From assembly GCF_002865545.1 (NCBI RefSeq), contig NZ_CP025543.1, positions 496,001 through 560,000 of the forward strand: a stretch of DNA of 64,000 bases, given 5' to 3'. The notes beneath the pieces are model-generated. The model had not been told where the DNA came from. It did not search any database and was given only the letters and a program-made list of their open reading frames with translations. Positions within the stretch are counted from its first letter, which is position 1; each line of letters begins with the position of its first letter. This stretch comes from Spiroplasma monobiae MQ-1. Lineage in GTDB: Bacteria > Bacillota_I > Bacilli_A > Mycoplasmatales > Mycoplasmataceae. Positions 1 through 64,000 of this stretch are shown in pieces. The position numbers were made by a program, and so were the translations under genes.

Positions 1-21
1 TAGATTTAAAATACTTTTCAT
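1..21 (-). CDS. 5' end of a secreted-protein gene cut by the window edge
   Basis: Only the first seven codons are in the window, reading Met-Lys-Ser-Ile-Leu-Asn-Leu. The ATG is supported by a GAAAGAAAGGA-type ribosome-binding stretch a few bases upstream and by the same G-rich leader that precedes the secreted-protein genes at 211-990 and 60823-61614. The start resembles the Lys-rich beginning of a signal peptide. I infer a third member of that family or regulon; the sequence here is too short to prove it. Confidence 0.6.
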
Positions 22-24
22 ATC

Positions 25-89
25 TTTCCTTTCTTTCAACTACCCACCCTACCAACCTTAATTGATATATTCCTATATTTTTAATTATA
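25..89 (-). promoter_or_regulatory. G-rich leader element and -10 box, copy 1
   Basis: On the minus strand this reads TATAAT (84-89), an AT-rich stretch, then AAGGTTGGTAGGGTGGGT and a GAAAGAAAGGA ribosome-binding site just before the ATG at 21. The core is the same in three places in the window (here, 1001-1067 and 61622-61686). The distance from the -10 box to the G-rich core is about 24-26 nt each time, so the G-rich core should lie inside the 5' untranslated mRNA. Confidence 0.7.
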
Positions 90-146
90 AAATCAAAAAT
101 ATATAAATAATTTTTAAAAAATATAATTATATATTTTTATTTAAGA

Positions 147-181
147 AAAAAAGAAAAGTATTTATAAACTTTTCTTTTTTA
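147..181 (-). terminator. Intrinsic terminator of the 211-990 gene
   Basis: An inverted repeat with a stem of about 13 bp (AAAAAAGAAAAGT pairing with ACTTTTCTTTTTT) and a 7-nt loop lies just downstream of the stop codon at 211. On the minus strand the stem ends in a T run. Confidence 0.7.
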
Positions 182-210
182 AAAAAATATTAAATTAATT
201 TATTTAAAAA

Positions 211-990
211 TTAATCACAACAAATATATGTTTTTACATAAACAAAGTTAACTTGGAAAGATCCAGTTACACCTCTACTTTTACCCTCTTCTGTTGCATA
301 AAAAACTGTTGATAATGCAATTCTTGTACCAGGCTCCATAAAAATTAAATCTCTTTGTGTAAAAGGTGTTCCATCAGAAATTTTTGTTGGTAATTTTGGT
401 GCTCCTAAAGTTTCTGGGTGAACAAATGTTGGATACTCTTTATAATCACCAATTCCTTTTCAAATACTTCATCATAATTGTCAAATAATTTCTTCAACTG
501 TTCAAACTAGATAAACTAATTCATTTGTAAATCTATTTTCAAAAATTGCTAAATCTAATGATTGATGTGTAATTGTGTAAATATAGTACATTTCTCCATA
601 GATACCTTTTTCAATACCTGATTCAGTTGGAGCTATTCTAACATTAACATATGTTTTTCCAGCGCCATATTGCCCCATTACATCATCATCATTTAATTCC
701 CTATTTTCATTTATGTTAAAAGCTGATAAAACTTCAACATCATCAATACCTACATCAATACCAGATGCTTTCTTAATCATGCTTGCAGCATTTCCTCTTG
801 CTGAAATATAAAAATTATATAAAACATCTTGATAATAGTTATAAGTACGCTCTATTTTAGTTGCATTTAAAGCACTTATATCATACTCTTGATTAACTCT
901 GTTGTTTACATTTATTATAGTTTGACTTAATGGCAAAATTGCTGATGAAGTCAAAGATAACGATCCAATTAAACTTAATAATTTTAGCAT
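211..990 (-). CDS. Secreted protein of unknown function, G-rich-leader family (259 aa)
   Basis: I do not recognise this family. Residues 1-23 form a signal peptide (Met-Leu-Lys-Leu-Leu start, then a hydrophobic core) without a lipobox Cys, so the product is probably exported. Several in-frame TGA codons read as Trp. It is homologous to the protein at 60823-61614: both have Asp-Asp-Asp, then a Gly-Ala-x-Lys element, an Ile-x-Pro-Thr-Glu-x-Gly stretch and a Tyr-x-Tyr-x-Thr-Ile-x-His motif, at similar length (259 and 263 aa). The protein ends Ile-Cys-Cys-Asp, unusual for a mollicute exported protein. The start follows a GAAAGAAAGGA ribosome-binding site. The gene is apparently a single-gene transcript, with its own -10 box upstream and terminator at 147-181. 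Confidence 0.8.
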
Positions 991-1000
991 AGTATTAAGT

Positions 1001-1067
1001 TTTCCTTTCTTTCAACTACCCACCCTACCAACCTTAATTGATAAATATATTTATATATTTAATTATA
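1001..1067 (-). promoter_or_regulatory. G-rich leader element and -10 box, copy 2
   Basis: This is the promoter and leader of the 211-990 gene. On the minus strand, TATAAT (1062-1067) is followed by the conserved core GGTTGGTAGGGTGGGT and the GAAAGAAAGGA ribosome-binding site. Copies 1 and 2 also share the AT-rich flank directly upstream of the core. The pattern GG-N2-GG-N2-GGG-N-GGG could fold as a two-tetrad G-quadruplex; that folding is an inference. Confidence 0.75.
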
Positions 1068-1172
1068 AGTTTAAAAATGTGTAAAATATTTTTTGAAAAA
1101 ATAAAAAATAAACCCCCTTACACTGAGTTATCTCATAAGAGGATTTATAATAATTAATATATTATTTCAAGT

Positions 1173-3275
1173 TTATTGTTTCTTTACTAAATCAATTTCA
1201 GAAATCATTAACTTAGTTTTATTTATGTTGTATTTTAATTTTATATTAAAAATATGTACAGTATTTCCATCACTTACAGTGTATTCAAAATCATTTATTG
1301 AATTTTTCTTTGTAGAAACACTTATGTTTTTAAATAAATTATTTGCTTCTTGAGTTAAAGCATTAATTTCTTCATTATCTTTATCTGCTCATTGTTTGAA
1401 AACAGAATTACTTTGTTCAACTATTTCTTTTGATTGTTCTAAGAATTTAAAGAATTGTTCTAAAACAGACCCTTCTTTCAATGACCCATCTTCGTTATAA
1501 CCTAAAACTTCAAACATTTTAGAAGGGTTTTCTAATGCTCTTTTTACTGTATCATCTTTTCTTAATCGTTTAATTAATTCACCAATTTCATTAAATTCAA
1601 TTTTTGACTTATTAGTTTTAGTAAAAGAATTAGAGAAGTCATTTATTAATTCTTGTACGCTTTTGTTGGTAATGTATTCATCTCCTCTTGGTTTTGGTTG
1701 ATTGAATCTACTTTCTCCATCACTTGATTTTATTGTGAAATTTGATTCTTTTGAACTGATTTTATTCATAGGAGTTTTTAATATATTCATTATTGAGAAA
1801 CCAAGTTTATCATTATTGTTGTTTCATAAATAACCCATTCAATCATTTTTGAATTTTTCTGTATCTTTATTATTTTTGATTGCATCTATAAATGGTTTTA
1901 TTGTATCTGGCAGCATTGATGTAAATCCGAATAGTAAACTATTTACTAAACCAATCATTTTGCCACCATTTTCATTGCCAAGACCAGAATTCACATAACT
2001 TCTTACTAGTGAATTAACATATATTTTACCTAATACAAATGTTGCATCAATATAGTCTTGTCCCATTTGTTTTCTAAGTAATTTTTGAACTACATCCATT
2101 AATCCGTCATTTACTTTTTCTGTGAAATCTTGTCTTCTTACAAAATTTGTTGAATTTGTAGCTAATAATATACCAACAAAGTTTTTAAATGAAACACCTG
2201 TTGTATCATTATTTACCATGAATTCTAGTTTTCTAAATGTTTCTTTAACATCAATTGAGTTAGAACTAAAATTTGCAGTTCTCTTTTCTTCAATTTTAGC
2301 TAAAGTAAGTAAACCTGATGTCATATCATCATAGCTAAATTGATCAATATAAGCTAACAACGTTCTTACAAATCTAATAACTTCAGCAATTGAATCTATA
2401 TTTTCTTCTAAATTTACATTTAATTCAGCTTCTTTATCCATTAATTTTTTAATATTGTCTGCTAAAGTTGTAGTTGCTTCATCATAGTTATCTTCAATCT
2501 GTCCTTTATTTTCTGATTCTAATCATCAATCAGAACTTCTGTTATTAATCATTTTATCCACAGCATTTGAAAGACCAATCATACTTGATTTTAAAGCTGT
2601 TTGGTAATCCATATCTTTATAAACATCAGTGCTGAAAGCATTTTCAAGTAATTGTAATTTATCTTCAGATAAAACTTTACCTAATGTTTCTAGTATTTCT
2701 GGAGAAATAATTTGTTCAATCATTTCTGGGTTACTTACAACAAGACCCAACAATCCTTGTAGAGAACTTGGATCAGATAACATTTCAAGAATTGTTGGCA
2801 CAGTTTCTTTAAGTGTTTTTACAATACCTTCGTTTGGAGCGCTAGGATCTATTACATAATCTTGATAAACATTATCAGATAACTTAACATCTCCTGATAA
2901 TATTCCACTCACATTGAAATATTTTTTAGCAATATCACTGTACTTGTCCTTTTCAAAAGCACCTTCTGAGGAGTGAAAATCATTTAGACCTAAATCTTTT
3001 AGAGTCTTATTCTTAACTTGGCTTTCAAACATAAATTTAGAACTAAAGTGAGTTTCTTTGTCTGAAAGTGTATTCTGATTAATATAAAGTGTTTTTGCAA
3101 ATTGAGACATTAACTTAGAAATAGTGTCTTGTCTTTCGGCAGATTCAAAGTTATTTTCCTTTGAAGGCTCTTGCGTATCTTTATCTGTATTTTTTTTACC
3201 GCCACAAGCAGCAACACTACCAACAGTAGAAACCGACATTGTAACTGCTCCTAATAAACTTAATAATTTTTTCAT
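1173..3275 (-). CDS. MOLPALP-type lipoprotein 1 (700 aa)
   Basis: A surface lipoprotein of the mollicute paralogous lipoprotein (MOLPALP) type. The N-terminus is Met-Lys-Lys-Leu-Leu with a hydrophobic core and a lipobox ending at Cys24 (Ser-Val-Ala-Ala-Cys), so it should be diacylated and anchored to the outer face of the membrane. The rest is hydrophilic and rich in Asn, Asp, Lys and Ser; the function is unknown. The frame runs through TGA codons at about 1389, 1824, 1839, 2523 and 2526, all read as Trp, so the shorter frames seen under the standard code belong to one gene. It is a tandem paralogue of 3831-5918, with a segment of about 140 nt identical at DNA level (1852-1991). The stop is TAA at 1173. 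I saw only a weak hairpin downstream. Confidence 0.85.
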
Positions 3276-3380
3276 TTTAATACCATCCTTTTTTAATTGA
3301 ATTACATAATTATTCGTTTAAATTTAAAATATAAATTTAGTTAATACGAATAATAAATTAACCTAACTCATCTTTTTAGA

Positions 3381-3680
3381 TAGTTAAGCTTATTAAGAAT
3401 ATATTCCTTTAAATATTTTTATCAATTAAATTGAAGATCTTGAAAGACTTGACTTTTTACTTTTAATTTATAACGAGTATAAAAATATTTTTAAAAATAT
3501 TTTTATACCTAATATTTATTGACTATTTTAGAGTTATAAAAACTACTGAAAATTTAAAAAAAAAAAAAAAAAGTATTTATTCAATAATTAGGGAGCTTTT
3601 AAAAAAATAGAAGCCCTTTATTTATGGCATTAAATAAACTTTGTGCTTTATAATATAAAAATCATTTTAAATAAAAAAAT
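3381..3680. repeat. Duplicated intergenic block, copy 1
   Basis: About 300 bp between the two MOLPALP genes that closely matches 8131-8428. The block has a long conserved run starting near GTTAAGCTTATTAAGAA, a perfect 32-nt palindrome at 3477-3508, a 17-nt A run at 3556-3572 and a conserved tail near TTTGTGCTTTATAATATAAA. In this copy the tail forms the left arm of a large hairpin (3636-3662 pairing with 3682-3706); in the other copy the right arm is missing. No gene is visible in 3276-3830. The block lies upstream of lipoprotein 1 and probably holds its promoter. Confidence 0.75.
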
Positions 3681-3766
3681 AATTTTTATATTATAAAGCA
3701 AAGTTTTTTTATTTATTGATTAATTTTTTTAAAAAATAATTTTTAAAAAAATTAAAATAAAAATGT

Positions 3767-3805
3767 AAAAACTTTCTTTATGATATCTTACAAAGAAAGT
3801 TTTTT
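3767..3805 (-). terminator. Intrinsic terminator of lipoprotein 2
   Basis: A 13-bp inverted repeat (AAAAACTTTCTTT pairing with AAAGAAAGTTTTT) with a 12-nt loop lies downstream of the stop codon at 3831. T-rich flanks on both sides make it potentially bidirectional. Confidence 0.75.
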
Positions 3806-3830
3806 ATATATTGCATTTTTAATTATATTA

Positions 3831-5918
3831 TTATTTAACCAAGCTAATTTCTGAAACTAATAACTTAGTTTTATTTTTATTATATTTTAATTTTATATTA
3901 AATATTTTTTTTATATTCCCGTCAGTTATATTATATTCAAAGTCATTTATTGAATTTCTTTTAATTGAAACTTTAATAGATTTAAACAATTCCTCAGCTT
4001 CAATTTCCAAATCACTAATTCTTTTATTTTCTTCGTCTATTCATATAGATAATAATTCACCAGTCTTTTCATTTAATTCTTTAGTTTCATTTAAAAATTT
4101 AAAGAATTGTTCTAAAACCGAACCATCTTTTAGTGATCCATCTTCGTTGTATCCGAAAATAAATAACATTTCTGATGGATTATTTAAAGCTTTTTGTAGA
4201 GTGTCATCCCTTTTTAATCTTGCAATTAATTCAGCTATTTCATCAAAATTTACTTTTGAACTACTTATTGTTGAAAAAGATGATGAAAACTCATCCACAA
4301 TTTCTTTAATTGTTTTTTTGGTTAAGAATTCTGCCCCTCTAGATTTTGGTTGGTTAAATCGATTACCATCGTTATACTTTTTGAAAGAAAATTTAGATGA
4401 TTCTAAACTAATATCCTTGATTGGTTTTGTTAATAAGTTACGTAATGAAAAACCAAGTTTTTCATTACTATTATTTCATAAATAACCCATTCAATCATTT
4501 TTAAATTTTTCTGTATCTTTATTATTTTTGATTGCATCTATAAATGGTTTTATTGTATCTGGCAGCATTGATGTAAATCCGAATAGTAAACTATTTACTA
4601 AACCAATCATTTTGCCACCATTTTCATTGCCAAGACCAGAATTTAAGAAACTTCTTATTACTGTATTAAAGTATAATTTTCCTAAAATTGAAGCATCTAT
4701 ATAGTCTGCTCCCATTGCTTTTCTCGCTATTTTTTGAACTACATCAACAAGTCCACCGTTAACATTTTCATTAAAGTCGATATCTTTAACGAAATTTGTT
4801 GAATTTGTTGAAAATAATGCTCCAACAAAATTTTTAAGAACCACACCTGTTGTATCATTATTTACCATGAATTCTAGTTTTCTAAATGTTTCTTTAACAT
4901 CGATTGAGTTAGAACTAAAATTTAAAGTTCTTTTTTCTTCAATTTTAGCTAAAGTAAGTAGTTCAGAAGTCATTTCTTCATAACTAAATTGATCTAAGTA
5001 AGCTAATAATGTTCTTGCAAACCTTATAACTTCAGCAATAGCATCAATATCTTCAATTAAATCTAGTTTTAATTCAGCTTCTTTATCCATTAATTTTTTA
5101 ATGTTATCTGCCAAACTTTTTGTTGCTTCATCATAATTTTCATCAATCATTGACTTACTATCTGAGTCTAATCATCATTTAGAATCAGTTCTATTAACAA
5201 ATTTATCCAATGCATTTGAAAGACCGATCACACTTGAATCTAAAGCAGTTTGATAATCCATCTCTTTATAAACATCAGAAGAAAAAGCATTCTCAAGTAA
5301 TTGTAATTTTTCTGTTGTTAATACTTTACCTAAAGTTTGTATTATTTCTGGAGAAATAATTTGTTCAATCATTCCAGGGTTGCTAGCAACAATGCCCAAT
5401 AATCCTTGTAATGAACTTGGGTCTGAAAACATTCCAAGAATAGTTGGTAGAGTCGTTTTAATAGTTTCCACTATACCCTCTTCTTTTACGGACGGATCAA
5501 GTACAGAATCTTGATAAATTTCATCAGATATTTTTAAATCACTTGAAAGTATTTGATTTACATCAAAATATTTTTTAGCAACATCTCGAAATTTATAATT
5601 ATCTTCGACTTCTTCAGAAATATCAAAATCAGTTAGTCCTAAATTTTTTAAGTATTCTCCATTTACTTTATTTTCCATCATATACTTAGAACTGAAGTGT
5701 GTTTCTTTATCTGATAATTCTGTTTGATTTATATAAAGAGTTTTTGCATACTGAGACATCAACTTAGAAATAGTGTCTTGTCTTTCCACAGACTCAAAAT
5801 CAATTTCTTTTGATGGTTGTGTTGGGTCGTTTGTAGGTTTATTGCCACAAGCTGCAACACTACCCAAAGTAGAAGCAGAAATTGTTACTGCCCCCAATAA
5901 ACTTAATAATTTTTTCAT
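3831..5918 (-). CDS. MOLPALP-type lipoprotein 2 (695 aa)
   Basis: Paralogue of 1173-3275 along its whole length. It has a signal peptide with lipobox Cys24 (Ser-Val-Ala-Ala-Cys), the shared Arg-Gln-Asp-Thr-Ile-Ser-Lys-Leu-Met-Ser segment near residue 40, and the shared Gly-Asn-Glu-Asn-Gly-Gly-Lys-Met-Ile-Gly segment in the middle. TGA codons at about 4041, 4476, 4491, 5172 and 5175 are read as Trp. It should be a lipid-anchored surface protein of unknown role. The gene starts 28 nt after the stop of the SGNH lipoprotein and is probably cotranscribed with it and the membrane protein at 7082-8017. The segment 4504-4643 is base-for-base identical to lipoprotein 1, while the flanks diverge. Confidence 0.85.
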
Positions 5919-5945
5919 TTTTTCATCATCCTTTTAGTAATTTAA

Positions 5946-7082
5946 TTACTTATTTATTCATTTATCTTCAATATCTTTAAAGATGAATTTCATCGCTAAT
6001 TCATGTCCAACTTTGGTTGGGTGAACAAAATCTAGAAAAAAGTAATTATCTTCTTTTCCTTCATTACCCTTTTTTATAATTGCTTTGACTTCCAAATTTT
6101 TTGGATCAATACCAGATGATAAATCTGGCATAGATGAATCACAAAGTTCATCTATTACATTATTGTTTGAATTTTCTTTTTTAAATTCATTTAAAATTTC
6201 TTTAAATCTACCGTATAGATCGAAATGTAATATTGAATCACCATAAACTTTATTTGCCTTGTTTATGATTTTAGTTATTTCACAATCAAAATCATTACCT
6301 AGCATTTTGATTATGTCCTTGTCTGATTTTGACTTATTTTTGTATTTTGGTATCAAAGTCATATCGGGAGGTGTTAAAAATACTATTTTTTTAGCTCCAT
6401 TGTTTAATAGTGTATACAATGAGTTTTTAATATTTTTTAATGCATCTTGCATTATGTCAAATCTTTTGTTAACATCTTTAACATTATCAATGATAGCAAA
6501 CATATCATTACCCCCAATTTCAACAACAAATAAATCATTTTCATGAATTATTTGTTGTTGCACAAGGGCCTGAGATTGCTTATAGATACCTGTATTACCC
6601 ATCAACAATGCACCAAGCCCGCCTTGATCATAGGCTGTAGCTCCTCCAATTGAATAATTTTTACCTCAAACTTTTTTATTTTCCCTATCTATATCCTCTG
6701 CATGAACTAAATTTGATGAACTAAATTCTTTATCTGTAAAATTTAATTTTCTATTAATTAATGTTACAGTTGTTGGTCCATTGCTAAATCCACCATTATA
6801 CATTCCAGATAATTTAACATCAACTTTTAATTCATCTTTTGCTATCATTACAAGTCCACCTTGATCACTTAGTGAATCACCAAGAGTAAAAAAATTTGAA
6901 AAACCCATATGTTTACTTTTATCGTCACTTGTATCTTTTGCATTTCTTGTATCAAAATTTTTTCCAATGTTTTTATCAAAGTTAAAATTAATTTCATCAG
7001 GATTTGGAGTACACGACAAAACAGCAAGTGATGAAGTTGTTATAAAACTTAAAGACGCAACTATTGCTAAAATATTTTTCAT
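5946..7082 (-). CDS. SGNH/GDSL-family lipid-anchored esterase or lipase (378 aa)
   Basis: A predicted surface serine hydrolase acting on ester or lipid substrates. A signal peptide ends in a lipobox with Cys24. The SGNH blocks are in order: Phe-Thr-Leu-Gly-Asp-Ser (catalytic Ser70), Gly-Gly-Asn-Asp (190-193) and the C-terminal Asp-x-x-His pair (Asp351, His354). TGA codons at about 5958 and 6666 read as Trp. Its ATG overlaps the TAA of the upstream membrane protein by one base (TAATG), which suggests translational coupling. Lipoprotein 2 follows 28 nt downstream. Mollicutes scavenge host lipids, so a phospholipase or lysophospholipase role is plausible, but the substrate cannot be read from the sequence. 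Confidence 0.85.
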
Positions 7083-8017
7083 TATTTATATCCACCTTTT
7101 TTATAATTAATAATTCAAAAAGTTAATAGCGTCGAGTAAATAGGAAGAATTATAACTAAAAATGTAAATAGCATAATTACTCCTGTCCTATAAACATTTA
7201 ATGTATCAGTTAAAAATGGGGATGACAATTCATCATATGTTACTTTTATTTTATTCATATTAGTTTCATTTAAATTTTTATTTTTAAATATACTGTGACC
7301 CATAATATTAAAGCCAAATTTTATATTTTCAATTTGTCTATTTAAAAATCAAACTTTATTGTTTATTATCATTGTCCCTAGAGATTCCTTTACTTTTAAC
7401 CCAGATAATCCAGGACCTTCATATTGCATAAATGAGTCATAAACATCTTGTTTAATTATTGTTTGATCTCTTCAAACTTGTTTGTAAAATGATTTAGAAA
7501 ATGCCTCTGCCAATCCGCCACTCCTAAACATTCATTCTAATCCAGAATGAACATATGAATAACTTAGAAATTTTGTTGCAACTGCTTTATCAAATTTGAT
7601 TAAATCAATTCCTAAATCATATAGATCAACATCTCTTTTATTTTTAATATCATCTGCTCATCTATTTTCAAATCACTCTACTGAAAAATTTGTATATTCT
7701 TCTCTTTTTACTACTATATTTTTGTCTTCATATGTATTAAGTGTTGAAATTGCATCACTTACATAAGCGCTTTTAACCGCTGAATTCATAGCATTTTCAT
7801 AAACAGCAGAATCTTGACCATCAATAACATACATACCTTTAGGCATTATTATTTTTATTTGTCTTTCTATACTTTTTATAAATTTTTGGGATTCCATTCC
7901 TATTCCAGGAATCACCATTAAAAAACTTAACAAAAATAAAAACGAAGCTATACAAGAAGAAATAATAATTTTCAATTTTAATTTTCTTTCTAAAAAATTC
8001 TTAAATTTTTCCTTCAT
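7082..8017 (-). CDS. Two-TM membrane protein with large external domain (311 aa)
   Basis: Family not recognised. A basic N-terminus leads into a membrane segment (about residues 17-41). A hydrophilic domain of roughly 235 residues follows, probably outside the cell, and then a second membrane segment (about 278-301) and a short basic tail. TGA codons at about 7115 and 7673, and more between 7304 and 7672, read as Trp. The start follows AAAGGAAAA. It is the first gene of a probable three-gene unit with the SGNH esterase (1-nt overlap) and lipoprotein 2, so a role in presenting or processing these surface proteins is possible but is inference. Upstream, AAGTCAC and GTGACTT form a hairpin at about 8050-8078. 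Confidence 0.75.
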
Positions 8018-8130
8018 CTTTTTTTCCTTTACTACTTTATTACAGTTTATGAAGTCACATCATGAAAAATTAGTGACTTGATTAAGTTTAATTAAATACA
8101 TAATTAATTTCACCCAACCTTTTCTTCAGA

Positions 8131-8428
8131 AGGTTAAGCTTATTAAGAATATATTCCTTTAAATATTTTTATCAATTAAATTGAAGATCTTGAAAGACTT
8201 GACTTTTTTCTTTTAATTTATAACGAGTATAAAAATATTTTTAAAAATATTTTTATACTCCATTTTTATTAACTAATTTTAAGTTCAAAAAATTAATCAA
8301 AATTCAAAAAAAAAAAAAAAATGTATAAATTCAATAATTTGGATTTAGTTTAAGATAAAAGTTATTTATTTATGGTGTTAAATAAGCTTTGTGCTTTATA
8401 ATATAAAAATTATTTTAAATAAAAAAAT
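8131..8428. repeat. Duplicated intergenic block, copy 2
   Basis: Second copy of the block at 3381-3680, upstream of the membrane protein, esterase and lipoprotein 2 unit. It contains the 32-nt palindrome at 8227-8258 (extended here by GAG/CTC to 36 nt) and a 16-nt A run at 8306-8321. The rest of the gap 8018-8554 holds the promoter region of DegV on the plus strand, with a perfect inverted repeat TAAATAGA-TT-TCTATTTA at 8469-8486. I see no gene in it. Confidence 0.75.
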
Positions 8429-8554
8429 GTTTTTACAATTATGCAACTATTAAAAAAATATTTTTTGCTAAATAGATTTCTATTTAACACCAATTAAAAA
8501 TGATAATATTATCTTGTAATTAACAATTAATTTTAATAGAAAAGAAAAAGAAAT

Positions 8555-9376
8555 ATGAAAATTGCAGTTTTAACAGACTCATCATACAAGTTAGAGTCAA
8601 ATATTAGCAACGTTTTTATCGTTCCTCTATCAATTAATATATCAGCAGAAAAATCAATAAAAGATGATAAATCTTTAAGTGATGAGGAGTTTTTAAAAAT
8701 AATAAATAAAAACATCAAGACAAGTCAAACAGCATTTGGGCAATTAGAAGAAACTATTGAAAATATCTTGAAAGCTTATGATCAAGTTATAATTTGTGGA
8801 ATAGCCAAAGTTCTTTCTGGTCAATACAATAGTTATTTGTTGATGCAAAGAGAAGAAAAATTTAAAAACAAAATATTTGTTATTGATAGTGATGGAGTAA
8901 GTATAATTTTAGAAAAACAAATTAAAGACATAATTACTTTAATCGACCAAGGAAAGACTTGTTTAGAAATAAAAAAATTCATTGAAGAAGATAAAAAAAA
9001 TTATGAATGTTTTATAATTCCAAAAAAATGAACAACAATGGTGGCAAGTGGACGAATTAGCAAGTTTAAAGGTTTTATAGCTTCTACCTTAAAAGTGGCC
9101 GTTGTTTTAAAAGTAGCTGATGAAAAAATAGTTTTAGATAGCAAACAAAGAAGTTTCTTTATAGGTATAAAGTATATATTAACAGAACTTAAATCGAAAG
9201 TTCCTAATCTAAAAACAATTGATGTTGCTTGCGGTTTATTTGATCAAAATACAATTGATAAAGTTAAATCTTTAATTTCTGAAAGTGGTTTAAAAATTAA
9301 TTTATGATCAAACCTAACTAGAACAATAATGATTAACACAGGAGAAGAAACATTTGCTTTTTGTGCATGAAAATAA
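8555..9376 (+). CDS. DegV family fatty-acid-binding protein (273 aa)
   Basis: DegV proteins bind a single fatty acid and, in Firmicutes, act as the FakB part of fatty-acid kinase, which feeds exogenous fatty acids into phospholipid. The start Lys-Ile-Ala-Val-Leu-Thr-Asp-Ser-Ser and the motif Val-Ala-Ser-Gly-Arg-Ile-Ser-Lys at about residue 162 fit the family, and the length is typical. TGA at 9029-9031 and 9305-9307 and near the end read as Trp. This is one of only three plus-strand genes in the window. It ends at a bidirectional terminator shared with the convergent gene at 9406. Lipid scavenging would fit the esterase nearby, but the two are not cotranscribed. Confidence 0.85.
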
Positions 9377-9377
9377 A

Positions 9378-9402
9378 AAATTGAAGTTTAACTTCAATTT
9401 TT
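9378..9402. terminator. Bidirectional terminator between convergent genes
   Basis: AAATTGAAGTT pairs with AACTTCAATTT around a one-base centre, with A- and T-rich flanks, between the stop of degV (9376) and the stop of the DUF1295 gene (9406). Confidence 0.75.
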
Positions 9403-9405
9403 TAT

Positions 9406-10260
9406 TTATCTTTTTTTTTGCATTTTTTTAACTTTGTTAGTATATCCCTTTTTACCAATAAAAGGAAAAACAATACTTGTTTTTTTAACATAGTTTTGAT
9501 AATCATCGTTATCTTTAAATTTTTTATAAGCATTTCTTTCAAGGATTGGTACTCCTGATAAAAATAATAATAAACAAATTATGTAAACTGGAGATAAAAA
9601 TCATAGTAGTTGTAAATAAATTTTACTATCACTATTATTTTTCATAATAAAGTTTGTCAAAAAAGCTGAGGTTAGGAATAATCAAAAAACCATTTCACCA
9701 AAATAATTCGGATGACGTGATATTTTTCATAAACCAGTATCAATAAATTCTTTTTTCTTTTCTTTAGTATTGTAAAATTTATTTTTTTGCTCATCTCCTA
9801 TTGTTTCGAAAATAAGTCCAAGCAAAGCAATTAAAATAAATGCATAACTAATATAATTTGTATCATCAAAATACTCTTTTGGAATTGTCAATGCAAAACT
9901 TGCAGGCATAACAATTAAGAAAACCGATGTTCCTTGAAGTAATCAAAAACCTAAAAATTTAATAAATGAGTTTCTAATATTGTCAAATCTTTTGTCATGT
10001 TTTATTTTTATAATTCTTTTAAATAAATATCCACCCAATCTTATAGATCAAAGAAATACAAGTGAATAAATTAATATTTGTATAATTGAAAACTGTTGCT
10101 TTCAAGCTAATATAATTGTTGTTGATAAAAGAAATGTTAAAGCATAGGTTATGTCAGTAAAAACATCTGATTTAAATATGAATGCTATAACAAAGAAAAA
10201 TAAATTTAATACAATACACAATGCAAATAAGTACGCTATAAAAATATAATCAATGTTCAT
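9406..10260 (-). CDS. DUF1295-type membrane protein (steroid 5-alpha-reductase-like fold), 284 aa
   Basis: An integral membrane protein with about six or seven hydrophobic segments. Near the C-terminus (about residues 176-193) it carries Gly-Leu-Trp-Lys-Ile-Ser-Arg-His-Pro-Asn-Tyr-Phe-Gly-Glu, the hallmark of DUF1295 and the related steroid-reductase and isoprenylcysteine methyltransferase fold. In that superfamily the Arg-His-Pro-Asn-Tyr box binds the nucleotide or SAM cofactor. TGA at 9727 is the Trp just before that box. The start has a good AAAAGGAG site 6 nt upstream. The substrate is unknown; lipid modification is a guess. It is convergent with degV and stands alone. Confidence 0.8.
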
Positions 10261-10330
10261 AATATTCTCCTTTTCATAAAAGTATTATATATTTTTTTAT
10301 TTAAATTAACCATCAAAATGAAATCTAATA

Positions 10331-10361
10331 AAAAAAGTAAATCTTATTGATTTACTTTTTT
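10331..10361 (-). terminator. Terminator of the P-type ATPase, containing its stop codon
   Basis: AAAAAGTAAATC pairs with GATTTACTTTTT. The ATPase stop (TAA, 10344-10346) lies in the 5-nt loop, so translation runs into the hairpin. Confidence 0.7.
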
Positions 10362-13235
10362 CTTTGATTTTCTTTTTTGTTTTTCTTTTATAATATCTAA
10401 TTCAACTAATTCTTGAGCAAGAATTCTATTTCTTCTTCAAGGATCGGGTTTGTAGTGATAAGTTGCATAAACAACTCCATCTAAGATTAGCATAAATATT
10501 ACAGGAAACAGCGCAATAGCAAATGCACCAGGAATTAAATATCAATTTGTTGAATTATATTTAGTTACTTCAGTTAAGTTTAAAATTTTATCATTAAATC
10601 CTGGAATGAATATTGCTATTAAGTTTAAACATATTGCCAACATGCTTGCAAGTCATAATGGTTTATTAACAATTAAGTCTAACTTTTTATCAGCTTTTCA
10701 ATTTGAAAGTTTTATTGTGTTTGCATAGAAACAAGGAGCACAAGTAATAGCAACAAACATTGTAGTTCTTCCATAATCTCCAATTTCAATTTTATCTTCA
10801 ACATGAATAGATGAATCTCTTAAAGCTTGATGTCATGTACCATTGTATTCTTGATTTCTAAGTATTACTCTTAACTCTTCTTGAGTCATAAACATCATTC
10901 CAAAGTAGTAAGCTCCAATTGAAGCAATTGTTGTGAATAATATTATTTTAAATAAGGTAAAGCCTAGACCTTTAAATAATGAATTTTTACCTTTTATAGG
11001 TTTTATTTTCATTAAACTTGGGTCATTAGCGCCCATACCCATTGCAAGAGCTATAATAGATTCAACAATTAGGTTCATTCATAATATATTTGTGGCTTCC
11101 AATGGAGAAACCGAATTTATTACAGAAAGTATAAATATTGAAAGTACATTCGCTAAGTTAACACCAATTACAAAAGCAATAGCTCTTTTAATTTTTTGAT
11201 AAACATTTCTACCTTCATTCACACCTTTAATGATAGTTTCAAAGTTATCATCTGTCAAAATAATATCACTAGCTTGTTTTGCGACATCAGTTCCAGTAAT
11301 ACCCATAGCAACCCCGATATCAGCTTTACTTAAACTTGGAGCATCATTTACACCATCACCTGTCATTGATGTAATATTCCCTTTTTGTTTTAAAGCATCA
11401 ACAATTCTAACTTTATGTTCTGGATTTACTCTGGCAAATACTTTGATTTGCTCTATAACTCTTAACAGTTGTTTATCATCTAATTGATTTAGTGTATCAC
11501 TGCTCATTACTTCATATTCAGAATGAGCTAAATCTAATTCTTTTGCAATTGCAAGAGCAGTTACGGCATGATCTCCTGTAATCATAACAACTTCAATTCC
11601 TGCATCATGAGCTAATTGAACTGCATTAACTGCAGTTTCTCTAACAGGGTCAATCATACCAACTGCTCCCAAAAAGACTAAGTCATGTTCTAAATCATCT
11701 TTATCTTCGAGTTTGTCATAATTTAAGTGATAAGCAAATGCAAGGACCCTTAAAGCATCTTTTGAAAGGTTATTAGACATTTCAAGCAATACTTTCTTGT
11801 CTTCGTCTGTAATGTCTCTCAAGACATTATCAATCATTATTTTGCTACATCTTTGTAATAGTTGATCAATGGCTCCTTTTGTAAATGCAGTATTGACTCC
11901 ATTTACATTATTAACAGTTGTCATCATTTTTCTTTCACTGTCAAAAGGCATTTCATCAATTCTTGTTCAAACATCTCTTGAATCTTGTTCATCATATCCA
12001 ATTATTTCAGCATAATCTACAAGAGCAAGTTCTGTTGGATCTCCAATTCTTTCATTACCCTCTGTAACTGAATCGTTACATAAAACTAATGCCTTTAAGA
12101 ATAAATCCATATGATTGTCATTTTTTTCTTTTGCGTATTCTTTTGATTCTAGAATTTTATTGTCCATAATCATTTTCTTAACTGTCATTTTATTTTGTGT
12201 TAAAGTTCCAGTTTTGTCAGTACAAATAAAGTTAACATTACCTAAAGTTTCAACTGCTTGTAATTTTTTAATAATAACATTTTGTTTAACCATCTTTTTA
12301 GTACTTATACTTAAAGTAATTGAAACAACAGCTGCTAAACATTCAGGAATAACACCAATAGCTAAGGTAATTGCAACCATTAAGTAATTTGCTCATGCAT
12401 CTTTTGATCCACTAAAGAATAATGTTGTAAAAATTAAAATTGCAAGAACAAAACTCAAACCACTCACCCAGTAAGTAAATGAGTTTAGTTTTCTTTCTAA
12501 TGGCGTTGACTCTTCTTCGTTCTCATTAATTGATTTTGCAATTTTACCGATTTCAGTATTTTCACCAGTTTTAATAACAACCCCAATTGCTCTTCCTGAT
12601 GTAATGAAAGTAGACATAAAAGCAATATTTTTCATTTCAGCTAAAATCGTAGTTGTTTCTTTCATTGGTAAATGAGTTTTTTCAACAGGCAATGATTCAC
12701 CAGTCAAGTTAGCTTCATCTATTGTTAAATCATTTGATTCAACAATTCTAAGCTCAGCTGGAATGTATTTTCCAGCTTCAAGAACAACAATATCTCCTGG
12801 AACCAATTCACTTGCATCTATTTCTTGTTGCATATCATTTCTAATAACAACAGCTTTTGGTTTTGAAAGAGATTTTAAAGCATCCATAGATTTTCTTGCC
12901 TTAATTGTTTGAACCGTTTCTAAAACAGCATCAATTAAAACAATAGATAAAATAACTGCTGCATCTATAAATTCTGATGCTTCAACATGTCCACCATTTG
13001 ATATTATTGGAGCAACTATTGAAATAACTGCTGCACCCATTAATACAAGTAAAATTGGCTCTATTAATGTTTTTAGAAAGATTAAATATCAAGGCGTCAT
13101 TTTTCCTTGAGGTAGTTCATTTAATCCATATTGTGTTTTTTTTAATTCTACTTGTTCAGTAGTTAATCCTTGTTTGATATTAGTCTCTAATTGTTTTTCG
13201 AGTTCTGGTTCAGAACTTAACAGATTTTCGTCCAT
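10344..13235 (-). CDS. P-type cation-transporting ATPase, probably calcium type (963 aa)
   Basis: An ion pump of the P2 class that couples ATP hydrolysis to cation transport across the membrane. Motifs in order: actuator Thr-Gly-Glu-Ser (178-181), membrane segment with Pro-Glu-Cys-Leu (297-300, where Ca pumps usually have Pro-Glu-Gly-Leu), phosphorylation site Asp340 in Asp-Lys-Thr-Gly-Thr, nucleotide-binding Lys-Gly-Ala (about 453), and the hinge Thr-Gly-Asp-Gly-Val-Asn-Asp (625-631). Four TGA codons read as Trp join the shorter frames; the true start is the ATG at 13235. The length matches full bacterial Ca-ATPases with ten membrane segments. Calcium is the best guess; other cations cannot be excluded. 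It is apparently monocistronic. Confidence 0.9.
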
Positions 13236-13350
13236 ATATACTTCCACTTCTTTTTTATTAATAAAATTATAACAAAAATATATTTTTTTTGTTTAATAGT
13301 TTTAAAACATAATTTTTTTTAATCACCTATTTAATTAAGGTATAGGTTTA

Positions 13351-13374
13351 AAAAAACACCTGTTAGGTGTTTTT

Positions 13375-13376
<2 letters not shown>
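13351..13376 (-). terminator. Terminator of beta-glucosidase 1, overlapping its stop codon
   Basis: AAAAAACACCT pairs with AGGTGTTTTTT around a GTT loop. The stop codon TAA (13375-13377) overlaps the foot of the stem. Confidence 0.75.
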
Positions 13377-14814
<1,438 letters not shown>

Positions 14815-14815
14815 T

Positions 14816-16495
14816 TTATGCTCCTTTTAATATTTTTATTTTATTTTTAGTTTCGCTATTTAATTCAGATATTTTTACATAATTTTGTTTTTTTGAATTT
14901 TTAATAGTTTTTCTATTTGTTTTATCTATTAATTGATTAATATTTTCTTTAAGTTCTAATTTTAATTTTAAAACTTTCTCCCCAACTTCTTTTCAATCAA
15001 AATCATATTCATTCTTTAATATTTTTTTAGTTCTATTTTCAAAGAATTTAATTTTTGATAACAATAAAGTCGATGTAAAACTAATACTAATAGTTAAAAT
15101 CATACTCAAGAAACCTCACAAAAAGTTTCCACCAGCTCATGTATTTATATTAATACCCTCAGGTGCCTTTTGAACAAAACCAATTATCCCAAGTATTCCA
15201 AAAGGTGCTGCTGTAGTTCAAACACCCGATGCAGTGTATAGCAAACAACCAAAGTAGGTTCCTATCACAGCACCCACCATTGGATAAACATATTTAACAC
15301 CAACAGAATAAATACAAGGTTCAGTAACACCGGCTACAAACCCAGAAACTGCATTACTATAAGCAACTTGTCTTACTTTTTTACAATTTTTATTTTTTAA
15401 TCCAAATGCAAATGTTGCAACGGCTGTTGAGACATTTGAGAAAATTAATAATCCCAAGATTAAACTTCCGTCATTTTTTACAATGTCTTGCATTAAAATT
15501 GGTGTTATAGTTCTGTGTATGCCAAATATTACCATCGGAGAATAAAGAGCTCCTATTATTGGTGTAAAAATATATTTAGTTATTTGATGAGTCATCAAAT
15601 AGTTAAAAGCTATTGATAAATAACTTGTAAACAATAATCCTATTGGAGCAATAAATATTATTCCTATAAGTATTGTTGAAACAATTACAATTGTTGGTTC
15701 TATCAACATTCTAAAGTTTCCAAATTTGGCTTTTTGTAGTCCTTGTTGTATTAAAGATCCAATGTATGCAACCAAAACCATTGGTATAACCATTCCTTCA
15801 AAAGAAATCTTTCAAGGAAAATAAAAATCTCCAAATATTTTTCAACCAGGCATCGCATTTATAATGGTTTGTCCTGGTTCAAGTTGTATATCACTTAATG
15901 AAGTTAAGAACGGATTACACAATGCAGCACCAACAACTATTCCGTATATCGGATTTGCATTCATACATTTAAATGTAGATCAAGATACACCAATTACAAC
16001 AAAATAAGTTAATCCTCTTGAAATTGTCTTATTAAAATCATCTCATTGTTGAAGTCATTCAGCTTCTTTTATAGAATTTGAAGCTAAAAAGACGGGCATT
16101 CTTAACATTTCTCAAAAACCAATTGTTACCAAAACAATTAGTAAAGGAGAAAATATTTGTGAAACAAACGTTAAGAATGATCTTCTTTGTTTTTTAGTAC
16201 TTAAATCTGCAATCACTTCTTTATCTTTTAAATCTTTTGCTATTTCAATATTATTTTGAATTACAAATACTTTAAATAGTTTTGCAACACTTGGACCAAT
16301 AATAACTTGATATTCACCTGACGACAAAACTACGCCTTGAACAAAAGAAATTTTTTTAATTTCATCACTTTTAAATAATTCTTTATTTTTAACTATAAAT
16401 CTTAATCTTGTCATGCAGTTGTATATTTTTTCTATATTTTCTACACCCCCAACAAGATTGGTTAGATTTTCAATATCTTCTTTTTTAAATTCCAT
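14816..16495 (-). CDS. PTS beta-glucoside-type permease EIIBC 1, without EIIA (559 aa)
   Basis: Imports and phosphorylates a sugar of the glucose/beta-glucoside group. EIIB is at the N-terminus with phospho-Cys27 in Tyr-Asn-Cys-Met-Thr-Arg-Leu-Arg-Phe; EIIC membrane segments follow (about 110-470). The C-terminal 80-90 residues are cytosolic, charged and probably helical (many Lys, Glu, Asn). No EIIA domain is fused or adjacent, so phosphate must come from an EIIA elsewhere, such as those of the other two modules. The start follows an unusual run of six G (GGGGGGATGTA). A palindrome lies at 16562-16581 upstream. It is the middle gene of module 1. Confidence 0.85.
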
Positions 16496-16541
16496 TACAT
16501 CCCCCCACTTATATTTTACAAATACAATACAAAATATAAAG

Positions 16542-16581
16542 AAAAATGAACTAGTTTGAAAAAAATGAACTAGTTCATTTT
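16542..16581 (-). promoter_or_regulatory. Palindrome and direct repeat between RpiR1 and EIIBC1
   Basis: AAAATGAACTAGTTCATTTT (16562-16581) is a perfect 20-nt palindrome. A second copy of its left half (AAAAATGAACTAGTT) starts at 16542, 19 nt away. The RpiR1 stop codon (TAG, 16570-16572) lies in the centre. It is 47-86 nt upstream of the EIIBC1 start and has no following T run long enough for a terminator, so an operator is the likelier reading. Confidence 0.5.
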
Positions 16582-17337
16582 ACTTGTGAGTATATAATCT
16601 ATGTATTTTCACATATAGATTAATTTAAAATTTCTATCTATAAAATTTCTTTCAAATTTTTCATTATCAAAATATATAACAGTTATATCTTTATCTTTAA
16701 AATAATCTTTTCAATTTAAAGAAACAAAAACTATAATATCTTTATTATCATTATATATATACTCAAATAATTTAGTAAGAAATGAGTTATCACGTCCAGA
16801 AAAAATAAAAACATTATAACTATCTTTATAATTTAGTTTTCTTATTATTTCCACATCTTTTTCAAGATTAATAACTTTATTATCTATATTGTTTTTATTC
16901 AAAACATCCTCTAAAAAAATTGTGGAATAAACAGTTTGGTAACAAGAAAATACATTTACTTTTTTGCTAATTATTTTTTTGATAAAAAATTCAATTTGTT
17001 TATCATTGGAATTCACTCAATTTTTTAAATTATCATTAATTTCAAAGAAATTTTGCTCGTTATTCTTATTTAACAAATCAATAGTGTTATTAATTTTAAA
17101 ATTATTTTCATATTCAATCCTTAGTCTCATCTGCAACTCTCTAAAACCACTCACTAAAGCGGCTTTAGAAAAAGCTGTAATAGTACTTTTTGAACAATGA
17201 CATTTATGTGCAAGTTCATTTTGCGTTAGAAAAATACCTTTTGAAAAATCTTCCAATATTTGTCTTGCTATAATTTTAAATACTGTATTTCTATTTTCTT
17301 TACCTAAATTATCTATTCTTATATAAATTGTTTTCAT
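16570..17337 (-). CDS. RpiR/MurR-family transcriptional regulator 1 (255 aa)
   Basis: A predicted sugar-phosphate-responsive regulator. The N-terminal HTH (about residues 15-75) has Phe-Leu-Thr-Gln-Asn-Glu-Leu-Ala-His-Lys-Cys followed by Cys-Ser-Lys-Ser-Thr-Ile-Thr-Ala-Phe-Ser-Lys, the RpiR recognition region. The C-terminal half resembles a SIS phosphosugar-binding domain and contains Val-Phe-Ile-Phe-Ser-Gly-Arg-Asp-Asn. TGA at 16711 and 17017 read as Trp. It is the first gene of module 1. The two sibling regulators at 24004 and 28946 head modules 2 and 3. The likely target is the palindrome overlapping its own stop codon, upstream of EIIBC1. Confidence 0.82.
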
Positions 17338-17380
17338 TCCTTTTTAATCCCTTTAATTAAATTATCTACTATAAATTAAA

Positions 17381-17408
17381 AAAGTATTTCACAAATGTAA
17401 AATACTTT
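17381..17408 (-). terminator. Terminator of beta-glucosidase 2
   Basis: AAAGTATTT pairs with AAATACTTT around a 10-nt loop, directly after the stop codon at 17415, with flanking A and T runs. Confidence 0.65.
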
Positions 17409-17414
17409 CATTTA

Positions 17415-18866
17415 TTATATTTCTTTTGTTTTCATAAAGTTTTGAAATCATTTATAAGATTTCTTTAAAAACCTATCTCCAGTACCCCTATGATAATCGT
17501 CATAATCCACGAAAATCATTCCATAACGTTTTGACATTTCATTTGATCCTGCAGAAACAACATCGATCGGAGTTCACATTGTATAACCAAATAAGTTAAC
17601 ACCATCCTTAATAGCTTCACTCATTTGTTCAAAGTGTTGACCTAAATATTCAATTCTATAATCATCTTCAACTGTGTTGTTATCATTTAAAACTTCAGAA
17701 ACACCAATACCGTTTTCTGAAATAAATAATGGTACACGATACATATCTCATAACTGATTTAAGCAGTATCTTAATCCCATTGGATCAATTTGTCAACCTC
17801 ACTCAGTTGCTTTTAAGAATGGGTTTTTTCCAACCTTCAAAATATTACCTTCTGTCATTTGTCCAGTTTCTTTAGAAACAGTTCCAGACATATAATAACT
17901 AAAAGAAATAAATTCAACTGGAAATTTTTTTAATAATTCATCATCACCAGCTTCTTTGTTAATTTCAACTCCGTATTCTTTAAACATTCTTAATGCATAA
18001 CCTGGGTATTCACCCTTTACCATAACATCGTAATAGAAGAATTTTTTCATGTGTTCCATTCTTTGATTTTCTAAAACATTTATAGGATTACAATCAATTG
18101 GATATGAAGTAGTGTCAGCAACCATACAACCCACTTTTATGTGAGGGTATTTTTTTGAATATTCAACAACTTTAGCTTGTGCAACAAATTGTTTGTGCAA
18201 ATCTCCATAAGATGAAAGAATTTTCTGCATAACACCGCCTTCTTGTTCTTTATCACTAAATTGTCTAGTTATAAGAACACCTAAATTAATTTCATTAAAA
18301 GGTAGTCAATATTTAACATAACCATTAAATTCATCCATTAAAAGTTTTGCAAACCTTAAATAACAATCAGACAATTCTTTATCCCTTCAAGTCAAACCCT
18401 TTTGAATTACTCAGAATGGTAAATCAAAGTGATTAATAGTTAACATAACTTCTAAACCTTGGGCTTTACATTCTTCAAAAACATTTTTATAAAAAGACAT
18501 ACCAGTTGCATTGGGCTTTTCGTCATTTCCATTCGGAAAAATTCTGGTTCAAGCAACTGACATTCTAAAAACTTTAAGTCCAGCTTCTTTAAATAATCTA
18601 ATATCTTCTTTATATCTATTATAAAAATCATTACCAAATCTTTTTGGATAATGAAGTCCTTTTTTATTATCAATAGAATCTAGAATATCTTGTTTTGTAA
18701 GTTTTCTAGAAGCTTCAATATCTGTCCTATCTTTTAATTCTACATAGGGAATCATTTCTAATAATGATAATGTTTTTCCATCAACATCATATGCTCCTTC
18801 AATTTGATTTGCAGCAGTTGCTCCTCCTCAAAGAAAATTTTTAGGAAATTCTAATTTTTTTGCCAT
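17415..18866 (-). CDS. bglA: 6-phospho-beta-glucosidase 2, GH1 (483 aa)
   Basis: Cytosolic hydrolase of PTS-delivered beta-glucoside phosphates. The GH1 N-terminus Phe-Leu-Trp-Gly-Gly-Ala-Thr-Ala-Ala-Asn-Gln-Ile-Glu-Gly is intact. The acid/base Glu sits in Pro-Phe-Asn-Glu-Ile-Asn (about 190), the nucleophile is Glu384 in Ile-Ser-Glu-Asn-Gly, and a phosphate-binding-type Ser-Lys-Arg-Tyr-Gly stretch lies near the C-terminus. The true ATG is at 18866, upstream of the first Met seen under the standard code, and TGA codons read as Trp. Its ATG overlaps the stop of beta-glucosidase 3 by one base (TAATG), so the two are translationally coupled. It is closest in sequence to beta-glucosidase 4 of module 3. 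Confidence 0.88.
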
Positions 18867-20269
18867 TATATATTTTCTCCATTTTTTTCAATTAATTCTT
18901 TATACCAAAAGAAACTATCTTTTCTGATTCTTCTCATGTCTTTTTCATCGAATTCATCTCTATTTACATAAATAAAACCATATCTTTTCGAAATTCCTTC
19001 ATGAGTTGATACCAAGTCAATTGCACTTCAAGGCATATAACCAATCATTTCAACACCTTCTTGAATAGCTTCTGACATAAATTTAATGTGTCTTTTATAG
19101 TATTCAATTCTATAATCATCATGTATTTTTTCATCTTCAGTTAAAACGTCTTTAGCTCCTATACCATTTTCAGTAATCATAATCGGTAATTGATATCTAT
19201 CATAAACTTCTTTTAATGTATTCTTAAATCCAATAGGATCAATTTCTCAACCAAATTGTGTTTTTTCTAAATTAGGATTGTAAACAGATTTTCCAACTCC
19301 AGGAACTACCATTCCTTTTTGTTGATCCTTATTTTTATCTAAAGATTTTTTATAATCTTCCATGGTTGCAGTTTCCACTGTCATTGTTGAATAGTAATTG
19401 AAAGCTATAAAGTCCGGTTTTGAATTTTTAAGAACTTCTTTTTCTTCTTCTGTAACCATTATTTCTTCTCCAATAGATTTTAAAGCAATCTTAAAGTAAT
19501 TACTGTAATCACCTCTACAAACAATATCTAGAAATGCTCAATTTCTTAATTGATCAAATTTTATCTTCGCATCATAATCCTCTGGTTTACTACTTGCTGG
19601 ATATACAGATGAAATATTTGGAGCAGGCCCTATCTTTCCATCAGGCAACATTTTTCTAAACAATATAATTGCTCTTGCTTGAGCAACATTTAAATTGTGC
19701 ATAATTTGTCATTTACTTGCTTTTGATTTTTCAGAAATAACACCAATCGTTTGACCAACTAAAGCAAACATATTTAATTCATTTATTGTAAGTCATCATT
19801 TAACTTTTGAACCATAATTTTCAAATAACACTTTTGAATATATTTCAAATAATTTTGAAAATTCTGAACTATCAAGCCCTCCAACCTCATCTATAAAGTT
19901 TGGTGTATCAAAGTGAAACATAGTAACCACTGGTTCAATTTTATATTTTATTAACTCATCAATCAAGTCGCTATAAAATTTGATACCCTCTTGATTAACA
20001 TCTCCTTTTACGTTTTTAATAATTCTTGGTCATGAAATTGAAAATCTATAAGATTTAAAACCCATTTCAGCCATAATAGAAACATCTTCTTTTCAATTAT
20101 TATAATGATCAGATGCAACTTTAAAACCAGTTATTCCTTTTGGATAAGTCTCTCTTTCATCAAATCTATCCATAATTGATGGTACTTTTCCCCCTTGATT
20201 AATACCACCTTCAATTTGATAGGCACTAGTAGAAGCGCCTCATAAAAAATCTTTTGGAAATTTGTTCAT
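18866..20269 (-). CDS. bglA: 6-phospho-beta-glucosidase 3, GH1 (467 aa)
   Basis: Second GH1 enzyme of module 2, clearly diverged from its neighbour. It starts Phe-Leu-Trp-Gly-Ala-Ser-Thr-Ser-Ala-Tyr-Gln-Ile-Glu-Gly. The acid/base is Glu164 in Thr-Ile-Asn-Glu-Leu-Asn and the nucleophile Glu367 in Ile-Thr-Glu-Asn-Gly. The sugar-binding His is in Phe-His-Phe-Asp-Thr-Pro, where the common motif is His-Tyr/Trp-Asp-x-Pro. TGA codons as Trp are frequent. Two different GH1 enzymes behind one permease suggest that the module handles more than one beta-glucoside. It lies 96 nt downstream of the EIIABC gene, with no strong terminator between. Confidence 0.87.
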
Positions 20270-20364
20270 ATATTTTCTCCTTTTTTATAACGCAATCAAA
20301 AATATTTTTGAATGCTTAGTCATTATTTATTAATATTTATTAATATTTATTAATATCTTTTTAG

Positions 20365-22881
20365 TTAAATGCCATAGTTGATAAGTAATGAAGAAGTATC
20401 TTTTTTATATTCTTCTTTATAATTTTCAATTTCAAATTTTGCCTTTTTATTTATATAATCCAAAATTTTATAAATTCTGTCGAGTTTTTCTTTTTTTATA
20501 CTTTCTATTTTTTCAAAGTCAATTAAAGAATATAATTCATCCTTATGTTTTTCTAAATCAGCAAAATCCTGTTTAGCTAAATTATCTATATATTCTTTCG
20601 CAAAAAGTGCTTTTTCAGTATTATTTTTTTTGATTCATACCTGACCTTTTTTAAACATTTTTTCAATTAGCCTTTCTCGTCTCTCTTTTTTAGTTTCGAT
20701 TTCAGCTAAAACCTTAATGTATTTTTGAATGAATTTTTTCTCTTGATTTCTCAAAAACTTTATTTCTTCTTTTGTATATAAATTTTTTAATTCAGTTCTT
20801 GCTTTAATTATTTCCGGCTTTAGATTTAAATCAATTTCTTTATTTTTAAATAAAAAGTCAATTAATTTAATAGTTGTTCTGTTTATTAAAGTCTTTTCCT
20901 CTATTCTCTCTTTATAAAACAACATTGTAAGACCAACTCCAATACCAATTGTTATTCCAACACCCATTAGATAAAGCAATCCATTTTGCAGCGGTTCTAT
21001 TCTTGCAACACCACCAAGCATTGGATCTACAAAGAATCCTAAAGCTTCAAAGATTCCAATTCCTGTTTGAGCTCTATTTGAAACGTGTAATCAATTCAAT
21101 AAAGCCCCTCCAATAAATGCCGCAATAACACCACAAATTAAAGGTCGCTTTTTAGGAAGGTTAATTCCATAAAGAATAGGTTCTGTTATACCTAAAATAC
21201 CCATAGGAATCATTCCATAAGCTTGTTTTTTTAGAAGTTGATTTCTTGTTATAATAGCAACACCCACAAGCGCTCCTAACTGAGCTCAAACAGATAAACT
21301 TCCAGCTATACCAAGATAACTTCATCCTCCATTTGCCATACCTTCAATTCTGATTGCAATTCCTAAAGTTCCATGTAATCCGAAAATTACACAAATTTGT
21401 CATAGTGCAACATAAGCTCCAACACCTACTCCAAATGGAATATTTCCAACATAAATCATAAGTGCACCAAATAAAACTTCAATTAGCATTCATGCAGGGG
21501 TAAGGATAAAGAACCCAAACATTCCTGAAAATAGGAATAAAATAAACGGTCTAAACATTAACTCCAATGCCGATGGCATTCATCTAACAACTCATTTGTC
21601 AATTTTGGCAGAAATATAAATTATTGGTAAAATCACAAATACCTTTGTACCTAACGGAATAAGACTAAATATTTTAGTTATATTGTTAAAGGCTTCATTA
21701 GAAGTATGTATATCTTCTATATGAATTCATGTATAACTTAGACCTATTCCACTAGCTCCACCATCTGCAAAAATTATTGGTGCCGATAATATCAAGCCAA
21801 TTCCAATACCATATATTGGATTCAATTTAAATCTATCGGCTGCAACATATGCAATTGCAACTCCAGTAAAGTAACTTGTGCATCTACCCATTATAAATAT
21901 AGCTACTCATATCGTTGCTAACTCCGGATCAAATAAACTAACTTGTCTTGGATCTAATGGTTCTCTAGAAGTTACAATTGATGGCATAACTCCTGATAAA
22001 ACAAGTATAGCCATAAGCGCTTGTATAAGACCTGCTCCCGTCATAATCGGAATCATTCTTACCATGGTTCCACCAAGCACTCCTATAAATCTTGCAGCAG
22101 CACTTTTTGTTTGTTTTTGCACTTGATAGTTTGATTCTAAGAATTCATTTTGTAACATTATTTCATCTTTTACTTTATAAACATCTTGACCAATTACAAC
22201 TTGTAATTCAGAACCATTTCAAAGCAACTGTTTACAAATTGGCATTTTTTTAATAGCATCCTCATTTACTAAACTCTTATCTTTTACCGTAAATCTAAGT
22301 CGTGTCATACAATTATAAACTTGTTGATAATTGGCTTTGCTTCCAACAAATTTATTTAAATCAAATGCTATGGATTGATATTTATTTTTTACATTAAAAA
22401 AGTCTTCCAATGACTCAATATTTTTAACTTCCTTTTTGTATTCAACAGTACAAATAAGTTCACCTTGTTTGTAATCACCTTCTTTAAAATTTTTTATTAA
22501 AACATCTTTATCAAAAACCAAAGGTGTTTCATTTGAAATTTTTTTATCTTTTAACATTTCCAAATCAACCGAAAACAATTTATCTCCCTTTGATAGGTTT
22601 GTGTTCGGCTTTAATCTTGTCTTAAAAGGTTCCCCCTTTAGATTAACGGTTTCAATGCCACAGTGAATTAATATACCAAGATCATCAATTTCAAGTCCGT
22701 ATGCGTGCTTTGTATCAAAAACCATGATAACCTTAGCTCTATCAAACGGCATTGAAAAATCATTTTTGTTTGGTATTATCAAAATCCCATCACCTAGTAG
22801 TTTTTGTGCAAAAGCAGAATCAGAACACTTATCTAGACTCTTAACTTCACAATCTACTGGTGCATAAATCTTTATTTCCAT
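20365..22881 (-). CDS. PTS beta-glucoside permease EIIABC, module 2, with long C-terminal helical tail (838 aa)
   Basis: A complete fused permease. EIIA is N-terminal (His59 region His-Ala-Tyr-Gly; active His73 in Leu-Ile-His-Cys-Gly-Ile), EIIB next (Cys191 in Tyr-Asn-Cys-Met-Thr-Arg-Leu-Arg), then EIIC with about ten membrane segments (about 260-660). The A-B-C order is unlike the B-C-A order of E. coli BglF. After the last membrane segment there are about 190 highly charged residues rich in Lys, Glu and Ile, with heptad-like spacing: a predicted coiled-coil tail not typical of the family. TGA codons join the shorter frames. The start has AAAGGAGA. The upstream 22891-22912 motif is shared with the module 3 permease. 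Confidence 0.88.
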
Positions 22882-22890
22882 TACCTATCT

Positions 22891-22912
22891 CCTTTATAGT
22901 AATATTTTCCAT
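22891..22912 (-). promoter_or_regulatory. Conserved leader motif upstream of EIIABC, module 2
   Basis: On the minus strand this is ATGGAAAATATTACTATAAAGG, which matches 28861-28882 at 20 of 22 positions. It includes the ribosome-binding site AAAGGAG. A further TTTTCCA occurs about 30 nt upstream at 22936-22942. I read this as a regulatory site shared by two PTS genes; the binding factor is unknown, perhaps the RpiR regulators. Confidence 0.5.
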
Positions 22913-22952
22913 ATTTTTTAAATAATTAAAATAAATTTTCCAGTAAAAGAAA

Positions 22953-22975
22953 ACACTTTCCTAAAAAGAAAGTGT
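22953..22975 (-). terminator. Hairpin between ROK kinase and EIIABC
   Basis: ACACTTTC pairs with GAAAGTGT around CTAAAAA, followed on the minus strand by TTTTCTTTT. It is nearly identical to the hairpin at 23981-24005. It could end the regulator-kinase transcript or act as an attenuator ahead of the permease. Confidence 0.6.
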
Positions 22976-22980
22976 CTATT

Positions 22981-23901
22981 TTATTTATTTAGTAAGTAAA
23001 GCCCACCATAACATGCAGCCTTATTTTTAAGCATAGAAATATCGAATTTAGATTCAATTTCTTGATTTATATTCATTACCATTCCTTGAAAAACAAATTC
23101 CTTGTTTTTACTTATTGCTTTTTTGATCATATCTTGAAACTGTTCATTTTCGCTAACACCGCCACCAATAGTTATTAATTCAAAATCTAATACATAATCT
23201 AAATTAATTATAAGTTTTGCTATTTGTTCTATCCATTCATCAATCATCTTTACAGCTATTTCTTCTCCTTCATTATATAGTTCAAACATTTGTTTTCCTG
23301 TTAAAATTTTTTCTTCTTTGTTTAAAAACTTTCTTTTAAAAAGCAAGGCACCCAAACCTGTATCAAAAGTTACAGAATAATTCCTCTCATTACCAATACT
23401 TGAATACATCTTACCAAACTCTCCCGCTCTTAAATTTGCTCCATTATATATTTTTCCATTAATAATTATTCCACCACCAATTGCAGTACCAATAGTTATA
23501 TGAACCATATTTGATACTTTTTTTGTTTTATTTCTTTCATAAAATTCACCAATTGCAGCTGACTTTGCATCATTTTCTATAAGAATTTTTTTCATATTTT
23601 TATATTTTGAAAAATATTCTTCAATATTTATGTCGATTTCAGTAATAGTTGATGGTGATAGTATTTTCTTATTCTTTGAATCTATAATTCCGGGCAAGGC
23701 CAAGAAAACATTAAATTCTTCTTTTTCATTATCTAGCACTTTAGATATTTCTTCAAAAACTTTAACTAATCTAGTTTTTGTAAAAAATTCTGTAACAACA
23801 TCTGCTTCACAAGTTAAATATTCATTTTTTATTTCTTTTTTATTTTCAAATACAATACATTTTGTTCCTGTTCCTCCAACATCAAAAGTATAGCTTTTCA
23901 T
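22981..23901 (-). CDS. ROK-family sugar kinase (306 aa)
   Basis: Probably phosphorylates free hexose, such as glucose released by the glucosidases. The ROK start Phe-Asp-Val-Gly-Gly-Thr-Gly-Thr-Lys binds ATP phosphate. Ile-Glu-Asn-Asp-Ala carries the catalytic Asp, and Gly-Thr-Ala-Ile-Gly-Gly-Gly-Ile is the second phosphate motif. The Cys-x-Cys-Gly-x-x-Gly-Cys zinc motif of many ROK repressors and glucokinases is missing, and there is no HTH, so this is a kinase rather than a repressor. The single Trp (Asp-Glu-Trp-Ile-Glu) uses TGG, unlike the TGA preferred elsewhere. The start has AGAGGAA. It lies between RpiR2 and the permease of module 2, with hairpins on both sides. Confidence 0.82.
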   Translation of the reverse strand: MKSYTFDVGGTGTKCIVFENKKEIKNEYLTCEADVVTEFFTKTRLVKVFEEISKVLDNEKEEFNVFLALPGIIDSKNKKILSPSTITEIDINIEEYFSKYKNMKKILIENDAKSAAIGEFYERNKTKKVSNMVHITIGTAIGGGIIINGKIYNGANLRAGEFGKMYSSIGNERNYSVTFDTGLGALLFKRKFLNKEEKILTGKQMFELYNEGEEIAVKMIDEWIEQIAKLIINLDYVLDFELITIGGGVSENEQFQDMIKKAISKNKEFVFQGMVMNINQEIESKFDISMLKNKAACYGGLYLLNK

Positions 23902-23980
23902 ACTTATTCCTCTATTCTTTCTTTCTTTATTATTTTTTCATTTTAGTAAGAAAATAATAAGTCTTTTTCAAAAAAAAGAA

Positions 23981-24005
23981 AACACTTTCCTAAAAAGAAA
24001 GTGTT
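23981..24005 (-). terminator. Hairpin between RpiR2 and the ROK kinase
   Basis: AACACTTTCC and GAAAGTGTT form a stem with a short A-rich loop. It overlaps the RpiR2 stop codon (24004-24006) and is followed on minus by TTTTCTTTTTTT. It is almost the same sequence as 22953-22975. Confidence 0.6.
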
Positions 24006-24732
24006 AAATTTTTTCAAATATGTGAAGGAATAAAAGTTCTAAAATTATATTTCTATATATCATTTTAGAACTATTAAAATCGTAATTCAATATCATTTCT
24101 GCTTCGAATTTTTCATCAATTTTAAATCTTTGTCTTTCGCTTGCTATTAAAAATGACTTTTGTCCTTCTTCCCTTGTTGAATTTCAAACTTTTAATAGTG
24201 AATCATTATCTGCAGAACAAATTATAATTATGTTTAAATCATTAACATCATTTTTAATTAAATTAGATCTATAGTCATTACTAATTAGTCTTACATTTTT
24301 ATTTAATGAGACAAAAAGATCTTTTATATAATTTGCTGCATGTTTAACTTGATATGATGAATAAATATTAATTGTTTCTTTTATTTTTAATTCATTCACA
24401 ATTTCTTTTATAAAGAAATTGTTTTGTGAAATTCAATGTGTTATAGAATTTAATTTTTCAATAACGTTAACATCTTTTATATTTCTATTTCAATCATAAT
24501 GTTTATACTCTTTTTTTAATTCAAACATTAATTCTCTATAGCCAGAATAACCAATTTTCTTTGAAAATTTAGTTATTTGACTTATACTAACAAAAGATTC
24601 TTGAGCAAGTGTTTTCTGATCTTTAAAATCTCCATTGTTGAAATGACTTAATATTATCTTAGCGATTGTAATATATGTTCCTTCATTAATTCCTCTTGTT
24701 ACTTTTTCAATTTTTTCTACTATTGATTCCAT
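24004..24732 (-). CDS. RpiR/MurR-family regulator 2 (242 aa)
   Basis: Sugar-phosphate-responsive regulator of module 2. The N-terminal HTH contains Thr-Leu-Ala-Gln-Glu-Ser-Phe-Val-Ser-Ile-Ser-Gln-Ile-Thr-Lys-Phe-Ser-Lys (about residues 40-57). The C-terminal SIS-like region begins with Ile-Asn-Ile-Tyr-Ser-Ser-Tyr-Gln. The frame passes TGA at 24184 and 24490. It is closely related to RpiR3. Upstream are a -10 box (TATAAT, 24774-24779) and a run of 17 A (T on the gene strand) at 24791-24807, which sits where the -35 region would be. Confidence 0.82.
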
Positions 24733-24773
24733 TATTTTTATCCTTTATTTCATTCTCTATATAATTATAGTTT

Positions 24774-24807
24774 TTAAGATTATGTTTTTCAAAAAAAAAA
24801 AAAAAAA
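24774..24807 (-). promoter_or_regulatory. RpiR2 promoter with 17-nt homopolymer
   Basis: TATAAT on the minus strand (24774-24779) lies 40 nt upstream of the RpiR2 start. Eleven bases further upstream begins a T17 run (A17 on plus, 24791-24807). A homopolymer this close to a promoter could change length by slippage and so alter transcription. Confidence 0.5.
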
Positions 24808-24840
24808 TATTTTACAAAGATAAAATATTTTTTTTGGATT

Positions 24841-26292
24841 TTATAATTCTCCAGTTTCTCTGAATTTTTTGAATCAATTAAATGATTTTTTCTTGAATCT
24901 ATCTCCAGTACCTTTGTGATAATCATCATAATCAACAAAGATTAATCCGTAACGTTTTGACATTTCGTTTGTACTTAAACTTACAACGTCAATTGGTGTT
25001 CACATTGTGTAACCAAATACATTTACTCCATCAAGAATAGCTTCATTCATTTGTTTAAAGTGTTCTGATAAGTAATCAATTCTATAATCATCTTCAACAG
25101 TATTGTTGCTATCTAATGTTTCAACAACTCCAATACCATTTTCTGAAATAAATAAAGGTATTTCATATCTATCTCATAATTCATTTAGAGTAACTCTTAA
25201 TCCAATTGGATCAATTTGTCAACCTCACTCAGTTGCTTTTAAGAATGGGTTTTTACCTCCCATTAGTAAATTTCCTCCAGCTTTTTCTAATAATTCTTTT
25301 GAAATTGTTGAGGTCATGTAGTAACTGAAAGTAATGTAATGTATTGGATTGTTTTTAATTACATTCATTTCTTCAGGTGTTGTTTCAAATTTAATATTGT
25401 GTTCTTCGAAATAACGTTCTGAATATGTTGGATATTTTCCTTTGATCATTACATCATAGTAGAAATATCTTTCCATTTGTTGGAATTTTAAGTTTTCCAT
25501 TACATTAACTGGGTTACAGTCAGAATAATAAGTTGTCATGTTAGCAACCATACATCCCATTTCAATATTGCTTGAAATTGTTTTTGCAATTTCAATAACC
25601 TTAGCTTGAGCATAAAATTGGTTGTGCAATCCTTGTCATGCAGCATTTTTATATTCCTCTTCTGTTTTGAAGTCTTCTTTGAAAACTCCAAGACCAGTAA
25701 CAGGAGATAATGTTGCAATATTGATTTCATTAAATGGTAATCAATATTTAACTAAATCTTTGTATTCGTTCATAATAACTGTTGAGAATTTGATAAATAA
25801 ATCAACAACTTTTTTGTTTGATCATCCACCATATTCTTTTGTAATTGGATAAGGAACGTCATAATGTTGGATGGTTAACATTACTTCCATTCCGGCATCT
25901 TTACATTCTTGAAATACACTTCTGTAAAATTCAATTGCACTTTTGTTTGGTTCTGCTTCATCTCCATTAGGAAAGATTCTACTTCATGCAATTGACATTC
26001 TATAAATGTTCATTCCAGCTTCTTTAAATAAAGCAATATCTTCTTTGTATCTGTGATACTGATCTACTCCAAATCTTTTTGGATAGTGTAGACCTTCTTT
26101 GTTTTCAATTGATTTTTCATAATCTTCTCTAGTATAAGCATTTAATTCACTTACACTTTTACGATCCAAATTTGGGTTGAAAGGTCTCATATCTGCGATT
26201 GTAAGTGATTTACCATCAACATCATATGCCCCTTCTACTTGTGAAGCTGAAGTCGCCCCTCCTCACAAGAAATCTTTTTTAACAAATTTCAT
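24841..26292 (-). CDS. bglA: 6-phospho-beta-glucosidase 4, GH1 (483 aa)
   Basis: GH1 hydrolase of module 3. The N-terminal Phe-Leu-Trp-Gly-Gly-Ala-Thr-Ser-Ala-Ser-Gln-Val-Glu-Gly, the acid/base Glu in Pro-Phe-Asn-Glu-Ile-Asn (about 190) and the nucleophile Glu384 in Ile-Ser-Glu-Asn-Gly are intact. Same length as glucosidase 2 and very similar in the C-terminal third (Asn-Pro-Phe-Leu-Lys-Ala-Thr-Glu-Trp-Gly-Trp-Gln-Ile-Asp-Pro), so the two modules probably arose by duplication. The start has a perfect AGGAGG 6 nt upstream, the strongest ribosome-binding site in the window. The stop of the permease (26310) is 17 nt upstream, so the genes form one operon. Confidence 0.88.
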
Positions 26293-26309
26293 AATTTGCC
26301 TCCTTATTG

Positions 26310-28850
26310 TTAATTAACTGCTAGTAAATTTCTTTTTTGTTCTTTTGTAAAGTAAATTTTTTTCTCTTCAAGAACACCATAACCTACCTCAACAGCATTT
26401 ACTGCATTTCAATATAAGTTTTTGAATTCTAATATTTCTTCTTTTTTAACTTCTTTTGAAATGTTTTCTACAAATTCAAATGTAGCATTTTCTAATTCTT
26501 TAACTGTTGATTCATAGTTTTTAACTGTATCTTTTCGGTCTTTAATTAGATTTTCTTTTTCTAACACTAATGGATTAATTTTATCAGTTAAACTATATGA
26601 ATTGTATCTCTCAACAATCATGTCAATTTTTTCTTGTTCTAATTTTTCATTAACTTGAGCTTTTGTTGCTTTTTTATATAGTTTAGCTTTTGTTTTTTCT
26701 TCTACACCATTTAAATAAGCAATTTTAGCTTCTAACTTAAGTAATTTTTGTAAATATTTTTCATATTCTTTAATTACTTCTTTTTTATCTTTTATTTGTA
26801 AAGAAATATCTTTAGAATTTTTTTCAAATCATTCTAAACTTTCTGAATTCATTTTTTTCAATAATTTTTCAATTTTTTTAGAAACATCTACTGCTACTTT
26901 GTATTCATTTTTTCTTTCTTTATAGAAGAAGAAAGTTAATAATATAGCAGTACCAATTGTTGCTAAAAATGATAATAATAATATAACTTTATGCATTGGC
27001 TCATCATAGTTTAGTACTGCTAGAATTCCTTGAGGACCTACAGAGTTTTGAACAACACCTAAGTAACCACAAATTAATCCACCAACACCTCCTGATAAAC
27101 ATCCAATTATGAAAGGTTTAACTTTTGGTAAGTTTATTCCATAAATAATTGGTTCTGTTATACCAAATACTCCTGCTGGTATTGCATTAAGGGCTAAGCC
27201 TCTTAAATTTCCATTTTTTGTAAATATAGCTATACCAATAACAGTTCCCAATTGTCCCATAACAGCTATTGTAACTGCGGGTAACATTGGTGAAGGTGTT
27301 GCACTTGTTATGATTGGTAACATCATTGTCATAGCAACAGCTACGTGAACACCTGTTAATACAAGTGGTTGTCATATAATTGTAAATAGAGCAACCCCTA
27401 TACCAAATGGTATAGCACCCAATAAATTAACCAAAATAACCATTAAGTATTCTAATAATCCCAATATTGGTCCTGCAATAAATAATACAGGAACTACTGT
27501 TAAGAAAATAACAATAGCTGATCTAAATACAATATCAATTGAACTTGGCATTCAAGTTTTAATTCATTTATCTGAATAAGCAATTATAAATCCAGCCAAT
27601 ATAAATGGAAGAACACTTCCTTCATAAGCTTTTATAACTACAGGATAATCAGATATCCTAAATAAGAACCAACCAGAAATTCCATATTTTGTTTCTGACA
27701 TCAACTGACCAAAACTTCATTCTTCAGTTCCAGTAGGCAATACTCCAACAAACAATATTCTTGAAGTCAATATCAATCCTGCAAATATAGCAAGAATAGT
27801 ATTCCCATTTAAATATTTAACCGTATTATATAAAAAGAATACACCAATTAAGTTTAATCCTACCTTTTGCAAAATGAACATAATTACTGAAAGTAAATTT
27901 GCATTTTCAATACTAACTGTTGGGTCATCAAGGTTTTGTGTTCAACCAATTTGGTTTGTAATTGCATATAGAGCACCAAATATACCAACAGCCATAAGCA
28001 CAGGGATAATCGGAACCATGATTCCAGCAATTGCTTCCATTATTATAGAACCAACAGATTTTTTAACTTTATCTTTTGTTTCTTTGGTAGATCCTGAATA
28101 GTTATCTAACTTTTCAATTTCTTCTCTTACTTTATAACATTCTCCACCAATAATGATTTGTAATTCATCACCAGCTCAATTTATACCTTTTACTAATTCA
28201 TTTGATTTTATTTTAGCTTCATCAACTTTAGATTTATCATTTATGTTAAATCTAAGCCTTGTCATACAGTTATATACTCTTGAGTAATTAGCTCTTCCTC
28301 CAACTGCATTCACAAAGTGTTCACCTGCTAATTGATATTTTGATTTAAATTCTTTTAAACCATTTTCGCTTTTAGCGGGAGACACTTGCTTATAACTAAT
28401 TTTACAAATCAATTCACCCTTTTTGTATTTTCCTTCTTTTAATCCAAGTATTTGAATATCTTCAGCACTTGCTGGATCAAATACAATTGGTGTTTCACTT
28501 GTTACATTGTTGTCTTTTAAAACTTGTAAGTCAACTTCAAATATTGCATCATTAAGTTTTAAATTTTGTTCAAGCTTTACCTTTTGAGTAAATGGTTTCC
28601 CATTTAATTTAACAGTATCAATACCACAATGAATTAAAACATCTAACTCATTGTTTATTTTAAAACCATAAGCATGTTTTGTTTCAAATGTCATCTTACA
28701 CTTAGCCTTATCAAATGGCAATGAAAACTTTCCGTTTTCTGGTATTACTACTATCCCATCTCCAAGCATTTTCTCTGAGAAAACAGCATCACTACATTTA
28801 GAAATGTGTTTTACTTCACAGTCAACTGGAGCATATAGATTAATTTCCAT
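26310..28850 (-). CDS. PTS beta-glucoside permease EIIABC, module 3, with long C-terminal helical tail (846 aa)
   Basis: Paralogue of 20365-22881 with the same A-B-C order. EIIA active His74 lies in Leu-Ile-His-Cys-Gly-Ile-Asp, EIIB Cys195 in Tyr-Asn-Cys-Met-Thr-Arg-Leu-Arg, and EIIC follows with about ten membrane segments. After the last segment (Phe-Phe-Tyr-Lys-Glu-Arg-Lys) come roughly 210 residues that are almost all charged or aliphatic, rich in Lys, Glu, Leu and Val: a predicted coiled-coil tail in the cytosol. TGA codons at about 26409, 26829 and elsewhere read as Trp. The start follows AAAGGAGAATTTTGT. Imports and phosphorylates beta-glucosides for glucosidase 4. Confidence 0.88.
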
Positions 28851-28860
28851 ACAAAATTCT

Positions 28861-28882
28861 CCTTTACAATAATATTTTCCAT
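28861..28882 (-). promoter_or_regulatory. Conserved leader motif upstream of EIIABC, module 3
   Basis: On the minus strand this is ATGGAAAATATTATTGTAAAGG, 20 of 22 positions identical to 22891-22912 and at the same distance from the start codon. A weak hairpin related to the module 2 hairpins (GGAAAGT pairing with ACTTTAC) lies further upstream at about 28924-28943. Confidence 0.5.
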
Positions 28883-28945
28883 TATATGTAAAAAAAAAGA
28901 ATAGATTTATCTACTCATTCAAGTACTTTCCTAATTGTAAAGTTT

Positions 28946-29671
28946 TTAAAGTTTATTAAATATTGTAAAGAAAAGCATATTAAGAGCCAATATTCTAGTG
29001 TCTGCTCTTGAATTATCCAAATCAAAGTCAATAAGCATTTTGGCTCAAAATTCTTCTTCTAGCTTATTTTCTTGTTTTTCAGTAACAATCAAGTAATTAT
29101 TTTCTTTTGTTTCATAAGACTTAGTAAAGTTATCAATTAAAGTATCATTGTCCCTACCTGTTAAAACCACTATATTAATTCCTTTTCCATTTTGTTGTCT
29201 TGGTTTGAATCTAAATTCATTATTAAGCAGTATTACATCTTTGCCATATTCTATTAATAAGTTTGCAAAATATTTTGAACAATCATAAGCTTGATAAGAA
29301 GAATAAATATTTATAACTTCTGCTCGATTTATTCCAATTATTATTTCATCAACAAATTTTTCATTGTTTTGAATTCAGTTTTGAATATTTGCAAAAACCT
29401 CTTGTGAATCAATCCTACTTGTCTTTTCATAGTTATATTTTGATCATTCATTTTTAATTGTAAAAATAAACTCACGATATCCAGAAAATCCAAGTTTTTT
29501 AGAAAACTTAGTTAATGTAGATATAGAAACAAATGTTTGTGAAGCTAGCTCTTCTTGATTGAAAAATTTTCCGTTCTTTGAATTTTCCATTATCTTTTTC
29601 GCTATTATTTTAAAGGTTGTTTCTTCAAAATCCTTACTTAATATTTCCAATTTTTCAAACACAGAAATCAT
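28946..29671 (-). CDS. RpiR/MurR-family regulator 3 (241 aa)
   Basis: Regulator of module 3, closely similar to RpiR2. The HTH has Glu-Leu-Ala-Ser-Gln-Thr-Phe-Val-Ser-Ile-Ser-Thr-Leu-Thr-Lys-Phe-Ser-Lys (about residues 42-59); the SIS-like region starts Ile-Asn-Ile-Tyr-Ser-Ser-Tyr-Gln-Ala. I chose the ATG at 29671 because GAGGG lies 8 nt upstream; a TTG at 29689 would add six residues but lacks a site. TGA codons at about 29444 and further downstream read as Trp. The promoter has TATAAT and a homopolymer at the -35 position. The permease gene begins 95 nt downstream. Confidence 0.82.
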
Positions 29672-29693
29672 TTTTTTACCCTCTTCCAATTTG

Positions 29694-29732
29694 ATTATAG
29701 ATAATTTTTATTAAATAAAAAAAAAAAAAAAA
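29694..29732 (-). promoter_or_regulatory. RpiR3 promoter with 16-nt homopolymer at the -35 position
   Basis: TATAAT (29694-29699 on minus) is 17 nt from a T16 run (A16 on plus, 29717-29732). That spacing places the homopolymer exactly where a -35 box would be, the arrangement expected of a slippage-tuned promoter. Confidence 0.5.
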
Positions 29733-29753
29733 CATTTTCATTTAATAAAATGT
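29733..29753 (-). terminator. Terminator of fructokinase
   Basis: ACATTTT pairs with AAAATGT around CATTTAAT-like loop bases, directly downstream of the fructokinase stop (29761). On the minus strand it runs into the T16 tract that also serves the RpiR3 promoter. Confidence 0.55.
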
Positions 29754-29760
29754 CTTTTAT

Positions 29761-30681
29761 CTATTTTAAATATTCTAAGAAAGTTAATGCACCTAAATGT
29801 CTTACCGCTTGATTTGCAAAAGCATTAGACTTAGAAACTATCTCAATTATATCCTCATTTGTTGAATTTTCATTAATATTGTTTGTAACAAATTCATTTA
29901 TTAAACTTGAGATGAATGCATCCCCAGCACCAGTTGTATCAACTAATTCTTCACAAAGAATTGTTGGAACAAAAATAATTTCACCGTTTCATCCACACAT
30001 AGTGTCCTTGCTTCCTCTTGTTATACAAATTAATGCTTTTGGATTATTCTTCATTAATTCTTTTAATGCATTTTCCTCTTTAATCATTCCAGTAACCAGC
30101 AATAACTCCTCATCACTTAATTTTATTAAACTTGCATTATCCAAAAACTCTACACAAAGTCTAATGAACAACTTAATTTCAGCTTCAGTATTTCATAATT
30201 TATCTCTGAAGTTTGGATCAAAACAAAAGTTAATTTCATTTTTCTTTGCAAACTTAAGCAAGCTTCAGTAAGAGTCACTTAAATCACCTTCAAGAAGTGC
30301 TGTTGCACTTCCAAAGTGTATAAAATCAATTTCCTTTAATTTATCTTCTGAGAAATTAGATAAATGAAAATCATTATCACTATTTCTAATAAATTCAAAG
30401 AATCTTTCTTTATTTTCATCCAAAGTAACCTTTGCTATTGTTGTTGGTAATTGTGATTGCTCAATGAAATCTGTTTTAATATTAAATTTTTCTATGAAAG
30501 TATTAATTGAATCTTTGTATTTATCATTTCCTAAACTACCCATAAAATAACTTTCGTTATTTTTTAGCGCAGCAATTGAACAAGCAACATTAAAACTTGC
30601 TCCCCCAACCTCAGCTTTAGTTTTGCCATCAGCTGAATAAACATCCATTAAAACTTCACCAATAGATACTATTTTTTTCAT
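29761..30681 (-). CDS. scrK: PfkB-family fructokinase (306 aa)
   Basis: Phosphorylates fructose released by the adjacent sucrose-6-phosphate hydrolase to fructose 6-phosphate. The PfkB N-terminal glycine motif is Glu-Val-Gly-Gly-Ala-Ser-Phe-Asn-Val-Ala. The C-terminal Asp-Thr-Thr-Gly-Ala-Gly-Asp-Ala-Phe holds the catalytic Asp and anion hole. Phe-Asp-Pro-Asn-Phe-Arg is typical of fructokinases. TGA at 30265 and one downstream read as Trp. Only four bases separate it from the stop of the hydrolase gene, so it is the last gene of the sucrose operon. The sucrose context makes fructokinase more likely than another PfkB kinase. Confidence 0.88.
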
Positions 30682-30685
30682 ACTT

Positions 30686-32137
30686 CTATTTTTCCTTTAA
30701 TATATTTTTAAACATAATATTGTTTCAAACATACTTGTTTGAATCTAATTGAATAACTTTTATTTCATTTAAATCTGAAATAATTTTACTGTGATCTTTA
30801 ATAAAGAATCTCAATGATATTGCATGTTGACCTTCATTAATAAATATTTCTAAACAGCTTCTGTCTATTAATATTCTAACATTATTAACCTCTAAATTAC
30901 CAAAGTTAATTATTGAAGGTAAGTTTTCTTCATCATTAAAATCCATTTGTGTTCTGTCAATTACAAAATTATTATCCTTATTTTTAAGAACTATAAATTT
31001 ATTTTCACTTGCTAATTTGATTTCAAAATCTTTATTTGAAATATTGTCAGATAAAATTTCAACTAATCCATTTTGATAATTAAAAGCACTATCTTCAGAC
31101 TTAATTTCATTAAGTCTTAAGTTTTCTAATTCTTTAATCGGCATTTGATATAAGTAATCATTTTTCACAAATAATTCTCTTGGTATTGTTAAATGATTAC
31201 TTCAAGTAGTTAACTCTTCAGGGAATGGATTTGATTTTGAATTTCCCAATCAACCTAACATGATAACTCTATCTTCAGTATTGTTAAATACTTGTGGTGC
31301 ATAAAAATCAAAACCTAAATCAATTTTTCTTAATTCAGTTTTGAATTTAAAGTTAGCTTCAGAGTCAATTTCAACTTCTCTATATTTAACAAAGTGACTT
31401 CCCTCTCTTAAGGGAGCATCTTGTTCTAGACAAGCAAAAACATACTCTCTTCCATCTAATATAAAATGGTTAGGACATTCAACCATGTAAGAATTTTGTT
31501 CATCACCTTGATCAACTAAAACATCCTTTTTGAATTTTCAAGTTTCTCCATTAAATTCATAAACATTAAGAACACCTTCTTTATTTAAAGTTTGTGCTCC
31601 ATTTAACATAAATAATTTATTTTCTTTTTCAAATACAATAGGATCTCTAAAGTGTCCTGTGTATTTTTTTAAATCACATTCAAATAATAATTCTTTTGTT
31701 ACAACTTTTTCTTTTAAATCAATTAATGCTTTTAGTGTATAACTTGTTCTATCTATATCATTAAATTTTACATTTCCTGTATAGTAGATTTCCATTTCAC
31801 CATTTGAATTAACTCTTGCACTTCCAGAAAAAACACCATTTTTATCATAGTCATTTGATGGAATTAAAGTTAATCCTTCATAAGTATAATTAATAAAATC
31901 TTTTGTTGTATAAAGTCCTCATGATTTATTTCAGTGTTCTATACTAAAAGGACAACTTTGCATAAAAACAAAATATTGTCCTTTATAATATACTAAACCA
32001 TTTGGATCATTTGTAGAACCAGCATAACTTGATAAGTGAAATTGATTGTTATATCAATCAGATTCTTTTTTATCATGATACTCTTTGAATAGTTCTAAGT
32101 GACTTTCGTTTATTAAACTATATTTTTCTCACTTCAT
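30686..32137 (-). CDS. scrB: Sucrose-6-phosphate hydrolase, GH32 (483 aa)
   Basis: Cleaves sucrose 6-phosphate into glucose 6-phosphate and fructose in the cytosol. GH32 motifs: nucleophile Asp44 in Asn-Asp-Pro-Asn-Gly, transition-state Asp165 in Phe-Arg-Asp-Pro, and acid/base Glu220 in Glu-Cys-Pro. The C-terminal beta-sandwich region (about 360-475) includes Ile-Asp-Arg-Ser-Cys-Leu-Glu-Ile-Phe. Several TGA codons read as Trp, one only 12 codons before the stop. It lies between the sucrose PTS permease and fructokinase, all in one operon. Confidence 0.92.
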
Positions 32138-32159
32138 TTTAATTTCTCCATTTTGGTTT

Positions 32160-33914
32160 TTATTTTTTAGATTCTTTATCTTTTATTTTTTCAGATTTTT
32201 TAGCAGCTTTTTCAGCTTTTAATTTTTCTTTTTCAGCTTTTTCTTTTTCTCTTAAAACTTTAACTTCTTCAACATAAGCTTCATATTTAACTTTATCTTC
32301 TTTTAATTTAGCTTCTTTAGCTTTCATTTTTTCTAATTTAGCTTCATTAGCTTTAACTTTCTCTTCATGATTTTTAACATCAGTTTGCTTTGCAAATTTT
32401 TTAAAGTCAATTTGTGCGTTTACAACTTTTGTTGCGTATGCATCAATTTGTTTTTGAGTAACTTTTCTTCCAGATTCTCAATAGAAGAAGAATGTTAGTG
32501 CAAAAGCACTACCGAATGAAATTATGTTTACTAAGATAATTAATATTAAATTTCTCACACTATCTGTGTAAAGTAGTAGTCCAGGAATAACTGTTACACC
32601 CATTCCTTGACATCTAACATTAAGTAATCCTGCAAATAATCCACCAATAAATCCACCCAGTGAGGCAAAGATAAATGGTTTAATTTTTGGAAGGTTAACA
32701 CCAAATATTGCTGGTTCTGTAATACCAAACATTGTTGATATTGCAGATGACATTCCTAAGTTTTTTTCTTGCTTTGATTTTGATTTTAAGGCAACAGCCA
32801 TTGCAGCTCCACCTTGCGAAATGATTGATGCAGTTCATATCGCATTAAAGATTGATCCTTCTTTACCTAAACCATTTTGTACTAATTGAATCTCCAAACC
32901 TTGTAGAACTTGGTGACAACCAGTAATAACGATAGCTTGAAGAACACCCGCAATAATACCTGTACCTAAACCAAATGGTATATTTAATATAGCTTCAGTT
33001 CCAATTAGAATTCCGTTTTCAACCAATAATAATATTGGTCCCAAAACTAATAAAGCAACCAATAAAGATACCACAATTGTTAAGAATGGTGTGAAAATAA
33101 TATTTACAGATTTAGGCATTCATGTCTTAATTCATTTTTCAAGATATGCTACACCAATACCTATAACAAGTGCTGGAAGAACCGAACCTTGGTAACCAGT
33201 AATAGGTATGAATCCTAAGTATATTGGTGTAGCATTTCCTGTAGCTATAGCACCTTTATCTGGCAATAGTGGAGAAATAAGCATTAATCCAACAATAATA
33301 CCAAGTACTGGATTTCCTCCAAATCTTTTAACAGTTGATCAACAAACCAAAACTGCTAGAGATGTAAAAGCCGTTTTAGTTACAATATCAACTATAATTC
33401 ATAAAAGGTTTCCTTCTTCAGGCGAATTTCCAGGACCCAGTATAATAGTTTTCAATAATGCAGCAAAACCCATTGCCAGACCAGCTGCAACAATAGCAGG
33501 AATTATTGGTAAGAATATATCCCCTAATGTTTTCATACTTAATTGTAATCACGCAAATTTTCCACCCTTATTTCTAAATGCTTCTTTATTTGCTTTTGCT
33601 TTTAGTGCAAATTCATCAAATGATTCCTTTTTATTTGAATCACTTATATTTGCAGTTTTAACTTCTAATATTTTTTGAACTTCTGCATAGACAGCTTCAA
33701 CTACACCTGTCCCCAAGATAATTTGTAATTGAGTTGAACTTCAGTTAGTTCCTTTTGCTATTGGTGATTCTTTAATTGCATCAATATTTACTTTGTCTTT
33801 ATCAATTACATTAAAACGTAATCTTGTAACACAGTGTAAATATGATTCAATATTATCTTTACCAACAGCATCGACAAATCTTTGTGCTTCTTGAGCATAA
33901 TTTACTTTTGCCAT
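32160..33914 (-). CDS. scrA: PTS sucrose-type permease EIIBC with charged C-terminal tail (584 aa)
   Basis: Imports and phosphorylates sucrose. EIIB phospho-Cys28 is in Leu-His-Cys-Val-Thr-Arg-Leu-Arg-Phe; the EIIC domain covers about residues 100-465. The substrate is inferred from the adjacent ScrB and ScrK. No EIIA is fused, as usual for sucrose permeases, which borrow the glucose EIIA. After the last membrane segment there are about 115 residues made almost only of Lys, Glu, Ala, Val and Leu, a strongly predicted coiled coil. Its ribosome-binding region lies in the 24-nt gap after the GntR stop. TGA codons read as Trp. Confidence 0.88.
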
Positions 33915-33938
33915 GATTGATATTTCCTATTCTATTTG

Positions 33939-34637
33939 TTATTTTCTTCACTCTATAAAATTTCATTCAAAGAATTTTGGCTGATAATAACTTTGTCTAA
34001 ATTCTAATATCTCACCAAAGATATCATAAACTTTTCCCTCATCTAAAATTAGACCGTCCACCATTTCATCATTTAAATTAAAATAATTTAAATAGTTTTC
34101 ATAATCTGTTATAAATGATATTTTTTTTGCAGAGTGACTAACAATTAATTTTGTTTTATTCTCAATAAAATGCATTAAACCATTTTCATTCAATACATCC
34201 AGAGATAAATTTTTAAATTTATCTCTTTTAATTAAGCTTTCTTGAAATAAGATCAATTCTCCTTCAAATGTTTTTCTAATACATTTAATTCTTAATAGAT
34301 CATCATTAACTTGAAAGCCAGTTGTTCTTGATAAATTGATATCACATTTTAATTCTTCTAAATTTGTGTAAACACTATTAGAACCTGGGAATAATTCTCT
34401 AAAACTAAATAATAAGTTATTAGAAATTTTATCTTGGACAACAAAACCTTTACCATTAACTGATTTTACAATTTGAAGTTCAATCAGTTTATTAAAAGCA
34501 ATTCTTATGGGTTGCTCAGAATATCCGAATTTAGTTTTTAACATATTTTGACTTGGCAAAACTTCACCGGGAAGTACTTTATTTTCTCTTATCAAGTACA
34601 TCAAATAGTCAAAAACTATCTCTCATTTTTTGTCCAT
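33939..34637 (-). CDS. GntR-family (HutC/TreR-like) transcriptional regulator (232 aa)
   Basis: Predicted repressor of the flanking sugar genes. The N-terminal winged HTH (about residues 1-75) has Leu-Pro-Gly-Glu-Val-Leu-Pro-Ser-Gln-Asn-Met-Leu and Lys-Ser-Val-Asn-Gly-Lys-Gly-Phe-Val-Val, typical of GntR. The C-terminal half fits a UTRA effector domain. The start is the ATG at 34637; a TGA (Trp) five codons later hides it under the standard code. The gene lies between two PTS permeases. The trehalose-repressor type is the nearest guess, but no trehalose-6-phosphate hydrolase is in the window, so the effector is open. Confidence 0.8.
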
Positions 34638-34676
34638 TGCTAAATTCCCCTCAAAAGAATTATACAATTAATAAAA

Positions 34677-36350
34677 CTATTTTAAATAGTTTTCAAGAGA
34701 ATTTTTACCCCACTTTGTCTTCATCAAGATTGTAGACATACCAATTGTTGCTCCAGTTGCAATAAGCATTGCTATTGAAATATGAGCCCCCATAGGTATT
34801 GATTGTAATATTGCATTAATATTTTCATTTGCAAAATATTCTTTTGTAGCTGTTGTTGTCCAATCGAATTGAACCAATCCAATTCAACTTGCACTACCAA
34901 GCGAGTTTGCAACAGTATGTGTCATTCCCAGTCATCAACCCGCTATTCCACTACCAATTGCAGCTGATACAAATAATGGTTTTATTTGTAAATTTATACC
35001 AAACATTGCAGGTTCTGTAATACCTGTAAATGATCCAATCGTTCCCGATGTAGCTTTTGTAATTTGTTCTTTGTCTTTCTTACAAAAGAACACAAGACTT
35101 AAAGCAGCAGCCCCTTGAGCTATGTTTGAAACACATGCCACTGGAGTTATAAATGAGAATGAATGACCATATTTTAATTGTGTATCTACCAATAATTGTG
35201 TCTCAATTGGTAAGAAACCTTGATGTAAACCTGTAATAACAAGGAAAGGATAGAAGAACGCAAACACCATTCCACCAAACCCTATAAAGTTTCAATTTGT
35301 ATATTTAAACATACCAGCAAGAGCAATTGATATTCCTCTTCCAATAATTTGTCCTAAGGGACCAATTATTCAAAATGCTAATCAAGATGAAATCAATACA
35401 GTAACCAAAGGTACCACAATAATTGCAATCACATTTGGAGTTATTTTTTTAAGTAATCTTTCAATATTGACAGATATAGCCAATACCATTAATACCGGTA
35501 TTATTTGAGCTTGATAACCAATAAGTTTTATCTTAAAGAAACCACCAGCAACATTACCAAATATTTGATAATATACCCCAACAGTTCTTGCCATCATAGA
35601 TAAATAGTCTTCTTCAGAAACAGTTAATCCATTCTCACTTAATCAATTATCGAAAGCAGCTTTTCTAGTTTCTTCAATAATGTTTGAACCTGTATTTAAG
35701 TCAAAACCTAATAATACGGGAGTGCTTGTAGAATAACTATTTAATAACCCAGGAGAGATTAAAACCAACCCCATAGCCATACCAAGATAAGGATTTCCAC
35801 CCCATCTTTTAGCTGCTGTATAACCAACAAACGCAGGAATAGATCCTAAAATAGCACCACCAATAATATCTAGCAATTTTGTAAAACCAGAAGTTGGTGC
35901 AAATGTTCCGATCAATGATTTTAGTGCCAAAGACATTCCACCAGCTATAAAAACTGGTATTAATGGTACAAATATTGAAGCAAAAGAGTTCATTCCTCTT
36001 TTTGAAATCATAAATAGATTTGACTTAATAGAGACATCTTTTCTTCATAAAGGCTCTTTATTTTCTAATTTAATATCACCTTCACTTTGATTATCTTTTA
36101 TAATCAAATTTATTTGTTTGTACAACTTGTCAACAACACCAGTTCCAATAATTATTTGATGTTGTGTTTCTTGCTTTTTATAACCTTTAAATAAAGGATG
36201 TTTTTTTGCTTTTTCTAAATCAAACTTATCATCATCAATTAATATAAATCTCAATCTAGTAGCACAATGTTGTATTTCCTTAATGTTATCTTTTCCGCCA
36301 AGAAGTTCGATCATCAATACAGCATTGTCGTAAAATATATTCTTAGACAT
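34677..36350 (-). CDS. PTS EIIBC permease, sucrose/trehalose group (557 aa)
   Basis: Imports a glucosyl disaccharide. EIIB has Cys29 in Ile-Gln-His-Cys-Ala-Thr-Arg-Leu-Arg-Phe, and EIIC contains Arg-Trp-Gly-Gly-Asn-Pro-Tyr-Leu-Gly-Met, as in trehalose and sucrose permeases. The protein ends about 15 residues after its last membrane segment, so unlike the other five permeases here it lacks the charged tail. I chose the ATG at 36350 because AGGAGGAAAT lies directly upstream; the longer GTG-started frame has no site. TGA codons read as Trp. It is the first gene of the sucrose and GntR unit, with an operator-like palindrome at its promoter. Trehalose or sucrose cannot be decided from sequence. 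Confidence 0.85.
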
Positions 36351-36402
36351 ATTTCCTCCTAATAATATTGATACATAGTAATTATTTATCTTTATTAACA
36401 CA

Positions 36403-36423
36403 ATATGTATACCTATGATTATA
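36403..36423 (-). promoter_or_regulatory. Promoter and possible operator of the sucrose/GntR unit
   Basis: TATAAT on the minus strand (36418-36423) is followed directly by ATAGGTATACATAT (36403-36416), an imperfect palindrome centred on GTATAC. A repressor bound here would overlap the transcription start. The neighbouring GntR protein is the natural candidate. Confidence 0.45.
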
Positions 36424-36440
36424 AGTTTTTAATAAACATA

Positions 36441-36465
36441 AAAAAAACCCTCTCAATGAGGGTTT
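36441..36465 (-). terminator. Strong minus-strand terminator with no gene upstream of it
   Basis: AAACCCTC pairs with GAGGGTTT around TCAAT and is followed on minus by a T7 run. The only thing it can terminate is a transcript from the gene-free stretch 36466-37000. Confidence 0.75.
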
Positions 36466-36830
36466 ATTATAAATAAAATTGGGTGTTCTAAACCAAATAC
36501 TCAACTTTTGGTTTAGAAGAATAGCAAAGAAAATAGTTTTTTGAGTAATTAAGATAACCAATATCATCTAAATTTGATTAAGACAATTTTTTAAAATTTA
36601 ATTTCCCGAAACACATTAATTAGTAGTAATTACAGTATACAGCCAAACTTAAATTCACCATTGGTCACAAAATAATCACTTCTGGTGAAAGAAACCGATG
36701 TTTCTTTCAATCTAATCTTTTCAAAAAAACTCATTAAAATCTATGCTTTTTGAAAAGTTAAAAGGTGTTTATAAAAAAAAAAAAAAAAACTCAGAATCAT
36801 TGCATATAAAGGGTTTTTTTAAAGAAATGT
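36445..36830 (-). ncRNA. Candidate structured non-coding RNA A
   Basis: A stretch without any credible reading frame but with a series of perfect or near-perfect stems. A 12-bp stem lies at 36486-36518 (TTCTAAACCAAA / TTTGGTTTAGAA), a 9-bp stem at 36687-36708 (GAAAGAAAC / GTTTCTTTC) and an 11-bp stem at 36717-36757 (CTTTTCAAAAA / TTTTTGAAAAG). It closes with the terminator at 36441-36465. Possible minus-strand -10 boxes are at 36924-36929 and 36965-36970. I looked for RNase P, tmRNA and SRP signatures and found none. The strand is inferred from the terminator. The upstream part of the gap also holds a 27-nt palindrome (36831-36857) and two homopolymers (36773-36789, 36880-36896). Confidence 0.35.
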
Positions 36831-37013
36831 AAAATATTTTAGTCACTAAAATATTTTTAAGTTTCAAATCACTCTTTGCTTTTTTTTTTTTTTTTTATTA
36901 TTAAGAGGTATTAGTTATCTTCCTATTATAACTAATACACCATTTTAGAGAATATTTGTTTAAGATTATATTTTTTTACAAAAAAGTTATATTTTTTATT
37001 GCCTTATACCTAC

Positions 37014-37019
37014 TATAAT
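37014..37019 (+). promoter_or_regulatory. -10 box of the SDR gene
   Basis: TATAAT, preceded by TAC, lies 33 nt upstream of the ATG at 37053. A ribosome-binding site AGAGGTG follows. No clear -35 box is visible. Confidence 0.6.
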
Positions 37020-37052
37020 GTTTTACTATATTTACATAGAGGTGAAATAAAA

Positions 37053-37889
37053 ATGAAAAATAAAATTTGATTTATAACCGGAGCCAGTCAAGGTTTTGGT
37101 TTAATCTTTGTAAAAAAATTACTAGATCAAGGACACTGTGTAGTTGCTACAAGTAGAAGTCCTGAAAAAATTATAGAACAAGTTGGTAACAATGATTCTC
37201 TTTTAGCTTTAAAAGTTGATTTATCTAACCAAAAAGAATTGGATGACGCAATGAAACAATGTGTTGATAAGTTTGGATCAATTGATATATTACTTAACAA
37301 CGCTGGTTACGGACAATTGTGAACATTTGAAGAAACAAGTGATGAAGAAATAAGAAAATGTTTTGAAGTTAACTTTTATGGTACTCTAAACGCAACACGT
37401 GCTGCATTACCATATATGAGAAAACAAAAATATGGCCACATCTTTACAACAGCATCTGTTTGAGGTTATGTTGGGGATCCTTATATTTCTACTTATGCTG
37501 CAGTTAAATTTGCAACAGATGGTTGAACAGAAGCTCTTAGTCATGAACTTCAAGGATTGAATATAGGAGTAAGTTGTATAAAACCTGGAGGTTTTAGAAC
37601 TAATTTCTTAGAAACAACTTCAATGGTAACTGGAGAAGATAAAATTGCTGATTATAAAGAAGCAAGAGATAAGTACTTTGATAACTTAACTAACTTCAAT
37701 AAACATCAAGATGGAGATCCAGAAAAATACTGTGACTTTATTATTAATTTAACTAAAAAAGATAAAGTCCCTCCATTACACATCTTCACAGGTAGAGATG
37801 CTTATAAAATGGCAGAAGATAAAATTGCTAAAATTAAAAAAGACATGGAAGAAATTCAACAAGAAGCTACAAACTTACACGTAGAATAA
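37053..37889 (+). CDS. Short-chain dehydrogenase/reductase (278 aa)
   Basis: An NAD(P)-dependent oxidoreductase of the classical SDR family. The cofactor motif Thr-Gly-Ala-Ser-Gln-Gly-Phe-Gly lies at about residues 9-16, Asn-Asn-Ala-Gly at about 85-88, the catalytic Ser in Thr-Ala-Ser-Val, and the Tyr-x-x-x-Lys pair in Thr-Tyr-Ala-Ala-Val-Lys. Frequent TGA codons in the first half read as Trp. It is a solitary plus-strand gene with its own promoter and a bidirectional terminator shared with the convergent Ig-like gene. The substrate cannot be predicted. Confidence 0.88.
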
Positions 37890-37896
37890 AATGATT

Positions 37897-37922
37897 AAAA
37901 AAACCACTTTAAGTGGTTTTTA
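37897..37922. terminator. Bidirectional terminator
   Basis: AAAACCACTT pairs with AAGTGGTTTT almost without a loop, between the convergent stops at 37889 and 37925, with A run on the left and T run on the right. Confidence 0.75.
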
Positions 37923-37924
37923 TT

Positions 37925-40651
37925 TTAGTTAAATAGAGATTCAATATCAGGATATTCACTTATACCATTTACATAAAATCCAGTAAATTGATATACAGTT
38001 TTGCTTTTAACACTGTTTTGGTTATCTTTTGCTTTTATTGTTAATGTGTATGTACCATTTTTAAAGTTAGTAGCTGAACCAGGTTCAATTTCTATATTAA
38101 CAATATCAATTGGATTTAAATCAAAGTTTAAAGAAATAAATTGTTCTAATATGACTTTAGAAACTTTATTAGAATCAAGCAAGTCTTTTTTATCGGTGAT
38201 ACTACTAATAATTGATCCAACACTTTTAATTTGATTTTCCTTATCAGATAAATCAAGTGGTGAGGTTCTTAAAAATGCATCCTTTAAACTTCCCTTTATT
38301 AATTTAGAATCACTTTTTGCAGTTATATCAAATCTTCTATTAATCTTTTGACCTTGAATTTTGTGGAAATTACTAATTTGTATATCATTCATATATACAA
38401 GATACTCTTCTTCTTTTATATTATTTTTTTCAAAAAGTCCTTTTATTAAAACTTTTAAATCTTCTTTGTTAAGTTCAGAGTCTGAACCTTTATCAGCAAA
38501 ACCTTCTATAAAACCAAGATTTTTGTCAAAATTAGATATATCAATTATATCTTTTACAAAAACATCAAATTTAATATCTTTTGCATTTTTGTAAGAGAGT
38601 AAAATTGATGTATTACCTTGTTTTAAAGCTATAATTTTCATTTTACTTGAATCTTGATCAAAAGTAACTTTTACAATTTCTTCATTTGTTGTTTTAAATT
38701 TTAATGTTTCATTTTCTATTTTGTTTTGCACATTGACCAAAAACTCATTTGTGTCTCCAACACCAAATAATGTTTTATCTTCCACTTTTTCGATTACTGG
38801 GTCTAGTATTGTAGTCTCATTCACTTTAACTTTTAATACTGCCTCATTTTTTTGGTTATCTGCTTTAAAAATTAATTCTGTTTCACCTTTTTTTAAAGCT
38901 GTTATTTTTATTTCCCCTTTTGATTCAACTATATTTATATCAATAAAATCTACAGCAGTTTCTTTTAAAATTAAATTTTTAGCCTTTTTATTATAATTTA
39001 TTGTTTTTTCTACAGTTTGACCATTAACGATATTAAACTCTAAAGTTGATTCACTAAGTTCTATATCAACTCTATTGTCAAAAACTTTTATAACAAGAGT
39101 TTCATTATTTTTTGAATTACTTGCAGAAAATTCCACATTGTAAGTTCCAATTTTTGTTGCTTTAATATGTATTGTTTTTTGTTCATCGTTGATAACAACT
39201 TTTAATGATGGGTCAACTTCAGAATGAATACTTAATCCCTTTATTGATTTGTTGTATTCAATTGTTTCACTTGAAACTACATCATTTGTTAGTTCTAAAT
39301 TAATTTCTTTTTTACTCAAATTTATTTCATAACCTTCATCAATAACCTCTATAGAAACTGTTTTTGTTTTTAAAGAATTATCTGCTTCAAAAACAATATT
39401 TGTACTTCCTTTTTTCAGAGCTGAAAATTTTATTGTTTTTTCTTCTTGATAAACTTCTACTTTAACTACATCATTATCATTAGAAATTACTCTTAGATTT
39501 CTAATGGCATGACTATATTCTATTATTGTAATTTCTTTTTGCCCTTCATCTATTTTTAACTCAAGACTATCTGGAATATCTATTTCGTATTTGGATTCAG
39601 TTATATTTACTTCCATAATCTCTTCTTTTTTTGCATAAAGAGAATCAAAAGTTATTATAGCTCGACCAACTTCTATAGGTTTTAAATAAATATTATTATT
39701 ATTTTGATCTATTGAAACATCAATCTTGTTTCCACTTATGTCCTTTACAATCAATTCTTTAATATTTTTATTATATTTAACAACCTTATTATTTGAATTT
39801 TGATAATCTAACAATAATTCAATTTTATTTTGTTCAAGATTAATTTCTTCTGGGTCAATAATGGTTATGCTTAATTTTTTTGATAGTTGAAATTCATTTG
39901 AATAGAAGTTGACATAATAATTACCTATTGGTGAAGAAGAACTAAGGTAAAATATTATGCTTTTATTTTCTAATTCAATTTTTATATCAATAGAGTTTGG
40001 GGTATTTTTATCCTTAACAATAAGATCAGAAACCTTATTATTAAATTTAACTCTTTTTTCAGTATCTTTATCATTTATCATAAAAATAGAGTTATTACTT
40101 ATTAGATTACTTTGTGTTACTTTTGTAAAATTTATTCACATAAATATAGAAAGAGCCAATATTACAAATAATGAAATTAATATAGCCAAAGATATTAATA
40201 TATTTTTTTTAACTTTTGGATTAGATATTTTTTTCTCTTTATTTGTTAGATTATCTAGTTTGTCTAAATTTTCTTTAAGATTATTATTTGGTTTTGATTC
40301 TTTTTTTATATTTTCAAAATCACTTTTTTTCTTATAATTTTTACTATCAAAATCTTCTTTTACTTTTGGGCTTGAAGGATTTGTATTATTATTAAAACTT
40401 GGTATTCATACTTTTGCATTATTTTTGATTATCATTTGGCAACAATAACAATGTTGACAAAAACCAAATAAAAAATGTTCATAAATAGGCACTTGCACAT
40501 TTGTATTTCAATAACAGCTACATTGATCGCAGCTTCTGTATAAGAACTGAATATAAGAAAATGCATCGCTTATTAAATAAAACCTACCCATAACATTATG
40601 GTTATTATCAACAACATAAAATGAATTATCGTTAATTAATATGTAGTACAT
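37925..40651 (-). CDS. Type II Ig-like repeat surface protein with Cys-rich cytosolic head (908 aa)
   Basis: Function unknown; the architecture is clear. Residues 1-80 hold seven Cys (41, 44, 46, 65, 68, 70, 71) in two clusters, a zinc-ribbon-like pattern rare in mollicutes. A charged linker rich in Asn, Lys and Ser (80-148) leads to one membrane segment (150-173). About 735 residues outside follow, with five to seven repeats of 80-90 residues, each with an Ile-Asn-Tyr-Asn-Lys-like element and a Thr-x-Ile-x-Phe-x-Ala-like strand, resembling bacterial Ig-like domains. The ATG at 40651 is inferred by extending upstream through TGA (Trp) codons of the shorter 718-residue frame. A GGGGAG site precedes it. 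A 16-nt T run lies next to the -10 box. Confidence 0.8.
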
Positions 40652-40679
40652 AATACACTCCCCAAAAAAACCTGAGAAA

Positions 40680-40704
40680 AATTATGTTAAAAAAAAAAAA
40701 AAAA
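40680..40704 (-). promoter_or_regulatory. Promoter of the Ig-like gene with adjacent 16-nt homopolymer
   Basis: CATAAT on the minus strand lies at about 40681-40686, and a T16 run (A16 on plus, 40689-40704) begins two bases upstream, filling the spacer between -10 and -35. This resembles the variable poly-A spacer of the Mycoplasma hyorhinis vlp promoters. A second run (T16 on plus) is at 40747-40762. Confidence 0.5.
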
Positions 40705-40787
40705 AGTATTTTTACCCCTAAAAACTTTTATTATAAAAATTATATGTTTTTTTTTTTTTTTTGTCAAATAGCGACTTTAGATTAAAT

Positions 40788-40811
40788 AAAAACCACTGTA
40801 AAGTGGTTTTT
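40788..40811 (-). terminator. Terminator of the ABC permease gene
   Basis: AAAAACCACT pairs with AGTGGTTTTT around GTAA, eight bases after the permease stop codon (40819). Confidence 0.75.
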
Positions 40812-40818
40812 ATTTTTC

Positions 40819-41751
40819 TTATTTTTTAGCACTTCATTTAAATGTAAATGTAGTAATTGTAAATATTGCAGCAAGTATTAATATTGCTCCAATTATTGGT
40901 TGTCATGTTGATGTAAAATCTTGACCGATAAAGTCACCAGGTGTAGGTTTACCAGTATCATCAAACTTAATTTCATAATGTTTATTAAACGGATTATCTC
41001 AACCCCCATTATTTCAACCCCTTGTTGCATACAAGAATAAGAACACTCCATACTTATGAGGAATAAAATAAGTAAATATTATCATGCCTTTGCTTGTTTC
41101 AAATATTTCTGGAGGTAACATAATTCCTGACAAGAATATACTAAAGAAGTAAACCATCATAATCATACCTTGACTTGATCCTGATGAACTAAATATTCCA
41201 CCAAACATTGTTGCAAGAGCAATTGAAGTTAACGTAATTAATACCATTGATAGCAAGAAATATCCTCAATGAATATTTCCCATTAATTTAATTAATGTGT
41301 TAGCTTTTTCAACACTCATTGCATTAAGAATTTCTGAAAAAATGATATTAAATAACATCATAATTATAAATGACACTATTCCCGCAATTAAATACACTAA
41401 TCACAATGCCGCTATAAATACACTTTTTCTAATTCCTGTAATATCAATTCTCTTTAAAAAAACTGAGTTTTTTCATTCAACTACCGCTGGGGCAAGCAAA
41501 GTCAAACAAGTCATACAAGGTAATAATGTATATGCAAAAAGAATTGCAAATTTTTCTGTACCTGGAGTTTGACCGTATTTTCCACCCATAATAAAGAAAA
41601 ACATAATATTAAAAAATATTGGAACAACTATCATAAAGATAATAGATTTGGGTTCTTTTATAAATGATTTAAATAATAATAAAGATAAGTTATTGAAAAT
41701 ACTAATTTGTTTTTTTGCATCAAAGTTAACTTGTTTTCCAACTTTATTCAT
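40819..41751 (-). CDS. ABC-2-type transporter permease (310 aa)
   Basis: Membrane half of an exporter driven by the ATPase encoded next to it. A hydrophilic N-terminus is followed by six predicted membrane segments with the ABC-2 pattern, including a Phe-Leu-Ser-Gly-Ile-Met-Leu-Pro-Pro element in the second half, typical of drug or lantibiotic exporters. TGA at 41473 and others read as Trp. The ATG overlaps the stop of the ATPase by one base (TAATG). Cargo is unknown; a drug, lipid or peptide would all fit. Confidence 0.85.
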
Positions 41752-42455
41752 TATTTATTTTCTCCTTTAAAAAATCTATTCATAAGTTCTCTTACAGAAT
41801 TATGATTTTTAATTGTATTTTCTACTGAATCATCATATCAAACTTTACTATCTTTGATAATGATAAGTCTGTCACACATTTCTTCCACTTCTTCTGGGTG
41901 ATGAGAAACCAACAATAGTGTTTGTTTAAATTCTTTTGTATTTACCTTAAAAAAATCTATAATTTTAAATTGTAATTCCATATCAAGTCCTGTTGTAAGT
42001 TCATCTAAGATTACTATTTTAGGATTGTTCATGATTGAAATCATAGCATTAAATCTTTGTCTTTGACCTCCGCTTAATTTTTTAAGTGGTCTGTTAATGA
42101 ATTCCTCTATTTCAAAAACTTGTTTCAGTTTTTCCTCTCACTCTTTTGTAAATTTTGGATAAACCGACTTATAAAAATCTAACATATTTTGTGCAGTTAT
42201 TCCATTTGGTCAACTGCCTTCTTGTAATTGGATACCTATTTCTTGTTTGATATTGTTTTGTAAGTTAATTTTAATTTCCCCTGAATCAGGTTTACTAAAT
42301 TGAGCTATCATTTCCACTAATGTTGTTTTACCACAACCATTAGCTCCCATCAAAGCTACACGTTGACCTTCTTTTATTTCTAAACTAAAGTCTTTAAAGA
42401 TAATTTTTTTGCCAAACGATTTTGAAATATTTTTTACGTCAATGATTGTTTGCAT
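41751..42455 (-). CDS. ABC transporter ATP-binding protein (234 aa)
   Basis: Energises the permease at 40819-41751. Walker A Gly-Ala-Asn-Gly-Cys-Gly-Lys-Thr-Thr (about 38-46), a signature Leu-Ser-Gly-Gly-Gln-Arg-Gln-Arg (about 127), Walker B Ile-Val-Ile-Leu-Asp-Glu and the switch His in Leu-Val-Ser-His-His. The Walker A has Asn-Gly-Cys where Ser/Pro-Gly-Ser/Ala is common. TGA at 42210 and near the end read as Trp. It is the first gene of a two-gene operon. Confidence 0.9.
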
Positions 42456-42555
42456 TTCTATTTTCTCCTTATTAAAGAAAATATATCATAAATAAATAAA
42501 CATACAAGATTTTTATTTCAAATATAATTTTTTTCTCTTGTTTTTATAAAAAATA

Positions 42556-42577
42556 AAAAACGCATTATAGCGTTTTT
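42556..42577 (-). terminator. Terminator of the fructose PTS gene
   Basis: AAAAACGC pairs with GCGTTTTT around ATTATA, seven bases after the stop at 42584. Confidence 0.75.
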
Positions 42578-42583
42578 GTATTT

Positions 42584-45052
42584 TTAAATTAAAACTTTAG
42601 ACTTATACTCATTTGTAAACTTTTCTCTAAGTTTAATTTGATGCTCTACAATTTTATTTTCAAATTCATCTTTAATGTTAATTTTTTGGTTTGAATATTC
42701 TTCTAAATAATTTTTTTTATCAAATTTTTCCAATGATGAAACCTTTTCTTTTTTATTATTAACTAAATCTGAAATCGCATTAGCTCTATCTTCTTTTGCG
42801 GTTTTAACAAATTTTTTAGTTTCTTCTCTTTTTTTATTTACAAATTCTTTTTCAGAATCTTTTAAACCTTTGTAAATTAATTTAGCTTTTTCGATTTTTT
42901 GAGTTGTTTCACTATTAATTAAATTTATTTTATCTTTTAAAGCATTTATTTTATAGATAACATCTTCTCTTTCTTTTTGAGTTTTAGACATTTTTACTAA
43001 TTCATTTAATCCTTTAATTTCATTTTTAATCTCTGAAATTTCATATTTCTTATCTTCAATAAATTTTTCAACAGTAAGAACATGAGTTTCTTTTAAAGAT
43101 CCCACAGTTCCTCTGCTTGAAATTAATAACATTCCATAAACCGATGTTGTAACAGCAACTCCAGAAGCAATAGCTATGAAGAATACTGCAGTTTGTCATC
43201 CATAAGGAACAGCACCCAATATAGCAACAATTGGTCCACCATGAGCTGCAAGATCAGTTATTTGAAATGCTCCTGCAATTGCTCCTGCAACCATTCCACC
43301 AAGAACATTTGAAATAATTGCTCTTTTAGGGTCTCTAATAGCAAATGGGATTGCACCTTCAGAAATACCAATAGTACCCATAATCATTGCGGAAATACCC
43401 ATTCCTCTTTCTTCTTTTGTAAAGAATCGTTTAAACACAATTGTGCTCAAACCCATTGATAAAGGAGCAACTGGTATTGCAGCCGCCATTGCACCCATAG
43501 GTTCTGCAATAGGATCTGCTAGAGTAACAAGTGATGCACAAGTAACAAATGCAATTTTGTTAATTGGACCCCCCATATCAAATGATGCCATAGCACCTAA
43601 CAATATTCCCAAGGCAATTCCCAATCCAATACCAAAGTTTGGACTTTGATATCCACTCTTAATTGCATTAGATAATTGTTCCATCACATAACCAATTGGT
43701 CCACCAATTACATAAATAAATAGAACAGATATTCCAATACCTGCTGTTAGAGGTATGAAGAATATTGGCATAACAGCTTTTAATGATTTGTTAACTTTTC
43801 AAGTATTAACTCACTGAACATAGTAACCAACCAATAAACCAGCAATAATAGCTCCAATAAATCCTGTTGGGGTTCTAACTTCACTCATACCTGGTAAAGG
43901 CATGAATTTAGAAGCATCATTACCAATAAAAGCACCAAGCATTGCAGGAGCAATTGCTGCTCTTCCAGCTATTGAATTAGCTATGAATCCAGCTAATATA
44001 GGTATCATTAATGTAAATGCAGCTCCTCCAATTGAATCCATTATTGCTAATGGATTTCAAGGATATCTGTTTTCAGGACCAGCAGTACCTGATTCGGGTC
44101 CTCAAATTGCTTTAGCAATTCCTATTGAAAATGCCAAACAAATTCCACCCATTATAATTACAGGGATCATATATGAAATACCAGCAAGTATATGTTGTAG
44201 AACCCCTTGTTTTTGTTTAGCAATTCCACCTTCATTGCTAAATTCAACCCCTAATTGAATGCTTCCTTTTAAAAAAGCATCGTCAAGAACCTTTAATGGT
44301 TCTTTTATAGCTCTGGCAACATGTGTTGAGTACACCAATTTCCCATTAAATCTTTCAAGATTAACTTTTGTATCCGCTGCAATAATGACTACATCAGCAG
44401 CTTCAATTTCTTTTGAAGTTAATGGGGTACCAACCCCTTTACTTCCTTGTGTTTCAACACGAATATTGTGTCCCGCTTTTGATAATTCTGATAATAGTTT
44501 ATCTTCTGCCATATAAGTATGAGCAACACCAACAACACACGCAGTAATTGCAACAACATTTTTACCATCAAGGGTATTTGCTTCTTTAAAGACTTTATCT
44601 ACTTTAATATCCATAAATTTAGAGAATTCTTTCGAGTTTTTAGCAGTTTTTAATTTTTTTCTTAAATCTTCAGACATAAGTTTTTTAGCAGTTTCACTTA
44701 ATATATTTAAATGTTCACTTGAAGCATTTTCGGGTATTATTAATGCAATAATAACTTTTGTAGGTTTACCATCAAGTGATTCTCATTCTACATCGCCTAA
44801 TGTTCTAACACAAATTATTGAAGCGCTTTTTATACCCTTTACCTTTGCATGGGGTATTGCAAAACCATCTTCAAACCCAGTTGTTCCTTCTTCTTCTCTT
44901 TTATAAAATGCCTTTAAAAGAGATTCTGATTCTGAAAAAATACCAAGTTCTTGTGCTTTATTTGTAATATATTTTAGAACTTCATCTTTTGAATTTAGTT
45001 CAATGTCTAAGAATATATTTTTGTCTATATAAATATTTTCCAAAATTTCCAT
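42584..45052 (-). CDS. fruA: PTS fructose-type permease EIIABC with long helical tail (822 aa)
   Basis: Imports fructose or mannose as phosphosugar. EIIA of the fructose group is N-terminal (active His68 in Ala-Ile-Pro-His-Ala-Lys), EIIB next (Cys172 in Thr-Ala-Cys-Val-Val-Gly-Val-Ala-His-Thr-Tyr-Met-Ala), and EIIC (about 290-650) contains Glu-Gly-Ala-Ile-Pro-Phe-Ala. The last 165 residues are an uninterrupted Lys- and Glu-rich segment with almost no Pro or Gly, a predicted coiled coil. TGA codons in EIIC read as Trp. ManA and a Cof-type phosphatase follow upstream, so mannose may be a substrate; no 1-phosphofructokinase is adjacent. Confidence 0.9.
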
Positions 45053-45081
45053 TTTCCTTTCTTTTTTCTAGATAATTTTCT

Positions 45082-45121
45082 AAAAAAAAAAAAAAAAAAA
45101 CAACCCTTTTAGCTGTTTTTT
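45082..45121 (-). terminator. Terminator of manA feeding into a 19-nt homopolymer
   Basis: On the minus strand AACAGC can pair with GGTTGTT (with one G-U pair) around TAAAAG, followed by T19 (A19 on plus, 45082-45100). The same run is about 30 nt upstream of the fructose PTS start, so it may serve both as terminator tail and as promoter element. Confidence 0.5.
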
Positions 45122-45126
45122 TTAAA

Positions 45127-46041
45127 CTATAAATTTATTCAGGAAATTAGTAATTCTGATTCTCCTTCGATTGTTAGTTCGCCTTCTTCTTTTATACAAA
45201 AAGCTGAGTCACCCAATTTGAATTCTAAGTCATTTATTAAGCACTTTCCTTTAATAACAGTAAATTGGTATCATTTTAAATCCATATTGCATTTTCAAAC
45301 TACCTTTTCTTTATCTACAGTTACTTTTTCTAAAGAAAAATATTCACAATCAAATTTTAAATCTTTATTGTTTCTTATAATAACATCGCTTGTATCTGGA
45401 ATTGAAACATTTTTTAAACTATCTTCAATATGAAGTTCTCTAGATTTTCCATTATTATCAATTCTGTCATAATCATATAGTCTATATGTGATATCACTTG
45501 ATCTTTGAATTTCATAAACAGTTACACCGGGTGTTATTGCATGTATTTTTCCTGGTTCAACATAAAGGAAATCCCCTTTATTGATTTCAACTTCTTTAAG
45601 CAAATTATTTCATTCACCATTTTTAACCATTTCCTTGAATTGGTTAATACTTTCTGCTTTATGACCATAAATTAATTTTGCATTTTCAGGACAATCTAAA
45701 ATATATCAACTTTCTGGCTTACCAAGAGAATTATGTTTATTCTTTGCATATTCATCGTTAGGATGCACTTGAACAGACAAAAAGTCATTGGCAGTTATTA
45801 TCTTTGTAAGTAAAGGGTATTGTTCTTCTTTTGAAAAACAAAAAATATCTTTATTTTTTTCATAAAAATCTTTAAAAGAGATATTTTCACCTTCCAAATA
45901 AGACATACCATTTTCATGAGCAGAAATAACTCAAGCCTCTCCTATATTGTTTTTTGGTATATCAAATCCAAATTCCCTAAGTTTTTCTCCCCCTCAAATT
46001 CTTTCGGAAAAGAATGGCTTAATTTTAATAATTCTATCCAT
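45127..46041 (-). CDS. manA: Mannose-6-phosphate isomerase, class I (304 aa)
   Basis: Interconverts mannose 6-phosphate and fructose 6-phosphate in the cytosol; zinc dependent. The start Lys-Pro-Phe-Phe-Ser-Glu-Arg-Ile-Trp-Gly-Gly is typical. Gln-Val-His-Pro-Asn-Asp-Glu carries metal ligands, and Glu-Pro-Gly-Lys-Ile-His-Ala is the second cupin motif. The length fits the short Firmicutes form. TGA codons read as Trp, including one four residues before the end. It lies between the fructose/mannose permease and the HAD phosphatase. Confidence 0.9.
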
Positions 46042-46061
46042 TTATTCAATACCTCCATTTA

Positions 46062-46928
46062 TTATTTAAAATCTTCAATAATTGAGTTTAGTTTTTTACC
46101 AACTCCAGCGCTTTGAACTGTATCAATAACTTCTTTTGCAAGTTCTTTGATTCCATCAATTGCATTTCCCATTGCATAAGAATTTGGAAAATCTCTAAAC
46201 ATTGGATAGTCATTATGTTCATCTCCAAACACATGAATATCTTCTTTAGTAAGTTTATAGTGATTTAACAAAGCGTTTAGTCCTCAACTTTTGGTTGCAT
46301 CTTCTTTAAAAAGTTCTATTCTACATCCTCCATTTTCTCTTGGAAATTCTAGAGCTAATAATGATTTCTCTTCTACAATTTTTCTTACATAGTCAAGTTC
46401 TTCATCACTTATTGTGTTTGCAACAAGTACAGGAAAACTTTCATCATGATCTAGACCATCATTTATCATATGTTCTAAATCATCATATTTGTACAGAATT
46501 TGATCATTGGGAAAATGATCAAAACTTATTTTAGTCTTGTTATTAGTTAACATTTCTTGTCAATCATCATGTTTTACATAATGAACTCTAAAATCATTTG
46601 AAATACATACATCAATATTTGTTGATAAAAACTTTTCCATCAAATCTTTTATTTCTTCTTTAGAAAAATGATTTTTAGCAATGTATTCAAATGTATTTGG
46701 GTCAATCACCGAAGCTCCATTAGAACAAATTACTGGTAATTTAATATTTAAATCTCTTGCTGCAAAGTCAGCCATAAAATAATTTCTACCAGTAACAATT
46801 GTTAAACTATTATTTGAATCCTTTTGAAATTTTAATAACTCCTTTTTATTTTCTTCACTAACATTATCTCATTCAAAAATTATTGTTCCATCCATATCTG
46901 TTGCTGCTATTTTTTTAAATTCTTTCAT
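46062..46928 (-). CDS. Cof-type HAD-family sugar phosphatase (288 aa)
   Basis: A cytosolic phosphatase for small phosphorylated metabolites. HAD motif I is Asp-Met-Asp-Gly-Thr (nucleophile Asp11); Val-Thr-Gly-Arg and Ser-Asn-Gly-Ala follow as in Cof proteins; motif IV is Gly-Asp-Glu-His-Asn-Asp, close to the usual Gly-Asp-x-x-Asn-Asp. A C2 cap lies between. TGA at 46284 and 46560 read as Trp. It ends 20 nt before the manA start codon and probably leads that operon. Confidence 0.88.
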
Positions 46929-47188
46929 AATTATTACTCCTTATTACAAGATTATTTTAACTTGTTTTGTAAAAAATTAATTTAAATAAAATATATTTAA
47001 TATATTAGTTATAATAAATAAGTATTATGAAGAGCAAATTTTCATTCTACTTATTATATAAAATGTTTTAAAAGACAAATGGTTTAATTACTGAAGAAAA
47101 TTTAATAAAAATATAACTTTGATTAGTTTTTAAAAACTAATAATTTTTAATATTTTTTCGTTGTCTTTTTAGAAAGAGGAAAAAGAAA

Positions 47189-47836
47189 ATGACAAAAAGT
47201 TTAAAAATGCTAGAAGAAAGAATTTCAGCAAAAAGATATGTTCAAGACTTTAAATTAAGCGATGAACAAAAAACAGAATTATTAGAATCAATTAGATTCG
47301 CACCAAGTTCATTTGGTATGGAACCTTTTAGAGTTTTAATGATCGAAAATAAAGAAATTAAAGAAGAATTGTTACCTGCTTGATGAAATCAAGTTGGTGT
47401 AACTCAATCATCTGCGGTTTTGATTTGAGTTGGTTACAAAGAAGATTACTTAAAATCAACTCACTTTAAAGAACAAGTTGAAAGATCAATTCCAGCTGAA
47501 TTTGAAAGCGTTAGAGAAATGATTTATGGTGGAGCTGATGGAATATTGTCAGCTCTTGAAATTACAAGAGATGAATGAGTTGCTAGACAAGCCTATATTT
47601 CATTAGGAACTGTTTTAAATACAGCACAAGAATTAGGATTAGATGTTTGTGCTTCAGAAGGTTTAGAACAAAAAGGAATAGCTACAGTACTTGAAAAACA
47701 TGGTTTATTAAATTCTAAAGATGAAAAAGTTTTAGTTGGGATGTTCGTTGGTAAAGTCGATAAAGACCAAGAATTCCATCATTCATTTACAAAAGTTAGA
47801 AGACCATCAGATAAAGCTTACAAAATAGTTGAATAA
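47189..47836 (+). CDS. Nitroreductase-family FMN oxidoreductase (215 aa)
   Basis: An NAD(P)H- and FMN-dependent reductase of nitro or quinone compounds. The N-terminus has Glu-Arg-Ile-Ser-Ala-Lys-Arg-Tyr, where the family has Arg-Arg-Ser-x-Arg, and Phe-Ala-Pro-Ser-Ser-Phe-Gly-Met-Glu-Pro is the FMN-binding loop. TGA codons read as Trp. The ribosome-binding site is AGAGGAAA. The leader (46929-47188) has a TATAAT box near 47006 and an 18-nt palindrome TTAGTTTTTAAAAACTAA at 47123-47140. Confidence 0.87.
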
Positions 47837-47838
47837 TT

Positions 47839-47866
47839 AAAAAATAACACTTTAGTGTTATTTTTT
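47839..47866. terminator. Bidirectional terminator between nitroreductase and engB
   Basis: AAAATAACACT pairs with AGTGTTATTTT around TT, between convergent stop codons at 47836 and 47865. Confidence 0.75.
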
Positions 47867-48455
47867 AATTCATTTCAAACATTTCCATGAAAATATCATA
47901 TACTTTGTCTAGATTATTTTTTTCAGTTGAAGAAATTGATAAAAACTTATCATTTGGATCAAAATCCAATGTTTGTTTAATAATTTTTTCGTTTTTCTGA
48001 ATATCATTCTTTTTACACTTATCTCTTTTTGTTGCCACGATAAAAACCTTTATTTCGTGATGCTTAAAGAAATTATACATTTCAACATCATCTTTTGTTG
48101 GTGGGTGTCTTAAGTCTACCAATTGACAAATAAACTTCAATTCATCTCTATTAGTTAAATATTCATCCATCATTTTTGCAAATGCTAATTTTTGATCATG
48201 ATTTACCCTTGCATAACCATAACCAGGTGCATCCACTATTCTAAATTGTGAATTATTAATATCAAAGAAATTTAAAAGTCTTGTTTTTCCTGGTGTTGAT
48301 GATGTTTTTGCAAGTTTGTTTTGATTTGTTAAAGCGTTAATAAAAGTGGATTTTCCAACATTACTTCTCCCAATAAAGCAAACCTCTGGAATATTATCCT
48401 TTAATCAACCACTTTTATTAGCAGCTGAAGTTAAAAATTTAGCTTGTTTTATCAT
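47865..48455 (-). CDS. engB: Ribosome-assembly GTPase EngB (YsxC/YihA), 196 aa
   Basis: An essential GTPase for large-subunit assembly. G1 Gly-Arg-Ser-Asn-Val-Gly-Lys-Ser-Thr lies at about 29-37, G2 Ser-Ser-Thr-Pro-Gly-Lys-Thr at about 53-59, G3 Asp-Ala-Pro-Gly-Tyr-Gly at about 74-79, and G4 Thr-Lys-Arg-Asp-Lys. The ATG at 48455 lies upstream of the first Met seen under the standard code because of a TGA (Trp) codon. The length is typical. A small coiled-coil gene sits directly upstream. Confidence 0.93.
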
Positions 48456-48483
48456 AATGTTTTAATCTCCACTTTTATTTTTA

Positions 48484-48810
48484 CTATTTTTGAATTTTTA
48501 TAAACTCTTTTAACATGTTTTCAAACTCTTCTGTAATGTAATCTGTTTCATCTTTAATTACTTCTCTTCTTTTAAGAAGAACTTCATTATAATACTTGTT
48601 TAGTGTGTCAACAAAGTGTTGTTGATTTGCAATTCTGTTTTCCAACACTCTATTGTTGTATTTTTTTTCCAATTCATATTGTTGTTTCATTGATTCTAAG
48701 ATAGTTTCTTCCATATCTAAATAACTTCTAAAATCTTGTCTTTTGATCTTTTTTAAAGTTTTAATAGAAAATAACTTCTTTTCATTTTTATTTAAAAATT
48801 TTTCTAACAT
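48484..48810 (-). CDS. Small charged coiled-coil protein, unknown (108 aa)
   Basis: I do not recognise this protein. It is hydrophilic, with no signal peptide or membrane segment, and rich in Glu, Lys, Asn and Arg with long predicted helices (Met-Glu-Glu-Thr-Ile-Leu-Glu-Ser-Met-Lys region). It has no Trp codon. It ends 28 nt before engB and both probably share a transcript, but that does not define its role. Confidence 0.65.
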   Translation of the reverse strand: MLEKFLNKNEKKLFSIKTLKKIKRQDFRSYLDMEETILESMKQQYELEKKYNNRVLENRIANQQHFVDTLNKYYNEVLLKRREVIKDETDYITEEFENMLKEFIKIQK

Positions 48811-48868
48811 AAAAAGTACCTCATCCGACTATAAAATAATTATAAAACAATTTTAGTAATTTAATAGT

Positions 48869-49417
48869 TTATTTTAAATTTAAACCCTTTAAATAATCAT
48901 ATAATTTTCAATTATATGAAGTTTTTACCAAATCTTCTAATCCTTTTTCATCTCTAAAGGTTATAAAAATAACGGTTCTTTTTAAATTATGTGATATGTC
49001 AATAATATTTTTCATATCAATAACTTCATTAAATAAAATTAATTGGCCTTCATATTCAAAAGCAATAATAGAGCTTTGTTTTGCACTTAAAATAGATATA
49101 TAAACAATAACTTGAATAGTATATAACAAGTAAAAGAAAGTGAATAGAATTGATAGTATCTCTAATTCTTTAAATATTAAACAAAATATAAAGTAAATTG
49201 TAATTAATACAAACATTGGCATAAAACCAATAAAAATATATAAATTGAAAAATTTATACAACTTCTTATTTAAAAATTTATTATCTGGTCATATTAATTT
49301 CATTTTCTTAAGTCTTTTAAAGTGAATTGCAAAGAAGTAAAAAAGAGCAATGCTTGTTAAGATCATTAAACAATAACCGGTTAATACATTTCCTGTAGTT
49401 AAGTTTGAAAATATCAT
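48869..49417 (-). CDS. Membrane protein of unknown function (182 aa)
   Basis: Not recognised. About three membrane segments: one near residues 8-33, and a pair at about 57-105. A cytosolic C-terminal domain of about 75 residues follows, with Ile-Asp-Met-Lys-Asn-Ile-Ile-Asp-Ile-Ser-His. The start is the ATG at 49417 with GGGG upstream; the shorter frame starting at TTG 49261 is inside it. A TGA codon reads as Trp. It starts six bases after the stop of the neighbouring gene at 49424, and both proteins have a similar layout (membrane segments, then a beta-rich cytosolic domain), so they may act as a pair. Confidence 0.7.
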
Positions 49418-49423
49418 TATTAT

Positions 49424-50101
49424 CTAATCCCCTTTATTACCAAGTTTTTTTACAGTTAAAAGTAAATCAAAATTATCAGTACCCATAATATATTTATCGT
49501 CGTTTATTTCTAATTGTGTTGAAAAAATTCAATTTTTCTTAAAATAAAATAAAATATGACTGCAGTAAACTATATTTTCTAAATTATATTGAAAATACTT
49601 GTCATTAAGTTGAATCATGACTCTTTTGTTTGTTATATATAAAGAACAATTTAATTTAGATTCTTTTAATTCTTTTTTATAATCAATTTTATCTTTATTA
49701 TTTTTTAACTTTAATTTAATTAAATTAACTTCTTTTTGAAAAAAATAACACTTTTCATCTTTTGGTAATTCAAAATCAATTAAGACTTCTTTTAATTTAA
49801 ATAGATTTTGTTGGTTTTTAAACTCCTCATTTATTAAATTGGAATTTTGTTTAAATGATTTGTACTTTCCTTTAAAAATTAAAGCTAAAATACCTGTAAT
49901 AAGTACTGAGATTAACCAAAGCGAAATAATTATAATTACAATATGATCTTTTGATTCCATTTTATAAACCCCCAATACTTGTTTTATTATATCAACTATA
50001 ATTTCAATAAAAATAAATACAGTTAATAAAATACTTTCTAATAAAAAAATGCTAGAAGCATTATTTTTATTAGAAAGTATATAGGTTAACTTTTTATTCA
50101 T
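49424..50101 (-). CDS. Two-TM membrane protein with PH-like cytosolic domain (225 aa)
   Basis: Not firmly recognised. Two membrane segments (about residues 15-42 and 53-78) precede a basic cytosolic domain. Its C-terminal part has Leu-Tyr-Ile-Thr-Asn-Lys-Arg-Val-Met-Ile, then Glu-Asn-Ile-Val-Tyr-Cys, a pattern often seen in bacterial PH-like (bPH/GRAM) domains. That assignment is tentative. TGA at 49529 reads as Trp. It is followed six bases later by 48869-49417. The upstream stretch 50102-50335 has no gene that I can see. Confidence 0.65.
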
Positions 50102-50285
50102 TGTTTTAGTTAATCAGTATATTTTTACAAATTAAGATCCTGCTGGAAAATGTAATGATTAACTTTGTAAGTTATTCATAAGCGCTGCAATAAAACCTTT
50201 ACCTAGTTAAATTGTATAGGAAAACCCTTTAAAGGATTTTTTTTATTATATTTATACACTTTAAAACATTAATATTTGATAAATA

Positions 50286-50310
50286 AAAACCACTTATTTA
50301 AAGAGGTTTT
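50286..50310 (-). terminator. Terminator of the DUF262-HNH gene
   Basis: On minus, AAAACC-CTTT pairs with the AAG-GGTTTT side with one mismatch, followed by T-rich sequence. It lies 26 nt after the stop at 50336. Confidence 0.5.
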
Positions 50311-50335
50311 GCTTTTTATAAAAATTTCTTTAATT

Positions 50336-51568
50336 TTATTTATTTGTTTTAAATCTGTTGCAATCTACACATAACATTTGTAAGTTTTCATAAACTGTTT
50401 TTCCACCCTTGCTTCAAGGAACAATATGATCTCCTTCCATTTTTTCAAATTGAAAGACTTTCTCGCATTTTCGACCTTTAAATCCTGGACAAATTCCTTT
50501 TTGCTCAAGAAATTTTTTTCTTTTCATTGTTTTATCAAAAGCTCTAAAACTTAAATATTTTTCATCATTTGTTAAAACGTATGGAAAAATACCAGGTTTT
50601 TTTATAATTTCTTCATCCTCCATTAATTCTTCAACTTTTGTTTGTATATCAATAAAATTAAATTTTTTATTATATGAAATATTATAAATATCTCCTCATT
50701 TTTTATTTACAGATTTTAATTCCTTTGCAAATAAGTAGCTTGAATTTTTATATCCAAAAATATCTAAAACTCAACTGACAACCTTATTTCAATGATCAAT
50801 CAAATCATTTGCATTACTTTCATTTCTATATTTGTTCATATAAGATTCAATATCGCAAATTTCTTTATTTATAATATAATCAAAACTACTTTTTCATTCC
50901 AATGCTAATTCTAAAACTTTTTGTCTTCCCGCCTTTGTATCATCAAGTTCAACAATCTTGCAATCATTTCTCATGGGTTCAATCAATGCACGACAACCGT
51001 TTTTGCTTAATCCAAAATATTTTTTAGCCTCAGTAAGCCAAGTTCCTGTATAAGCTGCATTTCTCAATTCTTGCTCATTTAATTTTTCTCCAGCTGTATT
51101 TATAACTTTAAATCATTTTAATTTTTCTTCATTATTTCCCAGACAAATTCTAATATCAAGTTCATAATTCATAATTTTATTATATGTTGTGGGTAAAGAT
51201 TGTTTTAAATTAGTAGCATTCATTTTCGAACCATTAAAAATTCCTTCTAAATTAAAAGAATTAACATCAGCTAAAAATTGACAAATACTTAATATTCTTT
51301 GCTGACCATCTAATACTTCATACTTTTCATTATTAGATTCTACATTTACTAAAAAAATAGTATTTAAAGGGAATTCTTGGATTACGCTCTCAATAACTTT
51401 TTGTTGTTTTTCCATATCATAAATAAATTCCCTTTGATAAGCCGGCCTTACTATTAAATTACCTTTTCAAGCCAAAACCTCTTCATCATCATCTATTTCA
51501 CTTAATTTTTTATAACCCTCAAACAAATCCTTTATTTTGATTGTTCTTATATTATTATCTATTTTCAT
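50336..51568 (-). CDS. DUF262 and HNH nuclease domain protein (410 aa)
   Basis: A probable nucleoside-triphosphate-using DNA nuclease related to GmrSD-type proteins. The DUF262 (ParB-like) motif Asp-Gly-Gln-Gln-Arg lies at 87-91 within an N-terminal domain (1-150). The HNH part at the C-terminus has Gly-Asp-His-Ile-Val-Pro-Trp (379-385), a zinc Cys pair at 360/368 and another at 400/403, and the downstream Asn in Glu-Asn-Leu-Gln. TGA codons join three shorter frames. The start overlaps no gene but sits four bases after the methyltransferase stop, whose last codons hold its AAAAGGAG ribosome-binding site. The pairing suggests restriction by this protein and protection by the methyltransferase. 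Confidence 0.82.
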
Positions 51569-51572
51569 TAAA

Positions 51573-52670
51573 TTATTTTCTCCTTTTAATTATCATTCTC
51601 ATATAAGGGAAAACTTTTTTTCCATTTTCATCCTCATATCAAACATCCTCTTGTTTTCCTAATTCATTTGGAGTTGTAGAAATTCAGGGATTTCTTCCAA
51701 GACCAATAATATCAAATTGATCTGGATTTCACTTTAATAAAAACGAAATAGGAACCCCCATTGGTTCAAAATAATCAACCGGAATTTGTTTAATCTTATC
51801 AACATTTATTGCATCATAATTACAATATTTGCGATATATTTCACTTTCATTCTCATAAAGATAATTTAAAGGATATTTTTCATATCTTTTTTTAAAATCT
51901 AAATTTGTAAATCAATTATGATTTCCAAATTTTTGTAAAATATCCCCGTTTGCTGTTCTAATCATTTTCTTATCATCAAATAAAGTATCGAAAGGTACTT
52001 TATGTTTTTTTGGTTGCGTTACGCCTAATCATAATTCATTATTTTTAATTAATTTAAATATTTCTTTATAGGAAATTGCATTCATATTACCAATTATTAA
52101 AAACTTCTTCTTATTTTCAATTATTTGAGACACGAACTCTCTAAATAAACTAAATGGCGGATTAGTTATTACTATATCTGATTCTTTTAAAAGCTTTATA
52201 CATTCTTCACTTCTAAAATCCCCATTAGAAGTTTTAAATCAAATAGGTTCAAAATCATAAATATCTAAATCATTTCCACCTTTGTATCTCATGCCATATG
52301 TGACTTTATTTTCATTATTATAATGTGTTGCTATTAATTCTTTAAGACCTAAGGAAGAAAACATTTTATGAAAATACAATCAAAATTGACTTGATTTTTG
52401 TTCAAAATCATTTGGATTTTTATTTTTAAAATATTGATTTGCAGTAGACAATAATTTTGAATCATTCTTCAATACAGCTTCATCTAACATTTTTTTTCAT
52501 GTTTTTGATCCAAAAAAATCCTTAAATAGTTCAGGATCATCACAATTACATAAAATTGTTTTTCCCTTAAAGTTATCCCAATAATAAGACATTTCCGATT
52601 CAATTGTTTCATAAGTAGTGTAAAATTCATCATTTTTTATTTTTTTTGCATTTGCCAAATTTTGTTTCAT
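51573..52670 (-). CDS. EcoRI-family adenine-specific DNA methyltransferase (365 aa)
   Basis: Adds a methyl group to adenine N6 in DNA. Asp-Glu-Phe-Tyr-Thr (14-18) and Cys-Asn-Cys-Asp-Asp-Pro (41-46) match the SAM-binding start of the EcoRI methyltransferase family. The catalytic box is Asn-Pro-Pro-Phe (170-173), followed by Ser-Leu-Phe-Arg-Glu-Phe and Ile-Ile-Gly-Asn-Met-Asn-Ala-Ile, also typical. The whole gene is cut up by TGA (Trp) codons, so no long frame appears under the standard code. The start has AAGGGG. Target site unknown; an EcoRI-like GAATTC cannot be assumed. The partner nuclease gene follows after four bases. Confidence 0.85.
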
Positions 52671-53243
52671 TAAAAATGTTCACCCCTTAATATTTAATTA
52701 AACTATCATTAAAAACAATTTAATTATATCATTTACATTATAAAAATAGATTTTTGAAGATAATTTATTTAGGCAATATATTTGCAATTTTAAATTGATA
52801 AAATTTTTACATATTATTTTTTTAAAATACATTGTTTATTATACATTCAAATATTCATTTATTTATGCTGTTAAATTGAAAAAAATTCCTTTAATTGCTC
52901 TTTTAAAAATAATTCAAAAGCTCTAAATATAATTTGTATATACATTTAATTCTTTTCATCTTTTTGTTTTTTATAAAATACATATTTATTGCTTAAATGA
53001 TCTATACTATAATGCTCAAAAATTCTTATATAATGATGAGTAAATTTTTGATTCTTCAATTTAAAAAAATTATTACTTGAAAATTTGTTTAACATGTAAT
53101 TTAGCATTTTCTTTTTTATTTATTTTTTTGATTTTTTCAATGTGTCTTAATATTACTTTTTTGATTTTTATCTTTCATAAAAACCTATTATTAAAGTCTT
53201 AATTTATTTATCTCTTAAACACAATCCTAAAATTCTTAAATTT
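52671..53243. other. Decayed, gene-free stretch upstream of the methyltransferase
   Basis: Very AT-rich, with only short broken frames on the minus strand. One of about 50 codons (about 52948-53100) reads as Lys-, Asn- and His-rich protein fragments, but it is frameshifted and has no recognisable domain. Together with the transposase remnant at 53244-53450 this looks like old mobile DNA. The 5' end includes the methyltransferase promoter region. Confidence 0.5.
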
Positions 53244-53450
53244 TTACATATTTTGTTTATGTATTATTCTTTTAAATTTACTTCAATTTTTAGGTCTTCC
53301 ACCAACATAGGTTTCGTATATTTCAATTTGACTACTATCAGAAAATTCAACATATTCATTTAACATTATTCTAATTTTATGTAACATTCTCCAAGTTATA
53401 AGATAACTACGCTCCAAATCCAGGAACATTTCTTTAGCAGATAACCTATT
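53244..53450 (-). pseudogene. IS1595 (ISXO2-like) transposase remnant
   Basis: A minus-strand frame of about 68 codons reads Leu-Ser-Ala-Lys-Glu-Met ... Thr-Trp-Arg-Met-Leu-His-Lys-Ile-Arg ... Ile-Glu-Ile-Tyr-Glu-Thr-Tyr-Val-Gly-Gly-Arg-Pro-Lys. The Glu-Thr-Tyr-Val-Gly-Gly box and the Trp-Arg-Met-Leu-His-Lys-Ile-Arg lead-in match the centre of ISXO2-like DDE transposases, where the box begins Asp-Glu-Thr-Tyr. Here the catalytic Asp is lost (Tyr instead). The zinc-ribbon N-terminus and the rest of the catalytic domain are missing. One Trp uses TGG. No flanking inverted repeats could be assigned. Confidence 0.6.
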
Positions 53451-53722
53451 TTTAGATATTTAAACTAAATATATAATTTTAAATTAATCTAACAATTTAA
53501 TATTAAAATTATAAACTATTATTTTTTTAAATATTGAAGCTGTTGAATAACATTTAGTAAAAAAAACTTTCACCTTTATCTCTTAAATAAAAATAATTGA
53601 ATTAAAGTTACATTTAAACTTTTTTTTTTTTTTTTCTAATACAAAACTAGAACAAGATTTTTTACTATTAAATCTTGTTCTAAATTGATTTTTAGTCATT
53701 TTTTCAATAATTTTATCTTCAT

Positions 53723-53769
<47 letters not shown>

Positions 53770-53819
53770 ATAGAATAAATAAAGTTATAAATTGTATAAA
53801 TAACTTTTTATTTTTAAAA

Positions 53820-54407
53820 TTAAACATCAAATTTAGAAAACTGTAATTCTAAATTTTTCAAGAATGCTTGACGTTCTTCTAAAGTTGAGGTTGCAAGACC
53901 TTTATAAGTTTGAATGATTGGATTATACAAACCTATTTTTCTCATAACTTGTGCTGTAATTGCATCATTGTGTTTTTTTGTTTGGTTTGTTACTACTTCT
54001 CACATATCTCCAAGAGATGTTTCAATAATAAATGTTTTTTCAATATTTATTGATGGTTTTCAATCAACTGGATTGTTACCCTCTTTAATCAATGTCCCAA
54101 TAAATACTCTATCAAAGAATCCTTTTAGGATTGCTGGCATTTCAAAGAAGATTATTGGATAAATAATAACTATTTGATCACATTCGTTTTTTAATACTTC
54201 AGTGAAGTGTTCTAAGTTCGGATCATATTCAGCATAACCAAAAGCTTGAAACTCTTTTTCTGAAATAACAGGATTAAATTTCATTTCATTTAAATCCCAT
54301 ACTTCATATTGCTTATTTGCTTTCTTTAATCCTTCAATTACAGAATCTGCAATTGCATGGTTAAAACTTTTTTGTTTTGGATTCGCTATTACAATAACTG
54401 TTTTCAT
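53820..54407 (-). CDS. NAD(P)H-dependent FMN oxidoreductase, flavodoxin-like fold (195 aa)
   Basis: Of the quinone reductase and azoreductase type. The start Ile-Val-Ile-Ala-Asn-Pro-Lys-Gln-Lys-Ser-Phe-Asn is the phosphate-binding loop for FMN. Pro-Ile-Ile-Phe-Phe-Glu-Met-Pro-Ala-Ile-Leu-Lys-Gly-Phe-Phe-Asp-Arg-Val at about 81-98 is the second flavin and dimer motif, as in the YwrO/KefF group. TGA at 54060 and another downstream read as Trp. It is monocistronic, likely used for redox detoxification. Confidence 0.87.
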
Positions 54408-54455
54408 AATATTACCTCTTTGCTAACAAAATAATAATACACTTTTTAGTGAAAT

Positions 54456-54481
54456 AAAAAAAGTAGGTAAACCTACTTTTT
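54456..54481 (-). terminator. Terminator containing the stop codon of the 54473-57112 gene
   Basis: AAAAGTAGGT pairs with ACCTACTTTT around AA. The TAG stop codon (54473-54475) lies within the stem. The following T run on minus completes a classic terminator. Confidence 0.75.
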
Positions 54482-57112
54482 AACTCCCTTTTTAACGTTT
54501 TGTAATCTTGATTCTAATTCAGGGTCTTTTTTATTTGGTTTTCTATTACCATTATTTGATTTGTCTCAGTTATTTAAAACTGGTTCCATATCTTCAACTC
54601 TTGATTTACCATCATTTACTCAAACGTATTTTGATTCATAATCTGGATCATTTAATTTGTCTAAGTTATATTCTAACTCTCTTTCAAATAATCCACTTCT
54701 TACAATTCCTTTGTCTTTTCTTATTTTAGCTGTTTCAGTTTTTTTAGCTTTTGCAACAGCATGTTTATCAGCTGCAATAGCTGCATATCTTGGTTGACGG
54801 TTTTGGAATTCACTTCTGAAGAATTTTCATCAAACAAAGTATCCAACACCAGATAATAATAAAACTAATAACACTGCCAATAAGATAATTAATCATAACG
54901 GCATTGTTCCAGGAATAAATACTGTAAGTTTTGAATTAATTGAGTTAATTGTAACTCCAGGTCTAGCTGATTGTGCACTAACAGTTATATCAAGTGCTTC
55001 ACCAGATTTTCCTCCAGTAATAGCTAACTTACCTGTTGTATTATCATATGAATAAGTTGCACTAGAAATTTCTGTACCTTCTTCATAAGTTGTCAATGGA
55101 AGATTGACAGATACTGAACTAAACATATTATAGTTTTCAACTTGGAAAGTTTTTACTTGCCCTTCTTTAATTCTTAAAGTAGATCCAAGACCTTTAACTG
55201 AAATCGTGCTGCTAACAACATTTAAACTATCTTTTACATCAAAGTCATATCCACTACCAGTAAATCCAATTCTTTGCTTTCCAGTTTTTGTTGCTTTTAG
55301 TTTAACTGTTGTATCATTTCCATTTGATGTAGGAGTTCCAACAATTTCATATCCACCAGTTACTTTAAAATCACTTGGCACATTTTTCATACCAAGTAAT
55401 TGGTAATCAAATTCTTCACCTTCAAATATATCTCCTTCAATTCCTTGAGTTAGGAACTGACCAGTAACAACAGTGTTACCAATTTGATCAAATGATATTT
55501 TAAAGTTTAATGATTGATTTTGAACTGAACTTTCTAATAGAAGTCCTTCTTTTGGTTTTGCAACAGCTTCAATTATTTTTTGATCTGATAAGTCAATTGA
55601 GTTTGATCTTACAACTTTTAAATTATTTCCTAATTGTCTATCAATATCATCATATATTTCAGCTAATTTATTCGGATCAGTAATAACTTCTTTTTGAACT
55701 TTAACTCTAGTTGAGATTGTTGCTCCATCTTTTGAAGTAAAGATTGAAGAATCTGAATTTGATACTATAACACTCCCTGAATTTCTAACAAATTTAGTAT
55801 TAATATCTAATTCTATTTCTTTGTGTCATCCATTAAAATCATTACTTGTTATTAATCCATTAAATGATTTAGCATCAGGAAGAATTTGTAAAGCTTCATT
55901 TAAGTTTAAGTTCCCATTTGAACTTTCAACTAATGCAAATGCTGTTTCTTTTCTGGCACCAGCTGCATTTATGTTATTTGTTAAAGCCTTTTGAACTCCA
56001 TTAGTTATTTCAACATAACTTCTTGAGTAACCAATTTTACTTCTATCATCTTTTACAAAGTAAGTTCCATTTTTTCCTTCATATGAAGTTGAAAATGAAA
56101 TATCAGCAGAAATTAAAGTTTCTGTTAATTTTAATTCTTCATCTCCTGAAATTCCACTATATATTTGTTTACCTTGTTCTGAAGTTATTGTTATTGAATC
56201 TCCATTAACGGTCATATCAGTAATATTTTTCACTCCATTAACTGTTTTAATAGGCTCACCTAGGTTTGCTTCGGTCAAGTTTCTATCAAGTACTTTATTT
56301 TCAATTTTATAAATCTTGTTTCCAATAGCAACAATAATGTTTTCACCATCCAATTCACAAGCCGCAGTTAGACCACTTATTTTCATATCAATAGTAGTTA
56401 TACCAATAGTTGCAATTAAATTAGTTCCTCCTGTAACTGAGTTTTGAATTAAGTACTAGCTTCCCCCAGAATATGTAGAAACTTTTTTAGGTTTTTCTCC
56501 AGCATCTAAATTTGATGTTTGCAAGTTAGATTTAACTGTTTGAGGTGTTCCATTTAAATTAATTATGTTTGCATAAGCATTGTTAGACATAATGTACATT
56601 TTAGAAGTAGCATCAAAAAATCCAGAGTCGAATTTTCCATTACTTAAACTAGTCCCAGCAACACTTTCTATTATTGGATCATTATAAAGATAAGTTTCTT
56701 TTATACTTTCTTTGGTTAGTGAAAAACTTTTTAAAATAGAATTACTTGGACTATAATATGATCCAAAATACAATACATCATTAACTACAGCAACTTCTGT
56801 ATAGTTTGATTGTAAACCAGTAATTAAATCATGTTTTTGTAAATTAGCATTTTCATCTAATAAATAGATTGAAATTGTAGATTTACTTGAAACAATAAAG
56901 TATTCAAAAGCCTTATCATCATAATCAGACTCCCAAACCGCAAAACCTTCTCCAGATTTCACAATATTTTGTAGATAATCATCACTTGCTCAAGCATTAC
57001 CTGATGCAAAGTTCAATAATTCTTGTCTTTGATTAATACTAAATGCAGAAACACTTAAAGTAACAGGTACAGATATACTTAATGTTCCTAAAATTGTTAA
57101 TAATTTTTTCAT
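54473..57112 (-). pseudogene. Large type I surface protein gene with in-frame TAG (879 codons)
   Basis: A single frame from the ATG at 57112 to the TAG at 54473 is interrupted once, by TAG at 56456-56458 (codon 219). The frame is open on both sides and keeps the same composition, so the break looks like a point mutation. A signal peptide (1-24) is followed by a repeat-rich external part with propeller-like elements in the first half and Ig-like strands later. A membrane segment lies at about 739-762, then a basic cytosolic tail of about 115 residues. The layout matches the neighbouring 57136-59910 gene. Alternatives: a truncated 218-aa secreted product, re-initiation at an internal codon after GGAGGA near 56425, readthrough, or an error in the sequence. 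Function unknown; adhesion is a guess. Confidence 0.6.
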
Positions 57113-57135
57113 TGTAAAATTATCCTCCCTTATAC

Positions 57136-59910
57136 TTATTTTTTGTTTTTTTCTTCTCTACGTTTAGCTTGTGCAATTTTTGCAGCTTCTTTACCAACAG
57201 CAGATTTATAGAAACGTTTACGTGAAATGAATCACATTGACATAATTACAAGTACAATGATTGAAATTCCACCAAACGCTAATATTGGTGTAACTCATCT
57301 AGGCATTGAACTTGGTGTTTTTAAACCATAAACTGTTATTTCAATAGTGATGTAGTTTCATTGTCCTTCTTTTCTAGATTCAAAATCAGACAAAGTATTT
57401 GCAGAAGTAAACGCTCTATCAAATAATCTAACAGTCATTTTTGATGAGTTAGCTTTTAAGTCATATCTCATATCACTTATTAAAGCAATTCCCAATCCTG
57501 GATCTAACATTTTATGTTTGTTAATACGGTTTTGAATTTGAATTAGGTTAGCACCTAATTCATTACTTGTTGTTAATCCAATTCCGTTAAATTGAAGTTT
57601 TTCAACTTCTTTTGCTTTTGCATCTAAATCCAATTTATTTTCTGGTGAGAATTTTTCTGCTTCTGAACCAAAAACGTTATCGTCTAATTTCATTTTAACT
57701 TTTAAAGTTTTTAATGTTATATAACCATTTTCAGAATCATTTTCATTCATGAAGAAGAAACTATTATCAATTCCGCCCTTAGGTTTAATTCTAATGTTAT
57801 CTAATGTGTAGTTTCCATCTGCATCCGGTTCTGCATTAATTGCAAACCCTCAGCCATCGCCTTCTCATTCCTGACCACCTAAGAATCAGTCATTAATTTC
57901 TCATTGACTATTTGAAAGTTCTTTTCACATAACATTTTTTTCAAATCCTTTTACAGATTCTAATGAATTTTGAATTTGATTATAAACTCATCCAACAACA
58001 CTATTAAAATCATCATAACCTTCAAGAACATAACCTTCTTGTCAAGGTGAAATTTCGCTTAAGTTATATCTATTTGTGTAATTTGTATTAACAGCTTGCA
58101 TTTTAGAATTTCTAAATCTTGATGTATTTGAACTATCAATATTTTTAATTTCTACTCTACCACTTTCGTTAATTTCACCAAATTTATCATCTGGAATCAA
58201 GTACTTATCTACTATATTAATTTCATAGTCAACACCAATTTCTGAATCAGCAAACATAGCAGAGACTTTCTCATCACTAACAACATTTCCACCAACCGAT
58301 GAAATTGCTTTGTCAAGTTCAAATATAAGATCTTTTTCATACTCTTCACTTCCATTTAAAGGAGTTGCTCTTGTATAAGTATAAGGTTGAGTAACCATAT
58401 TTCTAAGATCGTATTTTTCAAAAACCCTTGAGTTGAAAACCCCATTTCCATTAACCTCATTAAATGAATATTTTAGATAACCCTCTGAATATACAACTGA
58501 GTTCGGTAAAATTCCGTAATTAGTTGATACTACAAGTTCATCCAAACTTGAATCCAAGAATAATATTTTTCTAGCTTCACCATTAGTAAAGTTTCTTGGA
58601 TCTTTGTATGAATATTGGTAAATAGAGTTAGGTGTTGTAACAACTAAATTGTAATTATTATTAACATCATCTTTATATGAATAAAAACCATTTACATTGT
58701 TATCTTCATAATATACTTCACCATTCATAGTTTGACTAAATGATTGTGGTTGTAAATCAAAAAGCTTCTCCATTTCATTTCTTTCATTTACAAAGTAAAT
58801 AGCTGATTTTGTGTTTTGTGAAGTACCCTCACTTGCTGCAATAATGCTATATTGTGTATTTGCATAATCCAATGTGTGTTCTGTGTTTGTAATAAAGTTT
58901 ATTGATTGATCATCTCTTTTATTAGAAAGAATATTATCAGTCATAGTTAGATCAGAATTCAAACTAAATGAATGAAACTTATTATCTTCTCTATTAGTAA
59001 AATTTAAAGTAACTTTATTATCTCCCCCCATTGAAAAACTTGAATTTGTAGGATTATAAATATTACCAAATTCATATGTAGAACGTTTAACTAAATCTGA
59101 GGAATTTTTTATTATATCACCATTTTTTGAATTATCCTTATCTCCAGATATTATAGCTTTACTTAAGTCAAATCTATCAACAGCATAATTCAAACCGCCA
59201 TCTTTATGATAATAATTATAGAATACATAGATACTGTTATTTTGGTCAGAATTTGAAATTGATCTTGTTGGTGAATAAACTTTTAAAATTTTATCTCCGT
59301 TTTTATAATTTGGGTTTAAATCCAAGTTTAAAACTACTTCAGAAGCTGCATCAGGACTAATATCAATTACTTTAATTTTTCCTACATTACCAATAACATC
59401 TTTAGTTGCATAACTCATATATTTTGTTTTAGTACCATTTAAAGTATTGCTTTGTTTATAAGTAGACATAAAAGAAGCTGCAGCAGTATTTGCTCCAAGT
59501 GAACCATTGAAATCTAAATCAGTTACAACATTTGAAAATCCCTTTTCAGGATCATTTTTAATGATAGATCCACTTACATTATCGTTAGTAACGTTATAAA
59601 TAATATCGTTTTTAGTATCTCCATCACTATATTTGTAAGTTGCTACAATATTTCTAGCATCAGTATTTCCTATTTCTGCTTGTGCAGCAGTTTGAATACC
59701 ATAATTTGTATTTCTTTGAGCATTTAATTTTAATTCTTCATTACCTGGTGCTAAACCTGTAAATAAGTTAAAAACATCACTATTAACACCTTCTAATTTA
59801 GCTGCTGCTCTAGTTCCAAAAATATCTAAAACACCAGTTTGTTCCGCCATTAAAGCAACTGGTTGAGCTGATATAGTGATTCCACCTAGTAAAGTTAATA
59901 AAGTTTTCAT
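57136..59910 (-). CDS. Large type I surface protein, unknown function (924 aa)
   Basis: Signal peptide at 1-22 (Met-Lys-Thr-Leu-Leu-Thr-Leu-Leu-Gly start, no lipobox Cys), then about 850 residues outside, rich in Asn, Ser, Asp and Tyr with many predicted beta strands. One membrane segment follows (873-896), and a basic tail of about 28 residues. No known domain was recognised. The first 622 codons contain no TGA, while the C-terminal third has many Trp codons, so composition changes along the gene. The start follows GGGG. It lies 23 nt upstream of the similarly built gene at 54473-57112, and the two are probably cotranscribed. Confidence 0.8.
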
Positions 59911-60027
59911 ATTTTGTCCCCTTTTCTTAAAGATTCTACTTTTTCAATCAATTAAATTATCAATTTAATTTATAAGTCAATAACTTAATTCATTGAAAAA
60001 GTGCTATATACGCTTTCTATTTCCATC

Positions 60028-60060
60028 ATAGTATATATGCATACTATACAAAATATTATA
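60028..60060 (-). promoter_or_regulatory. Promoter and operator-like palindrome of the surface-protein pair
   Basis: TATAAT on the minus strand (60055-60060) is followed by ATAGTAT-N6-ATACTAT (60028-60047), placed to overlap the transcription start. An outer pair CTTTCTA / TAGAAAG spans about 60013-60069. A 19-nt A run (60113-60131) lies about 50 nt further upstream. Confidence 0.5.
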
Positions 60061-60171
60061 GTGTAGAAAGAGAAAAAAGAATACCAAAAAAGTAAATATT
60101 TTTCATTTTTCTAAAAAAAAAAAAAAAAAAACTAAATAAATTAGAATTAAATTTATTAAAAATCTTTTATT

Positions 60172-60205
60172 AAAAAAACAGATATTAGTAATTATCTGTT
60201 TTTTT
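60172..60205 (-). terminator. Terminator overlapping the stop of the 60192-60713 gene
   Basis: ACAGATA pairs with TATCTGT around an 8-nt loop, with long A and T flanks. The TAA stop (60192-60194) sits at the loop edge of the stem. Confidence 0.7.
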
Positions 60206-60713
60206 CTTTTATTTCATAATTGTCAATACTTGTTTTTGCACTTATTAAACCAACAATAGATCCTATTGCTAATACAGCTGAATTAAGTCCTATAAAGACC
60301 GCCAAGAGACCTAATACAAGATTTGATAAACTATCTCCTATATTGATGCTTTTGGCTATTATTAAAGGTAGTAAAGAAATAATAAATAAACTTAACCCGA
60401 AAACAAGCGATAACAAATAACCTATTCTTTGTTTATAACTTTTTCTTGAGTTAATTAAAGTTAAGTTAAATATTAAAACAAAATAAGCTATTAAACAAAT
60501 AATTAAAACAAGTCATCCTATTGAAGTAATTGAGTTAAGTGTTGTATTTGATATTTCTTTAAGTCATTCCCCTAATTTTCAAAGTAATTCATATCCTTTA
60601 TTAACAAAGTCTTTTAAAGTTATCATGATAATTGAAAATATCATGACAGGCATTAAACTAGTTAAAAGAAGATAAATACCAGTTTGACTTAAAGTCTTAG
60701 AAAATCTAATCAT
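60192..60713 (-). CDS. Four-TM membrane protein, unknown (173 aa)
   Basis: Almost entirely hydrophobic: membrane segments at about 10-32, 62-88, 98-122 and 128-152, with a charged C-terminus. No family recognised. The ATG at 60713 follows AGGAG; a TGA codon near residue 45 and others read as Trp. The leader contains the palindrome AATAGGTACCTATT (60742-60755) and a hairpin at 60723-60746. It lies between two groups of exported-protein genes, but its own terminator separates it from them. Confidence 0.7.
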
Positions 60714-60788
60714 TTTTTTCTCCTATTAAATATGCTTTTTTAATAGGTACCTATTACATTTTTAAACTATACTCTTTTAAATAAAAAA

Positions 60789-60814
60789 TAAAACCCCTAT
60801 TAAGAGGGGCTTAT
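60789..60814 (-). terminator. Terminator of the 60823-61614 gene
   Basis: CCCCT pairs with AGGGG around ATTAAG, with A-rich sequence on the left giving a T tail on the minus strand. Confidence 0.7.
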
Positions 60815-60822
60815 TTTAATTA

Positions 60823-61614
60823 TTATCTAAAATTAATTCTTACATTCATTCTAGCTGATCCGTAAATACCTTTATTTATACCAGCTTGGTTTCTTGTTGA
60901 GAATAAAGTGAAATTTAAACTCTCATTATTAGCTATTGCTTTGTCAATATCTTCTTGTGTTGCAAGTCTGTATATATTCAATTCTTCATCAAATACATAG
61001 AAAGGACTGTGATCAATTCCTTCTGTTGCGAAATATAGAGCATTGTATCTGCTACGAGCTGAAATACGATAAGAAATAATAGTTGTTGTGAAAAATCAAA
61101 CAAATTCCAAATCATTTTCTGCTTCTTTAGAAACTTCAACCAATCATTCAAAATTATTGTAAGTGTTTAAATCACCTGGATGGTGATGAATTGTTGAGTA
61201 AACATAAGCTTCTCCAACAACATTGTTCATCAATCCTAACTCTGTTGGCACTATTTTTAATAGTCAAGTTTCTTTAGAAGCTCCATTTTTTCCACTTATA
61301 TCATCATCATTCGCTTCTCTACCATCCATTACATTTATCATGAATTCAACTTGAATTCAATTAGTTTGAATAGAAATATTTTGTTCTTTCATTAAAATTC
61401 TTTGTATTGAAGTTGTTGCAACACCACTTTTATAGTATTCTAAATCAAAAAGAAAATACCCTAATTGTTGAGTTTCACTATAACCATTTAAAGTGGAAAG
61501 ATCAACTTTAGTTTCTTGATTTTCTTTTATAGTTTCTATTGCCACCTCACTAATTGGCAAAACTGCTGAGGTTGTTAAACTTAGTGAAGCAATTAAACTT
61601 AATAATTTTATCAC
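60823..61614 (-). CDS. Secreted protein of unknown function, G-rich-leader family (263 aa)
   Basis: Paralogue of the protein at 211-990. It has the same signal peptide style (Met-Ile-Lys-Leu-Leu-Ser-Leu-Ile-Ala-Ser), no lipobox Cys, then a Ser-Thr-Leu-Asn segment, the Asn-Asp-Asp-Asp-Ile-Ser-Gly-Lys-Asn-Gly-Ala-Ser-Lys element, Ile-Val-Pro-Thr-Glu-Leu-Gly and Tyr-Val-Tyr-Ser-Thr-Ile-His-His. The C-terminal region shares Asn-Lys-Gly-Ile-Tyr-Gly-like turns. TGA codons from 61357 downstream read as Trp. It carries the same G-rich leader and ribosome-binding site, although the genes are 60 kb apart, which suggests common control. Confidence 0.8.
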
Positions 61615-61621
61615 TTTGGTT

Positions 61622-61686
61622 TTTCCTTTCTTTCAACTACCCACCCTACCAACCTTGTAGTTACTTTTATCATAAAACTAATTATG
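61622..61686 (-). promoter_or_regulatory. G-rich leader element and -10 box, copy 3
   Basis: The core (AAGGTTGGTAGGGTGGGT, then GTTGAAAGAAAGGAAA) is identical to copies 1 and 2 over 35 nt (61622-61656), while the upstream flank is unrelated. The -10 box is CATAAT (61681-61686), 24 nt from the core. The identity ends abruptly at the core, which shows that the core itself is conserved and not only the surroundings. Confidence 0.75.
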
Positions 61687-61732
61687 GATTTTTTACTTTT
61701 TTTATAAAAGTGTAAAAAATAATATAAAAAAA

Positions 61733-61756
61733 AGCCCAGAGCGAGCTCTGGACTAA
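61733..61756 (-). terminator. Strong minus-strand terminator with no gene upstream of it
   Basis: CCAGAG pairs with CTCTGG around CGAG, with extra outer pairs, and is followed on the minus strand by GCT8. It must end a transcript that starts in the gene-free stretch to its right. Confidence 0.75.
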
Positions 61757-62082
61757 AACTATTTAAGGGTAAAATAATTTTAAATTTAACAACTTGAATT
61801 GTTCTAGGTACTTATTTGCTTTTTTCAAAGCTCTTTACAAGTAGCATTAACTTGTAGTTTCCTGATCCCGCCCTTACACCCTTTAATTTCTTTTAATAAA
61901 GAAATTAACTGGAAACTTGGAGATTTTCAACTGAATTGATAAGTTGATAAAATCAATACCTTTTAAACTAATTCATTTTTTATTCCCTATTTGCTATTTT
62001 TGAAATACGTTATTTTTCGTAAGTTGAATAACAACATCTTACATTTTTATTATCAATTATTTTTAAAAACTATCAACAAAAA
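61733..62082 (-). ncRNA. Candidate structured non-coding RNA B (about 350 nt)
   Basis: No reading frame, but dense folding. Stems: TACAAGT/ACTTGTA (61836-61856), GCTTT/AAAGC (61818-61831), nested AGTTTCC/GGAAACT (61856-61862 with 61911-61917) around TTAATTTC/GAAATTAA (61883-61908), GATTTTCAACT with AGTTGA-T-AAAATC (61922-61954), and GTAAGTTG/CAAC-AT-CTTAC (62019-62042). A G-rich single strand (GGGTGTAAGGGCGGGATCAGG on minus broken as GGGTGTAAGG and GCGGGATCAGG) lies inside the nested stem. A minus-strand TATAAT is at 62089-62094 and the terminator at 61733-61756. Size fits a housekeeping RNA, but I see no RNase P, tmRNA or SRP signature. Promoter position and strand are inferred. Confidence 0.4.
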
Positions 62083-62656
62083 CACTCCATTATAAAAGGT
62101 TTTTTATCTTTTTATATTTATTTTATTTTTGATGATTCTTGTATTTATTTAAATAATTTGATATATTTATATTGTCTATTAATTCATTAATAGACACGTT
62201 GTTGTAAGCCCTCCCAAAGTTTATAATAACTTACAGGGATTTATTCTTTATTATCTATTTCGTTAATCTATTGGTTAGAAATGTATATAATACTTCAAAC
62301 AAACAATAGTGAATCTGATAATATAATAGTTTCCCTTTTGAAATTCAACCCATTTTTAATGGGTTTTTTTTATTTTCAATAAGAAATTATTTAATTTTGA
62401 AGTAACTCAAATAAGCTTTTTAATTAAAAACCTATTCTTAAACAACGCTTTAAACTATATTTTTTTATTCCCGAATTGTACAAATGATTACATGTCTTAG
62501 TAAAATATGTAATACCTTTGACACGATTATTTTAATACTTTAAATTTAAAATGCAAAGTTTTGGTAAAAACTTCTCTTTTATAACCCCTTAACAAAGGGG
62601 TTATAAAGAATTTTAAAAAAGTTTAAAAAAAATTGATCTTGAATTTGATCAATTTT
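62083..62656. other. Gene-free stretch with palindromes
   Basis: Contains a 22-nt palindrome (GTCTATTAAT-TC-ATTAATAGAC, 62174-62195), a TGTAAG/CTTACA stem (62203-62235) and a plus-strand TATAAT (62286-62291) about 55 nt ahead of the plus-strand terminator at 62347-62371. A second hairpin at about 62581-62605 (ATAACCCCTT / AAGGGGTTAT) has no T tail. A short plus-strand RNA of about 75 nt is possible. No protein gene is visible. Confidence 0.4.
62347..62371 (+). terminator. Plus-strand terminator without a gene
   Basis: AACCCAT pairs with ATGGGTT around TTTTA and is followed by T7 on the plus strand. No plus-strand gene exists for 14 kb upstream, so it probably ends a small RNA. Confidence 0.65.
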
Positions 62657-62658
62657 TT
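62625..62658. terminator. Terminator of the phosphatase gene, overlapping its stop
   Basis: AAAAATTGATC pairs with GATCAATTTTT around TTGAATTT. The TAA stop (62657-62659) lies at its right edge. Confidence 0.7.
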
Positions 62659-63103
62659 AAAAATCATAAGGAAAGTTTAACTTCAAGAATTTAGCTCATC
62701 CAGGATTTGGTGAGTGATTTGGATATATTTCTAAAAACTGTTGTTGAGCTGTTTCATAAGTCGGTGCAATTATTCTTTTGTTTCTTACCATATACATAAA
62801 GACAATACTTGCACTTCTGTTAATACCTCAAACACAGTGAACATATATTTTTTTATCTTCAATGTTGTTTTCTATTTGTTTAATTGCATCAAGTATTAAA
62901 TCTTCATCCATATCGTCAATAAACGGATAATCTTCAAAGTCATAATAAATAGTTTTTTTATCTTCTGAAATAACTTTGTTTTCCCCTTCTGGAGCATTTA
63001 ATTCAAAAAAGATTTCTTTTGCACAACTTATTATCAAATCTGAATCAGTTGGAGCTGAATATCTATCTCCTAAATATAAATTTGCAGCAATTTTTTTACT
63101 CAT
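62657..63103 (-). CDS. Dual-specificity protein phosphatase (148 aa)
   Basis: A small cytosolic phosphatase of the DSP/PTP superfamily. The signature His-Cys-x5-Arg-Ser is present (Cys90 nucleophile, Arg96), with the general acid Asp probably in Phe-Glu-Asp-Tyr-Pro-Phe-Ile-Asp-Asp. The Trp92 inside the signature loop is encoded by TGA, so standard-code translation would stop in the active site. The ATG at 63103 is preferred because AAAGGAG lies 6 nt upstream; a start ten codons earlier has no such site. Mollicutes have few protein kinases, so its target (protein, RNA cap-like or phosphoinositide) is open. Confidence 0.85.
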
Positions 63104-63123
63104 ATTTTTCTCCTTTATTTTGT

Positions 63124-63639
63124 TTACACTCAAAGTGGTAAGAATTTAGATATAAATTCTTCTCTTGTATCTATAAATAAACAATCATAGTTTGTAATAC
63201 TTTGGTTTAATAAATTTTTATGTTCTAGGATATGAACAAATATGTTTATTTGTTCATCTGCTATTTGGTCTAGAAATACTATTGGTCAATGTTGTATGCT
63301 TGGAAATAATTGTGTTAATCCAAGATTGCTTGGTTGATCAAGATAACTCTCAATTAACCTTGCTTTGTCTTCTTTTTCCTTACCAACCAAATTCAAATAA
63401 AAGCTTAAGTTATTTTGATTATTTGCTTTTACTAATCGATCAATTCCATCAAAAGTAAAGAATAGATTTACAAACTTATAGTTTCCGTTCAAATAATGCA
63501 CTTTGTACACATCTTTTAAATTATAAGATTGACTTCCATCAGTTACTAGCACATCTTGAGGTGCATAGAACTCTATTTGGCTACAGCTTTTTTCATTTAA
63601 AATTGTATTTAAGTGTTTTAAAAAATTATTAATTTCCAT
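63124..63639 (-). CDS. Hypothetical cytosolic protein (171 aa)
   Basis: Not recognised. No signal peptide or membrane segment. Mixed alpha/beta composition with Asn and Leu abundant; the C-terminal part Leu-Phe-Ile-Asp-Thr-Arg-Glu-Glu-Phe-Ile-Ser-Lys-Phe is well ordered in appearance. Two TGA codons (63286 and the penultimate sense codons) read as Trp. It ends 20 nt before the phosphatase start and probably forms an operon with it, so it may be the substrate-linked partner, but nothing in the sequence proves that. Confidence 0.65.
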
Positions 63640-63663
63640 CTGTATTTACCTCAAAATTATTAT

Positions 63664-63690
63664 AATAAAAAACTAGCCTAGAGCTAGTTA
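63664..63690 (-). terminator. Minus-strand terminator at the edge of a gene-free stretch
   Basis: AACTAGC pairs with GCTAGTT around CTAGA, followed on minus by TTTTTTATTATA. No gene is visible immediately upstream (63691-64000). Confidence 0.7.
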
Positions 63691-64000
63691 AATATTATAT
63701 AAATATTACTTTTAATTGGTTGGCTAATACCAATTTAAATAAATACTAAGTAAAAATGTAATCTGTCTGCTATAAACTTTTTTAAAGCTTATATATTTAT
63801 TTAGAAATTACCTTATATTTCATAAAGGTCAAAACAAAAAAACCCTTATGAACCACAGTTAAATCTTAATACTTTAAAATTATTGGCTATCTGATTTCAA
63901 ATCCTAAGTACCTTGAAAAATTAAGGTTTGTTTAAATTAGATTATTAAATCCCTACCTTTGATTTAAAGGCTCTTTTATTTTAACAATTTAAAACAAAAA
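63691..64000. other. Gene-free right end
   Basis: No credible reading frame in either direction. A perfect stem AATTGGT/ACCAATT with an 8-nt loop (63714-63735) lies just upstream (minus strand) of the terminator at 63664-63690. This matches the pattern of the structured stretches at 36445-36830 and 61733-62082. The window ends before the start of any transcript can be seen. Confidence 0.4.

Follow-up and report, generated by a model that had tools for sequence, protein, structure and literature searches.

A G-rich element made of four short guanine tracts, set close 5' of a long Shine-Dalgarno sequence in the leaders of genes for secreted proteins, is real, conserved and, as far as we have searched, previously undescribed. 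We lean, by a small measure, towards a conserved 5'-leader module whose transcript folds into a two-tetrad RNA quadruplex that sets the translation initiation of freely secreted proteins, a reading drawn from sequence comparison. The conserved guanines and drifting loops suggest an RNA switch or booster shared by exported proteins. Bacterial mRNA-leader quadruplexes are known mainly from engineered constructs and their evolutionary use is debated; tract-specific conservation across several genera, at a fixed ribosome-binding site and in one gene class, is evidence from nature that a small set of reporters could test. Insect-associated Mollicutes have few regulators and a poor catalogue of secreted factors; for their freely secreted proteins the element would supply both a regulatory handle and a sequence tag.

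The element in the window and its genome

The window, by which we mean the whole 64,000-nt stretch of DNA analyzed (26.5% GC), carries three identical copies of a 35-nt core, AAGGTTGGTAGGGTGGGTAGTTGAAAGAAAGGAAA, on the minus strand. The preliminary description had placed them at 25-59, 1001-1035 and 61622-61656, in front of exported-protein genes, and exact matching confirms the copies just as signal-peptide products behind all three confirm the setting. Each core comprises a G-tract part, GGTTGGTAGGGTGGG, followed after 5 nt by the Shine-Dalgarno sequence GAAAGAAAGG, and the G-rich minus strand is the coding strand of the genes 3' of all three copies. The features are as follows.

43..57 (minus): copy A, G-tract element GGTTGGTAGGGTGGG, exact match
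28..37 (minus): copy A, Shine-Dalgarno GAAAGAAAGG, 5 nt 3' of the G-tracts
25..59 (minus): copy A, identical 35-nt core
1..21 (minus): start of the copy A gene for a 476-aa signal-peptide protein, ATG at 21-19, the gene extending beyond the window
1019..1033 (minus): copy B, G-tract element GGTTGGTAGGGTGGG, exact match
1004..1013 (minus): copy B, Shine-Dalgarno GAAAGAAAGG
1001..1035 (minus): copy B, identical 35-nt core
211..990 (minus): copy B gene for a 259-aa secreted protein (MLKLLSLIGSLSLTSSA...)
61640..61654 (minus): copy C, G-tract element GGTTGGTAGGGTGGG, exact match
61625..61634 (minus): copy C, Shine-Dalgarno GAAAGAAAGG
61622..61656 (minus): copy C, identical 35-nt core
60823..61614 (minus): copy C gene for a 263-aa secreted protein with a GTG start (M/VIKLLSLIASLSLTTSA...)

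When up to three mismatches to GGTTGGTAGGGTGGGT are allowed, the window yields exactly three matches, versus 0.05 expected in shuffles. The 259-aa protein of copy B has no match in Pfam or NCBIfam, and its orthologue in a related genome (G007) carries the same leader. The 263-aa protein of copy C has no Pfam match; in the leaders of its relatives in G007 and G015 the loops are changed and the tracts kept. The 892-kb genome uses code 4 (TGA = Trp) and contains MOLPALP and spiralin-like lipoprotein signals, which together with the low GC content mark it as that of a Spiroplasma/Mesoplasma-type mollicute. It has four exact copies of the core and two variants. The fourth exact copy (410209+) and the variants, AGGTGGTAGGGTGGG at ~723522- and AGGGTGTTGGGTGGG at 563884-, each lie 5' of a signal-peptide gene for an MLKLLSLIG-type protein. 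Another genome match with two mismatches, GGTTGATAGGTTGGGT, was rejected as a further element, being ribosomal RNA.

Two MOLPALP-type lipoprotein genes and a gene for a GDSL lipase-like lipoprotein (1173-3275, 3831-5918 and 5946-7082) adjoin copy B, all without a G-rich leader. A GC-richer stretch (GGGTGTAAGGGCGGGATCAGG...) lies 5' of copy C at 61740-61930 on the minus strand, closing with a strong hairpin that resembles a terminator (CCAGAGCTCGCTCTGG). It has no Rfam or tRNA match and is possibly an unknown small RNA.

Position, genes and distribution

The coding strand carries the element in every case, about 5 nt 5' of the Shine-Dalgarno sequence. Over the 46 g1 sites that have a gene, GGGNGGG and the end of the Shine-Dalgarno are 15.1 ± 0.9 nt apart; the Shine-Dalgarno and the start codon are separated by a more variable 9.3 ± 3.0. 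The element lies 20-45 nt before the start codon, with its end 20-31 nt before it. The core had been described as lying between a -10 box and the ribosome-binding site; the second landmark holds but the first is not confirmed, as TATAAT-like sites 5' of the element occur no more often than in shuffled AT-rich sequence and lie at varying distances from the element. In the related Mesoplasma florum, 5' UTRs average 58 nt and promoters consist of a bare extended -10 (PMC7745072). With 5' UTRs of such length, transcription would normally take in a sequence located 20-45 nt before the start, and the present element is probably part of the transcript. The locked spacing to the Shine-Dalgarno and the coding-strand orientation favor a role in the mRNA leader, with action on translation initiation or mRNA stability.

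The same spacing and orientation bear on the idea of a DNA-level element, either a transcription-factor site or a quadruplex of the non-template strand that affects transcription. A non-template quadruplex did raise transcription by ~30% in vitro (PMC11087576). However, the constant coding-strand orientation and the tie to the ribosome-binding site, not to the -10, speak against it, and we regard action at the DNA level as quite improbable.

Signal-peptide-like N termini are found in 56 of the 58 proteins encoded downstream, and a lipobox in none of the 58. More than a dozen unrelated families are represented among the mature proteins, for example GH18 chitinase-like, GH68 levansucrase/invertase and DUF285 proteins. 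GH18 provides a natural control in this genus: in carriers, the secreted GH18 enzymes have the leader, whereas GH18 lipoproteins are without it. Similarly, at sites anchored on the Shine-Dalgarno, lipoprotein and cytosolic genes with an identical GAAAGAAAGG have no G-tracts. Anchoring on the Shine-Dalgarno sequence and on GH18 genes was used to counter the ascertainment bias of collecting sites by an exact pattern, and in these surveys the element is absent from lipoprotein genes and not universal among secreted proteins. The leader is absent from the secreted GH18 orthologues of G065, G076 and G082, and the element from two signal-peptide genes of the window (56456-57112 and 57136-59910). Three copies (G015:698518, G019:862528 and G019:207039) may be relics, as the signal-peptide gene expected after them is not intact or not there. 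The element marks genes for freely secreted proteins without the lipoprotein cysteine, a rule that is not universal.

The genus pattern GGNNGGNNGGGNGGG occurs at 36 places in 9 of the 20 genomes of the genus, and its reversed control at none. On an rpoB tree, eight of the nine carriers fall in one clade of nine species (support 100/100) and the ninth, G015, is distant; the distribution of the element takes a minimum of three changes. Beyond these, two genomes of another genus (G065 and G076) have, at the same place, GGTAGGG-TTTT/TCT/CTTT/AATT-GGG-T/C-GGG, G078 has GGTTGGGTGGGCGGG there, and G033 and G064 carry the leader in the GGNNGGNNGGGNGGG form. Across 298 genomes of the order, the combination of GGGNGGG and Shine-Dalgarno is concentrated in the family of the window, and outside the family its frequency is close to that of the reversed control, with the exception of a repeat in G052. 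A named prokaryote collection, which may lack close relatives of the window, gave 24 scattered matches in unrelated phyla, about the chance rate, and viral contigs gave two scattered matches to the element pattern. The two outcomes that the preliminary description had named as adverse, random placement and absence from relatives, are not what is found: the element sits 5' of signal-peptide-like genes and is conserved in 9 of the 20 genus genomes and in other genera.

The G052 repeat, from another family of the order, is present in ten copies of CCTTTCGG(T/C)AAAGTTAATTCCCCACCC, whose spacer differs from that of the leader element. The copies form five inverted pairs ~2.27 kb apart, which look like the ends of a mobile element.

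G-tracts, loops and the proposed quadruplex

The typical order of the element is GG-NN-GG-NN-GGG-N-GGG. In orthologous or closely related pairs of leaders, identity is 87% in the 5' tracts and 100% in the six G of GGGNGGG. The latter figure is partly built in because the sites were collected with GGGNGGG, a constraint that did not apply to the 5' half. Identity is 45% in loops 1 and 2, versus 44% in the 20-nt flank. Between genera, loop lengths and letters vary and the four G-tracts persist. Four GG-tracts with loops of 1-7 nt are present at 47 of 62 sites, including all three copies of the window; when the 14 nt 5' of GGGNGGG are shuffled, only 5.7 ± 2.1 of the 62 sites (maximum 12) have four tracts. 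This pattern of kept tracts and drifting loops supports an RNA quadruplex as the best structural reading, with the folding inferred from the sequences.

Other features fit less simply. The remaining 15 of the 62 sites have three tracts only or a loop longer than 7 nt; in ten of these there are three GGG tracts, usually accompanied by an isolated G. Where four tracts are lacking, GGGNGGG and a 5' half rich in G are nevertheless retained. The third loop, an exception to the free loops, is T in 97%. In addition, both halves of GGGNGGG retain their third G, although GG would suffice for two tetrads. Neither the T loop nor the extra G is expected from a plain two-tetrad quadruplex. In the ViennaRNA quadruplex model, the minimum-energy fold contains a quadruplex in 31 of 59 leaders. 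The preliminary description held that the spacing GG-N2-GG-N2-GGG-N-GGG permits a quadruplex; the kept tracts, drifting loops and differing loop lengths bear this out, whereas the T loop and the 15 sites without four such tracts do not. The missing tracts, the T loop, the extra G and the 31 of 59 folds leave room for a protein that reads G runs or for non-canonical quadruplexes with vacancies.

The first of these, a linear element read by an RNA-binding protein specific for G runs, or by a C-rich small RNA, would control translation at the leader with no quadruplex. It accounts for the near invariance of GGGTGGG, loop T included, and for the retention of GGGNGGG and the G-rich 5' half at sites without four tracts. 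It does not account for the free drift of loops 1 and 2 or for the change in loop lengths between genera. As to the small RNA, the 16-mer searched in the genome on either strand with up to three mismatches matches only leaders, rRNA and two chance sites; an antisense small RNA with extended complementarity was rejected, the complementary site being absent from the genome. We consider linear reading of the G runs unlikely, with some weight left to it.

The second would be a natural metabolite-sensing quadruplex. Given the three-G tracts of GGGNGGG and the shorter other tracts (GG-GG-GGG-GGG, GG-GGG-GGG-GGG, GGG-G-GGG-GGG), one or two guanine positions would stay vacant in a three-tetrad fold. 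Free GMP, GTP or ppGpp might fill them, so that host-directed enzymes would be secreted in response to nucleotide or nutrient status, a speculation to which we give very little credence.

The two-tetrad RNA quadruplex that we favor would be compact and, bordering the initiating 30S subunit on its 5' side, would set the rate of translation initiation, acting as a gate that needs unfolding; alternatively, it would raise initiation as a barrier or standby structure. Protection of the mRNA 5' end may be a further role. The folding, the action on translation and the direction of that action are all inferred. In earlier work on such constructs (PMC11087576 and work cited there), a 5'-UTR RNA quadruplex far from the Shine-Dalgarno raised translation about fivefold in E. 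coli and cell-free systems, and one ~20 nt before the start lowered it. At 20-31 nt before the start, the element falls between the raising and lowering cases, so that the sign of its effect is not predictable from position. The translation switch put forward earlier thus gains a favored site of action, the leader, through the spacing locked to the Shine-Dalgarno, but not a direction.

A quadruplex in the leader could also serve as a stabilizer of the 5' end of the mRNA, blocking, together with the strong Shine-Dalgarno, the 5'-to-3' exonuclease RNase J and so lengthening the life of secretory mRNAs. The element is near the expected transcript 5' end and coupled to a strong Shine-Dalgarno, as this explanation would have it, although the spacing to the Shine-Dalgarno is tighter than stability alone would require. 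RNase J has a role in Firmicutes and Mollicutes, and E. coli is not known to have it, which weakens the counter-evidence from E. coli on mRNA life. That evidence is that a 5'-UTR RNA quadruplex did not extend mRNA life in E. coli (PMC11087576). Taken together, stabilization as the main function appears distinctly unlikely.

Comparison with known systems and other leaders

The nearest likeness to a quadruplex in the leader is with synthetic E. coli 5'-UTR quadruplexes, where (Lee et al. 2024, PMC11087576; Holder and Hartig, cited there) leader G-tracts near the ribosome-binding site raise or lower translation depending on placement. Those elements are engineered, three-tetrad and placed at will, whereas the present ones are natural, mostly capable of two tetrads and locked ~5 nt from the Shine-Dalgarno, with conservation that extends over species and genera. 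Riboswitches and other Rfam 5'-leader families are similar in having a conserved, structured-looking leader and a functionally coherent set of genes, but the leader element here is without helices, Rfam match or known ligand. Indeed, at gathering score the Rfam covariance models left the leader unmatched and found only a tRNA in the sequences scanned. The element was not found described in the literature on Spiroplasma or Mycoplasma and quadruplexes. Leader RNA quadruplexes as such are known in principle. What is new, as far as searched, is a natural module that is found family-wide, is locked to the Shine-Dalgarno and serves one class of secreted proteins.

The pilE and vlsE quadruplexes of antigenic variation (PMC4412290) likewise place a G-rich sequence near genes for exposed proteins, but they are DNA recombination signals 5' of one expressed locus, whereas the leader element is at many unrelated genes. 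The preliminary description had raised a pilE-like signal for swapping surface or secreted genes, and the exact copies within one genome and the secreted, variable products behind them agree with it. We nevertheless set it aside as the least probable of the explanations: every member has the element at its ribosome-binding site in one orientation, the flanks are diverged (44% even between orthologues), the downstream families are non-homologous enzymes, and the pilE arrangement of a single expressed locus, homologous silent copies and a G4 5' of the promoter is not seen, with no silent-copy array found.

Two other leaders were noticed. A second conserved leader, AAGAAAGGATGTTATA...ATTGAATTAAAGAATG...GTGATGTAAC, with no Rfam match at gathering score, is present at G000:C1:592465-592597 (L123) and in ~15 relatives of the genus, occurring once per genome in ~16 of the 20 genus genomes. 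At G015:C1:237558-237690 (L115), the leader of a short MKKLLSIFSS gene is also G-rich but of another build, GGGTTGGATTGTGGAGGGAAAGAAAGG, and abuts the Shine-Dalgarno.

Follow-up and report, generated by a model that had tools for sequence, protein, structure and literature searches.

Five of the six PTS permeases encoded in the window, a 64,000-nucleotide stretch of the Spiroplasma monobiae MQ-1 genome, extend far past their last membrane segment into charged tails, and two of these tails, on the EIIABC proteins of modules 2 and 3, are by profile comparison one domain family of about 200 residues. Our leading, tentative reading is that each tail adds a folded helical module on the cytoplasmic side of a mollicute PTS permease and most likely acts within its own permease or dimer. 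PTS permeases are textbook proteins assembled from few domains. Here, a conserved unannotated helical domain is found on many mollicute permeases and further, unrelated tails on others, and hundreds of codons go into an addition of unproven function in organisms whose genomes are small. A search by titles and abstract openings, with subscription papers mostly outside its reach, found no paper on such permease tails.

The window covers positions 496001-560000 of a genome of 891,575 bases on one contig, and its genes read TGA as Trp. With the six permeases translated and tail length counted as the residues past the last hydrophobic 19-mer, EIIBC1 (module 1) has 74 residues, the module-2 EIIABC 181, the module-3 EIIABC 201, the sucrose EIIBC 105, the fructose EIIABC 176, and the sixth permease (34677-36401) 12 (Table 1). 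The preliminary description of this DNA had given long tails to five permeases and none to the one beginning at 34677, which the measurements bear out; the tails are real, although the lengths it proposed (80-90, 190, 210, 115 and 165 residues in the same order) differ from ours. It had also called them charged and nearly free of Pro and Gly, and they are, with 40-52% K/R/E/D and at most four P+G in each of the five. Scored by the most charged 70-residue stretch holding at most two P+G, the tailed permeases reach 0.43-0.61, with the stretch every time lying within the tail or at its edge, while five of the 39 other window genes reach 0.38, with a maximum of 0.41. None of the five non-PTS window proteins with at least four hydrophobic segments extends more than 61 residues past the last one. 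Elsewhere in the same genome, a fructose-type permease (L008) has a charged tail of 79 residues, L003 ends 34 residues past its last hydrophobic segment, and the C-terminal ends of L001 and L002 read as EIIB. A further EIIC of this genome (L006, C1:433748-434905) has a 93-residue C-terminal segment that resembles a decayed EIIB lacking the Cys motif, for which no EIIB match was found in Pfam.

Table 1. Tails and conserved tail segments of the PTS permeases in the window (coordinates count from the first letter of the window).
Feature	Coordinates	Strand	Description
C-terminal helical domain, module-2 EIIABC	20368..20910	-	Residues 658-838, 181 residues; EIIABC tail family, a homologue of the module-3 tail; helices predicted by AlphaFold2, block pLDDT 77-94
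YKER..E start of module-2 tail domain	20896..20916	-	Y656-E662; E662 invariant in 50, R/K659 50/50, Y656 43/50
Y.NA.NS..I.YG C-terminal motif, module 2	20368..20409	-	Residues 825-838; Y836 43/50, N at 827 43/50 (K in module 2), S831 39/50, I834 39/50
C-terminal helical domain, module-3 EIIABC	26313..26915	-	Residues 646-846; same family as the module-2 tail
C-terminal helical tail, fructose EIIABC	42587..43114	-	Residues 647-822; separate family; helices predicted by AlphaFold2 at 653-688, 692-740, 742-771, 776-821
Fructose tail conserved start G..GS(L/V)KE.HV	43079..43111	-	Residues 648-658; G648 and S652 15/15, H657 13/15
Fructose tail conserved end YQ..LRKKFV.EY	42605..42643	-	Residues 804-816; F/Y812 and Y/F816 15/15
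Sucrose EIIBC tail, Lys/Glu/Ala-rich	32163..32477	-	Residues 480-584; separate family, no helical periodicity
EIIBC1 tail	14819..15040	-	Residues 486-559; separate short family
Tail-less permease	34677..36401	-	12 residues past last hydrophobic segment

Profiles built from 21 module-2-type and 28 module-3-type tails align over 193 columns with an hhalign probability of 99.4 (E 2.5e-21), against 0-0.1 in three column-shuffled controls; BLAST between the two window tails found nothing (E 0.11). They are, judged by these profiles, one domain family of about 200 residues, so that the earlier statement that the permease tails share no sequence similarity fails for this pair, homologous over about 190 columns, and holds for the other pairs. 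We define the family by profile homology of the tail together with a YKER..E start and a Y.NA.NS..I.YG end, which are its most conserved parts, and modules 2 and 3 show all three. The family turns up in all of an alignment of 50 EIIABC proteins of the order, most of them belonging to the window's GTDB family, with tails of 51 to 301 residues and most at 177-216, the value of 51 (L173) reflecting a hydrophobicity cut placed late in a protein whose residues 643-831 the tail HMM covers. No Pfam or NCBIfam model covers the tail. Searched with the tail HMM, the 9,809 ORFs of the window and all loci gave 85 matches at E<=1e-3, and the matches listed outside the training loci are all C-termini of PTS permeases or short pieces of disrupted copies. 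The domain also occurs on EIIBC proteins that have no EIIA, such as L433 (675 aa, E 1e-30), and the only EIIABC seen with it outside the window's family is L065 (genome G037, family f3), in which about 100 extra residues are inserted near the tail start. Among the 50 EIIABC proteins, EIIA H73 is conserved in at least 90% and EIIB C191 is invariant; since these two, which we take to be the phosphorylatable active residues of EIIA and EIIB, are conserved, the permeases look functional.

The fructose, sucrose and EIIBC1 tails are three further unrelated families. Profile comparisons between the fructose, sucrose, EIIBC1 and EIIABC tail families gave hhalign probabilities of at most 2.8, and the first three score at most 1.1 against the EIIABC tail family and lie outside it; homology of all five tails is thereby ruled out except for modules 2 and 3. 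In orthologues from several genera the fructose tail is 159-185 residues long and 23-43% identical, compared with 49-83% for the bodies, with a conserved GS(L/V)KE.HV start and a conserved end bearing Phe/Tyr. Within the window's genus the sucrose tails span 94-141 residues (13 sequences) and the EIIBC1 tails 65-76 (6 sequences). The preliminary description had supposed that only coiled-coil character was selected, but the specific residues conserved at the tail ends show that this is wrong for the EIIABC tails of modules 2 and 3 and falls short for the fructose tail. Remnants of a C-terminal EIIA or EIIB were also considered and rejected, as the tails have no PTS-domain match and only weak unrelated Pfam matches, at E 0.07 or worse.

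Tails can be absent while the permease body is intact, as in the sixth permease of the window, the sucrose permeases of genus g2 (29-30 residues past the membrane), two fructose-type permeases of one g5 genome (48 and 57 residues) and the FruA of genome G096 (L084), and for this reason the function of the tail is not essential to transport. The G096 FruA comes to a clean end 41 residues past its last membrane segment, and a lipoprotein-like gene comes next. A decayed tail at this locus, considered from a match reaching residue 784, was dismissed on these reading frames. The protein is a natural short-tailed version within a tailed family.

The controls came from 80 named non-mollicute loci, mostly of Firmicutes, with 84 EIIC proteins between them; of these proteins 71 have the domain order B-C-A, 7 A-B-C and 6 B-C. 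EIIA follows through a linker of 17-44 residues in the B-C-A proteins (58/71, those where the cut works). The A-B-C proteins end 0-2 residues past the membrane (7/7) and the B-C proteins 1-27 (n=6). No tail was found in the 13 named non-mollicute permeases that have no C-terminal EIIA, nor in the 11 class-level FruA proteins, which end 0-16 residues past the membrane. Among these controls no equivalent tail turned up outside the mollicutes; such tails throughout Firmicutes were an outcome that the preliminary description had named as speaking against it. The seven named non-mollicute permeases with the EIIA-EIIB-EIIC order and no tail are L212, L213, L214, L215, L216, L218 and L220.

The mollicute survey covered fetched EIIC proteins without C-terminal EIIA or EIIB, counted a tail from at least 60 residues, and sampled loci rather than every permease of each genome. 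On this basis tails occur in 16 of 31 permeases from five genomes of the window's family (18/33 including L006 and L381, set aside as EIIB-like), in 7 of 28 from 16 genomes of other families of the order (9/30 including L317 and L297, with a likely missed EIIB or EIIA), and in 0 of 11 at class level, three of these being EIIB pieces. A restriction to the window's GTDB family is excluded by the seven permeases in other families of the order. Other long charged tails of 125-180 residues occur on the mollicute permeases L400, L401, L402 and L410 (families f10 and f11), and none of these four matched any of the four tail HMMs. In this sample the tails are a habit of mollicutes. They are most frequent close to the window's genome, arose more than once and are lacking in some orthologues, such as the G096 FruA.

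Modules 2 and 3 share their EIIA, EIIB and EIIC domains with the beta-glucoside EIIBCA proteins of BglF/BglP type (TIGR01995; PF02378, PF00367, PF00358). TIGR01995 is their nearest NCBIfam model, but they score 286.2 and 331.4 bits, below its cut-off of 614.7, and their order is A-B-C-tail instead of B-C-A, with the tail of about 200 residues standing where the usual BglF/BglP protein has its short linker and EIIA. PF02378 is over its cut-off in module 1, module 3, the sucrose permease and the sixth permease; on module 2, against a cut-off of 30.7 bits, it scored 29.5 in one search and 30.7 (counted over) in another. A-B-C permeases of Gracilibacillus, Virgibacillus, Oceanobacillus and Pectinatus likewise begin with EIIA, after which come EIIB and EIIC, and differ in stopping 0-2 residues past the last hydrophobic segment in all seven cases. 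In the window's fructose EIIABC all three FruA domains (TIGR01427, TIGR00848, TIGR00829) are over cut-off, and it is set apart from the 11 class-level FruA proteins by its tail.

AlphaFold2 models the module-2 tail, from 50 sequences, as eight helices (662-679, 685-699, 704-751, 755-769, 774-786, 789-814, 819-829 and 831-835) and the fructose tail, from 23 sequences, as four long helices with block confidence of 74-92; long helices often score high in prediction confidence. Both tails are confidently predicted to be helical, but a simple long coiled coil is not predicted for module 2. Disorder, the other outcome named beforehand as refuting, is absent from both models and was set aside for these two tails. 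Hydrophobic periodicity at 3.5/3.6 beats shuffled sequences in the module-2, module-3 and fructose tails (p 0.004-0.024), while the sucrose tail gives p 0.72 and 0.91 and the EIIBC1 tail 0.31 and 0.10, with 0.048 at 3.67. The earlier claim that the tails are no part of the textbook EIIC fold is supported, for the alignment with solved EIIC structures mostly breaks off at residues 657-667 of module 2 and 647-657 of the fructose permease. Structure searches with the whole-protein models returned match lists filled by EIIA, EIIB and EIIC, with nothing useful on the tails by themselves; the one row covering the module-2 tail, 9cpb_6U (Z 7.2, rmsd 8.7, 162 aligned), is within chance for helices. 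A profile search among the sequences of solved structures gave two weak matches reaching into the tail, 9uvy_A (E 0.0017) and 2jqq_A (E 0.0052), which we attribute to composition.

All tails are under purifying selection, weaker than that on the permease bodies. Across 13 ortholog pairs dN/dS is 0.12-0.60 in the tail and 0.06-0.17 in the body, always higher in the tail, and the gapped columns number 0-4 in every pair but one, which has 31. Body and tail distances are correlated (Spearman 0.50 in 50 EIIABC, 0.69 in 15 FruA; 0 of 999 permutations as high), though the nearest neighbours by body and by tail agree in only 25/50 EIIABC and 9/15 FruA.

Each tail most likely acts on its own permease, because the four families are unrelated in sequence, change in step with their own bodies and are most conserved at the membrane exit and the C-terminus (in the two families scored). 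Against this reading stand the permeases with an intact body and no tail, the limited agreement of nearest neighbours, and the sucrose and EIIBC1 tails with their lack of clear helical periodicity. The tail would lie on the cytoplasmic face of EIIC or EIIB, packed there with its middle free to drift, and so packed it may hold the attached EIIA or EIIB, stabilise the dimer, or set transport activity or gating. An adaptor for one common partner would be less likely than action within or between permeases. A single shared role exercised through generic coiled-coil character, as had been suggested, does not fit, since two tails belong to a single conserved domain family and the others to unrelated families, each with conserved ends of its own.

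It is possible, though we think it unlikely, that the tails are instead activity sensors, each a basic helical module lying on anionic lipid or on the permease and released by intracellular ionic strength, which would tune uptake in wall-less cells. Two papers describe such a role for the unrelated C-terminal domains of ProP, BetP and OpuA, cytoplasmic extensions on transporters that act as ionic-strength or activity sensors and form a coiled coil in ProP (PMC10710835, PMC4272814). The mollicute tails would resemble those of ProP and BetP as predicted helical cytoplasmic C-terminal extensions, but the likeness is not one of sequence, and ProP, BetP and OpuA move osmolytes rather than PTS sugars and have no PTS domains. 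In line with a sensor, all 83 scored tails (49 EIIABC, 15 fructose, 13 sucrose and 6 EIIBC1) are net basic, as against 9 of 50 EIIA domains of EIIABC proteins; yet EIIB domains are basic too (49/50), and the charge could simply follow from the positive-inside rule. Still more speculative is the idea that wall-less bacteria have on several occasions joined basic folded helical modules of unrelated sequence to the cytoplasmic end of PTS permeases, the largest being the as yet unnamed domain of about 200 residues, and that sugar uptake thereby came to respond to the ionic or mechanical state of the cell. We know of no control layer of this kind for PTS permeases.

We consider it improbable that the tails serve to tether or cluster partners such as the cytoskeleton, glycosidases, EI or HPr, although long charged helices are common binding surfaces and modules 1-3 adjoin genes that we read as presumably encoding GH1 glycosidases. 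Four unrelated families in one genome speak against one common partner, and the fructose permease has no such adjoining glycosidase within the window. As for the cytoskeleton, MreB matches track tails poorly across genera. Genome G096 has tailed permeases (the sucrose-type L121, 138 aa, and L066), yet its best MreB match is only 5.5e-19, the level of most genomes of other families, and the g5 genomes have six MreB matches each although their measured fructose-type permeases end after 48-57 residues. Matches are strong in g1, g3 and g5 (best per genome 2e-127 or better); the comparison is nevertheless soft because they are weaker in g2, g4 and g7 (best per genome 9e-20 to 6e-54), where they may be divergent MreB or related proteins, and also in g6. 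Binding of the cytoskeleton, proposed earlier, thus draws no support from where the tails occur.

Nor do we think it probable that the tails are nearly neutral extensions, helical only through the Lys/Glu-rich codon bias of an AT-rich genome (23-30% G+C), for although they evolve faster than the bodies, are missing in some orthologues and have similarly charged counterparts in 5 of 39 other window genes, dN/dS is below 1 in 13/13 pairs with few indels in 12, specific residues are conserved at the tail ends, profile homology spans deep paralogues, and among the multi-membrane proteins of the window only PTS permeases have tails. Low complexity or chance as the whole explanation was rejected on the 39-gene composition comparison, dN/dS and the shuffled-profile controls.

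Apart from the permeases, the window encodes at 37925-40651 a protein of 908 residues whose N-terminus is rich in Cys and which has a single hydrophobic segment as well as Ig-like repeats (PF13629, 27.5 bits).

Follow-up and report, generated by a model that had tools for sequence, protein, structure and literature searches.

We start from the described systems that lie closest to our case. Among mollicutes, phase variation has been described in a small number of surface-antigen families, and the A-run in the vlp promoter of Mycoplasma hyorhinis is reportedly about 17 nt long. Insertions and deletions in this promoter homopolymer switch the transcription of surface lipoproteins (Citti and Wise 1995, reviewed in PMC10502178). 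In Mycoplasma mycoides vmm, the promoter spacer from the -35 box to the -10 box holds a (TA)n repeat, and transcription depends on the length of this repeat (Persson et al. 2002, reviewed in PMC10502178). A third report (PMC3053259) describes intergenic GC(T)7-20 motifs in M. mycoides subsp. capri 95010, at a spma-like lipoprotein locus.

The A/T runs considered here share with vlp the homopolymer in the promoter region, and with vmm the location of the repeat in the -35/-10 spacer. Unlike the vlp run, however, most of them are T runs when read on the coding strand; they take the form TTGC-Tn and are scattered among PTS, ABC, regulator and surface genes that are unrelated to one another. Whereas vmm has a dinucleotide at few loci, these are mononucleotide runs at dozens of loci per genome. 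The likeness to vlp is one of promoter form, with switching putative here, and we do not claim membership of the vlp gene family. The motifs of subsp. capri apparently carry the same TTGC-Tn signature within the same bacterial family; in the passage that describes them, they concern one lipoprotein locus, come with no promoter analysis, and span 7-20 nt rather than peaking at 16-17 nt.

The window that we analyze is a stretch of 64,000 nt from Spiroplasma monobiae MQ-1 (GCF_002865545.1, NZ_CP025543.1, positions 496,001-560,000, forward strand), whose genome is a single contig of 891,575 bp; ORFs were read under code 4. An earlier note on this DNA listed eleven A/T runs within a narrow length range. 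All eleven are present where the note placed them (Table 1), with lengths of 16 nt (four runs), 17 nt (five) and 19 nt (two). One entry needs correction: the run given as 16 nt (40689-40704) is actually A17 (40689-40705; entered as T17 on the minus strand in Table 1). Shorter A/T runs number 107 at 7 nt, 22 at 8 nt and 2 at 9 nt, while the window contains none of 10-15 nt. When the counts of runs of 6 nt and more are extrapolated (Markov orders 0-5), the window is expected to hold 3-6 runs of 11 nt or longer, mostly of 11-13 nt. Neither the lack of runs of 10-15 nt nor the presence of eleven runs of 16-19 nt agrees with this, and a chance origin is rejected.

The genome-wide length distribution, which the earlier note had proposed as a check, contains 25 runs of 16-20 nt, one run of 10 nt and none of 11-15 nt. 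This gap is derived arithmetically from the 10-mer counts (122 forward, 82 reverse), which these 26 runs explain fully. The statement that no run of such length lies inside a gene also extends to the whole genome, with 25 of 25 outside ORFs. Eleven of the 25 fall in the window, which is 7.2% of the genome (p = 4.5e-7, or 6e-6 when corrected for 14 windows).

The length gap is a property of the whole lineage. Among 20 congeneric genomes, 539 runs are 11 nt or longer and 526 of them reach 15 nt, and among 60 genomes of the family (totals summed by hand) 1019 of 1085 are at least 15 nt long. Runs of 16 nt are few or absent in other families of the order. Within the genus, two genomes (G014, G016) have very few long A/T runs, and one of about 1.6 Mb (G010) has no A/T run of at least 11 nt genome-wide and also lacks mutS1. 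Because mutS1 is missing from all 20 congeneric genomes, the tract-less one included, loss of MutS is rejected as the cause of the differences between species and is permissive at most.

Runs longer than about 10 nt are error-prone in several sequencing methods, which favors the explanation that the lengths are imposed by sequencing or assembly. The same gap is seen, however, across the 60 family genomes, and the tract positions are conserved between species, so that we find this explanation barely credible. As applied to presence and position it is largely refuted, and the doubt is confined to the last base or two of the length.

Table 1. Long A/T runs of the window, with their flanking elements and downstream genes (tract letters are those of the coding strand where a strand is assigned).
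Tract	Position	Strand	Flanking elements	Downstream gene
T17	3556-3572	-	280 nt upstream of gene; heads a leader common to 8306-8321	lipoprotein gene 1173-3275
T16	8306-8321	-	divergent region 8114-8554; flanks homologous to those of 3556	
T17	24791-24807	-	ends 6 nt before CATAAT (24779-24784); TTG absent at 5' edge; preceded by weak A/T hairpin	RpiR-type regulator gene 24004-24732 (Pfam)
T16	29717-29732	-	last six T in the -35 place, 17 nt before TATAAT (29694-29699)	RpiR-type regulator gene 28946-29689 (Pfam)
A17	36773-36789		same divergent region as 36880; no clear promoter or hairpin signature	
T17, spacer	36880-36896	+	TTGCTT (36876-36881), 17 nt, TATTAA (36899-36904)	SDR (short-chain dehydrogenase) gene 36999-37889
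T17	40689-40705	-	CATAAT (40681-40686) two nt 3'; TTG absent 5'	Ig-like gene 37925-40651
A16, spacer	40747-40762	-	TTGACA (40762-40767), 17 nt, TATAAT (40739-40744); near-perfect promoter	37925-40651, 908-aa Ig-like protein (Pfam)
T19, spacer	45082-45100	-	TTGTTT (from 45103), 17 nt, GAAAAT (45075-45080, weak -10)	fructose-type PTS gene 42584-45052 (Pfam)
T16 (+ strand)	53620-53635		gene-poor stretch; no promoter signature	
T19	60113-60131	-	202 nt upstream of gene	gene 57136-59910

We turn our attention to the promoters. In the clearest cases the tract itself is, by the boxes that flank it, the predicted -35/-10 spacer. On the coding strand, these cases read TTGAC[A16]CATATAAT (spanning 40739-40767), TTGC[T17]ATTATTAA at 36880, and TTG[T19]AGAAAAT at 45082; the orthologous promoters have TTGC[T16] in G001 for the SDR gene and TTGC[T19] in G015 for the PTS gene. 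The earlier note was correct in placing several runs at promoters, and these three best cases are other than those it named. The three that it had put in or next to the -35 region (24791, 29717, 40689) are less clear: the run end does take the -35 place at 29717, but the other two have the 3' hexamer and no TTG on the 5' side. The 40689 tract, the second one upstream of the Ig-like gene, belongs either to a second promoter or to the leader of the first. The true start of the gene downstream of 29717 is probably an ATG located 18 nt further in.

Five tracts of the window (3556, 8306, 36773, 53620 and 60113) have no promoter signature. Two places, 3276-3572 and 8114-8321, share a leader of roughly 200 nt that contains an A/T stem-loop (TATAAAAATATTTTTAAAAATATTTTTATA); one precedes the lipoprotein gene and the other a second gene. 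No Rfam family is matched anywhere in the window, this shared leader included. The window also has, at 50336-52670, an EcoRI-type adenine methyltransferase (PF13651) beside a 410-aa protein with an HNH-like C-terminus, a possible restriction-modification pair judging from the sequence.

Outside the window, further tracts bracketed in this way have spacers of 19 nt in TTGAC[A16]GGACTATAAT, 18 nt in TTG[A19]CCTATAAT, 17 nt in TTGC[T18]ATACAGT and 16 nt in TTGC[T17]GTAAAAA. For a statistical view we use four congeneric genomes with 104 oriented tracts, and define the TTG signature as TTG(N0-2) touching the 5' edge of the tract on the coding strand. The signature is present at 50 of the 104 tracts, compared with 6 of 104 on the opposite strand (p 2e-12), which leaves 54 without it. 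A -10-like hexamer stands at the 3' edge of 40 of the 50 TTG tracts versus 15 of the 54 others (p 8e-8). The arrangement of the vlp and vmm switches, in which a simple repeat lies in the -35/-10 spacer or next to one of the two boxes, is thus found at 40747, 36880 and 45082 and among the 50 TTG tracts, 40 of them with a -10-like box. With a lax -10 score, 49 of the 50 are positive, but so are 39 of 50 in the shuffled null; in DNA so rich in A and T, single weak -10 assignments are therefore unsafe. The spacer histogram of tract-free TTGA..-TATAAT pairs in this genome is too sparse to set a spacer optimum. The mapped promoters of Spiroplasma melliferum have -35 TTGACA and -10 TAWAAT (PMC5138195), and given this likeness of the boxes the tract promoters look like ordinary promoters in which the spacer has turned homopolymeric.

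Since the arms of terminators may also end in TTGC, we check divergent intergenic regions, where terminators are not needed, and find TTG at 11 of the 16 tracts there. Given this frequency in divergent regions and the association of TTG tracts with a -10-like box, the idea that TTGC is only the 3' arm of a terminator hairpin is rejected. The 60 family genomes contain 126 copies of TTGC-T13 and none of its mirror pattern, a control that is lenient owing to the scarcity of CpG.

Terminator-like hairpins do precede 21 of 117 tracts, compared with 3.1 in shuffles, and the length distribution is the same in TTG tracts, hairpin-following tracts and the others. It follows that the length is not tuned by the promoter, and that the narrow length range, being common to non-promoter runs, is by itself no evidence of a switch. 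The length as such appears to be a mutational attractor, in which case hairpin-following, unassigned and promoter tracts would all share one length distribution. Not every run is a switch, and about a fifth follow terminator-like hairpins. Perfect palindromes in which a T-run passes directly into an A-run (T17A17 and the like) are also seen, several per genome (G000:C1:145666-145699; G001 C1 475826, 514488, 596067; G018 C1 541666, 715462, 801478). They are far too many for chance adjacency and are possibly bidirectional terminators.

These observations bear on a neutral explanation, in which any T-rich intergenic stretch of an AT-rich genome without mismatch repair grows, once past about 10 nt, to 16-17 nt and stays there until a substitution, with spacers and terminators as places of nucleation and no selected switching. 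The length mode shared by TTG and other tracts, the excess after hairpins and the absence of mutS1 are all in its favor. The concentration of tracts in spacers in the correct orientation speaks against it. We consider it rather unlikely, and the comparison between species has arguments for both sides.

Tracts are common to orthologous promoters of PTS, ABC, SDR, metallo-beta-lactamase-fold and RpiR genes across species, and this retention speaks against the neutral explanation. At the promoter of a glucose-type PTS the run measures 18, 17, 15, 16, 18 and 26 nt in six species and is absent in others, of which G019 carries T10 in the same place; a spacer of T10 where relatives have T15-T26 agrees with neutral growth past a threshold. 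The sister species G004 and G009 have 15 clear orthologous tracts. Seven of the 15 differ, each by 1 nt, differences which may include sequencing error, versus 5 of 125 runs of 4-7 nt (p 2e-5); the flanks diverge by 4.6%. Tract length accordingly changes faster between the sister species than the length of short runs does, as is expected of a vlp/vmm-type switch. Five other resolvable tract sites of G004 have become T8AT6 (two sites), T6AT8, AT10 or a deletion in G009, and the T8AT6 and T6AT8 sites again favor neutral growth ended by substitution. The conserved tracts are preferentially promoter tracts, however, with the TTG signature at 9 of the 15 conserved and 0 of the 5 lost (p ~0.03, by hand), and this is against the neutral explanation.

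The same comparison bears on the idea of a fixed structural element, in which an A/T tract of some 16-17 nt, being stiff or bent, sets promoter strength or the response to supercoiling or temperature and is selected for constant length. While it would explain the narrow range and a tract that fills a spacer of about 17 nt, it is hard to reconcile with the same lengths outside promoters, with 15-26 nt at one orthologous promoter and with tract-free orthologs. We regard it as improbable.

The genes that follow tracts are largely PTS, ABC, spiralin, Ig-like, lipoprotein and RpiR genes, together with SDR and metallo-beta-lactamase-fold genes; most are transport, surface or regulatory genes. Lipoprotein signals are found in the genome, and a spiralin-domain protein is encoded downstream of one tract. 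In G009 (C1:227000-246000), tandem operons of about 6 kb, each with a 616-aa lipoprotein, an ABC permease and an ABC ATPase, have their own T17 promoter tracts with TTTAC or TTTGC before the tract, a layout that resembles the vlp gene array.

The next question is how far such promoters extend beyond the family. Promoters of the form TTGAC-An-TATAAT, with n of at least 12, exist in Selenomonadales (rumen) and in Ca. Campbellbacteria. TTGAC-A12-CAAYTAYTATAAT promoters recur at many loci of Selenomonadaceae/Selenomonadales MAGs, and about ten similar A-run promoters are seen in one Ca. Campbellbacteria genome (RB_MAG_00022). The A-run spacers of both groups have a mode of 12-13 nt and decay from 12, without a peak at 16-17, and with such run lengths elsewhere a bacteria-wide occurrence is rejected. 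Mrazek reportedly worked earlier on long simple repeats in Mycoplasma genomes. Our literature search, with most subscription journals outside its scope, found no report of the tracts in Spiroplasma or of the length gap. Lineage-wide homopolymer promoter spacers at a quantised length are, from their sequence, a candidate novel form of promoter-slippage phase variation, in which the switching is putative. The likeness to the vlp poly-A switch claimed by the earlier note is good in form (homopolymers in promoters, lengths that differ between close relatives), but it does not reach the five window runs without promoter signature or the roughly one fifth of runs elsewhere that come after hairpins.

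The best explanation, to which we give a probability of about 0.6, is a slippage attractor combined with a promoter-spacer switch or tuner of transporter, regulator and surface-protein operons. Without MutS, runs longer than about 10 nt would drift to an attractor length of about 16-17 nt, and substitutions would end them. Many of the tracts would be the spacer between a -35 (TTGAC/TTGC) and a -10 (TATAAT-like) of sigma-70-type promoters; spacer tracts are clear three times in the window and make up about half of the oriented tracts in the four congeneric genomes. Replication slippage, uncorrected by MutS, would add or remove single bases, each slip shifting the spacer around an optimum near 17 and making the promoter stronger or weaker, so that the transcription of single transporter, regulator and surface-protein operons may be tuned cell by cell. 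We infer slippage within clones, an effect on expression and a benefit to the cell. Several observations count against this explanation: roughly half of the tracts have no TTG signature, 21 of 117 come after hairpins, all classes share their lengths, single -10 assignments are weak, and tracts are gained and lost at orthologous promoters. A bolder version is tentative: homopolymer length would have two stable states in the family, one under about 10 nt and one of 15-19 nt, the lengths of 11-14 nt between them being nearly forbidden. The attractor, whose length happens to match the optimal promoter spacer, would have been recruited to regulate genes for sugar uptake, export and the cell surface stochastically across the genome.

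The near-absence of runs of 11-14 nt over 60 genomes is a sharp clue to slippage without mismatch repair. The same promoter architecture recurs at many loci per genome, sugar uptake and regulators included, in insect-associated bacteria with few transcription factors. If tract switching is true, small changes in length could turn transporter and surface-protein genes up or down, and the tract promoters would form a general bet-hedging layer.
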